From Haloprofundus salinisoli (lineage in GTDB: Archaea; Halobacteriota; Halobacteria; Halobacteriales; Haloferacaceae): a stretch of 64,000 nucleotides of DNA. Both the position numbers and the translations under genes were made by a program. The notes beneath the pieces were generated by a model. That model saw only the letters and a program-made list of their open reading frames with translations, did no database searches and was not told where the DNA came from. Each line of letters opens with the position of its first letter. Within the stretch, counting starts at the first letter, position 1. The DNA is taken from assembly GCF_020097815.1 (NCBI RefSeq), contig NZ_CP083664.1:248001-312000 (forward strand). The letters run 5' to 3'. Below are positions 1 through 64,000 of this stretch, piece by piece.

Positions 1-377
1 ATATCACATTGAAGTCTATCATAAAAGAGATACTCTTTATTCCCATGTTATTTTCTGTATAAACACAATAAAAATTTATTCATAACGCTGATTTAGAAGC
101 ATAGAAAGAATGCCTTCTACGCGCAATATTGACTCGTTCGCCGTCACGGTCACGCTCGTTTTCGCCCTTCTCACTGCGGCTGGCGCGGCGGATCGCTCGA
201 AGCGACCCCAGAACCGTTAGCGACGCTCGGAAACGCGTTCGATTGCCGACCTCGACACGTCGCTATCGCTCGTGTATCGACAGCGGGGACGATTTGGAAC
301 AGAAAGGTGGGCGGGGAGTATCAGTGCAAGAACCTAACCAAACACGGTACCTTCCGCCCATCCTTTGGTACCGACCA

Positions 378-400
378 GACAATTATCAATTTGTCGGCAA
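378..400 (+). repeat. Short dispersed repeat, copy 1
   Basis: A 23-base motif starting GACAATTATCAA. It matches 25879-25901 at 21 of 23 positions, and both differences are transitions. The first 18 bases can form a small hairpin: GACAA pairs with TTGTC around an 8-base loop. It lies 270 bases before the larger repeat here, whereas near 25.9 kb it lies after it. Function unknown. Confidence 0.5.
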
Positions 401-660
401 AGACCGCTGCCACGGGTCCTCCGTGATCGGAAATTGAGGTATCGACACATCGAGAACCGGGAGCGACGAAAAGCCCGTCTGCGGGGACAGAGCGATGATG
501 GGTGCCTCTGTGATTCCAGCGTGAGATCGGCCCTCACCCCGGCAAGAGACGTGTGGAGTGGAACCATCAAAACTCTGAGCATATCCTACAACGCTGATAC
601 ATGTCAGACGATGGTATCCTGCTACTCGGTCCGTAAATTTACAGTTTCGAGGCCACACCG

Positions 661-742
661 AGAATTAGTGTTTGGTCGAGTTGGTTCTAACTCCAACTCG
701 GTCTATGGTTCTGTCTGACGAATCGTCACCCTCGCCGCGTGA
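661..742. repeat. Hairpin-bearing structured repeat, copy A
   Basis: Aligns without gaps to 25541-25622, about 63 of 82 positions identical. Bases 674-684 pair with 693-703 around an 8-base loop (685-692). Relative to the other copy, three pairs changed on both sides (679-698, 680-697, 682-695) and two became G-T wobbles, so the stem is kept while the sequence drifts. The next 20 bases (711-730) are identical in both copies. Differences show no three-base periodicity, so conserved coding is unlikely. It may be a structured RNA, a hairpin end of a mobile element, or a protein-binding site. Confidence 0.6.
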
Positions 743-895
743 TCGGCAGTAGCTTCGGGCCCGTTCGATTTCAACTATAGGTCTGTTTTTACTGCTAGAA
801 CTAACTGGTAGTTGTGATTAGAGTACTGCAACTAGTCGTTTATCGCGTCGGTTTCGGACAGTTACTTCGCTATCTAGATAGTAATCGAAAAACCG

Positions 896-1619
896 GTAAC
901 CCGCGCGGACGACGGTGCGGTATCGATCCGACTCGAAGTAGAACTCGTTCACTACCCGTTCTCCGCCGAACGTGAGCTGACACTCCACGGTAACGAACCG
1001 AAGCTACACAGTTGCGGAAAGGTAATAAACTAAGTCAAAGTTGAATCTAAGGATGTTTAACGACAACACACGCACTCGGTTCACTTCTCGCACCCGGTGC
1101 GCGTCTGGACGTCCCCGCCAGTCGCGGCGTCGTCGAAGACTACGGTGACGGCTATCCGAACCGACGCCTTCAGAGCAGAGCGGAGTTCGACTGGCCGAAC
1201 GTACCGGGTCACGACGGCAGTGAGGTAGATTTCTCGACAGATATCCCAGGCCAAGATGCCGAACTCCACGACCTCGCCCACGCTATCGATTTGAGTGAGG
1301 GTTGGTACGCGCTCACGAACCCGGATCTTGACCTCGGGTTCGTACTGCGATTTCCGACAACCAATTCGAGTCACTGCGGTACTGGCAACCCTTCAGCAGA
1401 TACGCCGAATCTCCGTTCTGGAGTCGAACGTATAACGTCGGACTCGAACCGACGACGGCATACCCTGGTGATACGTGTGGCCAACGCGCGTCCGGGACCA
1501 TGAAGATGCCCGCTTCCGGTGAAACCGTCAAAGCCGAGTTCGTCGCTGCGACGTATGGGAGCTTATCCGCAGTCGATTCGCTCTCTACCGACGGCGTGGT
1601 CGATGGACCTACGCGGTGA
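896..1619 (+). pseudogene. Decayed DUF4432-family (aldose 1-epimerase-like) gene
   Basis: Three consecutive segments in three different frames read like one DUF4432 protein. From 902 the frame gives a segment containing LEVELVHYPFSAERELTL and ends at a TAA. From about 1075 a second frame reads LAPGARLDVPASRGVVEDYG and on to EGWYALTNPDLDLGF. From 1365 a third frame reads FESLRYWQPF, then SRTYNVGLEPTTAYPGD, and stops at 1617-1619. The N-terminal part is missing and there are at least two frameshifts or small deletions, so the gene is dead. DUF4432 proteins have the galactose-mutarotase fold and occur in sugar catabolic clusters, which suits the downstream genes. Family assignment is from memory of conserved motifs. 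Confidence 0.75.
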
Positions 1620-1704
1620 GCGGTGTCCTCGTCGGAGCGGGTCGCGTCGTCCAGCAGTGTGATTCATTACCGATGGCCGTAGAGATGGTGGCGAGTGCCG
1701 AGCC

Positions 1705-2916
1705 ATGGAGTACGAATCCACTATCTACGACGAGTTGGGCGTCCCGAACGTCGTCAACGCAGCGGGTACGAAAACGCGCATTGGCGGCAGTCGAATCCGA
1801 CCGGAAGCGGTCGAGGCGATGAGTCGGGCGGCGGAGGCGTTCGTCCGCCTCTCCGATTTACAGGTCCGGGCGGGAGAACTCATCTCCGAAGTCACCGGTG
1901 CAGAGGCGGGATACGTCGGCAGCGGTGCGGCCGCCTGCATGACACTCGCGGCGGCAGCGGCGATCGCCGGCGACGACCTCGGAACGATGGCGAGGCTCCC
2001 GGAGACGGACGATGTCCCGAACGAAATCGTGATGCCTCGAACCCATCGCAACGGCTACGACCATGCATTCCGCGCCGCGGGTGCACGAATCGTCGACGTC
2101 GGTAACAACGACAACTACCTCGGAACGGGGTCGAACAGCACCGAGCCGTGGGAGATTGCCGACGCAATAACCGAAAAGACGGTCGCCGTCGGCTACATGC
2201 AGAAAGTGTACAGCACGCCGCCGTTAGAGGAAGTCGTCGAAGTAGCCCACGACCACGACGTCCCAGTCATCGTCGATGCCGCCGCCGAGGTACCGCCGCG
2301 GGAGAACCTCTCGGCGTTCGTCGAGGCGGGCGCGGATATGGTCGTCTTCAGCGGCGGGAAAGCTATCCGCGGCCCGCAGACGACAGGTATCCTCGCGGGA
2401 AAGCGCGAGTACGTCCGCTCGGCGGCGCTGCAACACCTCGACATGCACGTCGCCGAATCGGTCTGGGAACCACCGACGGAACTGTTCGACAAGGAGGCTC
2501 TCGACGGCGTTCCTCGACAAGGAATCGGGCGACCACTCAAAGTCGGTAAAGAGGAACTCGTCGGGCTCATCGCGGCGTTGGAAGCGTTCATCGACGAGGA
2601 TCAGGACGCACTCACTACGGAATGGAACAACCGACTCGACATCGTCACGGGGGGTCTCGAAGGCCTCTCCGGCGTGACGACGAGACGTGAACCCGGTGGG
2701 AAGCTAATGGTTGCCCCCGAACTCTACGTCGAGATCGATCCCGAAGTGGCCGCGCTCGACGCAGTAGAGCTCGTCGGCACGCTCAGAAAGGAGAACCCAC
2801 GCATCTTCGTCGGCTCAGACGACCTCCTCGACGGTGGGTTCACAGTCAACCCGATGTGTCTCTCCGACGACGGTGCAGAGTACGTCGCCGAGCGGATTCG
2901 GGACCACCTCGCGTAG
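1705..2916 (+). CDS. SelA-like PLP-dependent enzyme (sugar-acid ammonia-lyase candidate)
   Basis: A 403-residue fold-type I pyridoxal-phosphate enzyme of the selenocysteine-synthase-like (SelA/DgaE) group. The N-terminus (YDELGVPNVVNAAGTKTRIGG) is characteristic. VIVDAAAEVPP supplies the aspartate that contacts the cofactor ring, and FSGGKAIRGPQTTG carries the Schiff-base lysine, near residue 220. Haloarchaea outside selenocysteine-using lineages keep such proteins as metabolic enzymes; the characterised relative DgaE belongs to D-glucosaminate-6-phosphate ammonia-lyase. The RidA protein encoded tail to tail just downstream fits an enzyme that releases an enamine or imine. The substrate is not visible from sequence; an amino sugar acid is my inference. 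Confidence 0.75.
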   Translation: MEYESTIYDELGVPNVVNAAGTKTRIGGSRIRPEAVEAMSRAAEAFVRLSDLQVRAGELISEVTGAEAGYVGSGAAACMTLAAAAAIAGDDLGTMARLPETDDVPNEIVMPRTHRNGYDHAFRAAGARIVDVGNNDNYLGTGSNSTEPWEIADAITEKTVAVGYMQKVYSTPPLEEVVEVAHDHDVPVIVDAAAEVPPRENLSAFVEAGADMVVFSGGKAIRGPQTTGILAGKREYVRSAALQHLDMHVAESVWEPPTELFDKEALDGVPRQGIGRPLKVGKEELVGLIAALEAFIDEDQDALTTEWNNRLDIVTGGLEGLSGVTTRREPGGKLMVAPELYVEIDPEVAALDAVELVGTLRKENPRIFVGSDDLLDGGFTVNPMCLSDDGAEYVAERIRDHLA

Positions 2917-2958
2917 TCGTGCGCCGGTAAGTTACTCGGCCGTCGGTCGACCGTCCGA

Positions 2959-3336
2959 CTACTCGACCGCCGCGACGACCTCGATTTCGACGCCGATGTC
3001 GATGGGGAGGTCGGCGACTTCGACGGCGCTCCGGGCGGGGTACGGGTCGCTCATGTACTCGCCGTACACCTCGTTGATGGCGTCGTAGTTCGCCATGTCG
3101 GTGACGAACACCGTCGCCTTCACGACGCTGTCGAGCGAGCTCCCGCCGGCTTCGAGGACGGCGGCGACGTTGTCGAGCGTCTGTGCGGTCTGTTCGCCGA
3201 TGTCGTCGCTGACGACGTCGCCGGACTCGGGGTCGACGGGACCCTGCCCGGAGACGAAGATGCGGTCGCCGTCTCGAATCGCTTGCGAGAACGGACCGAT
3301 GCTGGCCGGTGCTGCGTCCGTGTGAATCTCTTCCAT
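2959..3336 (-). CDS. ridA: RidA family reactive-imine deaminase
   Basis: A 125-residue YjgF/YER057c/UK114 protein, the full normal length. IGPFSQAI near the start, IFVSGQGPVDP, and the end section PARSAVEVADLPIDIGVEIEVVA (with the conserved substrate-binding arginine) are family hallmarks. RidA homotrimers hydrolyse enamine/imine intermediates left by PLP enzymes and so prevent damage to other PLP enzymes. Its position, convergent with the SelA-like lyase gene 42 bases away, makes that enzyme the likely source of the imine. It could equally be a general housekeeping copy. Confidence 0.9.
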   Translation of the reverse strand: MEEIHTDAAPASIGPFSQAIRDGDRIFVSGQGPVDPESGDVVSDDIGEQTAQTLDNVAAVLEAGGSSLDSVVKATVFVTDMANYDAINEVYGEYMSDPYPARSAVEVADLPIDIGVEIEVVAAVE

Positions 3337-3432
3337 GCGCGTCCGTGACGAATACTCCTGTGTTCTTAGTGGTTACTCTCGCCTCCTCGCAGGCACCGCG
3401 TCTGCTAGAGCCAACCCCCTCGCACACCCACT

Positions 3433-4095
3433 ATGACAGTTAACAGCTGTCCGCCCGAACCGGCTTCAAACCCACACATGGACCTCATGCGCTTGTTGGA
3501 CGAGCTGCGCGTGCTGAGCCAGAACGGCCTCAGATACGCCGACAACCCCTACGACGAGGAGCGATACGAGCGGATACTCGAACTGACGTGTCGGTACTAC
3601 GGGGAGGTACTCGACCTCCCGAGCGACGACGTCCGGGAGCGCTTCGCCGCCGAACTCGGGCACGTCACGCCGAAGGTCGGCGCAGAGGCCGCCGTGTTCG
3701 ATTCGGCGGGTCGCATCCTCTTGATGCGGCGCGCCGACGACGGGACGTGGTGTCTCCCCTGCGGATGGGTCGACCCGAACGAGTCGCCGGCCGAGGCCGC
3801 GGTCCGCGAGACGCGCGAGGAGACGGGACTCGACGTCTCGGTGACCGAACTGGTCGATGTCTATCATTACGCACCGAGCGAACGGTTTGGCCCGCACGGC
3901 CGCGTCGACGTGCTCTACCGCTGTGCGGTCGAGGGCGGGTCGCTCGAACGCTCCCACGAGGGAGAGGCGCTCGACTACTGGGAGATAGCTGACGTCCCCG
4001 TCTGGCACAAGGCGCACGAAACGTACGCCAGAGCTGCGCTCGACGCGGCAACGGAGACGTTCGGCCAGCGGAGCGACTGCGAGACGAACGACTGA
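3433..4095 (+). CDS. Nudix hydrolase with N-terminal helical domain
   Basis: A 220-residue protein with an N-terminal segment of about 75 residues ([26 protein letters not shown]) seen in a bacterial and archaeal subgroup of Nudix enzymes, followed by a Nudix fold. The Nudix box reads [20 protein letters not shown] followed by TGL, matching GX5EX7REUXEEXGU with all metal-binding glutamates present. Such enzymes hydrolyse nucleoside-diphosphate-linked compounds; ADP-sugars or nucleotides are possible here. The family-conserved part begins near the internal ATG at 3481, which could be the true start; no clear TATA element separates the two options. Confidence 0.85.
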
Positions 4096-4145
4096 CCCAG
4101 GAACGGGCGGAACGGCTATGTGGGTGGCTCACAACTCTCAAAGAG

Positions 4146-4907
4146 ATGGTCCGACCGGCGTTCCAACTGTACACGCTTCGCGAGTTAGACGAACCGCTGA
4201 CCGAGACGCTCCGCCGCGTCGGGGAGACGGCGTACGAAGGCGTCGAGTTCGCCGGCCTCGGCGACGAATCACCGTCTGCACTCGCTGACGTGCTCGCCGA
4301 AACCGGTCTTGCGGCAGTCGGTGCGCACGTCGGGCTCGACGCACTCGAGACGGACTACGAGGCGACAGTCGAGGCGTACCAGACGCTCGGCTGCGACCGA
4401 CTCGTCGTCCCCTCGTACGGCGAGGAGGGGTTCGACTCCGCCGCGTCGGCCGCGGAGACGGCCGACGACCTATCGGCGCTGGCCGACCGCCTCGTCGACG
4501 ACGGCTTCGAGGCGCACTACCACAACCACACCTACGAGTTCGCGGCGCTGGACGACGACGCGTCCTTCGACACCTCATACGACGCGTTCGCCACCCGCTC
4601 GGACGACAGCCTCGGCCTCGAGTTCGACGTCGGACTCGCGCGTCACGGCGGCGTCGACCCGGTGACGTACCTCGACCGCTACGCCGACCGACTCTCACTC
4701 GTCCACCTCACCGACACCGTGCCCGGCGACGACGATGCGCTCCACGTCGACCTCGACGAGGGCGTCGTCGACCTCGAAGCCTGCGTCGGCGCCGCCGTCA
4801 CCGCGGACGCCGACTGGGTCATCCACGAGAACGGACTGACCGCCGATCCCGAGGCGACGCTCGAATCGAGCGCCGACCGAGTCCGGGAACTCATCGACGG
4901 AGCCTGA
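4146..4907 (+). CDS. Sugar phosphate isomerase/epimerase-like TIM-barrel protein
   Basis: A 253-residue protein of the xylose-isomerase-like TIM-barrel (AP endonuclease 2) superfamily. QLYTLRELDEPLTETLRRVGE, YEGVEFAGL and the mid-protein HYHNHTYEF motif are characteristic; LEFDVGLARHGGVDP and HLTDT supply further metal-site residues. It is closely similar to the protein encoded at 61220-61951 (shared QLYTLR, ETGL, HVGLDA, HNH), so the two are paralogues. Members isomerise, epimerise or dehydrate sugars and inositols, often keto-sugars made by Gfo/Idh/MocA oxidoreductases, and two such genes follow immediately. Substrate unknown. Confidence 0.85.
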   Translation: MVRPAFQLYTLRELDEPLTETLRRVGETAYEGVEFAGLGDESPSALADVLAETGLAAVGAHVGLDALETDYEATVEAYQTLGCDRLVVPSYGEEGFDSAASAAETADDLSALADRLVDDGFEAHYHNHTYEFAALDDDASFDTSYDAFATRSDDSLGLEFDVGLARHGGVDPVTYLDRYADRLSLVHLTDTVPGDDDALHVDLDEGVVDLEACVGAAVTADADWVIHENGLTADPEATLESSADRVRELIDGA

Positions 4908-4973
4908 CGGGCTCTCCTCGGGTCGAACCGGCGTAGCCGAAGCCGCTGACGCCGGGGTCTGGTCGGGTCACAA

Positions 4974-4980
4974 TACTTAA
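4974..4980 (+). promoter_or_regulatory. TATA-like box of the 5006 operon
   Basis: TACTTAA centred about 29 bases before the ATG at 5006. This is the spacing expected for a leaderless haloarchaeal transcript and supports that start codon over the upstream GTG at 4991. Confidence 0.5.
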
Positions 4981-5005
4981 CATACGCGCTGTGCGACCTA
5001 CGCCC

Positions 5006-6028
5006 ATGAAACGCATCGTCGCGGTTGGAACCGAGGCGGCGGTGCGGGCGCACGCCGAACGGTACCGCCGCTTCGACGACGCGACTGTCTGCGGCGTCGT
5101 CGGTGTCGACTTCGGATCGACCGTCGACCGCAAGCGGAGCGTCGGCACCGACGACTCCGCAGCGCGAGGCGAGGCCGACGCTCTCGACGCGCCGAGATAC
5201 GAGTCGCTTTTAGAGGCGCTCGGTGCGGACGTCGACGGCGTCGATATCTGCGGGCCGGGGGTATCCCACGCCGACGCGCTCGAAACCGCACTCGGAGCGG
5301 GCGTGCCAGTTCGCTGTGACCCGCCGATTGCCCTCGACGCCGAGCAGTTCGACCGACTCGTCTCGTGTGCGAGCGGGAGCGAGGGGTGGCTGGTCGCGCG
5401 CTCCCCGCACCGCTTCTCGCGGATGTACGACCGCCTCCACTCGGCCGTCGAGTCAGGCGGTATCGGCCCGATCGGCGTCGCGAGAATCGAGCGAACCGCG
5501 CCGTTCGACGGTCCCGGATGGAACGTCTCGTACGCCGAAGTCCGCGCCGTCGAGGGGCACACGGAGGCGCTCTGTTCGGTTCTCGCGCACGACGTCGACG
5601 TGTTGGAGTGGACGTTCGGGCCCGTCGAACGCGTGTTCGTCCGGGCGCGAGAGAGCGAGCGATGCGACCACGCTCACGCGGTGTTCGCGTTTCGGGAGGG
5701 CGGCCGAGCAACCGTCGAGATACGGTGGCATCGGACGGAGACGCCCACTCCACGCATCGGCGTCGAGTACAGCGGCAAGCACGGCCGACTCGACTTCGAC
5801 GAGGACGACGCGTCGACCGCGTTCCGAGCGGGAACGACGCCGCTTGCGGTCGACCCCCCGGAGGACGACTGTCGGGGACGGGCACTCCGGGCGTTCCTCG
5901 ACCGCCTCGGAGGAACCGAAGCGCCGCCGACGAACGTCGCGCCGGCGTCGCCCTCGCGCGTCGTCGTCGCCGCACGCCGCTCCGCCGTCGAGAACCGACC
6001 GATCACGCTCACGGAGGAGTCGCCGTGA
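5006..6028 (+). CDS. Divergent Gfo/Idh/MocA-like protein
   Basis: A 340-residue relative of the Gfo/Idh/MocA NAD(P)-dependent oxidoreductases, recognisable by order of elements and the substrate-domain sequence GGIGPIGVARIERTAPF. It is unusual: the Rossmann glycine motif is reduced to VAVGTEAAV, and the usual catalytic EKP is replaced by CDPPIALD, so the lysine is missing. It may bind sugar without normal dehydrogenase activity, or act as a partner of the next gene, whose GTG start overlaps its stop by four bases. The start at 5006 was chosen from the TATA-like box; an in-frame GTG lies five codons upstream. Confidence 0.7.
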   Translation: MKRIVAVGTEAAVRAHAERYRRFDDATVCGVVGVDFGSTVDRKRSVGTDDSAARGEADALDAPRYESLLEALGADVDGVDICGPGVSHADALETALGAGVPVRCDPPIALDAEQFDRLVSCASGSEGWLVARSPHRFSRMYDRLHSAVESGGIGPIGVARIERTAPFDGPGWNVSYAEVRAVEGHTEALCSVLAHDVDVLEWTFGPVERVFVRARESERCDHAHAVFAFREGGRATVEIRWHRTETPTPRIGVEYSGKHGRLDFDEDDASTAFRAGTTPLAVDPPEDDCRGRALRAFLDRLGGTEAPPTNVAPASPSRVVVAARRSAVENRPITLTEESP

Positions 6029-7011
6029 CCGTCGATGTCGGCATCTGTTCGACCGCTCACGTCAACGCCGAGGTGTACGCGGCGTTGCTCTCGAAGCTCC
6101 CGTCGGCCAACCTCGTCGGCATCTCGGGGCGGAACGCCGAGCGAACGCGCCGACGTGCCGACGCGGTCGGAACGGCCGCGATGTCGCACTCCGAGCTGAT
6201 GCGGGCGGTTGACGGCGTCGTCGTCTGTTCGCCGACCGCCGACCACGACGAGTTGATCGACCTCGCGCTCCGACACGACGTCGCCGTCCTCTGTGAGAAG
6301 CCGCTCGAGACGTCGCTGCCGGCGGCGAAGTCGATCCGGGATCGCTGCGCGGAGCGCGACGTGGTGACGAAGATGGCGATGCCGATACGGTTCAGTCGGC
6401 CGATGCAGCGGTTCAAGGAGCACTACGAGGCGGGAGCGGTCGGCGACCTCCTCGCGGTGTCCGGGGTCAACCGCGGGAGGATGCCCGGCGGTTGGTTCGT
6501 CGACCCGGAACTCGCCGGCGGCGGGGCCGTCGCCGACCACACGGACCACATTGTGGATATCGTCCGATGGATCACCGGCGAAGAGGTGACAGAGGTGTAC
6601 GCCGAGACGGACACACGATTCTACGATATTCCGGTCGAAGACGTGAACCTGCTATCGATGACGCTCTCGAACGGCGCGTCGTTCCTCCTCGACGGGTCGT
6701 GGAGCACGCCGCAGAAGAGTCCCTTCTGGGGTGACGCCGAAGTGGAACTCGTCGGGTCGAAGGAGACGCTGTCGGCGGACTGCTTCGGCTATCGATACAG
6801 CCACGTCAGAGACATCGGCCACGGTACCCACAACGAGTCAATCTACTGGGGTGCAGACCCGAACAACGCGTTGCTTCGGGAGTTCGTCGCAGCGATACGG
6901 GGCGAATCGACGGTTGCGGCGTCGTTCGACGACGCCGTCCGGACCGCCGCCGTCATCGCTGCCGCCTACAAGTCCGTCGAACGGGGCGAACCGGTCGACG
7001 TGACCTACTGA
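6025..7011 (+). CDS. Gfo/Idh/MocA family oxidoreductase
   Basis: A 328-residue NAD(P)-dependent oxidoreductase starting at a GTG that overlaps the previous stop (GTGA), so the two are translationally coupled. It has the EKP motif (VAVLCEKPLET), the substrate-domain sequence NRGRMPGGWFVDPELAGGGAVADHTDHIVDIVRW with an active-site histidine, and a C-terminal beta sheet. It resembles the product of the convergent gene at 7082-8095 along its full length, including IVRWITGEEV, YAETDTRF and LLSMTLSNG. The family oxidises sugar or inositol hydroxyls or makes 3-keto sugars; the exact substrate cannot be read. Confidence 0.9.
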   Translation: MTVDVGICSTAHVNAEVYAALLSKLPSANLVGISGRNAERTRRRADAVGTAAMSHSELMRAVDGVVVCSPTADHDELIDLALRHDVAVLCEKPLETSLPAAKSIRDRCAERDVVTKMAMPIRFSRPMQRFKEHYEAGAVGDLLAVSGVNRGRMPGGWFVDPELAGGGAVADHTDHIVDIVRWITGEEVTEVYAETDTRFYDIPVEDVNLLSMTLSNGASFLLDGSWSTPQKSPFWGDAEVELVGSKETLSADCFGYRYSHVRDIGHGTHNESIYWGADPNNALLREFVAAIRGESTVAASFDDAVRTAAVIAAAYKSVERGEPVDVTY

Positions 7012-7081
7012 CCTGCGTCGGTCGTCGCGTGCGGTCGGTTACTCTGACTCGTCGCCGCTTCTGCGTTCGATTTCGGTGCAC

Positions 7082-8095
7082 TCAGTTCGTCGTCGACGTG
7101 AGTTCGCTCGCCTCCACGTCGACGGGTTCGGTCCGATTAGCGGATTCGTACGCGGCCTCAACGACGGCCACATCGCCGACGGCGTCGGCACCCGTCTTCA
7201 TCGGCGGACGGTCGTCGGCGACGGCTTCGACGAAGTCTGTGATTAGTCCCTCGTCGGGATTCGACCCCCAAAACACCGACTGAATACCGGGGTCGCCGGT
7301 GTCGCGCGTCTGCTTTAATTTCTGGTCGAAGCAGTCGATAGAGACGACGCCCTCTGTGCCGACGAGTCGGAGCGTCGCGTCGCCCCAGAAGTCCCACTGG
7401 TCGGGCTTGCTCCACGATCCGTCGAGGACGAACTCCGTTCCGTCGGTGAGGGTCATCGATAGCAGGTTGAGGTCCTCTACGGGCACGTCGTTGAACCGGG
7501 TGTCCGTCTCGGCGTACACCTCGCGGACGTCTTCGCCCGTTATCCACCGGACGATGTCGACGATGTGCACCGAGTGGTCCATCACGGCCCCGCCGCCGGA
7601 CTCGTCCTCGTCGACGAACCAACTGCCGGGCATCTGCCCTCGGTTGGTTCCGCTGAGGAATCGAATTTCGCCGAGTGCACCGTTCTCGACGGCCGTCTTT
7701 GCGTTCCGAACCGGTTGGTTGAAACGAAGCGGCATTGCGACGCCGAGGTGTACGTCCGCGTGACGGCAGATGTCGACCATCTGCTGTGCATCGTCGACGC
7801 TCGGCGCGAGAGGTTTCTCGCAGAGCACGTCAACGCCGGCGTTGGCGGCGCGCCGGACCCACGCGAGGTGGTCGGCGTTCGTCGAGCAGACGACGACGCC
7901 GTCGACGCCGTCGAGCAGCGCGTCGGGGTCGAAGTAGTCGACGCCGTACTCGTCGGCCTTCGCACGACCCTCGGCGACTCGCTCCTCCGACTCGGTGACG
8001 CCGACGAACTCGGTGTTCGGAAGGTCGTTCAGACAGGCAGCATAGGAGTCTGCGTGCAGGTGTGCGACCGAACAGAGACCGATTCGAACCGTCAC
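7082..8095 (-). CDS. Gfo/Idh/MocA family oxidoreductase, paralogue of the 6025 gene
   Basis: A 337-residue oxidoreductase with VDVLCEKPLAPS (catalytic lysine), NRGQMPGSWFVDEDESGGGAVMDHSVHIVDIVRW and a C-terminal sheet. It shares long blocks with the protein encoded at 6025-7011 and lies tail to tail with it, 70 bases apart. Its start overlaps the stop of the upstream gene by four bases (ATGA), so it is the second gene of a two-gene minus-strand operon. A keto-sugar-forming or sugar-oxidising role is known for the family; the duplication suggests two related substrates, or a forward and reverse redox pair. Confidence 0.9.
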   Translation of the reverse strand: MTVRIGLCSVAHLHADSYAACLNDLPNTEFVGVTESEERVAEGRAKADEYGVDYFDPDALLDGVDGVVVCSTNADHLAWVRRAANAGVDVLCEKPLAPSVDDAQQMVDICRHADVHLGVAMPLRFNQPVRNAKTAVENGALGEIRFLSGTNRGQMPGSWFVDEDESGGGAVMDHSVHIVDIVRWITGEDVREVYAETDTRFNDVPVEDLNLLSMTLTDGTEFVLDGSWSKPDQWDFWGDATLRLVGTEGVVSIDCFDQKLKQTRDTGDPGIQSVFWGSNPDEGLITDFVEAVADDRPPMKTGADAVGDVAVVEAAYESANRTEPVDVEASELTSTTN

Positions 8096-9093
8096 GCTCG
8101 CACCTCCGCGGGCGACACTGGTTCACCGCGCTCGCTGGATTCGATGGCCGCGAGCGCGACTCTGACCGCCTCCCGAGCGTCGTTCGGTGAGATGTCTGGG
8201 TCCTTGCCGTTCTCTACGCAGTCGAGGAAGTGTTCGAGCTCGGCCGTGTACGGGCTCTTCGCCAGCGGGCTCTCGGGCGCGTTCGCCCCCTCCGCACCGC
8301 CGGAGACCCGTACGGCGTTCTCGTCGCGGGCATCGAACTCCAACATCCCCTCGTCGCCGGCGAGCTCGTAGCTGGTGATGAACGGCGAGCCCTCGGGGTA
8401 CCCCCACGAGGCTTCGACGTGACCGACCGCCCCATCCTCGAAGCGCAGAACGACCGACGAGTGCTGGTTGAGATGGCCGTCGTCCCACTCGGCGGTCCGG
8501 GCGAACACTCGCTCGACCTCGCCAGCGACCCAGCGCAGGTAGTCGAAGTCGTGAATCGCCATGTCGAGCAGGACGCCGCCGCTTTGAGCCTTGTCGCCGA
8601 ACCAGGAGTTGCTCCCATACCGCGGCGGCGACGAGAGCCGTTCGGTGTGTAACGTTCCCGGCGTCCCGATCTCGCCCGCGTCGATGCGTCGCTTCGCCTC
8701 GGCGTACTCGGGGAAGTACCGCAGGACGTGTCCTGTCATGAAGGTGATTCCGGACTCCTCAACCGCGTCGACGACGGCGTCGGCGTCCTCGACGGTCCGG
8801 GCGAGCGGTTTCTCACAGAACGTATCGAGGCCGCGAGCGGCGGCGGCCTCGACGAGTGGCCTGTGCGTCGGCGTCGGTGTACAGATATCGACGACGGTTA
8901 TGTCGGCGTCGTCCATCATCTCCTCGGCGTGGGCGTACACGTCGGCATCCGGCGCGTGCTCCGCCGCAAACTCCGCTCGGTTCTCGCCAAGCGACGCGAC
9001 TGCGGCGACCTCCGCGCCAGCTATCTCTTGGTAGCTGTTAGCATGAGTCGTGGCCATGAAGCCACTCCCCACTAACCCGATTCGTTGCATCAC
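8092..9093 (-). CDS. Gfo/Idh/MocA family oxidoreductase
   Basis: A 333-residue member with a normal dinucleotide-binding start (RIGLVGSGFMATTHANSYQ), LDTFCEKPLART, and the active-site sequence GGVLLDMAIHDFDYLRW, where the HDxD variant is typical of inositol dehydrogenase-like members. It is the first gene of an operon with the 7082-8095 paralogue. The start is ATGATG; the second ATG is equally possible and differs by one residue. A run of AT-rich bases around 9110-9125 could contain the promoter. Confidence 0.9.
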   Translation of the reverse strand: MMQRIGLVGSGFMATTHANSYQEIAGAEVAAVASLGENRAEFAAEHAPDADVYAHAEEMMDDADITVVDICTPTPTHRPLVEAAAARGLDTFCEKPLARTVEDADAVVDAVEESGITFMTGHVLRYFPEYAEAKRRIDAGEIGTPGTLHTERLSSPPRYGSNSWFGDKAQSGGVLLDMAIHDFDYLRWVAGEVERVFARTAEWDDGHLNQHSSVVLRFEDGAVGHVEASWGYPEGSPFITSYELAGDEGMLEFDARDENAVRVSGGAEGANAPESPLAKSPYTAELEHFLDCVENGKDPDISPNDAREAVRVALAAIESSERGEPVSPAEVRA

Positions 9094-9145
9094 CTCGAAA
9101 GTGCGGAACTATGATTATTAAAACTTCTGTGTCGGCAACTCACAC

Positions 9146-10423
9146 CTAAATGTTCGACCAGGTGGTGTTCGTCTCGGAGGTAAAGCCCGTCCCGGCGAAT
9201 CGGTCGCTCTCGTCGAACACCGACCGAATGACCGAGGGGTCCTCGAGCAGTCTGTGACGGAGGAAGCTCCCGCGGCCGCGTCCGCCCCCGGTCCGGGTGA
9301 TTTCGAGCACCTCGAGAAACTCCCACTCGCGCAGCAGGTCGTGGACGCGGCGTTTAGAGAGCGCATCGAGACTGACCTCGGCGCAGATGTCCTCGTAGGC
9401 GGCGTACACGTCAGTGGTCTCGAACGTCCGCGTCTTCTCAACGAGTGCCAGCGAGACGACGGCCAACAGCGTCGCCTTCTGTTGGGTGGTCGCACCCGCC
9501 AGCAACGCCTCGACGCGGTCTCGTTCGGCCACGCTGTCGGCGCGTCGAACGTGGTCGACGGTAATAGCGTCGGCATCGTCGAACGCGGCAAGTTCACCGG
9601 CGTGCCGCAACAGGTTGATCGCTCTCCGCGCGTCGCCGTGTTCCTCGGCGGCGAGCGAGGCGCACTCCGAAATCACGTCGTCCGAGAGCGTCTCGCTCTC
9701 GAAGGCGTCGGCTCGACTTCGGATTATCTCCCGAAGCGCCCGGCGGTCGTACGGTGTGAAGACGATTTCGCGCTCCTGCAGGCTGCTTTTGACCCGCTCC
9801 CGCAGTCGGTCTCGGTACTTTATCTTGTTACTGATACCGACGACGCCCACCGAACAGGTGTCGAGTTTCCCCGTCTCCGCCGCGCGCGATAGCTGCATGA
9901 GCAGGTCGTCGTTCGCTAATCGGTCTATCTCGTCAAGGACCACGAGTGCCACGTCGAAGCGAGCGTCGAGTACTTGCCAGAGGAGACGGTAGTAGCGCGA
10001 GCGCCCGAGTCCGGTCTCCGGAACGGTGAAGCTGGTCGTGTCGGGATCGTTCAGCGCCCGCACGATCGCCCTGACCGCCCGGGTCTCGGTGTCATCCTGC
10101 GAGCAGTCGACGACGACGCGGCCGACCGCGACACCGTTCTCCGCCGCCGCTTCGACGATTCGGGCCGTCGCGTACCGCGCACAGAGCGACTTGCCGGTGC
10201 CGGTCTTCCCGTAAAGGAACACGTTACTCGGCGTCCCGCCCATGACGGCGGGGTTGAGCGCGGTTGCGAGGCGTCGAATCTCATCGTTACGGGCGACGAT
10301 GTTGTCGGGCCTCGGGACGTAGCCGACGTCCAGTCGCCCCTTCTCCGAGAAGATTCTGTCTCGAGCGCCGAAGGCATCTCCGAGGGCTCCCGCGTTCTCG
10401 ACCGATTCGTCGTCCCATGTCAT
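9146..10423 (-). CDS. Orc1/Cdc6 family replication initiator
   Basis: A 425-residue AAA+ initiator. Walker A is GKTGTGKS (residues 72-79), Walker B VVLDEID (161-167), sensor 1 includes VVGISNKIK, and a C-terminal winged-helix region carries ALSKRRVHDLLREWEFLEVLE. These proteins bind origin recognition boxes and load the MCM helicase. An ORB-like element lies 150 bases upstream (10571-10601), as expected for an origin-linked initiator. A separate orc gene inside a catabolic region suggests a secondary or plasmid-type origin, active or relic. Haloarchaea carry many such paralogues, so origin activity is not assured. Confidence 0.92.
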   Translation of the reverse strand: MTWDDESVENAGALGDAFGARDRIFSEKGRLDVGYVPRPDNIVARNDEIRRLATALNPAVMGGTPSNVFLYGKTGTGKSLCARYATARIVEAAAENGVAVGRVVVDCSQDDTETRAVRAIVRALNDPDTTSFTVPETGLGRSRYYRLLWQVLDARFDVALVVLDEIDRLANDDLLMQLSRAAETGKLDTCSVGVVGISNKIKYRDRLRERVKSSLQEREIVFTPYDRRALREIIRSRADAFESETLSDDVISECASLAAEEHGDARRAINLLRHAGELAAFDDADAITVDHVRRADSVAERDRVEALLAGATTQQKATLLAVVSLALVEKTRTFETTDVYAAYEDICAEVSLDALSKRRVHDLLREWEFLEVLEITRTGGGRGRGSFLRHRLLEDPSVIRSVFDESDRFAGTGFTSETNTTWSNI

Positions 10424-10570
10424 GCGGTAACAGTACCAGTACGTCGTTCATAAACGCATCGGGAAGTTGGCAGCCCGAAGCGTTCGGCGGAACCCGGAAA
10501 ACGGAGAAACGAGCCGACACGAATCAAAGCGACTGAGTTGCACGCTGTAGCCTTCGCCTTGCCGAATGAT

Positions 10571-10601
10571 GACCCCCACCCCCCACGTTTCACCTGAAAA
10601 C
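10571..10601 (-). promoter_or_regulatory. ORB-like origin recognition box with G-string
   Basis: On the minus strand it reads GTTTTCAGGTGAAAC, an imperfect dyad, followed by a guanine-rich run (GTGGGGGGTGGGGGT). Haloarchaeal ORBs have a GTTCCAGTGGAAAC-like dyad followed by a G-string, so this is a diverged but credible example. It lies upstream of the orc gene. I see only one copy within the 300-base intergenic region, whereas active origins usually have several boxes in both orientations around an AT-rich unwinding element. Confidence 0.6.
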
Positions 10602-10751
10602 CATTACGGACATAGAGCTGTCACGGCTAGTAAGACAATCACTCTCATGAATTTTACTCGATTCTCGGTGAATTACAGCTGCAGGCGTCCACGAGAGCGG
10701 CGGCTCGCCGACTCTCGATCGGCTGAACACCGCAGAAAGGGATGGACCGGC

Positions 10752-11450
10752 TCAGTCGAGGTACTCGTCTGCGCTCTTGTGGAGGGCGACGAATCCCTCG
10801 GCGAACTCCGCACCCCTGGTTCGGCCGAGCACTCGCGCTTCGGCGCGGACCCCTTCGACGAGTCCGTCGAATTCGGCGTCTATGCCACCGTGCTCCTCGA
10901 GCCACTCGACTTGCGACTCGTGTTCGAGGATGGCGTCTTCTTTCGTCGACTGATAGTCGCCGATGTCGACGTACGTCTCGGGCTCGAACGAGGACGTCGG
11001 CTTCCCGAAGTAGTAGACGTTCCGCGGTCCCCACGGCTCGTACTCGGTCTCCAGAAGCGGGAGCGAACACATGTAGTACGCGTCGGTCACCAGCCTCGAC
11101 GTTGCTCGGTGGTCTGGGTGCATGTCGTCGCGGTAGTGGGTGAGTACGATGTCCGGGCGGTGCTCGCGCAGCACGTCGACGAGCTGGAGCCGGTTCTCCA
11201 TCGAGTAGGTCACGCGTCCATCCTCGAAGTCGAGGAACACCGCCTCCGCACCGAGGGTCTTCGCGGCCTCCTCGGCCTCGCGCTCGCGCGTCGCCGCGAC
11301 TTCAGCTTCGGTAGTGTCGAAACCGCCGTACTCGCCGCGGGTCATGTAGACGATGGTGACGTCGTCGCCGCGGTCGGCGTGCTTTGCGAGCGTGCCGCCG
11401 CAGAAGATGTCGGCGTCGTCGGGATGTGCGACTACTGCTGTGAGATGCAT
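10752..11450 (-). CDS. PIG-L family LmbE-like deacetylase
   Basis: A 232-residue zinc-dependent N-deacetylase fold. AHPDDADIFCGGTLA supplies the AHPDD metal and catalytic motif, and HYRDDMHPDHRATSRLV supplies the downstream HPDH motif. The family removes acetyl groups from N-acetylglucosamine-linked lipids, mycothiol and bacillithiol precursors, diacetylchitobiose and similar amino sugars. In this sugar-catabolic setting a soluble sugar deacetylase is plausible. ATG at 11450 is preferred over the GTG two codons upstream because the family starts directly at this segment. Confidence 0.88.
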   Translation of the reverse strand: MHLTAVVAHPDDADIFCGGTLAKHADRGDDVTIVYMTRGEYGGFDTTEAEVAATREREAEEAAKTLGAEAVFLDFEDGRVTYSMENRLQLVDVLREHRPDIVLTHYRDDMHPDHRATSRLVTDAYYMCSLPLLETEYEPWGPRNVYYFGKPTSSFEPETYVDIGDYQSTKEDAILEHESQVEWLEEHGGIDAEFDGLVEGVRAEARVLGRTRGAEFAEGFVALHKSADEYLD

Positions 11451-11564
11451 ACACACGTCAGTCAGGCAAGCCGATATTAAGCGTTGCGCCGGGATCGCCG
11501 CCGAAGGTGTCGTCAGTCGTCGTGCGCGCCACTGGCCGTTTCCCGCACCGAGGTGGGCGCTCGA

Positions 11565-12368
11565 CTACGAAAAGAGGTGTTCGAGGTCGCCGCGCACCCG
11601 CGGCGGCATCCGCTCGGGCGCGGTCCGGTACGGCGGGACCTCGGCGGTCACCCAATCGTCGTAGCCGACGTCCGCGAGCGCGTCGCCGACGGCACCCCAG
11701 TCGACGTCGCCTTCCAGCGGATAGGTGAAGCCGTCGATGGTGTCGATATCGGTTTGGTAGTCTTTCACGTGGACGCGCTCGATTCGGTCGCCGAGAATTC
11801 GAATCCACTGCTCGGGACGGCCGAACCGCCTGACGTTTCCGACGTCGAAGTACGCGCCGACCGGACCGGCCGACGACGCCTCGTCGACGAACTCGGCGAA
11901 CTCCAGCGGCGAGAGCAGGAAGTCGTTCCAAACGTTCTCGACGCAGACGGTCACGTCGTGCTCGGCACCGACCGACGCGAGCTGACGCACCGACTCCAGC
12001 GCCCGATCGTAGGCGTCGTCGTACCGCGTCTCCTCGTCGACGATAGCTGGGACGACGAGGACCGCGCCGGCGTCGAACGCGTCCGCGAGCGTAATCATCC
12101 GCTCACCCGCCTCGATTCCGGCCGCTCGCGTCTCCTCGTCCGCGCTCGACAGCTGCCGCTCCCAGTGCAGCGTCGTCGAGACGGCGGGGACCTCGAGTCC
12201 GGAGGCGTCGATTCGGTCGACGAGTTCGTCGACCGTTTCGTCGTCCCACAGTGGCCCGTCGGCGGTCAGATTCGGTTCGATGCCGTCGTAGCCCGCCGCC
12301 GCGACCAGGTCGACGTTCGCTTCGAGGCGTTGCTCGGGAAACCCCATCTGGTTGAGTGCGAACCTCAT
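11565..12368 (-). CDS. Sugar phosphate isomerase/epimerase-like TIM-barrel protein
   Basis: A 267-residue xylose-isomerase-like barrel. MRFALNQMGFPEQ, YDGIEPNLT, VCVENVWNDFLLSP, AYFDVGNVRRFG and ERVHVKDY place glutamate, aspartate and histidine metal ligands in the usual order. It belongs to the same superfamily as, but is not closely similar to, the barrels encoded at 4146 and 61220. Divergent from the Gfo/Idh/MocA gene at 12525, with which it probably shares a promoter region and possibly a pathway. Confidence 0.85.
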   Translation of the reverse strand: MRFALNQMGFPEQRLEANVDLVAAAGYDGIEPNLTADGPLWDDETVDELVDRIDASGLEVPAVSTTLHWERQLSSADEETRAAGIEAGERMITLADAFDAGAVLVVPAIVDEETRYDDAYDRALESVRQLASVGAEHDVTVCVENVWNDFLLSPLEFAEFVDEASSAGPVGAYFDVGNVRRFGRPEQWIRILGDRIERVHVKDYQTDIDTIDGFTYPLEGDVDWGAVGDALADVGYDDWVTAEVPPYRTAPERMPPRVRGDLEHLFS

Positions 12369-12524
12369 GCACAGCAGTTCCCGTCCGCGGTGATTTATAG
12401 ATTCGCGTGGCGGTCCGTCGTCGGACTCCGCCGGTGCTTGCCACGGGTCATAGACGACCCACCGCCGGTAACCCGAACCGTTCGGGCGGATAGCTTTAAC
12501 ACGTTGTATGGGTCATGTGGGTTC

Positions 12525-13547
12525 GTGACACTCTCAGTCGGATTCGTCGGCGCGGGAGGCATCGCTTCGGTTCACTTAGAAACGCTCGACGATGCGTTGG
12601 AAACGGGACTGACGGACCGTAACGGCGGCTCGCTCGACGTGGAACTGACCGCGGTCGCCGACGTGGACGAGACGCGAGCGCGGGAGGCGGCGGTCCCCCG
12701 CGACGCCGAGGCGTACACTGACGGGGTCGAACTCATCGAGTCGGAGTCGCTCGACGCGCTCGTCGTCGCCGTCCCGCCGTTCGCCCACGGCGAGTACGAG
12801 CGGACGGCGGCGGAGTACAGTATCGACCTGTTCGTCGAGAAACCGGTCGATTTGACGGTCGACGCGGCGCGGGAGACGGCCCGGCGCGTCGCCGATTCCG
12901 GAATTCTCGCACAGGTCGGCTACGTCTGCCGGTACGCGGGGATAACGGAGCGCGCGCTGGAGTTGCTCAACGGACGCCGCATCGGCCACATCGACAGCAC
13001 CTACTGGGTCCCCGCCCCCGATACGGGGTGGTGGTACGAACGAGCCCGGTCGGGCGGTCAGATCGTCGAACAGTCGACGCACGTCTACGACCTACACCGG
13101 TACCTCGCGGGAGAGGTGACGTCCGCGACGGGGAGCGGAACGGACGGATTGCTCGTCGACGCCGTCGATTTTCAGGACGCAACGTCGGTGACGCTCGACC
13201 ACGAGTCGGGGGCCGTCTCGCACGTCTCCTCGACGTGCGGTTCGCCCGACTCCCGCTTCGAGGTCCGTATCGCCGCCGAGGACGCGTATCTCGAACTCGA
13301 CTACTTCGGCTATACGCTCTCGGGCACCGTCGATGGCGAACCCGTCCGTTACGAGGCCGACGGCGACTGGTACCGCCGCGAGTTCGAGGCGTTCCTGCGT
13401 GCGGCGGCCGGACGCGACGGGGTTCGGACGGATACGTCGGAGCGCGTCGACGTTCGTTCGACGTTCGACGACGCCGTGGAGACGCTCGAACTGACGCTCG
13501 CGGCGCGCGAGGCCGCAGAAACGGGCGAAAGAGTCCCGCTCAGCTAG
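12525..13547 (+). CDS. Gfo/Idh/MocA family oxidoreductase
   Basis: A 340-residue oxidoreductase. It starts at a GTG giving TLSVGFVGAGGIASVHLETL, the dinucleotide-binding motif with all glycines. DLFVEKPVDLT holds the catalytic EKP, and SGGQIVEQSTHVYDLHRYL is the active-site helix with its histidine. A TATA-like CTTTAAC sits about 30 bases before the GTG, which argues against the long upstream extension of the reading frame. It precedes a CUT1 transporter on the same strand and may act on the imported sugar. Confidence 0.9.
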   Translation: MTLSVGFVGAGGIASVHLETLDDALETGLTDRNGGSLDVELTAVADVDETRAREAAVPRDAEAYTDGVELIESESLDALVVAVPPFAHGEYERTAAEYSIDLFVEKPVDLTVDAARETARRVADSGILAQVGYVCRYAGITERALELLNGRRIGHIDSTYWVPAPDTGWWYERARSGGQIVEQSTHVYDLHRYLAGEVTSATGSGTDGLLVDAVDFQDATSVTLDHESGAVSHVSSTCGSPDSRFEVRIAAEDAYLELDYFGYTLSGTVDGEPVRYEADGDWYRREFEAFLRAAAGRDGVRTDTSERVDVRSTFDDAVETLELTLAAREAAETGERVPLS

Positions 13548-13586
13548 TCGGGTCGGCCGTCCCTGCAGCCGATGAAATCACCATGC

Positions 13587-13597
13587 AAATTTATTAT
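13587..13597 (+). promoter_or_regulatory. TATA-like box before the ABC ATPase gene
   Basis: AATTTATTATG centred about 38 bases before the ATG at 13631, giving a short leader. It implies that the ATPase gene has its own promoter in addition to any read-through from the oxidoreductase gene. Confidence 0.4.
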
Positions 13598-13630
13598 GGT
13601 CTGTTGCAATTCGCCATGTAGTGAGTTCCC

Positions 13631-14767
13631 ATGGGTAAGCTAGACATCCGCAACCTCCGGAAAGTGTTCGCGGACGGAGACGGGTCGATCGTCGCGGTCG
13701 ACGACCTGAACATCGACGTCGAAGACGGCGAGTTCCTCATCTTCGTCGGCCCGTCCGGCTGTGGCAAATCGACGACACTCCGCTGCATCGCCGGACTGGA
13801 GACGACGACGGAGGGGAAGATACTCCTGAACGGCGACGACATCACGCACCGACCGCCGACCGAGCGCGACATCGCGATGGTGTTTCAGAACTACGCGCTC
13901 TACCCGCACATGTCCGCCCGGAAGAACATCGGATTCGGACTGAAGATGTCGACGGACATGTCGAAAGACGAGATCGAGCGTCGAGTCCAGGAGACAGCGG
14001 AGATGATGGGCATCGAAGAACTACTCGACAAGAAGCCGGGCGAACTCTCCGGCGGGCAGCAGCAGCGCGTCGCGCTCGGCCGCGCTATCGTCCGCGAACC
14101 CGAGGTGTTCTTGATGGACGAGCCGCTGTCGAATCTGGACGCGAAACTCCGGACGACGATGCGGACAGAGCTACAGAACCTCCAGCAGAACCTCGGAATC
14201 ACCACCATCTACGTCACGCACGACCAGACGGAGGCAATGACGATGGGCGACCGCATCGCCATTCTCGACGGGGGTGAGCTCCAGCAGCTCGGCACCCCGC
14301 TGGAGTGTTACTACGAACCCGCAAACCGGTTCGTCGCGGGCTTCATCGGCTCGCCGTCGATGAACTTCTTCGACGTGGAGTACGTCGACGGCGCGCTCGT
14401 CCACGATGCGTTCCGGTACGAACTCTCGCAGGCGACCCGCGACGAGCTTACTGGGCGCAACGGACCGATGACGCTCGGTATCCGCCCCGAAAGCATCGAA
14501 CTCGCAGACGAGAGCGATCCGAGCTCGATTCCGGTCCCGGTTTCGGTCACGGAACCGATGGGCGAGATGACGTACGTCTACGTCGACATCGGGGACGAGC
14601 GGTACACGGTGACGCTCGACGGCGAGCGGGTGGTCGAACCGGGGACGACACTCGACATAGTCATCCCCGAGGAGAAGATGCACCTGTTCGACGCCGACAC
14701 CGGCGAGACGATCAAGTCACGGAACGTCTCCACCGCGACGAACGTCGACGTCAACGCTCGCGCCTGA
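13631..14767 (+). CDS. CUT1 sugar ABC transporter ATP-binding protein
   Basis: A 378-residue MalK/UgpC/MsmX-type ATPase. Walker A is GPSGCGKST (about 40-48), the Q-loop VFQNYALYPHM, the signature LSGGQQQRVALGRAI, Walker B VFLMDEP and the switch VTHDQTEAMTMGD. A C-terminal TOBE/OB regulatory domain follows (FIGSPSMNFFDVEY, GIRPESIEL). It powers the permease pair encoded downstream. It is one of two CUT1 ATPases in the window; the other is at 46185-47315. Confidence 0.95.
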   Translation: MGKLDIRNLRKVFADGDGSIVAVDDLNIDVEDGEFLIFVGPSGCGKSTTLRCIAGLETTTEGKILLNGDDITHRPPTERDIAMVFQNYALYPHMSARKNIGFGLKMSTDMSKDEIERRVQETAEMMGIEELLDKKPGELSGGQQQRVALGRAIVREPEVFLMDEPLSNLDAKLRTTMRTELQNLQQNLGITTIYVTHDQTEAMTMGDRIAILDGGELQQLGTPLECYYEPANRFVAGFIGSPSMNFFDVEYVDGALVHDAFRYELSQATRDELTGRNGPMTLGIRPESIELADESDPSSIPVPVSVTEPMGEMTYVYVDIGDERYTVTLDGERVVEPGTTLDIVIPEEKMHLFDADTGETIKSRNVSTATNVDVNARA

Positions 14768-14852
14768 GTCCGACGTTCTCTCGCGAACGGTGTTCGAGCC
14801 GTCTCGAACACTGGCAAGGCTCCGAAGTGATATGGTACAACACACCAAAGAC

Positions 14853-14863
14853 TTATTGTATAA
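14853..14863 (+). promoter_or_regulatory. TATA-like box before the binding-protein gene
   Basis: TTATTGTATAA about 27-37 bases before the ATG at 14890, consistent with a nearly leaderless transcript. A dedicated strong promoter for the binding protein is common in such systems, since that protein is needed in excess. Confidence 0.45.
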
Positions 14864-14889
14864 CGTCTGTTTGTTCCTCTGAGGCTAGT

Positions 14890-16197
14890 ATGAGCAACAG
14901 AAATCTCACCCGGCGTCAGATTCTCGCACTGACCGGTTCGGTCGGTGCGGCGAGTCTAGCCGGTTGTTCGAGCGGCGGTACTGGTGGCGATAACGGCTCC
15001 GGCGGCGGTAACGGCTCCGGCGGCAACGGCGGAGACGGCGGTGGCGAGAGCTCGGCGACGTTCTGGGCGTGGAACGACCCAGGGCTCGCGCCGATTCGCA
15101 AGGAACAGGCCGCCCAAATCGCGGAGCAAAGCGACAAAATCTCTGACGCCAGCTGGGAGTACTATCCCTTCGAGAACTATCTGGCGAAGGCCACGACCGC
15201 CATTCCGGCGGGGAACGCGCCGGACAGCTTGGCGCTGTCGGTGCTCTGGGTGCCGCGCTTCGCGGACCAGGGCGTTGCGCTGAACCTCGAAGAGAACGGA
15301 TTCAACCCCGACGACTACGTCTCGGCGGCGCGCAGCAACGCCAGCTACGACGGGACGCTGTGGGCGGTGCCGTGGTACGCGGACTGCCGCCTCGTCGCCA
15401 TCAACACGGCGATGTTCGAGGAGGCGGGGCTGGAGGTCCCCGACCCAACGCACCGCCCCAGTTGGGAAGAGTTCGCGTCGTGGATCGACGCGCTCGGCGG
15501 GTCGGGGACGGCCGGATTCTCGATGTCGGCGGGCGAGGGGTTCGACTGTTTCGCGCTCTCGAACGGAAGCGGCTACCTCAACGAAGACGGCACCGAGGCG
15601 ATAATCAACAACGACGCCGCCCTCGAGGCGGCAAACTATCTGCAACCGAAAATCGTCGACGACGGGACGGTCCTCGCGCGCAACCCCGGCGGCACGGACG
15701 CCATCGAGGATCTCCTCGCCGGGGAGGCGGCGATGTGTTTCGCCGGGTCGTGGATGTACCCGCGCCTGCGCGACAGCGGTCTCGACTGGCAGTTCATCCC
15801 GTACCCGAGCGGCCCGCAGATAGACACGAGTCACACGTGGAGCGCGGGCGTCTTCTACTCCATCCCGAGTCGCGGCGGCGCGAGTCAGGAGATCGGACTT
15901 GAGTGGCTGAACTACATCAACTCGATGGAAGTCCAACGGAGTGTGACGAAATCGATGGGCGGATTCCCCGGGCGAAAGGACGCCTACGAGACCGACGAGT
16001 TCAACCAATTCATCCAAGACAACCCGAAACTGGAACCGGTCGCCCAGGAGATGGAGAACACGGTCCCGTTCCCGAGCCACCCGGAGGTGTCGAAGATGTG
16101 GGACACCGTCCACACGCAGGCGCAGTCGATGTGGCAGGGAGCTGATCCGCAACAGGCGCTCGACAAAGCCGCCCAGGACATCAACGCGCTGCTCTAA
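14890..16197 (+). CDS. Sugar ABC transporter substrate-binding lipoprotein
   Basis: A 435-residue extracellular binding protein of the MalE-like cluster B. The N-terminus NLTRRQILALTGSVGAASLAGC combines a twin-arginine signal with a lipobox cysteine, and is followed by a Gly/Ser/Asn/Asp-rich linker, the normal form of haloarchaeal anchored binding proteins. The mature part has the lobe segments PWYADCRLVAINTAMFEEAG and GEAAMCFAGSWMYPRL. It delivers substrate to the two permeases that follow. Start chosen as the ATG directly before the Tat motif. Ligand unknown. Confidence 0.93.
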   Translation: MSNRNLTRRQILALTGSVGAASLAGCSSGGTGGDNGSGGGNGSGGNGGDGGGESSATFWAWNDPGLAPIRKEQAAQIAEQSDKISDASWEYYPFENYLAKATTAIPAGNAPDSLALSVLWVPRFADQGVALNLEENGFNPDDYVSAARSNASYDGTLWAVPWYADCRLVAINTAMFEEAGLEVPDPTHRPSWEEFASWIDALGGSGTAGFSMSAGEGFDCFALSNGSGYLNEDGTEAIINNDAALEAANYLQPKIVDDGTVLARNPGGTDAIEDLLAGEAAMCFAGSWMYPRLRDSGLDWQFIPYPSGPQIDTSHTWSAGVFYSIPSRGGASQEIGLEWLNYINSMEVQRSVTKSMGGFPGRKDAYETDEFNQFIQDNPKLEPVAQEMENTVPFPSHPEVSKMWDTVHTQAQSMWQGADPQQALDKAAQDINALL

Positions 16198-16199
16198 CT

Positions 16200-17138
16200 A
16201 TGGCGCAGTCACAAGGGCTACAGCGCATTCGTCGTCGCTTCGGCGGATACGTCTCCGACTTCGACGTCAGCGACTCCGACACCGACCTCTCGTGGTACGC
16301 CCTCGTCTTACCGAAGGCCATTCTCTTCGCGGCGATACTCCTGATTCCGTTCATCGGCGCGTTCTACATCAGCCTCCACGAGTGGGCGCCGTTGGCGCAG
16401 GAGCATCCGTTCGTCGGCCTCGACAACTACGTGCGGCTGTTCAACGACCCCATCTTCTGGAACGCCATCATCAACACCGCGGGGTACAGCTTCGCGCTGC
16501 TCGTCTTCGACGTGCCCATCGCGTTGGGGCTGGCGCTGCTGTTGAACATGAATCTCCGCGGGACGAAGTTCTACTCAGGGGCCATCTTCCTTCCCGTCGT
16601 GACCTCCTGGGTCGTCGTCTCGCTCATCTGGACGTGGCTCTACAACCCCGAGTACGGGCTGTTGAACGCCATACTGGGTGGTATCGGACTGCCACAGCTA
16701 TCGTGGCTCCAGAGTTCGAGCACGGCCCTGGCGTCCATCGCTCTGATGAGCGTCTGGAAGCACATCGGATTCAACATGGTCATCTTCCTGGCCGGGTTGA
16801 AAGGAATCCCGGACGACTACTACGAGGCGGCCATCGTCGACGGTGCGAACCGCTGGGAGCGGTTCCGCTACATCACGCTGCCGCTTCTGAAGCCGACGAC
16901 CTTCTTCGTGTTTATCGTGACGCTCATCTTCTCGTTCCGCGTCTACACGCAGGTGTACGTGATGACGCAGGGCGGGCCGGTGCGGTCGACGTACACTATC
17001 GTCTACTACTTCTGGCAAGCCGGCTTCCAGCAGTTCGAGATGGGGTACGCCAGCGCGATCGCCGTCGTGCTGTTCCTCATCGTCTTCGGGCTGAGTATCG
17101 TCCAGCAGCGGACGTGGGGTGATGACGTTGAGTACTGA
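16200..17138 (+). CDS. Sugar ABC transporter permease, MalF/UgpA type
   Basis: A 312-residue permease with about six membrane helices beginning WYALVLPKAILFAAILLIPF. The coupling EAA loop is seen as YYEAAIVDGANRWERFRYITLPLLKP. It starts two bases after the stop of the binding-protein gene. It pairs with the next permease and the ATPase encoded at 13631 to form the importer. Confidence 0.95.
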   Translation: MAQSQGLQRIRRRFGGYVSDFDVSDSDTDLSWYALVLPKAILFAAILLIPFIGAFYISLHEWAPLAQEHPFVGLDNYVRLFNDPIFWNAIINTAGYSFALLVFDVPIALGLALLLNMNLRGTKFYSGAIFLPVVTSWVVVSLIWTWLYNPEYGLLNAILGGIGLPQLSWLQSSSTALASIALMSVWKHIGFNMVIFLAGLKGIPDDYYEAAIVDGANRWERFRYITLPLLKPTTFFVFIVTLIFSFRVYTQVYVMTQGGPVRSTYTIVYYFWQAGFQQFEMGYASAIAVVLFLIVFGLSIVQQRTWGDDVEY

Positions 17139-18009
17139 CGAGCTCCAGTTCGACGACGACCGCCCGAGCGTCGAGTACGAGGGATCGTGGTACGACACGT
17201 TTGCGAAAGTCGTCGCCCACGTCATCCTGCTCACCGCGAGCGCCATCATGACGATTCCGTTCATCTGGGCGTTCTTCACATCTCTCAAGCCCGAGAATGA
17301 AATATTCACCACAATCAAGCAGATAATCCCCTCGGACCCGACGTTCGTCAACTACGTCAACGTCTGGATGCAGAACCCGCTCGACCGCTGGATACTCAAC
17401 AGCCTCATCCTCGCGGTCGGCGTCGTGTTCTTCACGCTGCTGTTGGACACGCTGGCGGGCTACGCGCTCGCAAAGGGCGACTTCAGAGGCAAGTCGCTGG
17501 TGTACACGCTCGTCATCGGGACGCTCGTCATCCCACCACAGGTGGTGCTCGTACCGCTATATCTGGAGATGAACGCCATCAACTGGTCGAACACGTACTG
17601 GGCTATCATGGTGCTGTACATCGCCAACCCGTTCGGGACGTTCATGATGCGCCAGTTCTTCCTCGGCGTGCCCGATTCGCTCATCGAGGCCGCGAGGATG
17701 GACGGCTGTAGCACGTTCCAGATCTACACGCGTATCATGCTGCCGCTGGCGAAGCCGGCGCTGTCGTCGCTCGGCGTGTTCACGTTTATCTTCGTCTGGG
17801 GGGCGTTCCTCTGGCCGCTGGTCATCCTCAACGACTCGGCGATGTACCCCCTCCAGGTCGGCATCGGCCTGCTCACCGGGCGGTACGGTTCGCAGTGGGG
17901 ACAGCTGCTGGCGGCGGTCATCCTCGCCGCGCTGCCCGTCCTCGCGGCGTATCTTCTCGCCCAGCGGACGTTCATGGAGGGCATCGCGCTCACGGGAGGG
18001 AAAGGGTAG
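17122..18009 (+). CDS. Sugar ABC transporter permease, MalG/UgpE type
   Basis: A 295-residue permease with six predicted helices. The EAA loop is LIEAARMDGCSTFQIYTRIMLPLAKP, with the C-terminal GGKG end typical of MalG proteins. The ATG overlaps the preceding gene by 17 bases, and a GTG one codon upstream is an alternative start. The overlap indicates coupled translation of the permease pair. Confidence 0.95.
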   Translation: MTLSTDELQFDDDRPSVEYEGSWYDTFAKVVAHVILLTASAIMTIPFIWAFFTSLKPENEIFTTIKQIIPSDPTFVNYVNVWMQNPLDRWILNSLILAVGVVFFTLLLDTLAGYALAKGDFRGKSLVYTLVIGTLVIPPQVVLVPLYLEMNAINWSNTYWAIMVLYIANPFGTFMMRQFFLGVPDSLIEAARMDGCSTFQIYTRIMLPLAKPALSSLGVFTFIFVWGAFLWPLVILNDSAMYPLQVGIGLLTGRYGSQWGQLLAAVILAALPVLAAYLLAQRTFMEGIALTGGKG

Positions 18010-18237
18010 ATGCTGCCCGACGTTCCCTCTCTCGTGTTACGCCTCGGCTACTCCGGACAGAACGAGCCGGTGGTCGGCGGCGCGCTCGTCTTCCTGGTCG
18101 CCGCTATCGGCGTGCTGTATCTGGCGTTCGTCCGCGACGAGATGGACGCCGGACCGGTGATGAAGATCGGCGGCATCCTTCTTCTGGGGATGGCGCTGCT
18201 CGCGTACTTCTGGCCGATGCGGCCGTGGCCGCACTGA
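18010..18237 (+). CDS. Small two-helix membrane protein in the ABC operon
   Basis: A 75-residue protein whose ATG directly abuts the permease stop codon (TAGATG), so it is very likely translated as part of the transporter operon. Two hydrophobic helices (VVGGALVFLVAAIGVLYLAFV and VMKIGGILLLGMALLAYFW) are joined by a short acidic loop (RDEMDAG). I do not recognise a family. Possible roles are a transporter accessory or assembly subunit, or simply an uncharacterised membrane protein. Its short length means false prediction cannot be excluded, but the spacing and composition favour a real gene. Confidence 0.65.
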   Translation: MLPDVPSLVLRLGYSGQNEPVVGGALVFLVAAIGVLYLAFVRDEMDAGPVMKIGGILLLGMALLAYFWPMRPWPH

Positions 18238-18323
18238 GCGGTCGGCGCACCGCACTCTCCTCTAGCCTTCCGCGGAACGTCACGAGGGAATCACTCATAA
18301 CGGCTCGCCGTGCAGTAACGTCC

Positions 18324-19787
18324 ATGCGAATCGCAGTTGGCGCGGTGAGCCACGAGACCAACACGTTCGCGGAGGGGACGACCGGCATCGAGACGTTCTC
18401 GACCGCCACCGGCGACGAGCTACTGGAGACCGATACGGTCGGGCGCTCGCTCGGCGGCATCGTCGAGACGCTCGAAGCCGAAAGCGAAGCCGATGACATC
18501 GAGATACTGCCGACGATCGGCGCGAGCGCGCTCCCAGCCCCGACCGTCGAGCGGGAGGCGTTCGAGTGGATGAAACGGGAGCTACTCGACCGACTCGACG
18601 GCGAACCCGTCGATGGGGTCTGTCTCGACCTCCACGGTTCGATGTTCGTCGAGGGGGAACCCGACCCCGAGGGAGCGCTTCTTGCGGCGGTCCGCGAGTG
18701 CGTCGGCCCCGACGTACCGATAACCGCGGCGCTCGACATGCACGCAACGATAACCGAGCGGATGGTCGACTCACTCGACGGCGTCGCGGGCTACCGAACC
18801 GCCCCGCACACCGACGTGGCGGAGACGGGTGTCCGGGCGGTGAATCTGCTGCTCGACGCCCTCCGCGGAGAGAAGGCGCTCGCGCTCGGTTGGCGGCGAC
18901 TCCCGATGCTCCTGGCCGGCGAGCAGTCGGAGTCGGAGGCCGAACCGATGCGCACGCTCGTCGACCGACTCCGCGAGGCGGACCGGGCCGAAGGTGTCTA
19001 CGACGCCAACTACTTTCTGGGTTTTCCGTGGGCCGACAACCCCCACGCGGGCTGTCACGCGCTGGTGACCGGCGACGACTCGGCAGCGGCCGTCGTCGAC
19101 GAGACGGCGACCGACCTCGCGCGGGCGTTCTGGCAGCGACGCGATGAGTTCGACTTCACGACCGAAGCCCACTCGCCGACGGCGGCGCTGGACGAGGCCG
19201 CCGCGACTGACACTTGCCCCGTCGTCGTGGCGGACACGGGCGACATCCCCGGCGCGGGCGCGGGCGAGAATACGACGAACCTCCTCGCCGAGATACTCGA
19301 CCGAGACGACCTCGGGACGCCGGTCGTCGCCGTCGTTGCGGACGACGAGAGCTACGAGACGTGTCGCGCCGCGGGCGAAGGAGCGACCGTCTCGCTCGAA
19401 CTCGGCCGCCGGTATCCGGACGGGGAGCCGTTGGAGGTTCCCGAGGCTCGAATCGAGCGCCTCGATTCCGACGGCGAGTTCGACGGCGACGCCGGCGTCG
19501 GAACCGCGCTCGTGTCGCTCGACGGCGCGGACGTCGTCGTCGCCGAGCACCGGACGAACGCCCACCGCGACCCGGCGTTCCTGCGGCGACTCGGCGTCGA
19601 CCCGGACGCACGCCAGTTGGTCGCACTGAAGAGCGGCTACCTGAGCCCCGCCTGGAAAGCGGTCGCCGCGAGGCGACTGTTCGCGCTGACAGCCGGCGAG
19701 ACGAACCAGCGGCTCGCCGAGCTGCCGTACGAGCGCGTGCCGCGCCCCATCTATCCGCTCGACGAGGACGCGTCGTGGTCGGCGTGA
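18324..19787 (+). CDS. M81 family metallopeptidase-like protein (MlrC family)
   Basis: A 487-residue protein of the MlrC/M81 family. MRIAVGAVSHETNTFAEGTT, DGVCLDLHGSMFVEGEPDPEG, ITAALDMHATITERMVDSLDG and YRTAPHTDVAETG are the conserved zinc-site segments. The C-terminal domain has DTGDIPGAGAGENTTNLL. The founding member linearises microcystin fragments, but most members sit in uncharacterised catabolic clusters and probably cleave small amide-like bonds. Start chosen because the family begins at this ATG; a possible TATA-like element lies around 18292-18300. Confidence 0.88.
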   Translation: MRIAVGAVSHETNTFAEGTTGIETFSTATGDELLETDTVGRSLGGIVETLEAESEADDIEILPTIGASALPAPTVEREAFEWMKRELLDRLDGEPVDGVCLDLHGSMFVEGEPDPEGALLAAVRECVGPDVPITAALDMHATITERMVDSLDGVAGYRTAPHTDVAETGVRAVNLLLDALRGEKALALGWRRLPMLLAGEQSESEAEPMRTLVDRLREADRAEGVYDANYFLGFPWADNPHAGCHALVTGDDSAAAVVDETATDLARAFWQRRDEFDFTTEAHSPTAALDEAAATDTCPVVVADTGDIPGAGAGENTTNLLAEILDRDDLGTPVVAVVADDESYETCRAAGEGATVSLELGRRYPDGEPLEVPEARIERLDSDGEFDGDAGVGTALVSLDGADVVVAEHRTNAHRDPAFLRRLGVDPDARQLVALKSGYLSPAWKAVAARRLFALTAGETNQRLAELPYERVPRPIYPLDEDASWSA

Positions 19788-19882
19788 CGCCGCGAACGTC
19801 GGTCGACTCGGTGTTCGAGAGTCGTCCACGGTGGCGTCATCCACCTCGGTGACTTTATCCGGGGGGTAGTCGATACCGCAGT

Positions 19883-21055
19883 ATGGAGATAGTCGGACTG
19901 CAAGCGTACGCCGTAGACGTTCCGCTCGTTCCCTTCGAGGACGGCGGCGTCGCGCCGTACGTGACGAACCACAACTCCCTCGACAGCATGACCCGCGTGC
20001 TCGTCCGCGTCGACACCGACGAGGGCGTCTCCGGGTGGGGCGAGATGCGCGTGTTCCTGACGCCGGAGGCGACCGTCTCGGTGCTCGAAGACGGCATCGA
20101 ACCGTTCGTCGTCGGGCGCTCGCCGTTCGAGGTCGAGACGTTCCGCCGGCAAGTGTTCCTCGAGTACGCCAACGCCGACCTGTTCTTCGCGCCCGTCGAA
20201 GTCGCCTGCTGGGACATCGTCGGGAAGGTACTCGACAGACCGGTGTACGAACTGCTCGGCGGGTGGACCGCACCCGGGCAGACCGAGACGCGACACCGCG
20301 AACACCAAGACGAGTACGCGTCCGGGCGCGACGGCGGCACGGTCGACGTAGCCTACTGTCTCGGCATCCTCCCGCCTGAAGAGTCCGCCGAGCGCGCCGT
20401 CGAGGTCCGGGACGCCGGTTACTCGGTGCTGAAGACGAAAGCCGGCCGCGACTGGCGCGACGACGTCGAGCGCGTGCGAGCGATGCACGACGCCGTCGAC
20501 GGCGACCTCCTGTTTCGCCTCGACCCGAACCAGGGCTGGACCGTCGACGAGGCCGTCCGCGTCGGGGCGACGCTCGCCGACGCCGGCGTCTACCTCCAGT
20601 ACCTCGAACAACCGATTCGCGTCGACAGCCACCGACGGCTCGCGTCGCTGCAGGCACGCACGCGACAGCCTATCGCGCCGAACGAGGACACCTACGCGCC
20701 GCACAATCTCCGACGTCTCGTCGAAGCCGGGGCGATGGACGTCGCCGTCCTCGATCTGACGCCCGCCGGCGGGCTCTCCGGGCTCAGACAACAGGTCGCT
20801 ATCGTCGAGGACGCCGGGATTCCGGCGACGCACCACTGCGCGTTCGATCTCGGCATCCGAACGGCCGCGATTCTCCACGCGGTGTACGGCCTGCCGGGAC
20901 TGACGCTCCCGCCAGACTCGGTGTACTACGGCTGGGAAGCCGACGTGATTCGTGAGCCGTTCGAGATAGCCGACGGCGCGCTGACCGTGTCGCAGTCGCC
21001 GGGGTTGGGCGTCGACGTCGACGAGAGCCTCGTCGAGGAGTACCGCGTCGCATGA
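19883..21055 (+). CDS. Mandelate racemase/muconate lactonizing enzyme family protein (enolase superfamily)
   Basis: A 390-residue enolase-superfamily enzyme. The capping domain ends with YELLGG. The barrel holds the KxK base motif (VLKTKAGRDW), metal ligands DPNQGW, EQP and APNED, and a late HHCAFD segment. The KxK motif points to racemase, epimerase or cycloisomerase-type chemistry rather than the galactonate or gluconate dehydratase subgroups. It abstracts a proton next to a carboxylate, so a sugar acid or amino acid derivative is expected. The following creatininase gene overlaps its end by four bases, suggesting sequential steps. Confidence 0.88.
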   Translation: MEIVGLQAYAVDVPLVPFEDGGVAPYVTNHNSLDSMTRVLVRVDTDEGVSGWGEMRVFLTPEATVSVLEDGIEPFVVGRSPFEVETFRRQVFLEYANADLFFAPVEVACWDIVGKVLDRPVYELLGGWTAPGQTETRHREHQDEYASGRDGGTVDVAYCLGILPPEESAERAVEVRDAGYSVLKTKAGRDWRDDVERVRAMHDAVDGDLLFRLDPNQGWTVDEAVRVGATLADAGVYLQYLEQPIRVDSHRRLASLQARTRQPIAPNEDTYAPHNLRRLVEAGAMDVAVLDLTPAGGLSGLRQQVAIVEDAGIPATHHCAFDLGIRTAAILHAVYGLPGLTLPPDSVYYGWEADVIREPFEIADGALTVSQSPGLGVDVDESLVEEYRVA

Positions 21056-21882
21056 CGTTCGGACCGGGGCCGTTCGACGGCGACGCCGACCTTGACGGGA
21101 CTGCGGAGGTCGCGTTCGCGGCGCGCACCGCCCCCGAGATACGCGCTGTCGGGGAGAGAGACGGGTCGGTGCTCGTCCTCCCGGTCGGGAGCGTCGAACA
21201 ACATGGCGACCACCTCCCGGTCGCGACGGATTCGATTCTCGCCTCAGCGGTCGCCGCCGCGGGAGCGGCGGCGGTGGTCGACGACGTGCCGGTGCTGGTC
21301 GCGCCGACGTTCTGGACCGGGTACTCGCCGCACCACCGCGCGTTCGGCGGGACGCTCACCGGCGAGTTCGACACGCTGCTCGACCTGCTCGGTACCGTCG
21401 CCGACGCCGCGTTGGACAACGGATTCGACGCACTGTTGCTGCTCAACGGCCACGGTGGCAACCGAGCGCTCGTCGACGCCGCGGTCACCGTCGTCGGCCG
21501 CGCCCACCCCGACGCCGAGTCGCTCGGTCTCACGTACTTCGACCTCGCCGCACCCTTCGCCGACGAGATTCGCGAGAGCGACACCGGCGGGATGGCCCAC
21601 GGGGGCGAGTTCGAGACATCGCTGATGCAGTATCTCCGTCCCGAACTCGTCCGCGAGGACGCGCCCGCGACGTACTGGGTGGAGCCGTACGACCTCGCCG
21701 GTAACGACCTGCTCGAAGGCGGCCCACTGTCGGTGTACCGGCCGTTCGAGGCGTACTCCGAGAGCGGCGCTATCGGCGACCCGTCGCTGGCCGACGCCGA
21801 CAAGGGCGAACGGTTCTTCGACGGTATCCGTGCGGAACTCGCGGCGCTGCTCCTCGACGTTCACGAGCGAAACGCGGTCTGA
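21052..21882 (+). CDS. Creatininase family amidohydrolase
   Basis: A 276-residue protein with the creatininase metal motifs VLPVGSVEQHGDHLPVATD, NGHGGNRALVD and MAHGGEFETSLMQYLRPE. Family members open cyclic amides or lactams (creatinine, formamide of archaeal riboflavin synthesis) or serve sugar catabolism. Its ATGA overlap with the enolase-superfamily gene shows co-translation. With the M81-like gene this suggests hydrolysis of an amide-containing substrate. Confidence 0.88.
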   Translation: MTFGPGPFDGDADLDGTAEVAFAARTAPEIRAVGERDGSVLVLPVGSVEQHGDHLPVATDSILASAVAAAGAAAVVDDVPVLVAPTFWTGYSPHHRAFGGTLTGEFDTLLDLLGTVADAALDNGFDALLLLNGHGGNRALVDAAVTVVGRAHPDAESLGLTYFDLAAPFADEIRESDTGGMAHGGEFETSLMQYLRPELVREDAPATYWVEPYDLAGNDLLEGGPLSVYRPFEAYSESGAIGDPSLADADKGERFFDGIRAELAALLLDVHERNAV

Positions 21883-21935
21883 CCCCCCGTTCGAGTTTCC
21901 AGCGTCGAGCACCGCCGAACTCGACCAGTATCGCC

Positions 21936-23081
21936 TCACTCGTCGGACGGTAGCAGCCCGTCGGCCCCGAGCGAGCCGTCGAGGAGTCCGCTGGCGGCGA
22001 TGACGACGAGTCCGACGGCGGCCACGTACGCGTACATCGACTGGACCCCGACGAGGTCGATGAGGTGTCCGGACGCGAGCTCGCCGACGCCGGACCCCGC
22101 GGCGAAGCCGAACCCGGTGAGAAACGTCTGCGCGGTCGAACCGATGGAGACGGGCGCGAGTTCGTGAGCGAGGTTCACCGCCGCGAGCATAAACGCCGCG
22201 TAGCCGACGCCGAGGAGCAGTTGGAGGGCGACGACGAGGGAGGGCACGGGCGCCGAGGCGTACGCTGCGAACGTGACGACGTGACAACCCGCGCCCGCAA
22301 TCAAGAGCCGGCGGTACGACGCGGTGAAATGCGCCGCGGCGAGGAAGACGACCGCCTCGCCGAGCGTCTTGGCGGCGACGGAGAGACCGGTGAGCGCGTC
22401 GCTCCCGCCGAGACTGCGGACGTAGACGGAGAGGTACGCGCTCCCGGCGGGGAACAGCGTCCCCATCAGAAACGCCGCGACCAATAGAGTGGCGAAGTTA
22501 CGGTCTCTCACGAGCGACGCCGCGCGGAGGCCGACGCTCTCGGTCGGCGGTCGGCGGTCGACCGGCATCCGGAGGAGGACGAGCGCGAGCACCGCCATGC
22601 CGGCGCCGAACGCGTAGAACACGACGACGGAGCCGAGACGCGTGCTGGCGACGCCGGCGGCCACCGCGGCGATGCCGAAAGCGATGCTGCCATACGCGCG
22701 GACGCTGCCGTACGACAGCCCCGCGGAGAGTAACATGGCGTTCGCCACCGGCCGAATCGGGGCACGGAACGCCGCGAAGCCAACCGTGACGGCCGCGACG
22801 AGCGGAAACACCGCCGCGACCGGCGGATACGATAGCCCCAGTGCACCCGCGCCGACGACGCTCACGAGGAGAATTCGCTTCTGGGCACTGAATCGGTCGC
22901 TCAACAGCCCCCACGCGGGCAGCGCGAGGATGCCGGCCGTCCGAAGGAGAAAGCCGACGGTCCCCATCTCCACGCCGGTCAACCCGATATCCTCGAAGTA
23001 CGCGTTGCGAAACACGACGAATCCGCTCCACGCCGCGAAGTAGAGGAAGTAAAACGACTTGAAGTAGCTTCGGTCGTTCAT
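21936..23081 (-). CDS. Major facilitator superfamily transporter
   Basis: A 381-residue transporter with about twelve hydrophobic helices. GLLSDRFSAQKR is the loop 2-3 MFS motif. The N-terminal FYFLYFAAWSGFVVFRNAYFEDIGLTGVEMG resembles the nucleoside/lactose-permease-like (LacY/NupG, MFS_1-like) subgroup. It faces the preceding plus-strand operon and precedes no gene closely on its own strand. The solute is unknown; a sugar or sugar acid fits the region. Confidence 0.88.
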   Translation of the reverse strand: MNDRSYFKSFYFLYFAAWSGFVVFRNAYFEDIGLTGVEMGTVGFLLRTAGILALPAWGLLSDRFSAQKRILLVSVVGAGALGLSYPPVAAVFPLVAAVTVGFAAFRAPIRPVANAMLLSAGLSYGSVRAYGSIAFGIAAVAAGVASTRLGSVVVFYAFGAGMAVLALVLLRMPVDRRPPTESVGLRAASLVRDRNFATLLVAAFLMGTLFPAGSAYLSVYVRSLGGSDALTGLSVAAKTLGEAVVFLAAAHFTASYRRLLIAGAGCHVVTFAAYASAPVPSLVVALQLLLGVGYAAFMLAAVNLAHELAPVSIGSTAQTFLTGFGFAAGSGVGELASGHLIDLVGVQSMYAYVAAVGLVVIAASGLLDGSLGADGLLPSDE

Positions 23082-23174
23082 CTCGATGCGGTCGAACCGG
23101 TTACTCGCTCGCCGCCCGTCGAACGTCGTCGGACGGACGCGGACTGAGTAGTCTGAGGAACGATGGCACCGAGA

Positions 23175-24245
23175 TCACGGGGTGTCGAACTCCACGACTG
23201 TCTTGATGGCGTCGTCGCCCCTCCCGAACGCGTCTGCCGCCTCTGCCGGCGAGTAGACGCCCGTGACGAGCGCGTCGGCGAACCAGTCGGGGAACTCGAC
23301 GAGTCGCTCTTTCGCCGTCTCGAACTGCCGGACGTTCGAGTTGACGCTGCCGAACAGCGCCTTGTTCTCCAACACGAGTTCTCTGTGCAGGCGGCCGCCA
23401 TCGACTTCGAACTCCCAGTCGTTCGGGATACCGAGGAGCGCGCCGACGCCGTTCGGCGCGAGCGCGTCGACGGTCTCGAAGGCGTGCTTCGCGTATCCTG
23501 TGGCCTCGTAGACGAAGTCGACCGACTCGTGGGCGTCGGGAATCTCATCGACCGGCGTCTCGCGGGAGTCGACGTACGTCGAACCGAGTCGTTCGACGAT
23601 GTCGATGGTCGGGTCCGGTCGGTCGCGTCGACCCAGACAGTACGTGCGCTCGAAAGGCAACGATGGGGTCTCCAGCGCGGCGAGCGTCAGCAGTCCGAGC
23701 GGTCCGTTTCCGAGGACGAGCGCGCTCGTCGGCTCCCACTCGAACGCCGAACGGGCGGCGAACGCGTGTTCGAGCGCCTTCTCGGTGTTCGAAATCGGTT
23801 CGACGAGGAAGCCGTGTTCCGCGAGCTCCTCGGGGACGGGGACGAGAAACTCCGTCGAACTCGTGAAGAACTCGGACATGTAGCCGTGAGCGCCGACGAT
23901 GCCGCGTTCGACGTAGAGCCCGTCCGGAGCCATGTCGGGTTCGCCGCGCTCGAAGTAGTCGTTCGTCTCTCCGGGCGGTCGGCGCACGGTTGGCACGACG
24001 AGTTCGCCCTCCTCCAGTTCGGTCCCGTTGGCGTCTTCGACGACGGCGACGGCCTCGTGACCGAGAATCTGGTAGTCGTCGCCATCGGGATAGCCGCCGT
24101 GGTTTCCGCGGATAACCTCGTGGTCGGTCCCGTCGATGCCGACCCGTAACGTCCGTAGGAGGACTTCACCGGGCTCGGGCGTCGGGTCGGGGACGTTCCT
24201 GAGCGTTGGACGTGATTCACCCTTCTCTACGACGATAGCTTTCAT
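23175..24245 (-). CDS. gdh: Glucose 1-dehydrogenase-like medium-chain dehydrogenase
   Basis: A 356-residue zinc-dependent dehydrogenase closely resembling archaeal glucose dehydrogenases. MKAIVVEKGESRPTLRNVPDP, RVGIDGTDHEVIRG (catalytic-zinc Asp in place of Cys), ILGHEAVAVVEDANG, VEPISNTEKALEH and LVLGNGPLGLLTLAALE (cofactor motif). These enzymes oxidise glucose, and often galactose or glucosamine-like sugars, to lactones with NADP, the first step of the semi-phosphorylative Entner-Doudoroff route. Divergent from the RdfA-like gene. Confidence 0.88.
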   Translation of the reverse strand: MKAIVVEKGESRPTLRNVPDPTPEPGEVLLRTLRVGIDGTDHEVIRGNHGGYPDGDDYQILGHEAVAVVEDANGTELEEGELVVPTVRRPPGETNDYFERGEPDMAPDGLYVERGIVGAHGYMSEFFTSSTEFLVPVPEELAEHGFLVEPISNTEKALEHAFAARSAFEWEPTSALVLGNGPLGLLTLAALETPSLPFERTYCLGRRDRPDPTIDIVERLGSTYVDSRETPVDEIPDAHESVDFVYEATGYAKHAFETVDALAPNGVGALLGIPNDWEFEVDGGRLHRELVLENKALFGSVNSNVRQFETAKERLVEFPDWFADALVTGVYSPAEAADAFGRGDDAIKTVVEFDTP

Positions 24246-24440
24246 CTAGCGGTCCTCTCCATCGGAGTCGTCGGTACAGTCCTCGCTTCTCCGTGACCGC
24301 ACTCGTTGTCACTCGTTGGCATGATTCACGTTTGCTTGTCCCGCGGCATAAACACTCCGACAGCCGCAGCGCGAGTCGAGAATCGGTGTCGTGTTCCCGA
24401 GGCGGAACATTTTACCGACAAACGCGTCTACGCAGGAACC

Positions 24441-25088
24441 ATGGGGAACAGAACGGAAGGGACAGATGAGTGGTCGAATCCACGTCGATCACCGCAGCAG
24501 TGCAAGGTCGGGCGGGTCATCGAAGCGTACAATCTCGACGGCTTGGGCGAGATGCTCGAGGTCCGTTGGACCGCCGACGGAGATGGCCGGTCGAGTCTCC
24601 GCGAACTCGCGACCGAATTCAACCACCGACTGCTCGAATCGGCGCTCGAGTCGGCGGGGGTCAGCCTTCTGGACGGCGAAGTCGAGAACTACTACCGGCT
24701 CTTGACTGACGACGCTGTGACCAGTGGGACGAGAGTACAAGCCGAACGGACCCTCGAACGGCACGGTATCGACGTTGACACCATCAGAAACGATTTTGTC
24801 TCTCACCAAGCGGTGCACACGTACTTGGTAAAGTACCGAGGCGTCTCCCGCGACGACCCCACCTCCGCGAACCGAACCGAGAAGATCGATACGAACATTG
24901 GTCGTCTCAGAAGTCGAACGCAGACTGTGACAGCGAACTCCCTCGAATCGCTAGTGACCGCTGGCGAACTTGAAGTCGGCGACATCGACGTGCTCGTAGA
25001 TATCAGTGTTCATTGTGACGTTTGCGGAGAGACACTCACTGTCGACCAGTTGCTCGCAGACGGTGGCTGTGGATGTCGCCGCGGGTGA
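24441..25088 (+). CDS. RdfA-like protein with C-terminal zinc ribbon
   Basis: A 215-residue protein that I assign, from memory of conserved segments, to the haloarchaeal rod-determining-factor RdfA family: KVGRVIEAYNLDGLGEMLEVRW, SLRELATEFNHRLLESAL, LLDGEVENYYRLLTDD and FVSHQAVHTYLVKYRG. The C-terminus has CDVCGETLTVDQLLADGGCGC, a likely zinc site. It is a paralogue of the product of 56518-57180. RdfA influences cell-shape transitions in Haloferax, probably as a regulator. The ATG lies about 25-30 bases after a TATA-like ATTTTACC. Unlike the other copy, it has no SMC-related neighbour. Confidence 0.7.
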   Translation: MGNRTEGTDEWSNPRRSPQQCKVGRVIEAYNLDGLGEMLEVRWTADGDGRSSLRELATEFNHRLLESALESAGVSLLDGEVENYYRLLTDDAVTSGTRVQAERTLERHGIDVDTIRNDFVSHQAVHTYLVKYRGVSRDDPTSANRTEKIDTNIGRLRSRTQTVTANSLESLVTAGELEVGDIDVLVDISVHCDVCGETLTVDQLLADGGCGCRRG

Positions 25089-25540
25089 ACCGGAACTGCG
25101 CGAGGGTTGAACCAACTCAGTTGAGGAAACTATCCAAACTCAACTGGAGTTTGCGACCTTAGTCATACTGAGTACCTGTTTTGGGACCCCTAATTTTGAG
25201 GAGGATTTCCACTATGAGACATAATTTTTAGATAATTTGAATATGTTGTCGATATAATTAGATAATATTAGAAAAGATAACATAAATATCTAATAATACA
25301 GAAGTTTTTGAATGCACCTTCTTTCGGCGTCTATTAGTCATATATAGTCCATTTTCACATTTACTAAGATATACATAGTAAATGCAGCAGTGTTTATTAC
25401 AAATTTGAGATATCGCCGTCGGGTTCTGCTCCGGCGCGCAGTCCGAACGAGCGTTCGAGATGGCGTCCCGAGAGACGGTACTCCACGTTCGGGGCTGAGA
25501 GGGTATTCTGCAGTATAGACATCTCTTGCACAGCGACCAG

Positions 25541-25622
25541 AGAATCAGTGGTGGACCGGATGGGCCGTGACTCCCATCCGGTCCGTGATTCTGTCTGACG
25601 AATCGTCACCATCGCCGCGTGA
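25541..25622. repeat. Hairpin-bearing structured repeat, copy B
   Basis: Gapless counterpart of 661-742. Bases 25553-25564 form a perfect 12-bp stem with 25573-25584 around an 8-base loop (CCGTGACT). The 20 bases at 25591-25610 are identical in the other copy. The stem differs from copy A by paired substitutions, a covariation signature. Confidence 0.6.
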
Positions 25623-25878
25623 CCAGCCGGGGCGTGGTGCTCGTGCAACGCCTCGTAACGCTGCATTGGCCATATCTCCCCTCTGCATGTTAGCTGTTAT
25701 CATTAGGACAAATGAGGCCAGTAGCTCGAAACCGAAGACGAACCGAACGACGACCGGAACTGATCGCTGTGGAGGTGGTCTCGGCGAAGAGTGGAGACGA
25801 CTCCGCCGCCGAGCGGAGGATACCAAACCCATGAAGAGGTGCGTCGTTGGGGACGGACGCAATTCGAACACCGCTCTC

Positions 25879-25901
25879 GACAATTATCAACTTGTTGGCA
25901 G
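25879..25901 (+). repeat. Short dispersed repeat, copy 2
   Basis: Matches 378-400 at 21 of 23 bases, in the same orientation. Here it follows the structured repeat by about 255 bases, while in the left region it precedes it. Confidence 0.5.
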
Positions 25902-26532
25902 ACGAAACCCGCTCTCGGGTGACCAACACGCGTGTGTTTTCTGATGAAATTTGGAGGTCAGTTATAGTAGCGTGAAAGAAAGCGTCGCAGATGGGAATCC
26001 TTCGATACTGCAAGAACCGTATTGAGAACGACGCCGACTCGTTCTCGCCGCTGGGTCGTTCGGAGATATGCGCTCACTCGACGGAGAACACGCTCCGCTA
26101 AGCGAGTACTGACGGCCGACTCTATCGGCGTCTTGGCATGTCGGCGTTCACGAAGGCTTCGCACCAAGTATCGAACGGAAAACGCGGTGGGCCTATCATA
26201 TTAGGCGGAGTATTGTTGTATGTAGAGCTCGGGAGTTGAATTGAGTTAACCCCCGTCGGCGTACGTCACTGCGTCGACTCGGGTGGTGCTCCTCGGACGA
26301 CCTGCTTGGCCGTGGTGTCGTTCGATAGCCGGACTGAGCCGTGTTCCGGCACTCTCACTTTCGGCGTCGAAACGATCGACGAACGTCGTGTCTCTGCAGC
26401 AATCTATCGACGAGATAGTAGCCAATACTGTCTGATTCAGCAAATGTAACCGATAGACATTATTGTAAACGTGAACTACCAGCGCTCGTGATACTGCGAG
26501 AAGCTATATTCAACACTAGAGAATTATATCAC

Positions 26533-26823
26533 ATGCACGACCTAAGCGGTTTTCAACGCGACCTGTTGTATGTCATCTCGGGGATGGAACGCCCTTCCGG
26601 ACAGCAGGCGAAAGAGCAGCTCGAACAGTATCTCGACGGGGACATCAACCACGGGCGACTGTATCCGAACCTGGATACGCTCGTCACCAAAGAGTACGTG
26701 GAGAAGGGACCGATTGATAGGCGCACCAACTACTACGCGATCACCGAACGAGGCGAGAACCTGATACGCGAACGCCGCGAGTGGGAGGAAGCGCGGTTCT
26801 CGTCCGAGCGACAAATCCCCTGA
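26533..26823 (+). CDS. PadR-like winged-helix regulator
   Basis: A 96-residue transcriptional regulator. LSGFQRDLLYVISGMERPSGQQAKEQLEQYL and GRLYPNLDTLVTKEYVEKGPIDRRTNYYAITERG form the winged-helix with the wing typical of PadR proteins. Haloarchaeal genomes carry many short versions like this. The ATG at 26533 is preferred over the GTG fifteen codons upstream because the family starts at this point. Convergent with the arylsulfotransferase gene; its target is unknown. Confidence 0.85.
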   Translation: MHDLSGFQRDLLYVISGMERPSGQQAKEQLEQYLDGDINHGRLYPNLDTLVTKEYVEKGPIDRRTNYYAITERGENLIRERREWEEARFSSERQIP

Positions 26824-26832
26824 AGCGCACAC

Positions 26833-28245
26833 TCACCCGCGAACTCGCCAGAACACTTCGAGTGAGACCCAGAGCGCCACACTGAGCCCGGCGAGAAGCG
26901 ACAGTGCAACCTGTGCGAGGCTCATCCAGATGGGCGTCGCGTACAGTACTCCGTTTAGGTACTTGTTCGGGAGGGCGTCTTTCACCAACACGCCGACTGG
27001 ATTCCGTTCGTCGCCTGCTCGCGAGTCGAGACCGAGAGACTGTGCGGTGGTCCCACCGGCGCTCTCGTCTCCAGTATCGAGTCGCTCGGCCTCGTACGGG
27101 AAGCCGACGGTGACGCTCCAGACGATTTCGCCCGCTCGGTCCACCTCGAAGACGCGATTACCGTTCGAGTCCGTGATGAGGGTGTTCCCGTTCGGCAGGC
27201 GGTCGGCGTCGCGGGGCCACTGCATCCGGGCGTCTCGCCACTGCCACGTCTGTACCCACGTTCCGTTTTCTCGCTGATACTCGACGACGCGGTTGTTCTC
27301 CGAGTCGGCGACGAGGACGGCGGGTCCGCCCTGTGACTCGGGGATGTAGTCCGGGTTGTGCTGCTCGTAGAGGACGCCGTAGTCGTCCTCAGCGCCGAGG
27401 GTCCAACTGTCGTCTACCTCCCCGCTGCGTCGGTCGACGAAGACTACTCGGTCGTGGTTGCGCATGCTGACCATGAGGCGTTCGCCGTCGTCGACGAGTT
27501 CGACGTCGTTGATGTGGCTCCAGTCTTTCGGATACGGACCGCCGGTCTCGTCGGTCGAGAACTCGTCGGAGGCGTTCCACGTCCAGACGATCTCGTTGTT
27601 GGACTGCTCGACGACGAACAGCCGGTCGAGGTAGATATCCGCGACGGCGAGGTGCGTCTCGTTCACGCGGTCGACGTCGTGGAACCGGGTGAGTTCCTGT
27701 CCGGGAGTCATCGCCGTCCAGACTGTCGTGGTCTCGCCGGTCGTGAGATTCACTCGGTCGACGCCGTTTCGCGTACAGCGACCGCTCTCGCCGTGGACCT
27801 CGTAGTAGCGCTCCCACGTCGTCTCGTCGACGGCGTACTGCGAGTGGTTCCAGTCGGACGGACACGCCTCCGCGTCCAGATGGTCGGCGAACGCGGCTTC
27901 GACCGTCGCCTCCGTTCCGGGAACCGGGTCGACGTCCCAGTACACGTCGCGCGAGTCGTTGTAGTAGAGTACCGTTCCGGCTCCGTCGACCGCGACGAGT
28001 TCCGCACGACCCCGTGGCGTGTCCACCTCCCCGGGTCTACCGCGCCACGAGTTCGAGTCGGTGCCGACGACCGTCACCGAGTCCGCAGACGCGATTCGAC
28101 TCGGGTCGTGTTGCCAGCCGTCGTCAGTCCGAATCTGGTCGACCAGTGGTCTCTCGGCGGTGGCGTAGCTGAGCCCGAGCCCGAGTAGCGAGAGAACGGC
28201 GAGTGCTGCCAGAACGGCCCTGAACGACTGCTTCCGGTCGTTCAC
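26833..28245 (-). CDS. Arylsulfotransferase (ASST) family membrane protein
   Basis: A 470-residue protein with an N-terminal membrane anchor (FRAVLAALAVLSLLGLGL), a beta-propeller of aryl-sulfate-sulfotransferase type, and a C-terminal membrane helix (WMSLAQVALSLLAGLSVALWV). Propeller repeats include RFHDVDRVNETHLAVADIY, DWSHINDVELVDDGERLMVSMRNHDRVVFVDR and WPRDADRLPNGNTLITDSNGNRVFEVD. Paired cysteines (ACPSDW, GRCTRN) may form a disulphide, so the propeller probably faces outside. Actual sulfotransferase activity is unproven in archaea. Confidence 0.8.
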   Translation of the reverse strand: MNDRKQSFRAVLAALAVLSLLGLGLSYATAERPLVDQIRTDDGWQHDPSRIASADSVTVVGTDSNSWRGRPGEVDTPRGRAELVAVDGAGTVLYYNDSRDVYWDVDPVPGTEATVEAAFADHLDAEACPSDWNHSQYAVDETTWERYYEVHGESGRCTRNGVDRVNLTTGETTTVWTAMTPGQELTRFHDVDRVNETHLAVADIYLDRLFVVEQSNNEIVWTWNASDEFSTDETGGPYPKDWSHINDVELVDDGERLMVSMRNHDRVVFVDRRSGEVDDSWTLGAEDDYGVLYEQHNPDYIPESQGGPAVLVADSENNRVVEYQRENGTWVQTWQWRDARMQWPRDADRLPNGNTLITDSNGNRVFEVDRAGEIVWSVTVGFPYEAERLDTGDESAGGTTAQSLGLDSRAGDERNPVGVLVKDALPNKYLNGVLYATPIWMSLAQVALSLLAGLSVALWVSLEVFWRVRG

Positions 28246-28289
28246 GGGCTCGACCTCGCTTTGTGGGTGCTGTCACTCATCTTCCGGGC

Positions 28290-28878
28290 TCACGCGTCCT
28301 CGTCGGGGAGCAACGCGCGGAGACAGTGCTGCACGTCCTCGGTTTCTACGAGGTCGCTTTCGAGCAACAGTCGGAGTTCGGCGTCGGAGAGTCTCGCGTC
28401 GTTTTTCAGCGACTCCGTCGCCTCGGACGCGGAGCGCGAGACGGTGTCGACAGTCAGGTCGACGTCGTTCACGACGAACTCGTCTATTTCTTCGGTCCCG
28501 AGAGAGTCCCACGTAGAAAACGCGCTTCGAGAGCGAGTCGTCGGGGAGAGAACCCGAGCCCCCACCGAACGAATCGGTGATGTCGGCGCTGTACAGGAGG
28601 TACGCGATTCCGTCGGCGACCCCCTCGAACAGTTCGTCTCCCTCCGCATCGGATGTGTCGTCGCCGTCCGAAAGTGACTCGAAGATCCGCCGGCGCTCTT
28701 TCTCTTCGAGGCACTCGGAGAGTATCGAGAAGTCGAGAAGCGCGTTGGACACCCGCTCGCAGATGTCCGTTCGGCGTTGGTAACGCTGCTGTTTCGCGTG
28801 CTCGCCTTCGTACACTTTCCCGCCGGTGAGCCACCGGCGGTCCTCGGTGGTGAGCGTCGCGTTCTTCCGACTACCCAT
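28290..28878 (-). pseudogene. Frameshifted gene of unknown function
   Basis: Two frames join to one plausible protein of about 195 residues. From the ATG at 28878 the sequence is GSRKNATLTTEDRRWLTGGKVYEGEHAKQQRYQ and reaches SKRVFYVGL near 28510. The neighbouring frame then continues with GTEEIDEFVVNDVDLTVDTVSRSA to a stop at 28290. The shift falls in a short repetitive run (ctctctcggg on the coding strand), so slippage in the cell or a sequencing error are both possible. I do not recognise the family; the composition is normal haloarchaeal and the N-terminal part is charged and helical. Confidence 0.65.
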
Positions 28879-29128
28879 CTCGCGGATAGACGACCTTTGG
28901 GCGTATATACCCACGCGTCGGGGTAAATCGCACGTATCCTACCACACATAGAATCTATTTACGATAGCCACATCGAGGGAGATGTGAACTAGTTCACGGC
29001 GTTCCAGGGGGAGCGGGCACTGGAGAAGTAATCAGTGCGCCTACTATTCGTGCAGACGTTTTATCCGCAATCGATTCATGGTTTAATCGGGTTTCAGTTG
29101 TTGACATCGTGGTTTATCTTTCTGTATG

Positions 29129-29929
29129 TTAGTCGGCAAGTTCGTGACTCGATTGGTCGTCCTCTCGCTGGGTACCTTTCCCGAGTTTGGTGATGTGCAC
29201 CGGGTTTCGGTAGAGGAATACCCCGACGGCGACAATCCATATCACGCCCGGCGCCAGTCCGGTCTGGAAGGTCATCGACAGGTCGGTGTATCCGTGGGCC
29301 TGGACGATTCCGAAAGAGAGCGCTCCAATGCTGGCGATAATGCTCAACCAACCCATGCCACTGAACCAGTTGAGACGAACTGGCGACTCGGCGCTGGCGA
29401 AAAACGCCCCCGCGAAGAGCCCCGCTGCGATGCCGAACATGAACCACTGGAGACTGAAGAGGCCGCCTTCGATCTGCCGAACGGCGAACGCCGTCTCGTA
29501 CAGCAGTTCCTGTTGTTCGGGCCCCGCCTCTGCCCATCGGTCGACCATGATCCCGAGGGCGACGCCGTCGACGGCGATGAAGACGGCGTAGACGCCTGCA
29601 CACACCACCATCGCCACCCCGCCGAGGGTTGCCCACGCGCCGGCGACGCCCCTGCGCAACCGCCAAGTCAGTGCAAGGAGGGCAGCGCCCATCAACAGTA
29701 TCCCGAGGAACTCCCCCAAGTGGTAGAGGGCCCACCCAGACTCCGTTGCGTAATCCGAGAAGGCGTCGTGGGTGTGATGCGGTGGCGTCCACGGGTGTAG
29801 ATACGCCGACACTCCGTAGACCCCGAGTCCCAAAATCGCAGCGACGGATCCAACCTTCGAGAAGTACCGTTCAGAGGGAGCGTTTGCCGACGCTAAATAC
29901 CCAATCTTAGGGTCGTCCGTGGGGGTCAT
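29129..29929 (-). CDS. Seven-helix membrane protein of unknown function
   Basis: A 266-residue integral membrane protein with about seven hydrophobic segments, among them VGSVAAILGLGVYGVSAYL, LGEFLGILLMGAALLALTW, LGGVAMVVCAGVYAVFIAVDGVALGIMV, WFMFGIAAGLFAGAFFASA and VIWIVAVGVFLY. It ends in a hydrophilic, acidic tail. It loosely resembles bacterial DUF4386-type membrane proteins in layout, but I cannot name a family. It stands alone, with AT-rich DNA and the insertion sequence upstream. Confidence 0.7.
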   Translation of the reverse strand: MTPTDDPKIGYLASANAPSERYFSKVGSVAAILGLGVYGVSAYLHPWTPPHHTHDAFSDYATESGWALYHLGEFLGILLMGAALLALTWRLRRGVAGAWATLGGVAMVVCAGVYAVFIAVDGVALGIMVDRWAEAGPEQQELLYETAFAVRQIEGGLFSLQWFMFGIAAGLFAGAFFASAESPVRLNWFSGMGWLSIIASIGALSFGIVQAHGYTDLSMTFQTGLAPGVIWIVAVGVFLYRNPVHITKLGKGTQREDDQSSHELAD

Positions 29930-30265
29930 GCGACCTCCGTTACAGCGTTGTTTGACCGTTCCGTTACGAACTGTATCGTTTTGTTCCGGTGTATCCCCTG
30001 TGATCGTTTGATTGGGGTTCCATCCACCTCCTGTCCTGTCGTTACCATGTTAACTCTTCGTCTCCTACGCCCCTTGCCATTCCATCCCTGGTCTTCGCGT
30101 CAATGAGCGCGGAACTACTTACGACTCGCAGCACGTTATATGTAAACATATATCATAAACCAAGTAAGTTACCTGTTGTAATGGCACGACATATGATTTT
30201 TATGATGGTACCCTTATTGACCCGTTCACCATTTTGATCCGCGAAATTCGCTGAATACCTCCTCT
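29930..30265. other. Intergenic region upstream of the insertion sequence
   Basis: About 340 bases without a gene, AT-rich from 30120 to 30240. It ends with GCTGAATAC (30250-30258) plus CTCCTCT, the left half of the palindromic insertion target. Confidence 0.6.
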
Positions 30266-30338
30266 GGGCCTTGTTTAGACGCTATAGAGAACGACTCACT
30301 CCGGTGAACTAACGACCTCTGAGTCAGACCCGAGTAGT

Positions 30339-31163
30339 GTGCCCTCTCGTCTCTCGCACTTCACAGATCGTCTCGTAACACTGGCAAAACGTGCTGTCTC
30401 TGGCGATCCTTCACCAGCGGTCAAGAAGGGCGACGGTGGCTACGCTGACTGGGTAATCGTTGCGATCCACGGTCTCCGCGAATACCTTGACCTTCCATAT
30501 CGACGGCTCCTCGATGTGCTTCACGAGATGCACGGGATCGTCGGGAAAATGAATCTCGAAACGAGCGAGCTGCCGGACTTTACGACCGTATGCTCACGGA
30601 AGCAGCAGCTCAAGATGGCGGTCTGGCGAAGCCTCCTTCGACTCTCCGCTAATTTCCACGATACCGGTGACGTACAGGCTATCGACGCGACTGGCTTCGA
30701 CCGGCACTCTGCCAGTCGCCACTACGCAAATCGGACAGACTACACATTTAGATCAGTGAAGACGACGGCACTGGTAGACTGCGACACCAGTGCCGAACTG
30801 GATATTCATTGTTCGACGAAACAACCACACGACACTCAGATTGGGCGACAGGTACTCACACGGAACCTCAACCGGCTACAGATCATTACCGCTGACAAGG
30901 GATATGATTGGGACGACCTCCGCGACGAACTTCGGGACGCTGACGTTCGGCCCCTGATTACACACCGAGAGTTCTATCCGCTCGATATGGCGCATAACGC
31001 TCGCCATGACGACGATACCTATCATCGACGATCAGTCATCGAGGCCGTGTTTTTCGCGCTCAAGCAGCGGTACGGTGACACGCTTCGGGCACGAACGTGG
31101 TTCGGGCAGTTCCGCGAACTCGTTCTGAAAGCCGCTGTGAGAAATGTCGAACTTGTTTCCTGA
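30339..31163 (+). CDS. IS5-family-like transposase
   Basis: A 274-residue DDE transposase starting at GTG. The catalytic residues appear in QAIDATGFDRHSASRHYA (first Asp), IITADKGYDWDDLRDEL (second Asp) and YHRRSVIEAVFFALKQRYGD (Glu in the R-E-K context). The N-terminal GYADWVIVAIHGLREYLDLPYRRLLDVL resembles haloarchaeal IS5-group transposases. The frame is complete. It ends six bases before the convergent passenger gene. Confidence 0.92.
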   Translation: MPSRLSHFTDRLVTLAKRAVSGDPSPAVKKGDGGYADWVIVAIHGLREYLDLPYRRLLDVLHEMHGIVGKMNLETSELPDFTTVCSRKQQLKMAVWRSLLRLSANFHDTGDVQAIDATGFDRHSASRHYANRTDYTFRSVKTTALVDCDTSAELDIHCSTKQPHDTQIGRQVLTRNLNRLQIITADKGYDWDDLRDELRDADVRPLITHREFYPLDMAHNARHDDDTYHRRSVIEAVFFALKQRYGDTLRARTWFGQFRELVLKAAVRNVELVS

Positions 31164-31169
31164 CTTCGG

Positions 31170-31847
31170 TCAGTCAGGACCAGAATAGTAGTCGTCAGCT
31201 TTCTCTTGTTCGCGTGCATCAATGCGTGCCTCAATGTCATCCAGTCGCATATGTAGGTCAGCAATGTACTCCCGAGCATAGTCAGAGTCCTCTAAGGCCG
31301 TCAACGCAAACAATCGATTGTCGATACACTGGAAACAAGCCTGAATTTCGTCTTTGGGACTATATCCAAGTTGATTCATGAGAAGATGGAACGCTACCCA
31401 CCACCCAATCGGCGTTGGTAGTTCTACGTCAGGAAACGCATCTACAGGTTCGGGTCGCTCATCAAACGTTTGATAGTACAATGCTGCCATCTCGGTCGTC
31501 AGAACATCGAGACGCTGGTAGAACGTACCCACGTTGTGGGGATATCCCATGGCGCTCGGAGTCTCGTCAACTTCCCAATATTCGATAGAGCCTTCGGTGG
31601 CCAACTCATCCCATCGGTTACGCTCTGCGTCGATGACCGCTTCATAATCGCCAAAGATGGCAAGTCGTACCTCGCCGTCATTGCGCCGTGTGTCACTCCC
31701 TAAGCGGTAAAAACGAATGCCGTCACATCCGTCGATTGCGTTAAGGCGGTGTAGCGATGGGACGAGATACCCCCTAATGAGCGCTTCGTCAGCTCTGTGG
31801 CTATCCGTTATGAATCGGACAACCATTCCAGTAACCATAGTGTCCAT
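31170..31847 (-). CDS. Passenger gene inside the insertion sequence, unknown function
   Basis: A 225-residue soluble, acidic protein encoded entirely within the inverted ends and convergent with the transposase. Segments include VVRFITDSHRADEALIRGYLVPSLHRL, CDGIRFYRLGSDTRRNDGEVRLAIFGDYEAVIDAERNRWDELA and a late helical part with CFQCIDNRLFALTALE. The N-terminal half gives a weak impression of the thiopeptide-type bacteriocin biosynthesis (lantibiotic dehydratase C-like) fold; I would not rely on it. Alternative starts three and seven codons downstream exist. It may help or regulate transposition or be cargo. Confidence 0.75.
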   Translation of the reverse strand: MDTMVTGMVVRFITDSHRADEALIRGYLVPSLHRLNAIDGCDGIRFYRLGSDTRRNDGEVRLAIFGDYEAVIDAERNRWDELATEGSIEYWEVDETPSAMGYPHNVGTFYQRLDVLTTEMAALYYQTFDERPEPVDAFPDVELPTPIGWWVAFHLLMNQLGYSPKDEIQACFQCIDNRLFALTALEDSDYAREYIADLHMRLDDIEARIDAREQEKADDYYSGPD

Positions 31848-32083
31848 AGATTGAAAATAGTGGTATACTTTCTGTTATACGTAGGACACGATTGGTAAAT
31901 TCGCAGTTTAACTGAGCGGCTGATTCGTAGCGTCATTACTGAAAGGGATGAGATGTTACTCCGCGTCTAAACAAGGCCCCTCCTCTGTATTCAGCCTGCG
32001 ATTCCTATCAGCTGTTGAGGGCTACGACAGAGCCAACAAAAGTCTATTTACGAGACGTACCAATCGAGCGGGAAGAGTGACAC

Positions 32084-33412
32084 ATGGCTACAGAGGATGA
32101 CTCCGTCGATATACTCGACCCGTTTCGCCAGTTCGTCTCGCTCGAACGCGACGTGCTCGTCCTCTCGATAGCGATGTTCACGTTCGGTCTCGGCTTTCAG
32201 ATGACGAGTCGGTTCCTCCCGGAGTACATGGTGGCGCTGGGGGCGTCGGGGTTCGTCGTCGGCTTGTACGGGACCTTCGGCAACGTCATCTCCGCGGTCT
32301 ACCCCTACCCGGGCGGGGCTGTATCCGACCGAGTCGGGTCCCGGTACGCGCTGACGCTGTTCGGACTCCTCTCGACTCTCGGATTCGGGTTCTGGCTCGT
32401 CGCGCCCGGAATCGGGACGATCTCGCTGGGGAGCGTCACCGTCGCCGCGTGGGTGTGGATCTTCGTCGGCCTGATTCTCGCCCAAGCGTGGAAATCGTTC
32501 GGCCTGGGCGCGACGTTCGCGGTCGTCAAGCAATCGACGCCCCCGTCGCGTCTCGCGGAGGGGTTCGCAAGCACCGAGACGTTCCGCCGAACCGCCTTCC
32601 TCGTCGGGCCGGTCATGGCGGCGGTGCTCATCGGCCTCCACCCGCAGTTCACCGTGAGCTTCCAGTACGTCCTCGCCGTGGCCGTCGTCTTCGGCTTGCT
32701 CGGGACGGTCGTCCAGCACGTCCTCTACGACGCGAGTGGCGACGACATCGGCGACTCGTTCGCGGGACTCGAACAGATACGCCGAGAGTTCCGCGAGATG
32801 CCAGACGAATTGCGGCCGTTGCTCGTGGGGGACACGCTGGTTCGGTTCGCCAACGGCATGGTCTACGTGTTCTTCGTGCTCGTCGTCACACAGATATTCG
32901 ACGTCGGATTCGACGCCACCGTCTCGCTCGGACAGTTCTCCTACGCTATCGAGCTCTCTCCGGAGGCGTTCTTCGGCTATCTGTTGGGCGTCGAGATGGT
33001 TGTCGCGCTCCTCGTGATGGCCCCCGCCGCGAAGATTGCAGAGCGCGTCGGTCTCAAGCCCGTCGTCGCGCTCGGATTCGCCGTCTACGCCGTCTTTCCG
33101 GTCGTCCTGATATACGCGCCGAGAAGCGCCCTCGCGCTCGTCGTCGTCTTCGCCTTCTCGGGACTACGGTTCGCCGGACTGCCGTCGCACAAGGCGCTCA
33201 TCGTCGGCCCGGCCGAACAGGGCGCGGGCGGTCGCGTCACCGGGTCGTACTACCTCCTGCGAAACACCATCGTCGTCCCCAGCGCCGCGCTCGGCGGCTA
33301 CCTCTGGGACTTCGTCAGTCCCGAACTCGCCTTCGGCGTCGCGGCCGCGGTCGGTCTCGTCGGTACGGGCTACTTTCTCGTGTTCGGAAAGGAGTTCGAG
33401 GCGTACGCCTGA
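32084..33412 (+). CDS. Major facilitator superfamily transporter
   Basis: A 442-residue transporter with about twelve helices. It has the MFS loop motif GGAVSDRVGSRYALT and the helices LVLSIAMFTFGLGFQMTSRFLPEYMVALG and ALALVVVFAFSGLRFAGLPSHKALIVG. A TATA-like CTATTTA about 36 bases upstream could drive it. The insertion sequence ends only 105 bases before its ATG, so its upstream region may have been altered by the insertion. Substrate unknown; drug-efflux-like and nutrient carriers both fit. Confidence 0.88.
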   Translation: MATEDDSVDILDPFRQFVSLERDVLVLSIAMFTFGLGFQMTSRFLPEYMVALGASGFVVGLYGTFGNVISAVYPYPGGAVSDRVGSRYALTLFGLLSTLGFGFWLVAPGIGTISLGSVTVAAWVWIFVGLILAQAWKSFGLGATFAVVKQSTPPSRLAEGFASTETFRRTAFLVGPVMAAVLIGLHPQFTVSFQYVLAVAVVFGLLGTVVQHVLYDASGDDIGDSFAGLEQIRREFREMPDELRPLLVGDTLVRFANGMVYVFFVLVVTQIFDVGFDATVSLGQFSYAIELSPEAFFGYLLGVEMVVALLVMAPAAKIAERVGLKPVVALGFAVYAVFPVVLIYAPRSALALVVVFAFSGLRFAGLPSHKALIVGPAEQGAGGRVTGSYYLLRNTIVVPSAALGGYLWDFVSPELAFGVAAAVGLVGTGYFLVFGKEFEAYA

Positions 33413-33523
33413 GACACCCTCGGACGAGCCCCCGCTCTCTCGGTCTTCGCCAGGAGAGTCGAGGAAAACGCGGGGCCCAACCGTAGTCCCAATACGCGCT
33501 CGGCCGAACGCGCACCCGTGACG

Positions 33524-34441
33524 ATGGACCACCGAAACGCGGGCTACGATCGGCTGTTCGGGACCGAGACTCTGAGCTTCGGCGTCGGCTTCCCGCTCAC
33601 CGACGCCCGGGAGTCCAGACCGCCGGTCGCGCGGGAGATGGAACTCGCGTCGCACGCCGAGCGCGTCGGGTTCGACGCGCTGTGGGCACGCGACGTACCG
33701 CTGTACTGGCCGCGGTTCGGCGACGCGGGCCAGACGTTCGAAACGTGGACGTGGTTGAGTCACGTCGCCGCCCACACGTCGGACGTCGCACTCGGCACCG
33801 CCAGCGCCGTCCTCCCGCTTCGGCACCCACTGCACGTCGCAAAGAGCGCGGCGTCGATCGACCGGCTCTCCGACGGCCGCCTCGTCCTCGGAGTGGCGAC
33901 GGGCGACCGCGACCCGGAGTTTCAGGCGTTCGGCGTCGACGCCGACGAACGCGGCGAACTGTTCCGCGAGAGCGTCGACGTGCTTCGGACCGTCTGGCGC
34001 GAGGAGTTCCCCGAACTCGATTCGGGGTGGGGAACGCTCGACGGGTCGCTCGACCTCGTGCCGAAACCGACGACGGAAACGCTTCCGCTGCTCCCGACCG
34101 GCTACGCCCGCCAGTCCGTCGAGTGGATCGGCGACCACGGCGACGGCTGGTTCTTCTATCACCTCCCGATGAACACGCTCGAATCCTACCTCGACGAGTG
34201 GCGGTCGGTCGCCGGCGAGAAACCGTACGCGATGGCCGTCCGAACCGAACTCGCCGACGACCCGAAGGCGGAACCGGAACCGCTGCATCTCGGCTACCGC
34301 GCCGGCAGCGACTGGTTCGCCGACTACTTCCGGACCCTCGACGAGATGGGCGTCGACCACGTGCTCGTCTCGACGCCCGGCGACGATCCGGAGGCCGAAC
34401 TGACGCGATTCGCCGAGGAAGTCGTCGAACGCGTTCGGTGA
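33524..34441 (+). CDS. LLM class flavin-dependent oxidoreductase
   Basis: A 305-residue luciferase-like monooxygenase fold. SFGVGFPLTD, HAERVGFDALWARDVP, DVALGTASAVLPLRHPLHVAKSAASIDRLSDGRLVLGVATG and LLPTGYARQSVEWIGDHGDGWF are the conserved TIM-barrel segments. Such proteins use reduced flavin (FMNH2 or, in many archaea, F420H2) on organic substrates. ATG at 33524 was taken; a GTG two codons upstream is also in frame. It follows the MFS gene by about 110 bases on the same strand. Confidence 0.88.
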   Translation: MDHRNAGYDRLFGTETLSFGVGFPLTDARESRPPVAREMELASHAERVGFDALWARDVPLYWPRFGDAGQTFETWTWLSHVAAHTSDVALGTASAVLPLRHPLHVAKSAASIDRLSDGRLVLGVATGDRDPEFQAFGVDADERGELFRESVDVLRTVWREEFPELDSGWGTLDGSLDLVPKPTTETLPLLPTGYARQSVEWIGDHGDGWFFYHLPMNTLESYLDEWRSVAGEKPYAMAVRTELADDPKAEPEPLHLGYRAGSDWFADYFRTLDEMGVDHVLVSTPGDDPEAELTRFAEEVVERVR

Positions 34442-34503
34442 CGGGGACGAAGGGGTTGGGAACGGGCGGTCGACGCACCTCCACGCTGAACCGGCGGGCC
34501 GCG

Positions 34504-34761
34504 TTACTCACTTCTCTCCAGCGGTTCGACGATGAGTCGCGAGTTGTCGACCACGGTGACGGTGTGGCCGCTATACTCGAACCCGACGACCACTCCTGAC
34601 CCGCTTCGGACGGCGTTTTCCACAGCCTCCATATCGACGGTTTCGTACAGCGGCGGGAGTTCGGATTGCTCGAACCCCGAGACGCTCTCGACTGCCTCGA
34701 CGACGTCCACGACGAGCGCTCTCTCCTGCGAGCGTCTGAACTCTCGTTGGCTACAGCCCAT
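34504..34761 (-). CDS. HalOD1 output-domain protein
   Basis: An 85-residue stand-alone Halobacterial Output Domain 1: VVEAVESVSGFEQSELPPLYETVDMEAVENAV followed by VVVGFEYSGHTVTVVDNSRLIVEP. HalOD1 appears as a single protein or as the output part of haloarchaeal signalling proteins, and its molecular role is not established. Its start region, with TTTAGTTAAAAAAC just upstream, adjoins the divergent iron-box-controlled gene. A second HalOD1 protein is encoded at 37870-38178. Confidence 0.88.
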   Translation of the reverse strand: MGCSQREFRRSQERALVVDVVEAVESVSGFEQSELPPLYETVDMEAVENAVRSGSGVVVGFEYSGHTVTVVDNSRLIVEPLERSE

Positions 34762-34918
34762 GTTTAGTTAAAAAACGATATCGACTGGTAAATAGGCACT
34801 ACTTGATATATGCCGAATCAAGGCCTAAAATTGTTTTAAAACCAAACAGTCAGATAACGCCAATTCAGTTTCGAACTCACCGGGCGAGGTCGATGGAGAA
34901 TTCGAAAGTGGTTTCATT

Positions 34919-34936
34919 GTTTAGGCGAGCCTAAAC
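34919..34936 (+). promoter_or_regulatory. Iron-box palindrome (DtxR/IdeR-type operator)
   Basis: GTTTAGGC-GA-GCCTAAAC, two perfect 8-bp arms two bases before the ATG at 34939. TTAGG/CCTAA dyads are bound by DtxR-family iron repressors such as haloarchaeal Idr and SirR. Its position at the expected transcription start would block initiation when iron is plentiful. Confidence 0.8.
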
Positions 34937-34938
34937 AC

Positions 34939-36201
34939 ATGGACGACGAGTTAGAGGTGAGCGGCTCGCTGACGCGCCGCGACTACCTCAGGTACGGCGG
35001 AGCAGTCGTCGGTGCCGGACTGCTCGCAGGCTGTGCGAGTGACGACGGAGCCGAGGAAACGTCGCCGGGAACGACAGTCGGATCTGGAGACGGCGGGGCG
35101 GCAGAGACGGACGCCGGCTCGGAGACGACAAGTTCGGGAGAGTCGTACTCGGTGTCGATGGCACCGGTCGGGACAGTCGAATTCGATAGCGTGCCCCAGA
35201 ACGTGATGGTGTACAGCCTCTTGTACGCGGACATGGCCGTCGCCTACGGGAAAGGCGACGCGGTGAACTCGCTGGGGTTCGACGCCGACGCCGGCGGCAA
35301 TACGCTCGACGCGTACTACGACCGTCTCGACGGCGTCTCCTTCGACCGCAGCGGGATCGAACAGCTCAACACCGGGTCCGGGAACGTGAACGTCGACAAG
35401 GAGCTGTTCTACGAGTTGAACTCCGACCTCCACCTGGTCGACCCGTGTCTCGTCGTCTCGTTCGACGGGTGGGAGCAGTCCGACATCGACGAGATTCGGA
35501 CGAACATCGCCCCGTGGTTCGGCAACGCCTACAGCCGGGCGCACAGCCAACCGCCCGAGGAGTGCCGAGACGGCTACGAGTACTACACGCTCTGGGAGAT
35601 TTCGGAGAGAGTGTCCAACGTCTTCCGAGAACGACGGCGGTTCAAGGCGCTTCGGGCGGTTTACGACGGGATGCTCGAAGAGATTCGGTCGAACCTCCCG
35701 CCCGCCGACCAGCGACCCTCGGTCGGGGTGGTGATCTTCATGGACGAGACGTTCTACCCCTCGAAACTCAACGCCCCGGGGTTCGCGGCCGCACACACCC
35801 GCCCGCTCGAAGCGACCGACGCGTTCGCGGTCGACGACGTGACGTTCGAGACGACGTACGACTACGAGACGATGCTCGACATCGACCCGGACGTCATCCT
35901 GCACCCGTTCGGCATCGCCTCCTACTACGACGTCGGACAGATTCGCCAGACGCTCGAAGACCACCCCGTGGGCGGACAGCTGACCGCCGTCCGGAACGAC
36001 CGCGTCTATCCGTCGGGCAACCCCGTCCAGGGGCCGCTGATGAACCTCTTCCAGTTGGAGATGACCGCAAAGCAACTGTACCCCGAACAGTTCGGCGAGT
36101 GGCCCGGTTACGAGACCGGCGAGCCCTATCCGGAGATTCCCGAGTCCGAGCGCCTGTTCGACCGTCGGCGCGTCGCAGATATCGTCGCCGGCGAACCCTG
36201 A
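34939..36201 (+). CDS. Iron-siderophore-type ABC transporter substrate-binding lipoprotein
   Basis: A 420-residue FepB/BtuF-like periplasmic binding protein. The N-terminus SLTRRDYLRYGGAVVGAGLLAGC is a twin-arginine lipoprotein signal, followed by an acidic, Ser/Thr-rich linker. The mature part has YSVSMAPVGTVEFDSVPQNVMVYSLLYADMAVAYG, the long helix VFRERRRFKALRAVYDGMLEEIR, and DIDPDVILHPFGIASYYDVG. No permease or ATPase gene lies next to it, so it must share a transporter encoded elsewhere. The upstream iron-box palindrome supports iron-regulated uptake of a ferric siderophore. Confidence 0.88.
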   Translation: MDDELEVSGSLTRRDYLRYGGAVVGAGLLAGCASDDGAEETSPGTTVGSGDGGAAETDAGSETTSSGESYSVSMAPVGTVEFDSVPQNVMVYSLLYADMAVAYGKGDAVNSLGFDADAGGNTLDAYYDRLDGVSFDRSGIEQLNTGSGNVNVDKELFYELNSDLHLVDPCLVVSFDGWEQSDIDEIRTNIAPWFGNAYSRAHSQPPEECRDGYEYYTLWEISERVSNVFRERRRFKALRAVYDGMLEEIRSNLPPADQRPSVGVVIFMDETFYPSKLNAPGFAAAHTRPLEATDAFAVDDVTFETTYDYETMLDIDPDVILHPFGIASYYDVGQIRQTLEDHPVGGQLTAVRNDRVYPSGNPVQGPLMNLFQLEMTAKQLYPEQFGEWPGYETGEPYPEIPESERLFDRRRVADIVAGEP

Positions 36202-36242
36202 GGGCCTTCGGGGAGTAGGACCTTCCCGTCTCGAGTCACGGA

Positions 36243-37151
36243 CTACGCCACGAACTGCAGCACGGCGAGAATCGTCCCGACAGACGCGACAGTCGTCGCA
36301 AAGACGTTCGCGGAGGCGAGGTTCGCGTCGCCACCGAGTTCGGTCGCGTAGATAAACGTCGAGACGGCCGTCGGCATCGCGAGCATCAACACGCCGGCGC
36401 GCGTGGTCGACACGTCCGCCGAGAGCAACGAGAACGTCACGAGCGCGATTGCGGGCATCACCAACATCTTGAGCGCGACGACCGACCCGACCGTCGAGAA
36501 ATCGACGGACGTGTCGTCCAGCGACAGCGACGCACCGACCACGAGGAGTGCAATGGGGAGGGCGAACTCAGCGAGCGTCTCCAGACCTGACCAGACGAGA
36601 CCGGGAACCGAGAGGCCCAACGCCGAAGAGAGTAACCCGATAGAGAGCGCGACGAGAACGGGATTGGCGAAGAGGTTCCCGAGTTCCGCTCGCACGTTTG
36701 CGTCGGCGTTGTTGACGAACACGAGCACCGCGATCGTCAGCGGGACCTGCGTCAACGCGCCGATGCCGAGGAGGAGACTCGCCTTTGCGGTGACGACGCC
36801 GCCGAACGTCGCCGCGACTATCGGGAGCCCGAGAAATCCGAGATTGCAGTGATACGACTGCACGACGGCGACGCTTCGGACCGACGGCGTCGACTCCCGG
36901 CGGTGGACGACCCATCCGACCGCTGCGGCGGAGAGGAGGACGAACCAGAACCCGAGCACGAGACGCGGTTCGAGGACCGCTGCGAGCGACTTCGACGCGG
37001 TCGACGTGAACACGAGCGCTGGGAGCGCGACGTAGAACGCGAACTGAGTGAGGCGGTCCGAGCGGGCGTCGTTCAGGAGGCCGACGTGGCGAGCGGCGAA
37101 GCCGACGGCCAAGAGGACCAGGAGAAACGCTAGATTCGAGACGACATCCAT
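36243..37151 (-). CDS. AEC family (auxin efflux carrier-like) transporter
   Basis: A 302-residue membrane protein with about ten helices. LAFLLVLLAVGFAARHVGLLNDARSDRLTQFAFYVALPALVFTSTAS is the typical N-terminal pair. SYHCNLGFLGLPIVAATFGG and the C-terminal AGVLMLAMPTAVSTFIYATELGGDANLASANVFATT match the bile acid/auxin permease fold. Bacterial members export or exchange malate and other acids. It stands alone and convergent with the binding-protein gene. Confidence 0.88.
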   Translation of the reverse strand: MDVVSNLAFLLVLLAVGFAARHVGLLNDARSDRLTQFAFYVALPALVFTSTASKSLAAVLEPRLVLGFWFVLLSAAAVGWVVHRRESTPSVRSVAVVQSYHCNLGFLGLPIVAATFGGVVTAKASLLLGIGALTQVPLTIAVLVFVNNADANVRAELGNLFANPVLVALSIGLLSSALGLSVPGLVWSGLETLAEFALPIALLVVGASLSLDDTSVDFSTVGSVVALKMLVMPAIALVTFSLLSADVSTTRAGVLMLAMPTAVSTFIYATELGGDANLASANVFATTVASVGTILAVLQFVA

Positions 37152-37580
37152 GCTGGCATCTCAACCGCCGACTCACTTCAGGTTACGGCAGGTGGCAACG
37201 GAGGGTTCGTTCGCCATCTGTGATAGGTCCGGTTCCGACTGCGAACGATCTTCCCGTCCCGAGTGTCTCCGAGTGATGTCGCAGACCCCCTTCGATTCCC
37301 ACCGATGTCCAGATCTTCCTGAATACGTATCTCTGTGCTCGTCTACGAACAGGAGCCTCAATTCGTTGCTCAGACTTCCATTTGACGCTCGATGCGTTAC
37401 ATGAGTTTGCGCATGAACGGTCCTACTGAACTCGCCATCTCTCTCCCGCGCCGAGAGCGGACGGCGTGAGGTTCGAGTTCTCCGTCGACAGCCGGGTCGT
37501 CCCGCTGGCCGAGTCCGGTCTACGAGGCGGTCGAGACCGCGGAAGGAGCCATCGGCGGAGACGACGCCGCGACGTTCGAC
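37152..37580. other. Intergenic region
   Basis: About 430 bases between the AEC gene start and the end of the signalling operon. Short frames on both strands lack recognisable domains or haloarchaeal codon use. I see no RNA gene or strong repeat. Confidence 0.5.
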
Positions 37581-37866
37581 TTATCGGTGGTGGGCTTCGT
37601 TCCACTCTTCGCGGCAGTCGTCGCCGCAGAGCGGATAGATTTGGAGCACTCTGTTCGCGTTGCGCACCGTCACGACGGGGTACCACTCGCTCGTGTCGAT
37701 AGTGGCCCCACAGTGCTCGCACTGCTTGTTCCTGAACGACGCGTCGCGCCTCCCACGAGGGGAGTCGTTACCGCGCTCGTCGTTCGCATCGAGGGTCGTC
37801 TCCGCATCGTACGCCGCCCGAATCAAACGGTCGGAGCGGGTCGAGTTGGTTGATTCGGACCCACCC
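37581..37866 (-). CDS. Small zinc-finger protein (DUF7576-like)
   Basis: A 94-residue protein. The N-terminal half is hydrophilic and probably disordered (SESTNSTRSDRLIRAAYDAE). The C-terminal half has CEHCGATIDTSEWYPVVTV and LCGDDCREEW, a four-cysteine treble-clef-like zinc site common in small haloarchaeal proteins next to signalling genes. The ATG follows the HalOD1 stop by three bases, so it is the last gene of the operon that starts at 41436. Function unknown; the DUF number is from memory. Confidence 0.75.
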
Positions 37867-37869
37867 ATC

Positions 37870-38178
37870 TCAGTTCTCGATCGGGTCGGCGACGGTCGTA
37901 GTATCGGCCGGTGGCGGCGAAACGAGTATCTCGCCGGTCCCGCGGACGGTGACGTGACAGCCACCGATGTCGAACTCGAGTTCCACCGAGGGGTGCGCCG
38001 AGTCGGACGAGGAGAAAATCGCGTCCAGGGCGTCGGGGTCGATGGTGTCGTAGAGCGGGTCGAGTTCCAAGGGATCGGCGTTCCGCGCGTCCGCAACCGC
38101 CATGACAACTGCATCGCTGGCATTTTCGTGTTCGCGAATTTCCCTAACGCCCGCGGCTTGAGTCGAGATCGTATCCAT
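37870..38178 (-). CDS. HalOD1 output-domain protein
   Basis: A 102-residue stand-alone HalOD1 domain: DAVVMAVADARNADPLELDPLYDTIDPDALDAIF and ELEFDIGGCHVTVRGTGEILV. The operon around it (receiver proteins, a bacterio-opsin-activator-type regulator and a zinc-finger protein) points to a role in signal output. It begins 69 bases after the large regulator ends. Mechanism unknown for the family. Confidence 0.88.
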   Translation of the reverse strand: MDTISTQAAGVREIREHENASDAVVMAVADARNADPLELDPLYDTIDPDALDAIFSSSDSAHPSVELEFDIGGCHVTVRGTGEILVSPPPADTTTVADPIEN

Positions 38179-38247
38179 ACTCCAAAGGATGGGACGTTTG
38201 GGGAAATCGACTGCTCCTACACTCGTAGTGTCGCGTCTGACGAGACA

Positions 38248-40407
38248 CTACGTATGTTGGTCCCGCCTCTCCGAGGGGACGGGGCCGTCGTCGAACAGCA
38301 TCGCACAGAGCTTTCGCTCCGCGGTTCGGAGGTGGGCGTTGAACGTCGGCTGCGTGATGTCGAGCGACGTTGCGACCTCCTCGCCCGTCCGGTCTCGCGG
38401 CCACTCGAAGTAGCCGCTGTGGTACGCCGTCTGGAGCACCTCCAACTGCCGATGCGTGAGTTCGGCTTCGAGCGTCGTGTCAAACGCCTCCTGGGACCGA
38501 TCGGTCCGTTCTTTGTCCCGACGCGCGCGAAGCTCCGTCTCGGAGTACTTCTCTTCGACCCGGGAGATGAACGCACGGACATCCGTCGTGTCTGGAAGTT
38601 CGACGATGACTCGCGTGACCGTCTCCTCGATTTGAATCGAGCGAGCGATGCCGCCGCACTCGACGAGCACCGACGGAACCGTCGGCCCGGAGACGGTCAC
38701 CTCGAACCGGAGTTGGTCGGCGTCGGTCCCCTCGCCGATGTAGTCGATGTCGCGGATTCCGGGGACGGTAGTCGCGGCGTCGACGACAGCGTTCGGCGAC
38801 GCTCCGGTCGCGTTGAAGAATATTCGCGTCGTCCCGTCCGTCTGCGGGACCAGACCGCCGTAACTGAGTTGACACCCCGCCTCACGCGCGAGCTGTTCCA
38901 GCTGTCCGCCCGTCTCGCGAATCTCCAGTTCGAGCTCGACGACCGTGTCGGTCAACAGCGTCCGGCGCGTCTCCACGGAGTTCATCGCGTAGGCGATGGT
39001 CTCACCGAGTTCCTCGAAGACGCGCTTCGAGCGGTCGGTGAAGACATCTGGTTCGGTCGCAAATACCGTCAGAACGCCGTAGAGTAACTCATTGTACCGA
39101 AGTGGGATGCTGATAGCCGATTGGAGCCCTCGCGCAATGGCGGCTTTCCGCCACGGTTCGTCGCGGATCCCCGAGGCGACGTTGGGGACGACGGTCGTGG
39201 TCTCGGTCGACACCATCGTCGCCGCCGGCGAGGCGCTGTCGTCGACCGACAGCGAGACGACGTCGAGATAGTCTGCGCCCGCGCCGGCCCAACTACGCGG
39301 GGTTATCTCGTCGTCTACTACTTCGCCGATCCAGGCGAACGCGAAGCGTTCGGTCTGGGTCAGAAGCTCGCAGACGGCCTGTTCTATCGCGTCGCGCGTC
39401 GCGGCCTGTACGAGCACTTGGTCGATCTCGCGGATGAGATCGTTTATCCGGTTGAGTTCCTCCAACTGCTGGTTCTGCGTCGCAAGTTCGCGCTCCTGTC
39501 GCCGGAGCGACTCCTCGCGTTCGACGCGGTCGAGCGCGACTTCGGTCGTCGCCGCCAGATGGTCGGCCAACTGCTGGGTCTGCTGGTCGATGCCGTCGGC
39601 CTCCTCCGAGAGGATGACGAGCACACCGTGTCCGTCGAGCGGAATCCAGAGCCCGCTCCGCAGCGGGACGTCGAACCGGCGGAAGCAGTCGACCTCCTGG
39701 AGATCCTCGCGCACGACGGTCTCGTCGTCGACGAACGCCTGCCACGTGATAGTCGACTCGTTCGGGTGCAGGGACGGGATGTCACCGAGAGACGTTTCGA
39801 GGTAGTCCGGATACGCCGCCGGCTCGAGCACGTTCGTCTCCACGTCCAAGAGGTAGATACCGACGTAGCGGCGCCCGAGCAGGTCGACGGCGGTGTCGAC
39901 CGCGAGCTGACTCACCTCGGCTTTCGACTCCGCTTGCACCAGATCGCGGCTCGCGCCGTGCAGCGCCGCCTGTGTCCGCTCGAACTTCTTTCGCTCGATG
40001 GCGTGTCGAATCGACCGGTACAGCAACGGGGGCGTCAGTTCGTCTTTGACCAGATACTCCTGTGCGCCCTGCTGGACCGCCTGCACGCCGACGGTCTCGT
40101 CTTGAACGCCGGTCAGGACCACGACCGGAACCTCGTTCGTCCGGTTTCGGACCGCTTCGAGCGTGTCGATTCCAGAACTGTCGGGGAGGCCGAGGTCGAG
40201 AAGGAGCACGTCGATCTGCGACGCTTCGAGCCGCTGCAGCCCGTCGTCCAGACGGTCGGTTCGCTGCAGTCGCGGCGTGCCGACGGGGTCGGACTCTGAG
40301 AGCGTTACCGTCCGCTCTGTCGCCTCGGCGAGCAGCTCCTCGATGAGCCGGACGTCGCCGGGGTTGTCCTCGATCAACAGCACCTCGAGCGTGTCGTCGT
40401 CCGACAT
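38248..40407 (-). CDS. Receiver-GAF-GAF-bacterioopsin activator/HTH_10 regulator
   Basis: A 719-residue multidomain regulator. Residues 1-130 are a response-regulator receiver (LLIEDNPGDVRLIEELL, phosphoacceptor context VLLLDLGLPDSSG, VVVLTGVQDE). Two GAF-like domains follow (about 150-300 and 330-490), joined by a short coiled coil (REESLRRQERELATQNQQLEELN). The C-terminus is a bacterio-opsin-activator domain and an HTH_10 DNA-binding domain (EAELTHRQLEVLQTAYHSGYFEWPRDRTGEEVA). The ATG lies two bases after the stop of the upstream receiver gene, so translation is coupled. The upstream extension of the frame overlaps that gene and was rejected. Confidence 0.9.
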   Translation of the reverse strand: MSDDDTLEVLLIEDNPGDVRLIEELLAEATERTVTLSESDPVGTPRLQRTDRLDDGLQRLEASQIDVLLLDLGLPDSSGIDTLEAVRNRTNEVPVVVLTGVQDETVGVQAVQQGAQEYLVKDELTPPLLYRSIRHAIERKKFERTQAALHGASRDLVQAESKAEVSQLAVDTAVDLLGRRYVGIYLLDVETNVLEPAAYPDYLETSLGDIPSLHPNESTITWQAFVDDETVVREDLQEVDCFRRFDVPLRSGLWIPLDGHGVLVILSEEADGIDQQTQQLADHLAATTEVALDRVEREESLRRQERELATQNQQLEELNRINDLIREIDQVLVQAATRDAIEQAVCELLTQTERFAFAWIGEVVDDEITPRSWAGAGADYLDVVSLSVDDSASPAATMVSTETTTVVPNVASGIRDEPWRKAAIARGLQSAISIPLRYNELLYGVLTVFATEPDVFTDRSKRVFEELGETIAYAMNSVETRRTLLTDTVVELELEIRETGGQLEQLAREAGCQLSYGGLVPQTDGTTRIFFNATGASPNAVVDAATTVPGIRDIDYIGEGTDADQLRFEVTVSGPTVPSVLVECGGIARSIQIEETVTRVIVELPDTTDVRAFISRVEEKYSETELRARRDKERTDRSQEAFDTTLEAELTHRQLEVLQTAYHSGYFEWPRDRTGEEVATSLDITQPTFNAHLRTAERKLCAMLFDDGPVPSERRDQHT

Positions 40408-40409
40408 GT

Positions 40410-40862
40410 TCAGTTGTAGTTCGGCGACGGGAGCCTGGCGAGCTGGAGCCAAAACTCCTCGAACGCCCGAGCGAGGCCGATGAAATCGTCGGGGTCGACC
40501 GGCTTCACGAGGTAGGCGTTGGCGTGGAGGTCGTAGCTCCGGGCGATATCCTCCTCGGCCTCGGAGCTCGTCAGCACGATGGTCGGAATCTGTCTCAGGG
40601 AGGGCGTGTCCTTTATCTCCCGAAGGACGGCTTCCCCGTCGAGGCTCGGGAGGTTCAAGTCGAGGAGGATGAGTCGGGGAACGGGAGCGTTCTCGTACTG
40701 GCCGCGCTGGTAGAGAAAGTCGAGTGCCTGCTCGCCATCGTGGACAACGTGGAGCTCGTCTCGGATGCCGGACTCCTCGAACGCCTCTTGTGTGAGTCGG
40801 ATATCATCGGGGTTGTCCTCGACCAATAGCACTTCGACCGGTTCGGTAGATTTGTTACTCAT
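40410..40862 (-). CDS. Rcp1-like single-domain response regulator
   Basis: A 150-residue receiver-only protein: VLLVEDNPDDIRLTQEAFEE (acidic pocket), RLILLDLNLPSLDGEAVLREIKD (phosphoaccepting Asp), IVLTSSEAEEDI (Thr) and AYLVKPVDPDDF (Lys). Similar proteins pair with phytochrome-like or GAF/PAS histidine kinases. It overlaps the upstream PAS-kinase remnant by eight bases. With that kinase core lost, its phosphodonor may be encoded elsewhere. Confidence 0.92.
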   Translation of the reverse strand: MSNKSTEPVEVLLVEDNPDDIRLTQEAFEESGIRDELHVVHDGEQALDFLYQRGQYENAPVPRLILLDLNLPSLDGEAVLREIKDTPSLRQIPTIVLTSSEAEEDIARSYDLHANAYLVKPVDPDDFIGLARAFEEFWLQLARLPSPNYN

Positions 40863-41436
40863 ATATATCCCTTCGAGTTGTCGGTATCGGGAAGCGGAAC
40901 GTCGGACCGCCGTCGTCGGACTCGGCCCAGATACGGCCGCCGCGCCGGGTTTCTAGTTTGTCGCGTGCGCGCCGAAGTTTTTCCTCGGCTCGTTTTCGCT
41001 CCGTACTGCCGATGACGACGCGCGGGAAGTCCAGCGGCGTCCCCGTCTCGTCGTACTTGAGTTTTCGGCGGGCGTCGACCCAGTGAAGCTCGTCGGCGTT
41101 GGTTTTGACACGATACTCCAGTTTCCACTCCGAGCCCGATTCCACGGCCGCAGTTATCGAGTCTTCTACGCGGTGACGGTCGTCCCCGTGGATGCTCGAA
41201 GTGCACACATCCAGCGGGACGACCGCGGTAGCTCGCTCCGGGTCGGCGTCGAAGGCTGTCGAACGGTCGGTGGTGAGTTCGAGTGCGCCGTAGACGGTGT
41301 CGTCGACCGGTGTTCGAGGTGTGACGCCGGCGTCGTCGGCGTTCCAGAGCCTCACAGTCCTGTAGAGATCCGAATCGTCGAAACAGTCGTCGACGACCCC
41401 TTCGACGGTGTCGCGCGTCGACGTACCCGCCGACAC
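40855..41436 (-). pseudogene. Histidine kinase remnant: PAS domain joined to the last residues of a kinase
   Basis: A 193-residue open frame. A PAS fold is seen at about residues 70-155 (SIHGDDRHRVEDSITAAVESGSEWKLEYRV, then VVIGSTERKRAEEKL). After a short helix it jumps straight to GGRIWAESDDGGPTFRFPIP, which is the extreme C-terminus of a histidine kinase ATPase domain (normally after the G2 box). The dimerisation and ATP-binding domains, about 200 residues, are missing, consistent with an in-frame internal deletion. The result cannot phosphorylate; it may survive as a sensor-only protein since the frame is open and the operon intact. Confidence 0.75.
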
Positions 41437-41714
41437 GGGGTGTGAGATTCCGGAAAGCGCGGAAGTATACTCGGTGTCGGCGTTCTACCTCCATTCAACG
41501 ACAAGTTACGGCCCTACCGTCTTCAATCCTCTCATCAGCAAACCGGCTCACGACGGCATGGCGCACAGTACGGCCGTCTCAGGCGTTCGCCACACAAGTT
41601 CTTCGACCGGCAAAACGACCACGCCGCGAACACGACGAACCGTACGCACTCGACTTCACCCGAGCTGATTCGAGTACCCAATCGTCAAGCCCAGTCAGCC
41701 GCGGTAGCGTGCAT

Positions 41715-41727
41715 AAGTATTTAGATA
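41715..41727 (+). promoter_or_regulatory. TATA-like box of the helix-turn-helix gene
   Basis: AGTATTTAGATA region centred about 26 bases before the ATG at 41747, fitting a leaderless transcript. Confidence 0.45.
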
Positions 41728-41746
41728 TCGAGCGGGTATCGAACCC

Positions 41747-42163
41747 ATGGGAAAACTCGACGAGGTCTCGGCGGACCGTCTTCGAGATGCGCTCTCGAAC
41801 GCCACGGACGCGAAGGAGGCGAAACGGCTCGTCATCGCACTCGACTACAAAGACGGACAGCCGGTAGACGAGTTGAGCCGGCGGTACGGAATCCCCCGTT
41901 CGACGCTGTACTCGTGGTTAGGACGGTTCGAGAACGACTCCGTCGAGGCCGCGATCACCGACGAGAGTCGACCGGGACGCCCGTCGAAGGCCTCAGAAGA
42001 AGCGCTCGCGGGACTCCGAGCGGACGCGGCAACGTCTCCTTCGGAACTGGGTTACGACGCCGACGAGTGGACGACTGCGATGTTTCGAGAGCACATCGAG
42101 AAACGCTACGGCGTCACCTACTCTGGGGGCCACGTCCGACGGTTGCTCCGACAATACGCGTAA
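41747..42163 (+). CDS. Helix-turn-helix protein related to the IS630 transposase N-terminus
   Basis: A 138-residue protein with two DNA-binding parts: a homeodomain-like helix-turn-helix (ELSRRYGIPRSTLYSWLGRFEN) and a winged-helix-like part (WTTAMFREHIEKRYGVTYSGGHVRRLLRQYA). The same pair forms the N-terminus of IS630/Tc1-type transposases, but no DDE catalytic domain follows. The region downstream shows no remnant of one, and there are no inverted ends that I can see. It may be a domesticated regulator, a form common in haloarchaea, or a truncated transposase. It has its own TATA-like box. Confidence 0.75.
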   Translation: MGKLDEVSADRLRDALSNATDAKEAKRLVIALDYKDGQPVDELSRRYGIPRSTLYSWLGRFENDSVEAAITDESRPGRPSKASEEALAGLRADAATSPSELGYDADEWTTAMFREHIEKRYGVTYSGGHVRRLLRQYA

Positions 42164-42263
42164 GCAGACTCGAACTCAAACGGCGAAGTAGAGCGGTTAT
42201 GCCCGTCACCTGTTGTACAATTATTTTTGACCGGAAATGCTCGCGAAAGAGGGTCGAACGACG

Positions 42264-43343
42264 TCAGTCGAGGCCGACTGCCGTTTCCGTATCAGCCGCT
42301 TGGTGGATAGCTTCGATAATTCGTAGATCGGTCAGGCCGTGTTCGCCGTCCGGATAGATAATCGCCTCCGATAGCAGCCGGTCGGCGAAGTAGTCGAACT
42401 CTTCGGTCATCTCTTCGACCGCATCGAACGACCTGTGAGACACCTCGGCTGTTACGTCACCTTTCGAGGCGTACAGCGTGCATTGACCGTGAAATGCCGG
42501 TCGGAGTTCGAGTTGTCCGTCGGTACCGGTAATCTTCAGCTGGGTATCCGCGTGAGCGCGCTGGCTCGCGGTGGAGACCATCTGTACATCACCTTCGAGG
42601 ACGGCAAGAAACGACGACCGTTCGTCGGGGACCGCATCGAACGCCTCGTGGGGCGACGACATCCGGGCTTCGACCGTTACCGGATCGCGCCGAAGTAGAT
42701 AGCGGGCGGTGTTTATCGAATAGATGCCGAGATCCATCACTGACGCGCCGTAGCCAGTTAGCTCGGGATTCAGTCGCCACTGGTTGCGGTCGGGAATCAT
42801 CTCTAACAGCGGCTGTGAGTTGTTGCCGTACACCTGTACCGGTTCGCCGAGGAAGCCATCTTCGACGAGTTCGCGCGCCCGCCGAACCGCCGGGTCGGTC
42901 TGCATTCGGTAGGCGACCATCAGCGGAACGTCGGCGTCGTCGCAGACGTTGACTATGCGCTCGGCGCGTTCGACGCTAGCTTCCATCGGTTTCTCGCAGA
43001 GAACGCCTTTGTCGAGCTGTGCGGCCGTCTCGGCGTATTCGAGGTGAAAGGCGTTCGGCGTGGCGATGTACACCGCATCGTACGCGTCCGCGGCGACACC
43101 CTCGTGGTAGTCGTCGTAGGTGATGCCGTAGTCGACACCGTGCTCCCCGGCGATTCGGCTCGCTTTTTCCGCGGAGCTGCTGACGACGACGGTCGTCTCG
43201 CAGAGCTCCGCCGCCGCTATCGCCGGTAAGGCAACGTCGGTTGTCCACCACCCGAGTCCGACGAGCGCGTAGCGAACCGTCCCGCTCGCTGACTGCTGCC
43301 AGTCGCGGCCGGCGTAGTCGGTCATCCAGTCGGTGAAAGCCAT
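42264..43343 (-). CDS. Gfo6-like sugar dehydrogenase (D-xylose 1-dehydrogenase family)
   Basis: A 359-residue Gfo/Idh/MocA oxidoreductase with the haloarchaeal xylose-dehydrogenase signature. It has an N-terminal extension (AFTDWMTDYAGRDWQQ), VRYALVGLGWWTTDVALPAI, KGVLCEKPMEAS, and NQWRLNPELTGYGASVMDLGIYSINTARYLL in the active site. Relatives oxidise D-xylose, and more slowly glucose or galactose-like sugars, at C1 with NADP. As the last gene of the GH42/aldolase operon, a role as galactose or arabinose dehydrogenase is equally possible here. Confidence 0.85.
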   Translation of the reverse strand: MAFTDWMTDYAGRDWQQSASGTVRYALVGLGWWTTDVALPAIAAAELCETTVVVSSSAEKASRIAGEHGVDYGITYDDYHEGVAADAYDAVYIATPNAFHLEYAETAAQLDKGVLCEKPMEASVERAERIVNVCDDADVPLMVAYRMQTDPAVRRARELVEDGFLGEPVQVYGNNSQPLLEMIPDRNQWRLNPELTGYGASVMDLGIYSINTARYLLRRDPVTVEARMSSPHEAFDAVPDERSSFLAVLEGDVQMVSTASQRAHADTQLKITGTDGQLELRPAFHGQCTLYASKGDVTAEVSHRSFDAVEEMTEEFDYFADRLLSEAIIYPDGEHGLTDLRIIEAIHQAADTETAVGLD

Positions 43344-43408
43344 ACGATATCGGCGGGCGGCGAACGCGAAAAGCTACCGGCCGTCACAACGTCGACGTCG
43401 CCGAACGC

Positions 43409-44077
43409 TTAGTCCGACCGTGCGCGGTCGATAGCCGCTCGGAACTGTTCTGCGCGCTCGGTTAGTACCCCATACTCTCCCGCAGCAATCGCCTCCGAAT
43501 CGACGAGACTGCTACCCACGCCGACGGCCGTCGCCCCTGCGTCGACGTACGCTTCGACGTTGTCGAGTGAAACGCCGCCGGTCGGGACGAGCGGCAACTG
43601 CGGGAGCGGGCCGCCGAGGCTCCGAACGTATTCGGGCCCAAGCGACGATGCGGGGAAAATCTTCAGCAAGTCCGCGCCCGCCTCGTACGCATGGACGGCT
43701 TCCGTCGGCGTCTGTACCCCAGGTGCGACGACCGCACCGTACCGGTTACACGTCTCGACGACGCCGGGGTCGAAACTCGGGGTGACGACGAACGACGCGC
43801 CCGCCAGTAGCACCGCTCTCGCCGTCTCGCTATCCAGTACGGTTCCAGCCCCGATGAGTACCTCCGAATGGTCGAACGTCGAGGTGACGGCTTCGAGCGT
43901 GCCGAGGACGCCGGCCGTGTCGGCTGTTATCTCGACGGTGTCGATACCGCCTTCGACCAGCGCGTCGACGACGTCGATGGTTCGGTCGGGGTCGACGCCG
44001 CGGACGATTCCGATGACCCCGTTCTCGGCGATTCGGGCGTACGCCGACTGGGACTGTGTAGATGGCTCTGTCGTCAT
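43409..44077 (-). CDS. eda: KDPG/KDPGal-type class I aldolase
   Basis: A 222-residue Eda-family aldolase. IAENGVIGIVRGVDPDRTIDVVDALVEGGIDTVEIT, VLIGAGTVLD, GADLLKIFPASSLGPEYVRSL (Schiff-base lysine in LLKIFPAS) and PTGGVSLDNVEAYVDAGATAVGVGS are the expected elements. It cleaves 2-keto-3-deoxy-6-phosphogluconate or its galactose epimer to pyruvate and glyceraldehyde 3-phosphate. The ATG lies five bases after the GH42 stop, so the two are co-translated. The long N-terminal extension of the frame runs into the GH42 gene and was rejected. Confidence 0.9.
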   Translation of the reverse strand: MTTEPSTQSQSAYARIAENGVIGIVRGVDPDRTIDVVDALVEGGIDTVEITADTAGVLGTLEAVTSTFDHSEVLIGAGTVLDSETARAVLLAGASFVVTPSFDPGVVETCNRYGAVVAPGVQTPTEAVHAYEAGADLLKIFPASSLGPEYVRSLGGPLPQLPLVPTGGVSLDNVEAYVDAGATAVGVGSSLVDSEAIAAGEYGVLTERAEQFRAAIDRARSD

Positions 44078-44082
44078 TGGGC

Positions 44083-46128
44083 TCACTCTCGCTCCTCCTT
44101 CTGAACGGAGAGCGTCGCGGGAGCGGCGTCGGTAACGGCGACGTCGTAGCTGTCGACCGATTCGCCGCCGACGAGCCATCGAGCGTCTGTGTCGGCGTCG
44201 ACCGTCACCGGGTCCGAACTGAAGTTCGCCACCCACGTCAACCCGTTCCGCCTGGCCAGTCGAACTTGGTCAGGGAGTCGCGGTGTCGTCTCCACATCCG
44301 CCCGGATCAACAGATCGCCGACCAGTTCGTCGGCGAGAGCAGCCTCCGGCCACGTGCCGACGTAGACTACCGAGCCCTCCCCGACGGTGTTGTGGATGAT
44401 TGCCGCCTCGCCGTCGGCGAGTTCGCCATCGTAACGGCCGACGACGTCGGCGCTATCGGCTACCGGCGAGAGCCAGTCGTTCCAGACGTGGCAGTCGAAC
44501 CGCTCGCCGCCGTAGCTGACGCGGCTCTCGATACGTTCGGGAATGCTCTCGAACTGGGTGACCTCCGCGCCGAGCACGTCCGTCAACGGCCCCGGCTGCT
44601 GCGTCTCGTGGAGCTTGTTGTACGGGTCTTTCACCCCCGAGCGCATCGTTACGAGGAGTTCGCCGCCCGAGCGGACGTACGATTCGAGCGTGTCCGCCAA
44701 GTGGTCGTCTGCGAGGTAGAGCGTCGGGGCGACGACGGCGTCGTAGCCGGATAGCTCCGCCGACGGAGGGACGACGTCGACGGTCACGGAGCGCGCTTGG
44801 AGCGCCGCGTAGTACGTCTCCGCGTGCTCCCAGTAGTCGAAGTCGGGCGTGTTGGGTTCGATTTCCAGCGCCCAGAGGTTGTCGTAATCGTGGAGAACGG
44901 CTACGTTCGCCTCCGAGCCCGCGGTCGTCTGCTCGTCGGGTTCAGTCTCGCGGCCGTCGAGCAGTTCGGCGAACTCCGTCGCCGCCCGCGCTGCGTCGCG
45001 ATAGCCGCGGTCGGGAGAGCCGTCCGGCGCGAGGAGGCCGCTGTGGTACTGTTCTTGTCCCATCAGACACTGCCGCCAGCGGAAGTACGAGACGACGTCC
45101 GCGCCGTGGGCGACCGCAAACTGCGCCCACAGACGCATCGCCCCCTCGCCGGGTTGTGGGGAGTACGGCGGCCAGTTGATGTCGCCCGGTTGCTGTTCCA
45201 TCACCCAGAACGGCGACCCGGTGGCGCTGCGATACAGGTCGTGGTTGAACGCGATTTGGTCGGGGTCGCCGACGCGCAGCTGTTCTGTCGACGCCGGCGT
45301 CGACCGTTCCTGGACGTGGCCTGTGGGGTACGAGTCCCACGACGCGAAATCCAACTCTTCGGAGACGTCGTAGGCGTCGAGCGCGCCGAAGTGACCCATG
45401 AAGTTGTGCGTGACGAACCAGACGTCGTTCGCCTCCCGGAGCAGTTCGGTTTGGAGACGATTGTACTCGACGACGCTGTCGCTGCTGAATCGGTAGTAGT
45501 CGAGCAATCGGGCGGGATGGTGGTCCGCGGCGGTGTGTCGCGGCGGGTCGACCTGCGCGAACGAGTTGAGTTCTTGGCTCCAGAACGCGTTGCCCCACGA
45601 CTCGTTCAGCGTCTCAACGTCGCCGTACTTCTCCTTGAGCCACTGCCGGAACGCCGTCGCGCAGTCGTCGCAGTAGCACCGGATGGTGCCGTGACAGCCG
45701 TACTCGTTGTCCGTCTGCCACCCGGCGACGGTGGGGTCGTCCGCGAACGCCTCCGCCAGCGCCTCGGTGATGCGTCGCGTCTCACGTCGGTAGATTTCGG
45801 AGTTGTAGCAGTAGTGGCGTCTGCTCCCGTAATGTCGAGGCGTACCGTCTGCCTCCGCTTGTCGAATTTCCGGATACTCGTCGACCAGCCACTTGGGGGG
45901 CGTCGCCGTCGGCGTGCAGAGCACCGCCTGCATTCCGTGGTCGCCGATGAGCGAGACGGCGTCTTTCAACCACTCGAAGTCGAGGTCACCGGGCTCCGGT
46001 TCCAGTCGTGACCAACTGAACTCGCCCATGCGGACGTACTCTAAGCCGGCGTCGGCCATCTGCTCGATATCTCGCGCTAATCGCTCCTCGGGCCAGTGTT
46101 CCGGAAAATAGCAAACTCCGGTCTTCAT
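44083..46128 (-). CDS. GH42 beta-galactosidase
   Basis: A 681-residue glycoside hydrolase family 42 enzyme, the full length for the family. CYFPEHWPEERLARDIEQM opens the barrel. The acid/base is Glu142 in WQTDNEYGCH, and the nucleophile is Glu311 in FWVMEQQPGDINW. Cysteines in the CYNS and CYCDDC segments match the GH42 zinc site. The trimerisation domain (YDAVVAPTLYLADDHLADTLESYVRSGGEL) and a C-terminal beta domain follow. The protein is very acidic and has no signal peptide, so it acts on imported galactosides. It resembles the halophilic beta-galactosidase BgaH. It follows the transporter ATPase gene in the same operon. Confidence 0.95.
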   Translation of the reverse strand: MKTGVCYFPEHWPEERLARDIEQMADAGLEYVRMGEFSWSRLEPEPGDLDFEWLKDAVSLIGDHGMQAVLCTPTATPPKWLVDEYPEIRQAEADGTPRHYGSRRHYCYNSEIYRRETRRITEALAEAFADDPTVAGWQTDNEYGCHGTIRCYCDDCATAFRQWLKEKYGDVETLNESWGNAFWSQELNSFAQVDPPRHTAADHHPARLLDYYRFSSDSVVEYNRLQTELLREANDVWFVTHNFMGHFGALDAYDVSEELDFASWDSYPTGHVQERSTPASTEQLRVGDPDQIAFNHDLYRSATGSPFWVMEQQPGDINWPPYSPQPGEGAMRLWAQFAVAHGADVVSYFRWRQCLMGQEQYHSGLLAPDGSPDRGYRDAARAATEFAELLDGRETEPDEQTTAGSEANVAVLHDYDNLWALEIEPNTPDFDYWEHAETYYAALQARSVTVDVVPPSAELSGYDAVVAPTLYLADDHLADTLESYVRSGGELLVTMRSGVKDPYNKLHETQQPGPLTDVLGAEVTQFESIPERIESRVSYGGERFDCHVWNDWLSPVADSADVVGRYDGELADGEAAIIHNTVGEGSVVYVGTWPEAALADELVGDLLIRADVETTPRLPDQVRLARRNGLTWVANFSSDPVTVDADTDARWLVGGESVDSYDVAVTDAAPATLSVQKEERE

Positions 46129-46184
46129 GGCTGAGCGTCTCTCTGTGTCATGATAAAAGCGTGTGTTTTCGTCGGAGAGCGGTG

Positions 46185-47315
46185 TTATACGCTCTGTGTC
46201 CGCGTGTACTGTTCGTAGTCGATATCCGTCTCGCCGGTCTTCGTCTTAATCGCCTCCGTCGTCTCTGCGTCGAACAGATAGAGGTCTTCCTCTTCGAAGC
46301 CGAACTCGACGACCGAACCCTCGGTAGGCCGGATTTCGCTCTGGATTCGAGCAGTGATGTCGACGTGGTCCATCTTCGCGTAGAGAAAGTTCTCGTTACC
46401 CATCTGCTCGACGACGGTCACCTCGCTCGGGAGACTACCGTCGGACGCGAGCGTCAAGTCTTCCGGGCGAATGCCCACGCGAACCTGACTTCGTCCCTCG
46501 ACCAGCGACTCGTCTTCGAGCGTGTAGGAGAAGCCGCCGGGACCGGTGAGCGTGTTGCCCTCCACCGCCGCTGTGAAAAGGTTGATGCTCGGACTGCCGA
46601 TGAAACCGGCGACGAACTCGTTGGTGGGGCTGCGATACACTTCGCTCGCGGTGCCGACCTGCTGGAGCACGCCGCCGTTGAGCACGACGATCCTGTCGCC
46701 CATGGCCATCGCTTCCGTCTGGTCGTGGGTCACGTACGCGGTGGTGACTCCCAGCTCCTGCTGGAGTTCCTGAAGTTCGGTCCGCATCGTCGACCGGAGC
46801 TTCGCGTCGAGATTCGACAGTGGTTCGTCCATCAGGAAGACCTCCGGGTCCCGGATAATGGCACGGCCGAGGGCGACGCGCTGCTGTTGCCCCCCCGAGA
46901 GCTCCTTAGGTTTCTTCTCCAGGAGGTCCTCAATGCCGAGCAGCTCCGCAACGTTCTCAACGCGGGAATCGATCTCCTCGGTCGTCTGCTTCGTCGAGAG
47001 CCGAAGCGGGAATCCGATGTTCTTTCGGACGGTCATGTGCGGGTACAGCGCGTAGTTCTGAAACACCATCGCAACGTCGCGCTCGCGCGCGCGTTTGTCA
47101 GTTACGTCTGTCCCGTCGAACTCGATAGTCCCGCTGGTCACGTCTTCTAATCCGGCGATACACCGGAGCGTTGTCGTCTTTCCGCAGCCTGACGGACCGA
47201 CGAAGACGAGGAACTCCCCGTCTTCGATTTTCAGGTTGAAGTCGTCGACTGCAACGATCTGTTCGCCGTTCTCACCAAACGTCTTGCGTAAGTTCGTGAT
47301 GTCGATTTTTGCCAT
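46185..47315 (-). CDS. CUT1 sugar ABC transporter ATP-binding protein
   Basis: A 376-residue MalK/UgpC-type ATPase with Walker A GPSGCGKTT, Q-loop VFQNYALYPHM, signature LSGGQQQRVALGRAI, Walker B VFLMDEP, switch VTHDQTEAMAMGD, and a C-terminal TOBE domain (FIGSPSINLFTAAVEG, GIRPEDLTL). It energises the permeases encoded just upstream in the same operon, ten bases away. It is a paralogue of the ATPase encoded at 13631-14767. Confidence 0.95.
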   Translation of the reverse strand: MAKIDITNLRKTFGENGEQIVAVDDFNLKIEDGEFLVFVGPSGCGKTTTLRCIAGLEDVTSGTIEFDGTDVTDKRARERDVAMVFQNYALYPHMTVRKNIGFPLRLSTKQTTEEIDSRVENVAELLGIEDLLEKKPKELSGGQQQRVALGRAIIRDPEVFLMDEPLSNLDAKLRSTMRTELQELQQELGVTTAYVTHDQTEAMAMGDRIVVLNGGVLQQVGTASEVYRSPTNEFVAGFIGSPSINLFTAAVEGNTLTGPGGFSYTLEDESLVEGRSQVRVGIRPEDLTLASDGSLPSEVTVVEQMGNENFLYAKMDHVDITARIQSEIRPTEGSVVEFGFEEEDLYLFDAETTEAIKTKTGETDIDYEQYTRTQSV

Positions 47316-47325
47316 ATGTGATCAC

Positions 47326-48162
47326 CTATTGTTTGACCGAACCGGAGAGGATCCCCTTGATGAAGTACTGCTGGAGCGTCAAGAACACGACGAAAATGGG
47401 CGTTACGGCCAGCGAGGTTCCCACCATGATCTGGTCGAACGCCACTCGCTGTTGGCCGACGAGGTCCGCCAGCGCGAGCGGAATCGTGAACATCTGCGGA
47501 TCCTGCAGAATGACAAGCGGGTAGAGGAACGCCTGCCACTGGTTTAAGAAGAGAATAATTGCCAGCGCCGCCAACGACGGGAGCATCGTCGGGAGTGCAA
47601 TCTTGTAGTACAGTTGGAACTCGGTGGCACCGTCCATGCGTGCAGACTCCAGAAGCGAGTCCGGAATCGCCTTCATGTTCTGTCGCATCAGGAAGATGCC
47701 GAGCGGGTTCGCCGCCCACGGCAGAATCACTGCGAGATACGAGTTCGTCCAGCCGATCTGCACCATCAGGAGGAACAGCGGAATGATGAGCAGCTGTATA
47801 GGCAATACGAGCGTCGCCAAGATGAAGTAGAACAGCGGCTCTTTGAAACGGAATTCGTACTTCGCGAAGGCGAAACCTGCCATCGAACAGAGGATCAGCG
47901 ACAGTATCGTGTACGTCACTGCGATGATGATACTGTTGCCGATACTCCTGACGAAGTCGACGTTCTGTTGAAGCGCCCGGAAGTTCTCGAGGAAGTACGC
48001 CCCCGGAAGCAGCCGCGGCGGCCACGAGAAGAACTCCGACTGCGGAATCGTCGCGGCGACGAGCATCCAGTACAGGGGTATCAGTACCAACGCCGTGATG
48101 ACGAGCAGGAAGATGTAGCTTCCGAACTTCCAGAGCGCTTCTCTTTGGTCTCGGATGTGCAT
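47326..48162 (-). CDS. Sugar ABC transporter permease, MalG/UgpE type
   Basis: A 278-residue permease with six predicted helices starting FGSYIFLLVITALVLIPLYWML. The EAA loop is LLESARMDGATEFQLYYKIALPTMLP. Its ATG shares one base with the stop of the partner permease gene, so the two are tightly coupled. Confidence 0.95.
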   Translation of the reverse strand: MHIRDQREALWKFGSYIFLLVITALVLIPLYWMLVAATIPQSEFFSWPPRLLPGAYFLENFRALQQNVDFVRSIGNSIIIAVTYTILSLILCSMAGFAFAKYEFRFKEPLFYFILATLVLPIQLLIIPLFLLMVQIGWTNSYLAVILPWAANPLGIFLMRQNMKAIPDSLLESARMDGATEFQLYYKIALPTMLPSLAALAIILFLNQWQAFLYPLVILQDPQMFTIPLALADLVGQQRVAFDQIMVGTSLAVTPIFVVFLTLQQYFIKGILSGSVKQ

Positions 48163-49181
48163 TACGATTCACTCCCGTATCTGATTTGGATTATCGACAT
48201 GATGCTCACGAGGACGACGAGTATGACCGACACCGCGCTAGCGTATCCCAGGTTCAACTGGAGGAACGCCTGGTTGTAGATGTACTGTACGATGGTGATG
48301 GTCGCGTTCGACGGGCCGCCGCCGGTGATGACGTACGGTTCGGCGAATATCTGGAACGTCCCGATTGTCGAAGAGACAATGACGAATAGCAGCACCGGCC
48401 GGAGTTGCGGCAGCGTGACATACCGGAACTTCTGCCAGCGGCTCGCGCCGTCGATTTCCGCGGCCTCGTAGAGTGGCTGCGGAACCGTCTGCAAACCTGC
48501 GAGGAGGATGATCATGTTGTAACCGAGCCAACGCCACGTGACCGCGATAACGAGCGTTATCCGCGCCCAGAAGCCGTCTCCTAACCACGGAATCGCGCTG
48601 ACGCCGATGGTCTCCAGCACGTAGTTGACGAGTCCGACCTGCCCGTTGAACAAGAGGAGGAAGATCGTCGAGTACGCGACCAGCCCCGTCGCTACCGGCA
48701 GCGCGATGAGCGTCCGAAACAGTCCCTTCGCGCGGATGAACTTCGCGTCCAGCACGAGCGCTGTGGCCAGTCCGAGGATGACCATTGTCGGCACTTGCAC
48801 GAAGAAGATGAACGCCGTGTTGAACAGCGACCGATGGAACAGCGAGTCCCTGAATACGAGGCGTTCGTAGTGGCTCAGCCCCACGAACTCGAGTCTCGCA
48901 ATCTCCGGTATCGAAACGATGACCGGCCCCATCTGAATACTCAACAAGATGTCGTTGGAGACACCGATATAGTTGAAAAACGACAGGTAGAACGTGTACG
49001 CCGCCGGAAACATGAGGAAGATTCCGAAAAGGATGAAAAACGGCGATATGTAGAGGTACGGCAGTCCCGGCACCGTCGGTACTGCGCCGGAGAGATCTTG
49101 GCGCGCGTACCGCACGCGGTCGGAGAGCCGTTGGTACGTAGTCGACGAGCGAAGCGTCGACTGAATAGCGGTGAGTACCAT
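48162..49181 (-). CDS. Sugar ABC transporter permease, MalF/UgpA type
   Basis: A 339-residue permease. After a charged N-terminal extension the helices begin YLYISPFFILFGIFLMFPAAYTFYLSFF. The EAA loop is LYEAAEIDGASRWQKFRYVTLPQLRP. It carries a long outward loop after the first helix (residues about 60-115), as in other MalF-like proteins. It is separated from the binding-protein gene by about 250 bases, perhaps for differential expression. Confidence 0.93.
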   Translation of the reverse strand: MVLTAIQSTLRSSTTYQRLSDRVRYARQDLSGAVPTVPGLPYLYISPFFILFGIFLMFPAAYTFYLSFFNYIGVSNDILLSIQMGPVIVSIPEIARLEFVGLSHYERLVFRDSLFHRSLFNTAFIFFVQVPTMVILGLATALVLDAKFIRAKGLFRTLIALPVATGLVAYSTIFLLLFNGQVGLVNYVLETIGVSAIPWLGDGFWARITLVIAVTWRWLGYNMIILLAGLQTVPQPLYEAAEIDGASRWQKFRYVTLPQLRPVLLFVIVSSTIGTFQIFAEPYVITGGGPSNATITIVQYIYNQAFLQLNLGYASAVSVILVVLVSIMSIIQIRYGSES

Positions 49182-49432
49182 ACGCGGCGACTACACCCCC
49201 CCGTCGTCCGACGTGAGACGGGCGTCGTTCTCCGGGCGTGCGGTAGTTTTCGACCGTAGGCTCATCGGGAGACGGTTCTCCGCGAGACAAAGTCGGCCGA
49301 CTGTGGTTCGTTCGGACTCGTCGCTCGTTACTGCTGGCATGGGTTGGCTCACCGTGGTAATGGCATCGACATTTCGGTCGGTCTTATAGCTATGTGTTCG
49401 TGTCTATCTCGGTCCGGGTGTCGGCGCCGTCG

Positions 49433-50788
49433 TCACGCGAGTTCCCGGTCGGTCCGGTCGGCGACGGTTTGTGCGGCGTCTTTCATCGCCTGCTCGGGAC
49501 TTTTCGCGCCGTCAAGCATCCGGCCGAGTTCGGTTTCGAGCGCGTCCTGCGCTTCGGGTGAATCCGTCGTGTAGTTGTACGGTTGAATCTCGGTCGCCAC
49601 TTCCGCGAACAGACGGAAGATAGGCTGTCCATCGTAGAAATCCTGTTCTCGGTCGTAGATATCGGCGTCGTAGGCCGTACTCAGCGACGGGAACAGGCCG
49701 TAATTTTCCAGCATGGTGTTCTGGACTTCTGGGGTCGTCATCGCCCAGAGACAGAAGTCGAACGCGCGATTAACGACGCTCTGGTCGCTGATTTGCGAGG
49801 GGATAGCCATGTTCGAACCGCCACGGTTCGACGCACGGTTGCCGCCCGGCTCGAACGCCGGGAGTTTGTAGACGCCCCAGTTCCCCGCGGAGTCCGGCAG
49901 CTCGGCGCGGAGCGTTCCGTCCATCCACGCTGCACTTGGCAGCGATGCGAGTGTCCCTTCTGCGAACGAAGTAAACCAACTGCCGGACCACAGTTCGATC
50001 CGAGTCGTAATTCCGGCGTCACTCATATCTTTCATCAACTGAGCCACACGTATGCTCTCTTCGCTGCCGAGAGCGACGGCACCGTCGTCGGTGAACGCCT
50101 GTCCACCGAGCTGTCGCACGTACATTCGCCACGTCTGACCCATATCACCTTGTGGGAGGTTCACCATCGCAACGTCGTCAGGAAGCTGCTGTCCCGCCTG
50201 GATGAAGTCGTCCCACGTTTCGATACTCTCTACGTCGATACCGGCTTCCTCGTATATATCACGCTTGTAGAATACGCCTGTCGGGCCGATGTCCCACGGA
50301 ATTGCATACACCGCGTCGTTGTGGCTGACAGTCCCCCACTTCGTCTTCACGATGTCTTCTCGAATACCTGCCTCGTCGATACGGCTGGTCAGGTCGGTGA
50401 GACCGTTGACACTCGCGTAATTCGTCACGTCGAAGTTCTGTACGACCGAGAAGTCGGGCGCGCCACTCCCGCTGGTGATTGCGGTCTGGAACCGCTGCTC
50501 CCAGGAATCGCTGCCGAGTTCCTCGACGGTGACGTCCGCATCGTTCTCTTGGTTATACGTTTCGGCGGCGTCCTGCAGCGATCGGGCGGCGATGTCCCAA
50601 CCCCATCCCGTCGACGACTGGGCCATCTCCGAACTCGACCCGCCACCGTCCTGTGAACTGTTTCCTCCGTTCTCGTTCTGGTTGCCGTCAGTGCTGACGC
50701 TACATCCCGCTAAACTGGCCGCGCCGGCAACGCCGAGCATCTGAAGTAGCTGGCGGCGACGCGCACTAGGCTCTGAAGACTTTGGCAT
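49433..50788 (-). CDS. Sugar ABC transporter substrate-binding lipoprotein
   Basis: A 451-residue extracellular sugar-binding protein. SARRRQLLQMLGVAGAASLAGC is a Tat-type signal with lipobox cysteine, followed by an Asn/Gly/Ser linker. The mature protein has PWDIGPTGVFYKRDIYEEAGID, the aromatic-rich ligand region IELWSGSWFTSFAEGTLASLPSAAWM, and SNRGGSNMAIPSQI. It is the first transporter gene of the GH42 operon, so galactosides or galacto-oligosaccharides are the likely ligands. This inference rests on context only. Confidence 0.93.
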   Translation of the reverse strand: MPKSSEPSARRRQLLQMLGVAGAASLAGCSVSTDGNQNENGGNSSQDGGGSSSEMAQSSTGWGWDIAARSLQDAAETYNQENDADVTVEELGSDSWEQRFQTAITSGSGAPDFSVVQNFDVTNYASVNGLTDLTSRIDEAGIREDIVKTKWGTVSHNDAVYAIPWDIGPTGVFYKRDIYEEAGIDVESIETWDDFIQAGQQLPDDVAMVNLPQGDMGQTWRMYVRQLGGQAFTDDGAVALGSEESIRVAQLMKDMSDAGITTRIELWSGSWFTSFAEGTLASLPSAAWMDGTLRAELPDSAGNWGVYKLPAFEPGGNRASNRGGSNMAIPSQISDQSVVNRAFDFCLWAMTTPEVQNTMLENYGLFPSLSTAYDADIYDREQDFYDGQPIFRLFAEVATEIQPYNYTTDSPEAQDALETELGRMLDGAKSPEQAMKDAAQTVADRTDRELA

Positions 50789-50979
50789 AGGTTCTCCAGT
50801 GACACCATTTCTCTAGGGGCTATATCAATATACCGGTGTGTATAATCATTAGTGGTTATCGACATCCGAGACGAGTGTCGATTCAGGCCGGCTGACGTGA
50901 GAACGCGCGAAAATAGTAGATGAGACAGTACGAGGACTTGCGGTACACCAGACCGTGGCAAACAGTGTGCGATTCAGAG

Positions 50980-51732
50980 TTAGTCGAGTTCGAACGTAGC
51001 TGCTAGCGCTTTATCGGGGTCGACAGTCGGGGTGAACTCACATCCGACGTACCCGTCGTAGCCGGCGTCGTCGATGGCCGCGAGGAGGTTTTCGTAGTTA
51101 ATCTCGCCCGTCCCCGGTTCGTGTCGGCCGGGAACGTCGGCGATATGGATGTGCCCGATGTGGTCGATGTTCTCGGTGATGGTCTCGATGACGTTGCCTT
51201 CGGTCACCTGCTGGTGGTACACGTCATAGAGGAGCTTCACGCTCGGAGAGTCGACTTCGCGGACGATGTCAACCCCCTCGGCGGTGTCGGTCAGATAGTA
51301 GCCAGGGTGGTCGACGGCTGTGTTCAGCGGTTCGACGACGAGCGTCACATCCGCGTCCTCGGCCTCTTTCGCGACCCGACCGAGTATCTCGACGATATTC
51401 TCGTGTTGGGTCTCCCGACTCGCGCCGTCTTGATCGGGCCCCGTCGTGACGATGAGCGTCGGGCAGTCGAGTTCCGACGCCGTCGCGATCGACTCGCGGA
51501 TGGTTTCGACCGTCTCGTCGGTCGCGCCGAGGTCAGTCAGTACGCCGCCCGCGGTACAACCGGCGATAAGAATGTCGGCGTCGTCGGCCGCTGCCCGTAG
51601 CGCCCCGAGGTCTTTCTCCCGCCAGTCCCAGAACTCTATCGCGCCGGCACCGGCGTCGGCGGCGCGTCCGATGCGGTCGTGAAACGGATCGTCGTCGTAC
51701 ACCATCTCGATGCAGACCGAGAAATCGACCAT
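50980..51732 (-). CDS. Hydroxypyruvate isomerase-like TIM-barrel protein
   Basis: A 250-residue xylose-isomerase-like barrel resembling Hyi/OtnI-type isomerases. FSVCIEMVYDDDPFHDRIGRAADAGAGAIEFWDWREKDL at the start, VVEPLNTAVDHPGYYLTDTAEG (Glu ligand), KLLYDVYHQQVTEGN (Asp, His) and HIHIADVPGRHEPGTGEINY (His, Arg, Glu). The ATG overlaps the stop of the preceding Gfo/Idh/MocA gene by one base. The pair may oxidise and isomerise a sugar or keto acid. Confidence 0.9.
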   Translation of the reverse strand: MVDFSVCIEMVYDDDPFHDRIGRAADAGAGAIEFWDWREKDLGALRAAADDADILIAGCTAGGVLTDLGATDETVETIRESIATASELDCPTLIVTTGPDQDGASRETQHENIVEILGRVAKEAEDADVTLVVEPLNTAVDHPGYYLTDTAEGVDIVREVDSPSVKLLYDVYHQQVTEGNVIETITENIDHIGHIHIADVPGRHEPGTGEINYENLLAAIDDAGYDGYVGCEFTPTVDPDKALAATFELD

Positions 51733-52835
51733 CAGTCCTCTCCCGCCGGCTTTGGCGTGAGTTCGCCCGACTCGATCATCGCGGCGAGCGGATTGTCGTC
51801 GATATCCAGTGGGAGGTCGACTCGTCCCCGCCGACGGGCCGACTCCCATACTGAGAAGATGAGTTCGGTGGCGTTCAGCGCGTTCTCCGCGCCGAGTTCC
51901 GGCGTTTCTCCCGTCTCCAGACAGTGGACGTTCTCGGCGATGGCACGGTCGATGAACTCCCAGCCGTGGAGTCCGTCTTCGGTTTCGACAGTCTCCCAGT
52001 CACCGCCGCCGCGGCGAATACGCAATGCCGGCAGTTCCTCGCCGTTTTCTCTCTCGGGTCCGACTTCGATGGTCCCCTCAGTTCCGATGAGTCGGTTGTG
52101 ACAGCGGAACGCGTCGGTGGGCCCGCCGGTTCCGGTACTGTCGGAAGCGGCGACGCCGTGGACGCCGTTTTCGTACTCCCAGTGGACGATGGCCTGGTTC
52201 TCGTTGTGCGTGCCGAAGAGGATGTTCTCTTCGTCATAGTGAATCTGTCCGAGGACCCACTCACCCGGCGTCTCGTCGTTGAAGTAGTTACAGAGGTCGA
52301 AGGAGTGGCTTCCGTAGTCGAAGATACCGACCGGAGCGGAAAACTCCACGCGCTGAAGTTCGCCGATTTCACCGTCGTCGAGCAACTGCTTCGCGGTTCT
52401 GACTGCATCGCTGAACCGTCGCTGGTGGTTGATGGTGAGTTGGACCCCGTGGCGCGACGCCTCCTGTGTCATGAGTTTGGCGCCCCCGTAGGTGTCGGCC
52501 ATCGGTTTCTCGCAGTGAATCGCGTCGACGACACCGCTTCGGATACAGTCGATGGCGATGCGCTCGTGAATCGCCGGCGGCACGCAGATGGAGACGATAT
52601 CCGGTTCGACTTCCTGAAGCATCGTCTCGTACGACCCAAATATTGCGTCGTCGTCGAGGTCGAACTCCGCCGCGAAAGCTTCGGCATTCTCCCGAACGAT
52701 ATCCGCGCAGGCGGCCAAGGTGCAATCGTCCTGTTTCTCGTATCCGGCCGCGTGGTGATACGCCATCGCGTACCCATCTCTCCCCGGGTTCTCAGGCTCT
52801 GCGCCAGTTCCAATTACCGCTACGGTGTACGGCAT
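51732..52835 (-). CDS. Gfo/Idh/MocA family oxidoreductase
   Basis: A 367-residue oxidoreductase. VAVIGTGAEPENPGRDGYAMAYHHAAGY is an extended cofactor loop, VDAIHCEKPMADT holds the catalytic EKP, and IFDYGSHSFDLCNYF is the active-site helix. The C-terminal domain lies at about residues 140-300. Start chosen as the ATG giving MPYTVAVIG, four codons into the longest frame. Divergent from the galactonate dehydratase-like gene and first gene of a pair with the hydroxypyruvate isomerase-like gene. Confidence 0.9.
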   Translation of the reverse strand: MPYTVAVIGTGAEPENPGRDGYAMAYHHAAGYEKQDDCTLAACADIVRENAEAFAAEFDLDDDAIFGSYETMLQEVEPDIVSICVPPAIHERIAIDCIRSGVVDAIHCEKPMADTYGGAKLMTQEASRHGVQLTINHQRRFSDAVRTAKQLLDDGEIGELQRVEFSAPVGIFDYGSHSFDLCNYFNDETPGEWVLGQIHYDEENILFGTHNENQAIVHWEYENGVHGVAASDSTGTGGPTDAFRCHNRLIGTEGTIEVGPERENGEELPALRIRRGGGDWETVETEDGLHGWEFIDRAIAENVHCLETGETPELGAENALNATELIFSVWESARRRGRVDLPLDIDDNPLAAMIESGELTPKPAGED

Positions 52836-53212
52836 CCTGTAAAACACTCAGATTCCAACGTAAAGAGCTTCGCAAAACGGCAACAAGCGGTCGCTGCCCA
52901 GACGGGTGGAGAGACCAGCTCTCAGCGACGAAGCGGCTCACGTGCTCGGGTTCGGCCGACATGGGAGCCGAAAGTGCAGGATACGATACTTTTATGCTAA
53001 CCACCGGGACATATGGAAGCGAATGTCGCGGATAGCACTCGTTCGAGCGAGGAGTGCGGTCTTCGCTCGAACCCGTATCGGCGATATCCTCACGTTCGGG
53101 ACTGGGTCAACGTCGGGGATTACACTCGGCTGAACCGACCCGGCAGTGTGCGGCGACCACGGTAGACCGCGGTACCCGCTGCCGTGAAAAACTACGACAA
53201 CGACACAGAACT
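52836..53212. promoter_or_regulatory. Divergent promoter region with a stem-loop
   Basis: About 380 bases between two divergent catabolic genes. A TATA-like ACTTTTATG lies at 52988-52996, which would give the plus-strand galactonate dehydratase-like gene a long leader of nearly 190 bases. Within that leader, GTTCGAGCGA (53041-53050) pairs perfectly with 53063-53072 around a 12-base loop. The region is otherwise GC-rich with no gene. Confidence 0.45.
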
Positions 53213-54367
53213 ATGACGAAGATAATCGACTACGACCTGTACGAAGTACCGCCACGATGGCTCTTCCTGCGTATCGAGACGAGCGACGGAACGGTCGGCT
53301 GGGGCGAACCAGTCGTCGAAGGTCGCGCGAAGACGGTCGAGAGGGCCGTCGAAGAACTGATGGACAACTACCTCCTCGGCGAGGACCCTCACTCTATCGA
53401 GGATCACTGGCAGCGGATGTACCGCGGCGGCTTCTACCGCGGCGGCCCGATTCTGATGAGCGCTATCGCGGGTATCGACCAAGCGCTGTGGGACATCAAG
53501 GGCAAACACTTCGGCGCCCCTATCTACGAACTGCTCGGCGGCCGAGCGCGAAATCGTGTACGCGTGTATCAGTGGATCGGCGGCGACAGACCCTCGGAAG
53601 TCGGCGACGCCGCCGCGGAGAAAGTCTCAGAAGGGTTCACGGCACTGAAGATGAACGCCACCTCCGAGATGCGTCGAGTTGACAACCCTGCGTCGGTCGA
53701 CTCCGCGGTCGACAGACTTCGAGAGGTCCGCGAACGCGTCGGACCGGAGACCGACATCGGCGTCGACTTCCACGGGCGCGTTTCGAAGCCGATGGCGAAA
53801 CGCCTCGCCGCCGCGTTGGAACCGTTCGAGCCGATGTTCATCGAGGAACCAGTGCTGCCCGAACACAACGATGCACTTCCCGAAATCGCGGCACACACCA
53901 CTATTCCCATTGCCACGGGTGAACGGATGTTCTCACGGTGGGATTTCAAGGAGATATTCGAATCGCAAGCGGTCGACGTCATCCAACCGGACCTCTCGCA
54001 CGCCGGCGGTATCACTGAAGTGAAGAAAATCGCCGCGATGGCCGAAGCCTACGACGTCGCCGTCGCACCGCACTGTCCCCTCGGACCCATCGCGCTCGCG
54101 TCCTGCATCCACGTTGACGCCTGCTCGCCGAACGCGCTTATCCAAGAACAGAGTCTCAACATCCACTACAACGAGACGAGCGATGTACTCGACTACCTCC
54201 AGAACCCGGACGTGTTCCACTACGACGATGGCTACGTCGACATCCCTGACTCACCGGGGCTCGGTATCGAAATCAACGAGGAGTACGTCGAACAGCAGGC
54301 CGAACAAACCGTCGATTGGCACAACCCTGTGTGGCGTAATGACGACGGGAGCGTCGCCGAATGGTGA
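53213..54367 (+). CDS. dgoD: Galactonate dehydratase-like enolase-superfamily enzyme
   Basis: A 384-residue enolase-superfamily sugar-acid dehydratase. FLRIETSDGTVGWGEPVVEGRAKTVE, FYRGGPILMSAIAGIDQALWDIKGK and YELLGGRARNRVRVYQWIGGDRP match DgoD-type capping and barrel segments. Metal ligands are DIGVDFHGR, MFIEEPVLPEHN and ATGERMFSRWDF, and the catalytic histidine is in VAPHCPLGPIALASCIHVD. It would convert galactonate to 2-keto-3-deoxygalactonate. Start chosen at the ATG from which family similarity begins. Overlaps the SDR gene by seven bases. Confidence 0.85.
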   Translation: MTKIIDYDLYEVPPRWLFLRIETSDGTVGWGEPVVEGRAKTVERAVEELMDNYLLGEDPHSIEDHWQRMYRGGFYRGGPILMSAIAGIDQALWDIKGKHFGAPIYELLGGRARNRVRVYQWIGGDRPSEVGDAAAEKVSEGFTALKMNATSEMRRVDNPASVDSAVDRLREVRERVGPETDIGVDFHGRVSKPMAKRLAAALEPFEPMFIEEPVLPEHNDALPEIAAHTTIPIATGERMFSRWDFKEIFESQAVDVIQPDLSHAGGITEVKKIAAMAEAYDVAVAPHCPLGPIALASCIHVDACSPNALIQEQSLNIHYNETSDVLDYLQNPDVFHYDDGYVDIPDSPGLGIEINEEYVEQQAEQTVDWHNPVWRNDDGSVAEW

Positions 54368-55203
54368 ATCTCCCGGACGGCGGCGATAACGGCAGCGTCG
54401 GGCTGGCGTCGAGAGACGGCCGCCTCAGCGACCGGGTCGCGATTGTCACCGGGTCGACGCGCGGGATCGGCGCAGGAATCTGTCGCCGTTTTGCGGCCGA
54501 GGGCGCAGCGGTCGTAGTCTCTGGTCGCAGTGAAGCGGCGGGCGAGGCTGTCGCCCGAGAGATACACAACGCACCGACAACGGGCGACGCGACGTTTATC
54601 CAGTGCGACATGCGCGACCCAGAAGCCATCGAATCACTCGTCGAGGGCACCGTCGACGAGTTCGGGTGTGTCGATGTCCTCGTCAACAACGCGGGCGTTC
54701 AAACCGAGACGAGCGTCGAGGAGGCGACACTCGACGACTGGTCGTTCGTTCTCGAGACCGACTTCCGCGCGTACTGGTTAGCTGCCAAGCACGCCATCGA
54801 CCACATGCCTGCGGGCGGGAGTATCGTCAACATCTCGTCGAATCACGCGTTCGTCACGATGCCAGAACACTTCCCGTACAATGCCGTGAAGGCCGGAATC
54901 AACGGCATGACGCGGGCGATGGCGCTGGAACTCGGACCGCTCGGTATCCGCGCGAATACGATCAACCCGGGCTGGATAGAGGTCGAACGGACGAGAGAGG
55001 AACTCGAAGGCGGTCGGTACGAGGCGGTCGAGGAACTGCATCCGCTCGACCGAATCGGGCAACCTGGCGACGTCGCGGGCGTGGCGACGTTTCTGGCCAG
55101 CGACGACGCGGCGTTCGTCACGGGCGAGAGTCTCCTCGTCGACGGAGGCCGGTCTGTTGTGATGGACGACGACGCGTTTAGGTCCTACAAACAGCGTCTG
55201 TAG
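54361..55203 (+). CDS. SDR family sugar dehydrogenase candidate
   Basis: A 280-residue classical short-chain dehydrogenase. VAIVTGSTRGIGAGICRRFA is the cofactor motif, DVLVNNAGVQTET the structural motif, and ISSNHAF-YNAVKAGINGMTRAMALELGPLGIRANTINPG contains Ser, Tyr and Lys of the active site. LLVDGGRSV closes the fold. The N-terminus carries about 20 extra residues. Its overlap with the galactonate dehydratase-like gene and the regulator downstream suggest galactose or a related sugar (or its keto acid) as substrate. Confidence 0.88.
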   Translation: MVNLPDGGDNGSVGLASRDGRLSDRVAIVTGSTRGIGAGICRRFAAEGAAVVVSGRSEAAGEAVAREIHNAPTTGDATFIQCDMRDPEAIESLVEGTVDEFGCVDVLVNNAGVQTETSVEEATLDDWSFVLETDFRAYWLAAKHAIDHMPAGGSIVNISSNHAFVTMPEHFPYNAVKAGINGMTRAMALELGPLGIRANTINPGWIEVERTREELEGGRYEAVEELHPLDRIGQPGDVAGVATFLASDDAAFVTGESLLVDGGRSVVMDDDAFRSYKQRL

Positions 55204-55347
55204 AAGGAGGCAGCATACTATCAGTCGTGACGTTCGTCGGTGAGCCTGTATCCGTTGTTCGCTATTGGGAAACGCCGTTCTGAGATAACGCTCTACACGT
55301 GGAGAATTCAGCTCTCTAGCGAGACGGCTGACTCCGACATCAGCCGC

Positions 55348-55363
55348 CAACCCGTACGGGTTG
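55348..55363. promoter_or_regulatory. 16-bp perfect palindrome upstream of the IclR gene
   Basis: CAACCCGTACGGGTTG, a perfect palindrome ending on the first base of a second inverted repeat. It lies about 45-60 bases before the IclR start codon, around where promoter elements should be, so it may be an operator or part of a transcription end signal of the SDR gene. Confidence 0.55.
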
Positions 55364-55379
55364 TTTCCCAAGGGGAAAC
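55363..55379. promoter_or_regulatory. Candidate IclR operator 1
   Basis: GTTTCCC-AAG-GGGAAAC, perfect 7-bp arms with 3-base spacer, 30 bases before the IclR ATG. A similar repeat flanks the gene on the other side (56368-56384) and a half-site GGGAAAC occurs near 55268-55274. Autoregulation by the encoded IclR protein is the simplest reading; no binding data are visible in sequence. Confidence 0.6.
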
Positions 55380-55408
55380 GCTATGTCACCTCCCCGTCTG
55401 GACCCCGT

Positions 55409-56173
55409 ATGAGCAGAGACGAACGCTATCCGGTCGGATCGGTTCGGACGACGTTCAGAATCATCGAAGCGCTCGAAGAACGGAGTAGCGCGGGCGTCAC
55501 CGAACTCGCAGACGAGATCGGGCTCTCAAAAAGTTCGGTCCACAAGCATCTGACGACACTCGAATCGCTCGACTACATCGTCAAAGACGAGGGAACGTAC
55601 CGCCTCGGCTTCCGATTCCTCGGAATAGGAAACCGCGTTAAAAACCGCTCGGAACTTGTCTCAATAGCTAAACCGGCGATAGAGAATCTGTCGCAGACCG
55701 CCGGTTCAGTGGCGAACCTAATGGTCGCAGAACACGGCTACGGCGTTTACACGCACCGGGCGGGAGAACAGTTCGAGACATCCAGCTATCTGCCACCCGT
55801 CGGTGGCCGGGTCTATCTCCATGCGACTGCCGGCGGGAAAGCGATTCTCTCACAGCTCTCAGACCAGGAGGTCCAGGCGGTCCTCGACCGACGCGGACTC
55901 CCTTCGCTGACGGAGAAGACCATCACCGACGAGCAGGCGCTTCGCCGAGAGCTTCGGTCGGTCCGCGATCGGGGACTCGCCTTCGAGCGGGGCGAACATC
56001 TCCCGTCAGTTCAGTGTGTCTCTGCCCCCGTGACTGCATCCGGCCGGCCCGTCGGGGCGATCAGCGTCTCGGGGAGTATCGACCAGATGAGCGGCAAGAA
56101 ACTCGAAGAGGACCTCGCAGGACTGGTCGTGAGCACGGGCAACGCTATCGAGGTCACGCTCCTACAACAGTAG
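55409..56173 (+). CDS. IclR family transcriptional regulator
   Basis: A 254-residue regulator. The N-terminal winged helix is VRTTFRIIEALEERSSAGVTELADEIGLSKSSVHKHLTTLESLDYIVKDEGTYRLGFRFL, and the C-terminal effector domain has LPPVGGRVYLHATAGGKAIL and LPSVQCVSAPVTASGRPVGAISVSGS. Haloarchaeal IclR proteins control pentose and other sugar pathways in response to pathway acids. Location directly after the dgoD-like/SDR pair makes these, and possibly the divergent transporter operon, likely targets. Start chosen at the ATG from which the winged-helix similarity begins. Confidence 0.93.
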   Translation: MSRDERYPVGSVRTTFRIIEALEERSSAGVTELADEIGLSKSSVHKHLTTLESLDYIVKDEGTYRLGFRFLGIGNRVKNRSELVSIAKPAIENLSQTAGSVANLMVAEHGYGVYTHRAGEQFETSSYLPPVGGRVYLHATAGGKAILSQLSDQEVQAVLDRRGLPSLTEKTITDEQALRRELRSVRDRGLAFERGEHLPSVQCVSAPVTASGRPVGAISVSGSIDQMSGKKLEEDLAGLVVSTGNAIEVTLLQQ

Positions 56174-56282
56174 CGTTTCCTGATAGAGAACAGTATAGGC
56201 ACCGATTAGGTTCGATGAATCGTCGATTCGAGTGACCCATCGAATCGATAGGGCGAGATACACGTGAGATCGAGATGGACAG

Positions 56283-56289
56283 ACTTTTT
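56283..56289 (+). terminator. Poly-T transcription end signal after IclR
   Basis: Seven consecutive T 110 bases after the IclR stop, preceded by a 9-bp stem-loop at 56223-56248. Archaeal polymerase stops at T-rich runs, so this is a plausible terminator. Confidence 0.45.
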
Positions 56290-56367
56290 TCCCAATTCTT
56301 ACCCGTCCATCAAAGTCGGGCGTAAGACCCGGCATCCCCAGGCGAAAGGGAGTAATCGACTGTATTG

Positions 56368-56384
56368 TTTCCCATATGGAAACT
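56368..56384. promoter_or_regulatory. Candidate IclR operator 2
   Basis: GTTTCC-CATAT-GGAAAC, perfect 6-bp arms. The arms match those of the repeat at 55363-55379. It lies 134 bases before the RdfA-like ATG, so the sugar regulator might also act there, or the site may bind a different protein. Confidence 0.45.
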
Positions 56385-56438
56385 GAAAGGAGGAACTGGG
56401 GACAGCAGAGAGCGCCAACTCGAAGAAACGAGGAACAA

Positions 56439-56462
56439 AATAACAAACATAGGTTTGTTATT
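56439..56462. promoter_or_regulatory. 24-bp palindrome upstream of the RdfA-like gene
   Basis: AATAACAAAC-ATAG-GTTTGTTATT, perfect 10-bp arms, ending 55 bases before the ATG. Its AT-rich arms could include the promoter, so a bound protein would repress. Confidence 0.6.
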
Positions 56463-56517
56463 CTGGGTTGAGAGAACCCCTATGGTTAAACCCTCCACCA
56501 CCTAATGACGAGTAGAG

Positions 56518-57180
56518 ATGGACTCCGAAAAGACGGGCGACAACCCCAAGCGGCCGAACAGTAAGGTCGCCCGCGTTATCGAGGCGTACGACCTCGGACC
56601 CGAGTTCGGCGACCGGCTCGAACGACTCTGGACGGGCGAGGCCGAAGAACGGCGCAGTCTCCGGGACTTGGCGGACTACTTCAACCGTCACGTGCTTGAA
56701 TCGGCCGTATCAGACACCGGCACGTCCATGCTCGACGGGGAAGTCGAAAACGTGTATCGGCTACTGACCGACGATGAGGTGAGCAGCGGGATGCGAACGG
56801 AGGCGCGAGTGAGACTCGAACGCGATGGTGTCGACGTCGCCAGACTCGAACGCGATTTCGTCACGCACCAAGCGATACGCTCGTATCTCAAGAAGTACCG
56901 TGGTGCTGAGTACGAACGAGCGAGCGAGGCCGATAGGATGAAAAACACGACGGAGAGCATCCAGCGCCTCCGATCGCGCACCGCGACGGTGACCGAAGGG
57001 AATCTCGACCAGTTGCGGACGAACGACCACATCACGCTCGGAGAGTTCCGCCTGTTCGTCGAGATGAACGTCCTCTGCGAGGAGTGCGGCGCACAGTACA
57101 GTGTCGACGAACTGCTCGAACGTGGCGGCTGCGACTGCCAACGGGACACGGACGTACAGAGCACCGACGGTTCGAGTTGA
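56518..57180 (+). CDS. RdfA-like protein with C-terminal zinc ribbon
   Basis: A 220-residue paralogue of the protein encoded at 24441-25088, assigned to the rod-determining factor RdfA family from memory. Shared segments are KVARVIEAYDLGPEFGDRLERLW, SLRDLADYFNRHVLESAV, LDGEVENVYRLLTDDEVSSGMR and FVTHQAIRSYLKKYRGAEY. CEECGAQYSVDELLERGGCDC is the zinc site. It is convergent with the SMC-related gene, 59 bases apart, a pairing that suggests joint function. A strong palindrome upstream indicates specific regulation. Confidence 0.72.
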   Translation: MDSEKTGDNPKRPNSKVARVIEAYDLGPEFGDRLERLWTGEAEERRSLRDLADYFNRHVLESAVSDTGTSMLDGEVENVYRLLTDDEVSSGMRTEARVRLERDGVDVARLERDFVTHQAIRSYLKKYRGAEYERASEADRMKNTTESIQRLRSRTATVTEGNLDQLRTNDHITLGEFRLFVEMNVLCEECGAQYSVDELLERGGCDCQRDTDVQSTDGSS

Positions 57181-57239
57181 GGTGAGTTCGTCCCGAGCAA
57201 CCGTAGACGAGAAGTGAGAACGAACGGTGATAGTGTCGG

Positions 57240-59180
57240 TTATATCTCGGAGACGCGAGCGTCCTCGTTCTCGATTGCCTGCGCGTCTTCGGGAAGGAGC
57301 GCGACGACGAGGAACTCGGCGTAGTCGGAGAGATAATCGACGAGGCGAGCGATTCTGTCGGAGTCGATAGCCTCCAGCGAGTCGAGGAGCATGAACGGCA
57401 CCGTCTCGTAGAGGTCGTGGACGAGGTAGCCCGCGAGCGCGAAGACGAGTCCCGTGACCTCCTGTTCGGACTCGCTGAGGTGGTCGACGGTGTCCTCGTA
57501 GGTCGTCCCCGACTCGGTGCTGCGGACGATGTGTAGCTCGAACGTCGCCTTGTCGACTTTGCGTCGGCCCTCGCGGACGCGACGCTCGACTCGCTCAATC
57601 CAGATCCGCTCGATGTTTGCGTACTCCAAAATCCCGAGCACGGCGTCCATGTGCTCGTTGAACTCCGAGATCGCCTGTGTCTCGATCTGCTCGATCCGGG
57701 TCCGGAGGTCGGTGAGTTCCTCGGCGACGCGTTCGCGTTCGTCGGACAGTCGACTCTCCTCCGCGAGTTCGTCTTCGATCTCCGTGATCTCCGACTCAAC
57801 CGACTCCAGCGAGGATTCCAGTCGACCGAGTTCGAATTCGAGTTCGTTTGCCTGCTTGTGGAGTTCGAGGACGTCGCTGAAGTCCTCCGATTCCAGATCG
57901 TCGACCGTCTCTTCGAGCGCCGCCACCTCCTCGCCCAGCCGGTCGCGTTCGCCTCGCTTGTCCGAGAGCGTCTCCTCCCGGCGGTCGAGTTCGTCTTCGA
58001 CCCGCCGGAGCTTCCCTCGAAGCGACTCCACCCGTTGTCGTCGTTTCTCGCGCTCTTTCTTCTGGGTTCGGAGCTCACTGAGATCGTCGTCGATGTCACG
58101 GACCGCGGTGAGTTTCTCCTTCCGAAGCGTGCGCAGCTGTTCGAGCGTCCCCTCGATGTTCTCTCTGTCGACGGTCGACCCGCACGTCCAACAGGTGACA
58201 GCGTCGTCGTCGACGAGCTTGTCGGTGACCGCTTTCGAGTCGTCTTCCGTCGACAGCGTCGCGGTGACGGCACCGTCTTCGAGCATCTCCTCGTTGAACT
58301 TCAGTACGTTCTGGAGTTCGCTGACTTCGCTGCTGAGGCGCTGTTTGCGCTCGCGCAGTTGCCCGATTCGTCGGTCGACCTCATCTTCGGGGTCGTCGGC
58401 CTCGTCGGCGAGTTCTTCGAGTTCGGTTTCGAGCTCGCGCCGTTCGCGCGTCAAGGATTCGATGCTCTCCTGTTCGAGGTCGATGTCGGACCGGACCGAC
58501 TCGAGAGAAGCGCGTCGGTCGCGAAGTTCGTCGAGTTTCTGCTCCAGTTCGCGTTTCTCCTCGCGCGACTCGTCGACATCGGAGCCGTGGTCGTCGATTT
58601 CGGCTTCCTTCTCGGCCAGTTCCTCGCGTTTGGCTTCGAGTTCCTCGCGCAGACGCGTGCGTTCGGTTTCCAGTTCCGGAAGGTCGTGTTTCAGTTCCTG
58701 TAGGTCGTCGATTCGGTCGTCGAGTTGCGACTTCTCGGCTTCGAGTTCCGAGATTTCACGGTGAATCGCGTCGGTGTCGACCGGCCGCATGATGATCTCC
58801 CGAAGGTCGACGTTCTGAGTGACTGCCCGTCGCGCCTCGTTGTTTCCGAGGAGAAACGCGAAGAGGTCGGCGACTTCCGCCTCGTCGAGGAACGGGTCGC
58901 CGCTCGTACTTACTCCGCCGCCGGTTCGCGTCAGCGTTCGAGTGTACCGGTTGTCGCCGAGTTCGAGTTCGACGTGGCCCTCGTCAGCATCGCCTTTGAG
59001 CGAAACTCGCTCGCTTCCCATCGTGGCCATAATCGCCTGCAGAAACGAGGTTCGGTTCGTCGCGTTTCGTCCTGCGAGAACCGTGACCCCGGGCGGAAGT
59101 TCGACGGCCGTTTCGTCGATTCCGCCGACGTTTCTCACCACAAATCGGGCGGGGTTTTCCTTAGCAACAGTCGATGACAT
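57240..59180 (-). CDS. Archaea-specific SMC-related protein with degenerate P-loop
   Basis: A 646-residue SMC/Rad50-like protein. The N-terminal head carries GRNATNRTS (residues 37-45) where a normal P-loop has GxNGxGKS, so the catalytic lysine is an arginine and two glycines are lost. Long coiled coils run from about 137 to 300 and 340 to 510, meeting at a CxxC zinc-hook-like CWTC (330-333). The C-terminal head has the signature LSESEQ (568-573) and FMLLDSLEAID (596-606), with Ser in place of the Walker B glutamate. It probably binds but may not hydrolyse ATP. Similar haloarchaeal proteins I recall carry the same P-loop, suggesting family-wide change rather than decay. Confidence 0.85.
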   Translation of the reverse strand: MSSTVAKENPARFVVRNVGGIDETAVELPPGVTVLAGRNATNRTSFLQAIMATMGSERVSLKGDADEGHVELELGDNRYTRTLTRTGGGVSTSGDPFLDEAEVADLFAFLLGNNEARRAVTQNVDLREIIMRPVDTDAIHREISELEAEKSQLDDRIDDLQELKHDLPELETERTRLREELEAKREELAEKEAEIDDHGSDVDESREEKRELEQKLDELRDRRASLESVRSDIDLEQESIESLTRERRELETELEELADEADDPEDEVDRRIGQLRERKQRLSSEVSELQNVLKFNEEMLEDGAVTATLSTEDDSKAVTDKLVDDDAVTCWTCGSTVDRENIEGTLEQLRTLRKEKLTAVRDIDDDLSELRTQKKEREKRRQRVESLRGKLRRVEDELDRREETLSDKRGERDRLGEEVAALEETVDDLESEDFSDVLELHKQANELEFELGRLESSLESVESEITEIEDELAEESRLSDERERVAEELTDLRTRIEQIETQAISEFNEHMDAVLGILEYANIERIWIERVERRVREGRRKVDKATFELHIVRSTESGTTYEDTVDHLSESEQEVTGLVFALAGYLVHDLYETVPFMLLDSLEAIDSDRIARLVDYLSDYAEFLVVALLPEDAQAIENEDARVSEI

Positions 59181-59313
59181 AGATATGGTTCCGTGCGGAC
59201 GCTATATAAAAATTGTCAGCTATCCCGGCTTGGCTTCCACAGTCGTACATCGAAACTCCGGAACCGAGGCGACGGCCGAAGTCGTCAAGAGTCGTGTCGA
59301 GAACCTCGGACAG

Positions 59314-59320
59314 TATTTAT
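59314..59320 (+). promoter_or_regulatory. TATA-like box of the CtBP-type dehydrogenase gene
   Basis: TATTTAT centred 28 bases before the ATG at 59345, the spacing of a leaderless haloarchaeal transcript. It fixes that ATG rather than the upstream extension of the frame. Confidence 0.55.
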
Positions 59321-59344
59321 CCCCCTCCGTCCGGAGAATCTGGT

Positions 59345-60325
59345 ATGTCACACCGAATCGCGGTCTCGCAGGCGGACTTTCCGGACGCGAACGTAGAGGA
59401 ACGAGTGTTCACCGAGGCCGGTATCAACGACGTGGTCGTCGGGTCGGCCACGTCGGAAGACGAACTGGTCGAACTAGCAGCGGGTGCCGACGGCCTGCTC
59501 GTCCAGTACGCCGAGGTGACCGAGTCCGTTCTCGATATGCTCTCCGAGCTCTCGGTCGTCTCACGGTACGGCATCGGCGTCGACAACGTCGACATCGAGG
59601 CGGCTTCGGGGCGGAACGTCGCCATCACGAACGTCCCGTCCTACTGCGAGGCGGAGGTGGCCACGCACGCGCTCTCGCTTCTGTTCACGCTCGCGCGGAA
59701 GACGGCGCAGTACGACCGGTCGGTCAAATCCGGCACGTGGGACTGGAAAGTCGGCCGCCCGATCGAAGCGCTCCCCGGCAAGACGGTCGGGTTCGTCGCC
59801 TTCGGAAAGATTCCGCGGACGTTCGTCGAACTTACCTCCGGCTTCGACTTCGAGTACCTCGCGTACGACCCCTACCTCGACGAAGACACCCTCGCCGAGC
59901 ACCCGGTCGAGAGCGTCGACTTCGAGACGATGCTGGCGGAGTCGGACGTCGTCTCGATACACGCACCGCTGGTCGACGAGACGTACCACCTGTTCGGTGC
60001 CGACGCCTTCAAGCGGATGAAATCCTCGGCGTTTCTCCTCAACACCGCTCGCGGCCCACTCGTCGACGAAGCGGCGCTGTACGACGCCCTCGAAGCGGGC
60101 GAAATCGCTGGAGCGGGACTCGACGTCATGGAAGAGGAACCGACGCACGACTCCCCGCTCTTTGAGCGCGACGACGTCGTCGTCACGCCGCACGTCGCGT
60201 GGTACTCGGAGTCGTCGAGCGACGAACTTCGGCGGAAGGCCGCGGAGAATTTGGTTCGGTACCTGAACGGCGACACGCCTCACGGTTTCGTCAACGAAGC
60301 CGATATCGGCGAAGACGGGAACTGA
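59345..60325 (+). CDS. C-terminal-binding-protein-type D-2-hydroxyacid dehydrogenase
   Basis: A 326-residue D-isomer-specific 2-hydroxyacid dehydrogenase of the CtBP subgroup. VVSRYGIGVDNVDIEAASGRNVAITNVPSYCEAEVATHALSLL is the conserved central part. The cofactor motif is altered to KTVGFVAFGKIPRTF. Catalytic residues are in LLNTARGPLVDEAAL (Arg), GLDVMEEEPT (Glu) and VVTPHVAWYSE (His). It reduces or oxidises 2-keto acids, and in sugar-acid clusters members act on keto-sugar acids or glyoxylate-like compounds. Confidence 0.9.
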   Translation: MSHRIAVSQADFPDANVEERVFTEAGINDVVVGSATSEDELVELAAGADGLLVQYAEVTESVLDMLSELSVVSRYGIGVDNVDIEAASGRNVAITNVPSYCEAEVATHALSLLFTLARKTAQYDRSVKSGTWDWKVGRPIEALPGKTVGFVAFGKIPRTFVELTSGFDFEYLAYDPYLDEDTLAEHPVESVDFETMLAESDVVSIHAPLVDETYHLFGADAFKRMKSSAFLLNTARGPLVDEAALYDALEAGEIAGAGLDVMEEEPTHDSPLFERDDVVVTPHVAWYSESSSDELRRKAAENLVRYLNGDTPHGFVNEADIGEDGN

Positions 60326-60343
60326 GCCCCGACTACGACCGGT

Positions 60344-61096
60344 TCAGTGGACGGTACGGTCGTCGCTCGTGTCGATCGCTTCCATCGGTTCGGCGTTACC
60401 GTAGACGGACGTGGGCTGGTCCTCACCTGGCGCGGCCCACTCGCAGGCGTTCGCGAGCACCTGCTGGATGTTCTCGTCGTGGTAGACGGGGTAGGTCTCG
60501 TGACCTGGACGGAAGTAGAACACCTTCCCCGCGCCGCGGCGGTAACAACAGCCCGACCGGAACACCTCACCGCCCTCGAACCAGCTGTTGAAGACGAGCG
60601 TCTCGGGCGCGGGCACGTCGAAGCGCTCGCCGTACATCTCCGCCTCCTCCAGTTCGATGAAGTCGTCGCCGAGACCGGCGACGATTGGGTGGCTCGGCTC
60701 GACGACCCACAACCGCTCTCGCTCCGCGGCCTCGCGCCACTTCAGCGAGCAGGTGGTTCCCATCAGCGACTTGAAAATCTTCGAATAGTGCGCCGAGTGC
60801 AGCACGAGCAGGCCCATCCCGTCGAGGACGCGCTCCTTGACCCGCTTGACGACCTCGTCGTCGACCTCGTCGTGTGCGGCGTGGCCCCACCACGTCAACA
60901 CGTCGGTGTCGTCGAGAGCCTCCTCGGTCAGTCCGTGTTCGGGTTCGTCGAGCGTCGCCGTCCGCGTCTCGAAGCCGCGCGCTTCCAGCGCGTCGGCGAT
61001 GACCGCGTGGATGCCGTCGGGGTAGATGTCCGCGACGACATCGCTCTCGCGCTCGTGTACGAACTCGTTCCAGACCGTGACCGTTGGGCGTGTCAT
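60344..61096 (-). CDS. ThuA domain protein
   Basis: A 250-residue ThuA (trehalose utilisation) glutamine-amidotransferase-like fold. [31 protein letters not shown] at the start, [52 protein letters not shown] and [31 protein letters not shown] are conserved. Members occur beside Gfo/Idh/MocA oxidoreductases and isomerase-like barrels in keto-glycoside or disaccharide catabolism, which matches the neighbour at 61220. Catalytic activity is undefined. Confidence 0.9.
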
Positions 61097-61219
61097 GTCT
61101 CATCGGTCTCGTGCGCTCGGTAAGGATGTGTCGATGCGGCGAGGCCGACGCGGGTAGTCGAGCAACGGTCGAACGACCACATCACCGTGGGCGGGTGACC
61201 CGATCAGGGTTAGACGACT

Positions 61220-61951
61220 TCAGAACTGTTCGAGGGCGGCTACGCCGCCGCGCATCGACGCCATCGGGTCGTCCGGTTCGTCGTGTTCGTAGATGGCCCA
61301 TTGGATGTCGCTCTCACGGACAGCCTTCGCACACCGCTCGACGTCGAGTACACCGTCGCCGACGTCCGTCGGGGTTCTGTCGGCCTCGGCGTCCGAGACG
61401 TGAACGAGCGGTACTCGGTCACCCCAGCGCTCCAGGAAGGAGACGGGGTCGCCGCCGCCGACTGTGACCCACCCAAGGTCGACCTCGAACCCGAGCGGGT
61501 CGGTCGAATACTCCGCAAGCAACTCGAAAGCGGGAGTGCCATCGACCAGTTCGTACTCGTGGTCGTGGTTGTGGTAGCAGAGGTCGACACCGTAATCGGC
61601 GAGCGACTCCGCCGCTTCGGTCAACCGAGCCGCCGTCTCCCGGACGGCGGCCTCGCTCTCGAAGTGTTCTGCGTCGAGCCACGGAACGACGAATCGGTCG
61701 CAGTCGAGCGCGCGGTAGAACTCGACCGTCTCGTCGAGGTCGTCTTCGATAGCGTCGAGGCCGACGTGCGCCGAGACGGTCTCCAGACCGGTTTCGTCGA
61801 GCGCGGCGGTCACCGCATCAAGGTCGGCGTCGTGGACGCGTTGGGCGAATTCAACGCCCTCGTACCCCGAATCTTCGATTTCTCGGAGTATCGATTCGAG
61901 TGGGTCGTCGACGTTTCGGAGCGTGTACAGTTGGATGGCTGAGCGTGCCAT
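61220..61951 (-). CDS. Sugar phosphate isomerase/epimerase-like TIM-barrel protein
   Basis: A 243-residue xylose-isomerase-like barrel, a paralogue of the product of 4146-4907. SAIQLYTLRNVDDPLESILREIEDSGYEGVEFA, VSAHVGLDAI, CYHNHDHEYELVD, GFEVDLGWVTVGGGDP and PLVHVSD give the metal and substrate residues. Upstream of and co-directional with the ThuA gene, with a 120-base gap. A ThuA/isomerase pair usually handles keto-sugar intermediates. The exact reaction is unknown. Confidence 0.88.
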   Translation of the reverse strand: MARSAIQLYTLRNVDDPLESILREIEDSGYEGVEFAQRVHDADLDAVTAALDETGLETVSAHVGLDAIEDDLDETVEFYRALDCDRFVVPWLDAEHFESEAAVRETAARLTEAAESLADYGVDLCYHNHDHEYELVDGTPAFELLAEYSTDPLGFEVDLGWVTVGGGDPVSFLERWGDRVPLVHVSDAEADRTPTDVGDGVLDVERCAKAVRESDIQWAIYEHDEPDDPMASMRGGVAALEQF

Positions 61952-62397
61952 AGCTACACGTGAACACAGTAGTCGTAAAGTCGTTACTTCCGAGGCGATT
62001 TAACCAACTCGCTCGCTTGGACCTCGTAGATGCGAGACGGGAGTCGGGGAGAGAGGCCTCATTTGCTAATCGTAAATCGGGTCGTCAGGCCGAGAGTCGG
62101 ATTTGACGATGCCGGATTCTGAGCGTCTGCCGAGCACGGGCGGGCGGTCGAAAACGGTATAATCGTCCCAAGAGAGTGTGGACGTACACAATCGGGATGT
62201 GCATCGTCCAAACGTCCGCCAAACGACCGAGCCCCATCAGGGTCCTCCGAAGCACGCTAGGCCCCCCTGGCGACGGGCGGCCGCCGGTCGGCGGGGCGAA
62301 ACGAGCGTAGCCGACGAACTTCGGACTCGACGGACGGTCGCTCGACTCTCCGTCCTCCCGGGTGAACTGTTTTGTCCGTGCCGCGCCAGTAGCACGT

Positions 62398-63006
62398 ATG
62401 GACATCGCAATCGTTCTCTTCGAGGGCGTTGACGAACTCGACGCTATCGCACCGTTCGAGGTCTTCGACAACGCCCGAGACGTCGGGGCGGACGTGACAG
62501 TGACGCTGTGTACGATAGACGACGTCGACGAAGTGACCGCTAGCCACGGCGTTCGCATCGGCGTCGACTACCGGCTTGACGAACTCTCCCTGGACCTGGT
62601 TCTCGTGCCGGGCGGACAGTGGACCAGTCGCGGCGAGACGGGCGCGTGGGCGGAGGCCGAGCGCGGTGACGTCCCCGACGCGGTCGCCGCGCTCTACGAC
62701 GACGGCGTCGCCGTCGCGGGCGTCTGTACCGGCGGGATGCTGCTCGCGCGCGCCGGTGTCACCGATGGACGACCCGCGACGACTCACGCCAGCGCCAAGT
62801 CGGACCTCCGGGAGTCCGGTGCCGACGTGGTGGACGCTCGCGTCGTCGACGACGGCGACCTAGTGACCGCCGGGGGCGTCACCTCCGGACTGGACCTGGC
62901 GTTTCACATCGTGCGTCGCGAGTTCGGTGACGACGTGGCCGACGCCGTCGCCGAGCGCATGGAGTACGAGCCGCGGGGACCCGTCCACCGGGTCGACCAG
63001 GCCTGA
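62398..63006 (+). CDS. DJ-1/PfpI family protein
   Basis: A 202-residue class I glutamine-amidotransferase-like protein. DIAIVLFEGVDELDAIAPFEVF (with a conserved acidic residue), LDLVLVPGGQWTSRG and VAVAGVCTGGMLLARAGVTDGRPATTHASAK (nucleophile elbow Cys, then His) are typical. The subgroup without a C-terminal AraC domain includes isonitrile hydratase-like and chaperone or glyoxalase-like enzymes. Start is the ATG from which family similarity begins. No operon partner. Confidence 0.88.
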   Translation: MDIAIVLFEGVDELDAIAPFEVFDNARDVGADVTVTLCTIDDVDEVTASHGVRIGVDYRLDELSLDLVLVPGGQWTSRGETGAWAEAERGDVPDAVAALYDDGVAVAGVCTGGMLLARAGVTDGRPATTHASAKSDLRESGADVVDARVVDDGDLVTAGGVTSGLDLAFHIVRREFGDDVADAVAERMEYEPRGPVHRVDQA

Positions 63007-63339
63007 GGGCGAGTCAGTGACGGCGCGTCGGTTCGCCTCGTCGCCGGGTGTGACCGGACCGCGACGCGGCGGCGGGTAGATGGCCACTTCGCCGGCCGCT
63101 CGGATGAGCCGGGCGACTCACAGGCCGAATTGTTATGTAGAACCGTGTAAAATATGTTTTTGGAGAGTCTTCTTTGTGAATTATTTGCATAGTTAGAGGA
63201 GTGTTTCTCGCCAATATCGGCGGTTTGACTGTCCCGTCAACCACGTGTGATGAGTGGGGCTTCGACGCTCCTGACGACGGGAGAAACAGCGACGAAGGCT
63301 ACCATAGCGGAAGAGATGACGAGGAAGCGCTCTCCTAGT
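63007..63339. other. Intergenic region
   Basis: About 330 bases between the DJ-1/PfpI gene and the uxuA fragment. It becomes AT-rich at 63130-63200. I see no gene, RNA or clear repeat. Confidence 0.5.
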
Positions 63340-63556
63340 TCAGTTCGTCGTCGTCTGTTCGAGGAGCCCGCGCACGTAGCCGAGCGCGAAGAATCGCCCT
63401 TTCGTATGATAGCTCGGGTTTGAGTTGTTCTCGCCGGCCATCGTGGGGGCGTGGGCCGGCCGCATCGGTCCCTCGAAGCCGACGTCGCGGTGCGTCTGCA
63501 TCGCCGCCAGCATATCTGTCGGCCCCTCGTCGTGCCAGGTCTCGACCCAAAAACGG
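63340..63556 (-). pseudogene. uxuA: C-terminal fragment of mannonate dehydratase
   Basis: On the minus strand a frame ending with TGA at 63342-63340 reads FWVETWHDEGPTDML, then HRDVGFEGPMRPAHAPTMAGE, then YHTKGRFFALGYVRGLLEQ. This is the conserved C-terminus of UxuA mannonate dehydratases (HDEGxxDM, RPxHxPTMAGE, KGRxFAxGYxRGLLE). Only about 70 residues of roughly 350 remain, without a start, directly behind the permease stop. It is a remnant, probably of a hexuronate pathway, left by a deletion. Family identified by motif. Confidence 0.75.
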
Positions 63557-63564
63557 GTAGACGC

Positions 63565-64000
63565 TCAGTGTTCGCTCTCGTACGGGTCGCCGAGCGCCGA
63601 CGGAGAGCGCGTCTTGCCCCACAGCGTCAGCACGACGATGACGATGACGTACGGGAGCAGGTTGATGAGCCGCGCCGGGAGCTGGATACCGAGCGTCTGG
63701 AACTGGATGTTCAGCATGTCCAACCCGCCGAAGAGCAGCGCCGCCGCGGCGGCGCCGATCGGGTTATAGTTGCCGAACAGGTAGGCGACGATGCCGATCC
63801 ACCCGCGACCGTTCACCATCGTCGACCCGGTTCCTACGAAGTTGCCGGCGTGGGCGAGAAGCACTGCCCCGCCCAACCCCGCCATCGCCCCGGAGAAGAT
63901 CACCGACGCGTAGCGGACGCGGTTGACGTTGATTCCGGCGGTATCCAGCGCCTCGGGGCTCTCGCCTGCAGCCTGAATCCAGTACCCGTACCGGGTTCGA
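63565..64000 (-). CDS. Nucleoside/sugar-type ABC transporter permease, 5' part beyond the window
   Basis: The C-terminal 144 residues of a permease of the RbsC/YufQ (BPL_LplT, basic-membrane-protein-linked) type. The frame enters from the right edge as RTRYGYWIQAAGESPEALDTAGINVNRVRYASVIFSGAMAGLGGAVLLAHAG and continues through two further helices to the stop. AGINVNRVRYASVIFSGAMAGLGGA is the hallmark loop of the group, which moves nucleosides or ribose-like sugars. Partner genes lie outside the window. Confidence 0.88.
   Translation of the reverse strand, partial: RTRYGYWIQAAGESPEALDTAGINVNRVRYASVIFSGAMAGLGGAVLLAHAGNFVGTGSTMVNGRGWIGIVAYLFGNYNPIGAAAAALLFGGLDMLNIQFQTLGIQLPARLINLLPYVIVIVVLTLWGKTRSPSALGDPYESEH

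Follow-up and report, generated by a model that had tools for sequence, protein, structure and literature searches.

RdfA and its SMC-related partner in haloarchaea: a known gene pair in a conserved, catalytically altered form, with two apparently new findings on its genomic context

The well-known machines of the SMC superfamily are ATPases. What, then, might be the role of a protein built like them whose phosphate loop lacks its lysine and whose Walker B motif lacks its catalytic glutamate, and how does it relate to the product of the rdfA gene that it faces? The question is raised by a locus of Haloprofundus salinisoli in the window, by which we mean the whole stretch of 64,000 nucleotides that was analysed; the genome measures 3.42 Mb, and the contig that carries the locus 356 kb. 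The original prediction, made from the letters of this DNA, held that an SMC-like protein unable to hydrolyse ATP normally, opposite a cell-shape regulator, points to a structural role in chromosome or envelope that is not described. What we find is a known gene pair in a conserved, catalytically altered form, together with two findings on its context that appear to be new. The two genes are convergent, tail to tail, with 59 nt between their stop codons, and comprise the following features (window coordinates):

56518..57180, plus strand: RdfA, dedicated partner of ASRP, 220 aa (Pfam PF21811, E 3.6e-78)
57076..57138, plus strand: C-terminal zinc-ribbon cysteines of RdfA, C187, C190, C205 and C207, nearly invariant in 53 RdfAs
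57240..59180, minus strand: ASRP (archaea-specific SMC-related protein, Sph2-4 type), 646 aa (NCBIfam NF045487, 684 bits, cut-off 300)
57363..57398, minus strand: Walker B and D-loop PFMLLDSLEAID, residues 595-606, with Ser601 for Glu
57465..57479, minus strand: signature LSESE, residues 568-572, with Glu572 in 132/132 haloarchaeal ASRPs
58182..58193, minus strand: zinc hook CWTC, residues 330-333, with both Cys in 132/132 haloarchaeal ASRPs
59046..59072, minus strand: altered Walker A GRNATNRTS, residues 37-45 (from the translation), with Arg43 for Lys and Asn42 for Gly

The ASRP head and its altered motifs

Profile searches bear out the pairing of an RdfA-like with an SMC-related protein that had been read from the letters: the ASRP scores 684 bits against the curated NF045487 cut-off of 300, and RdfA, a plain member of PF21811, scores 262 bits against a gathering cut-off of 27 over the whole model. 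The ASRP family was defined and named in 2022 (PMC9389158, in excerpt). With the ASRP/Sph proteins of haloarchaea, H. volcanii Sph3 included, the window protein shares profile, length, zinc hook and rdfA pairing; there is no difference in kind from known Sph2-4 ASRPs, and it is best described as a further paralogue at another locus, its closest relatives being ASRPs on Haloprofundus plasmids (92% and 83% identity, gene order shared). It resembles Rad50 in head fold, coiled coil and CxxC hook, but reaches 35-50 bits against Rad50 models whose cut-offs are 700 and more, and has neither the Walker A lysine nor the Walker B glutamate.

Sequence searches of solved structures returned no useful match for ASRP. 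Its AlphaFold2 model (mean pLDDT 82.8), built on alignment A2 with 50 of 81 sequences (the window and 80 loci), has a Rad50/SMC-like head, a long coiled coil and a hook, with the Walker A and B parts of the head split around an antiparallel coiled coil (helices 137-309 and 339-518). A comparison by VIA aligned 301 residues with Rad50 3qku (Z 20.1, rmsd 4.4), tied with SMC heads, and the top Foldseek matches are Rad50, MukB and Smc5/6, so that the model supports an SMC/Rad50 fold for the head. LmuB structures from Lamassu systems also figure among the fold matches, and the LmuB profile, for which no cut-off is given, scores 58 bits. That ASRP and RdfA form a Lamassu-type defence module nevertheless strikes us as extremely improbable: the ASRP profile is far stronger at 684 bits, RdfA has no PADLOC match, the neighbours examined are catabolic genes, an IclR gene and rdfA, and shape phenotypes have been published (PMC10869688, in excerpt). 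An origin from viruses was likewise set aside as weakly supported: RdfA has no match in PHROGs, and the phage collection gave none.

At the motifs themselves the window ASRP reads GRNATNRTS (Walker A), FMLLDSLEAID (Walker B, with Asp600 and Ser601), CWTC (hook) and LSESEQ (signature); it lacks the Walker A lysine, with Arg43 in its place, and the catalytic glutamate of Walker B, with Ser601 in its place. The loss of both residues and the survival of the zinc hook, as originally read, hold up, and alignment of the family, which had been proposed as a check, finds the replacements family-wide among haloarchaea. The claim that the signature remains needs qualifying: the motif reads LSESEQ instead of LSGGE/Q, yet the LSxSE pattern is proper to the family, since intact-motif ASRPs outside Halobacteria have it too (LSTSE, LSKSE).

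Across 132 haloarchaeal ASRPs, residue 43 is Arg in 114 and Lys in 18, Asn42 occurs in 116, Asp600 and both hook cysteines in every sequence and Glu601 in a single one; these counts omit L044 and L047, which repeat other loci. The enlarged set comprises the 132 loci and 80 further loci, from which near-duplicates were then removed (for the tree five, taking 217 sequences to 212); the haloarchaeal count is 207, and five rows are labelled as outgroup, of which L230 and L231 are haloarchaeal Sph1-type proteins, left out both of the 207 and of the eight non-haloarchaeal ASRPs considered below. A hundred of the loci were taken from a longer list of further ASRP matches in Halobacteria genomes. Arg43 is found in 186 of the 207 distinct sequences, Lys43 in 21 and Glu601 in one, the glutamate thus being missing in 206. 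A change peculiar to the window gene, or a sequencing error, is ruled out by the two alignments. Relatives with a normal P-loop lysine, which had been named as evidence against the idea, do exist (21/207, and 8/8 outside Halobacteria), but 20 of the 21 haloarchaeal ones are also without the catalytic glutamate; the proposed loss of hydrolysis therefore still stands, and now extends to the whole family.

Is such a site decaying? Within the 186 Arg-type ASRPs, at a mean identity of 50%, Ser601, Glu603, Asp600, Asp606 and Glu572 are invariant, and Ser601 (186/186) is tied for the lowest entropy among 643 columns; the invariance of Arg43 in this set follows from the set's definition. The site is therefore not decaying but maintained in an altered form, and the pattern of conservation establishes strong purifying selection on the Asn-Arg and Ser replacements. 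We accordingly think it improbable that the motifs have plainly decayed, leaving a protein for which nucleotide is irrelevant and the coiled coil alone is needed, in the manner of an intermediate-filament-like cytoskeletal element. Haloferax cells that overproduce Halobacterium Sph1 do become rods, and a role as a filament has been put forward (PMC10869688, in excerpt), but decaying residues would be free to drift, whereas those altered here rank with the most conserved positions in the protein.

Most of the nucleotide pocket is retained in the window ASRP (Asn39, Thr44, Asp600, Ser569 and Glu572 of the signature, and Asp606), and arginine can partly replace lysine in some P-loops. Imagine, then, that the head were an active ATPase after all, working through Arg43 and a relocated catalytic residue, Glu603, and cycling like Rad50 or SMC proteins in DNA recombination and gene conversion. 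Glu603 could indeed be such a residue, since it is invariant in the Arg-type proteins (186/186) and the remaining pocket is kept, and in H. volcanii gene conversion is impaired by each of the four sph deletions (PMC11276520, in excerpt). We nonetheless consider this unlikely: most Sph1-type proteins have Gly at the position of Glu603, and the closest outgroup with intact motifs has Thr, which makes it no general substitute, and position 601 co-varies with Arg/Lys43 without glutamate ever being restored in the Sph2-4 clade. There, residues 43 and 601 are Arg with Ser in 186 proteins and, in a few lineages, Lys with Ala in nine proteins and Lys with Ser in one; Lys/Arg43 switches three times on the ASRP tree, position 601 switching along, a co-variation that is suggestive and, with three independent changes, below significance.

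The order in which the residues changed can be read from relatives elsewhere in the phylum. ASRPs outside Halobacteria (n = 8) all carry the Walker A lysine (PNASGKTS and similar), and the Walker B position after Asp is Glu in five and Asp in three, these three being closely related; the haloarchaeal replacement is therefore derived. Haloarchaeal ASRPs form two clades, Sph1-type and Sph2-4-type, the former retaining the lysine with the Walker B glutamate mostly changed to Gly. The glutamate is thus absent from both, and the change from Gly-Lys to Asn-Arg belongs to the Sph2-4-type clade. The founding member, H. salinarum Sph1, shares with the window protein its family, its hook and an adjoining rdfA and IclR gene, but differs in having kept the lysine (SNFQGKSS), in carrying Gly for the Walker B glutamate (LLDG) and in belonging to the separate clade.

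From these comparisons the haloarchaeal ASRP probably works as a scaffold and not as a motor. By profile and model the window protein is an Sph2-4-type ASRP built like Rad50 and SMC proteins, in which a head of the ABC type is joined to an antiparallel coiled coil that carries a zinc hook. In the mechanism we propose, the head would bind nucleotide weakly or lastingly and not hydrolyse it normally, and dimerisation through the hook would yield a static or slowly switched scaffold. The available excerpts of PMC9389158 make no mention of a conserved loss of ASRP catalytic residues, the words Walker and IclR are both absent from PMC10869688, and a search of the open-licence literature for haloarchaeal SMC-like proteins and Walker A brought up only the MinD2 paper among the matches listed.

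RdfA as the partner of ASRP in Halobacteria and beyond

The description of RdfA as a cell-shape regulator fares less well, in that co-occurrence and matched trees make it better viewed as the dedicated partner of ASRP. In 116 Halobacteria genomes, with ASRP counted as present when over the profile cut-off, 97 have both proteins, 17 neither, two RdfA only and none ASRP only (Fisher 1.7e-18); the proposed co-occurrence survey thus finds RdfA in 97 of 97 ASRP genomes. Of the 132 loci, 114 show an rdfA gene in the stretch retrieved, as do 63 of the 80 loci of the second set; none was seen in the stretch at the other 18 and 17, all 97 surveyed ASRP genomes having RdfA. Relative to ASRP at the 114 loci, rdfA is on the same strand before it in 71 cases, on the same strand after it in 17, convergent, as in the window, in 19 and divergent in seven. 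Across 24 genomes, 42 of the 54 RdfA genes have been reported to adjoin an SMC-like gene (PMC10869688, in excerpt).

The two proteins also share a history. In a mirror test of RdfA against ASRP distances (112 pairs from 78 genomes, 29 of them with several pairs) the correlation is r 0.891; partners swapped within genomes average 0.527 and peak at 0.83, with 0 of 2000 swaps reaching the observed value, so that the match exceeds shared species history. The test omitted L117 and L126, whose RdfA matches are weak, and retained the weak L129-L131 and L135. Linked genes that are inherited jointly can co-evolve as well, a point we counted against the subunit reading. By segment, RdfA correlates most with the ASRP coiled coil (r 0.80), followed by the heads (0.69-0.71) and the hook (0.60), an order that carries no conclusion, coil columns probably being the most variable too.

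Co-occurrence, adjacency, matched trees and a pairing that predates Halobacteria together identify RdfA as a dedicated second subunit of ASRP. As such it would join the scaffold as a bound subunit, presumably in direct physical contact with ASRP. The RdfA model, a confident one (pLDDT 91.1, alignment A3 with 53 of 64 sequences), is helical up to a small C-terminal end that resembles a zinc ribbon. Sequence searches found no useful solved structure, Foldseek nothing in the PDB at E 0.001, and VIA no clear fold, its best Z of 4.5 reflecting a common helical arrangement.

The evidence for an earlier origin comes from the methanogen side of the phylum. Scanned in full with the RdfA model, four genomes from the order to which the nearest outgroup ASRPs belong gave one match each (E 3e-11 to 1e-4), and five other outgroup genomes gave none; within that order, exactly four of 119 genomes have RdfA relatives. 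In all four the homologue directly adjoins ASRP on the same strand. These proteins are far more divergent than the window RdfA (22-45 bits), and three of the four keep the zinc-ribbon CxxC; a profile comparison with haloarchaeal RdfA gives a probability of 97.4% (E 1.2e-11) over 192 columns that include the zinc-ribbon cysteines. The pairing is thus ruled out as a haloarchaeal invention. Close by on the same strand, 4/4 of these loci have a third gene, whose product of about 170-200 aa gives winged-helix matches in its N- and C-terminal halves, at weak E-values. RdfA homologues beside intact-motif ASRPs, with a third winged-helix gene, appear to be new; we have not found them in print. Three more distant ASRPs have a different conserved protein upstream, for which a link to RdfA found no support (hhalign probability 0.1%).

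An SMC-type head with a dedicated small partner, joined at four outgroup loci by a winged-helix gene, recalls SMC-kleisin-KITE complexes, although the likeness is one of gene make-up only and RdfA matches no solved fold at E 0.001.

IclR neighbours, carbon source and function

Beside the pair the window contains a catabolic island and an IclR gene:

53054..55203, plus strand: sugar-acid dehydratase (MR_MLE, dgoD-like) and SDR gene, one catabolic island (Pfam)
55361..56173, plus strand: IclR-family regulator adjoining rdfA (IclR_C, E 3e-31; start codon uncertain)

The dehydratase is galactonate-dehydratase-like, relatives of the island also have an alpha-galactosidase, and the order of the island is identical in two Haloprofundus plasmids. 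Such an arrangement recurs. In one set of 80 ASRP loci, 33 have an IclR-family gene no more than 4 kb away, 22 of these within 500 nt; in the other set of 132, where the flanks are shorter, 40 have one. Our cleaner test, in which the controls were random regions matched from the same contigs, found IclR neighbours at 13 of 60 pair loci versus 0 of 60 control regions (Fisher 1.2e-4). In a within-contig permutation, eight of 64 IclR genes in ten genomes lie within 2.5 kb of RdfA or ASRP versus 0.9 expected (maximum 7 in 5000 trials); these genomes were hand-picked, three being of the window's genus and syntenic, and some contig sizes were estimated. IclR_C heads the Pfam families of the nearest neighbours (14/114), ahead of acyl-CoA dehydrogenases, thiolases and 2-hydroxyacid dehydrogenases; it is not within the 25 commonest families of 116 control proteins, which are those shown, so its control count may be 0 or 1.

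Neighbouring IclR proteins are scattered over the IclR tree (15 label changes versus a shuffled mean of 16.7), from which it follows that the association arose many times; a single inherited triad of rdfA, ASRP and IclR is ruled out, the IclR neighbours not forming one clade, and repeated association is favoured. The recurrence of haloarchaeal pairs beside unrelated IclR regulators of catabolic islands seems to be new as well: for the ASRP genes no common flanking genes were found (PMC9389158, in excerpt), and we found no report that brings together IclR and a rod-determining factor in the open-licence literature. By its position, IclR may be linked to expression of the pair. That pairs have been duplicated onto plasmids and stand beside different IclR genes of catabolic islands leads us to infer switching by carbon source, which in the window would probably be galactonate or a galactoside.

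Mutants of the Haloferax paralogues indicate what such a complex might do. Deletion of RdfA or Sph3 leaves H. volcanii disk-only, the rod requirement being established for these two proteins only (PMC10869688, in excerpt); sph deletions also affect swarming and shape, and joint deletion of sph2 and sph4 was not possible (PMC11276520, in excerpt). A structural role therefore looks likely, as predicted, but it is not undescribed, given the published shape and gene-conversion mutants. Our preferred reading, to which we give a probability of about one half, is that a hydrolysis-deficient Rad50/SMC-like dimer and RdfA form a structural complex that would shape the cell and/or the nucleoid, and that the window pair is switched with the use of one carbon source.

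Siting beside catabolic genes also invites a local explanation, in which the complex acts in cis as a chromosome organiser or silencer of the islands, RdfA contacting DNA or the regulator, much like coalescin in Sulfolobus. The recurrence beside IclR-controlled genes, with IclR proteins from the whole tree, fits this, and ClsN belongs to the same family (PMC9389158, in excerpt). We rate it somewhat below even the active-ATPase alternative: paralogue phenotypes in shape, swarming and gene conversion are cell-wide (PMC10869688 and PMC11276520, both in excerpt), and siting beside an island is no proof of action on it.

The structural complex may be part of a longer history, which we put forward tentatively, as rather less probable than our preferred reading. 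ASRP and RdfA would be the core of a separate archaeal SMC-type complex older than Halobacteria, joined at the methanogen-side loci, where ASRP looks competent as an ATPase, by a third subunit with possibly tandem winged helices, so as to resemble an SMC-kleisin-KITE gene set; haloarchaea would first have lost the catalytic glutamate, and one clade would then have rebuilt its phosphate loop to Asn-Arg. The resulting hydrolysis-independent scaffold would have been copied often, each copy passing under the control of its own IclR-regulated catabolic island, so that the architecture of cell or nucleoid would follow the carbon source. A large clade such as this one, with strictly conserved non-catalytic residues, partly essential (sph2/sph4) and needed for cell shape, would be a natural test of SMC architecture without hydrolysis. 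A direct experimental design follows from the succession of losses together with the intact ASRPs of the outgroup, and the IclR link suggests a condition in which each paralogue may be expressed.

Two observations bear on regulation elsewhere in the family. sph3 and rdfA lie within the CsmR regulon (PMC13286277, in excerpt). In the flanks surveyed, IclR neighbours were seen at 0 of 11 Sph1-type loci, which speaks against the carbon-source link, although H. salinarum sph1 itself adjoins rdfA, an IclR gene and arcA.

RdfA genes outnumbering ASRP genes

Only two of the 116 Halobacteria genomes surveyed, G071 and G110, carry RdfA without an ASRP (archaea-specific SMC-related protein) over the cut-off, and in both the RdfA gene matches less strongly, with E values of 1.9e-37 and 2.8e-42, respectively. 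The H. salinisoli genome itself holds four RdfA genes versus two ASRPs. One of these RdfA genes lies in the window, 32 kb away from the RdfA-ASRP pair, and no ASRP gene adjoins it; the other ASRP is again paired with RdfA.

Window 24441-25088, + strand: second RdfA, complete (Pfam E 3.3e-73)
C2:337073-339630, both genes on the same strand: other ASRP-RdfA pair (one locus, listed as L035 and L047)

The ASRP of the C2 pair has the Walker A motif GSNASNKSS, in which the lysine is present, and the Walker B motif VVDA.

Candidate partners beyond Halobacteria

At four methanogen-side loci (L228, L234, L235 and L236), the ASRP gene is tightly clustered on one strand with a homologue of RdfA and a putative winged-helix gene. 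Upstream of more distant ASRP-like genes we find, at all three loci, a conserved protein of about 210-240 aa, a candidate partner for them.

L238 3111-3779, - strand: conserved upstream protein (no Pfam matches)
L239 760-1488, + strand: conserved upstream protein
L240 66-692, + strand: conserved upstream protein

Similarity to RdfA was sought for these three proteins and not found.

ParA-like neighbours and the Sph3 phenotype

A putative ParA-like ATPase gene is found about 2-3.4 kb upstream of ASRP at 8 of 80 loci from named genomes, as judged from sequence, and plasmid location is common among these ASRPs.

L180 2270-3319: example of the putative ParA-like ATPase, assigned by reading its sequence

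Published accounts of Sph3 are at odds: Sph3 promotes the plate form according to PMC13286277, whereas sph3 deletion abolishes rods according to PMC10869688 and PMC11276520.
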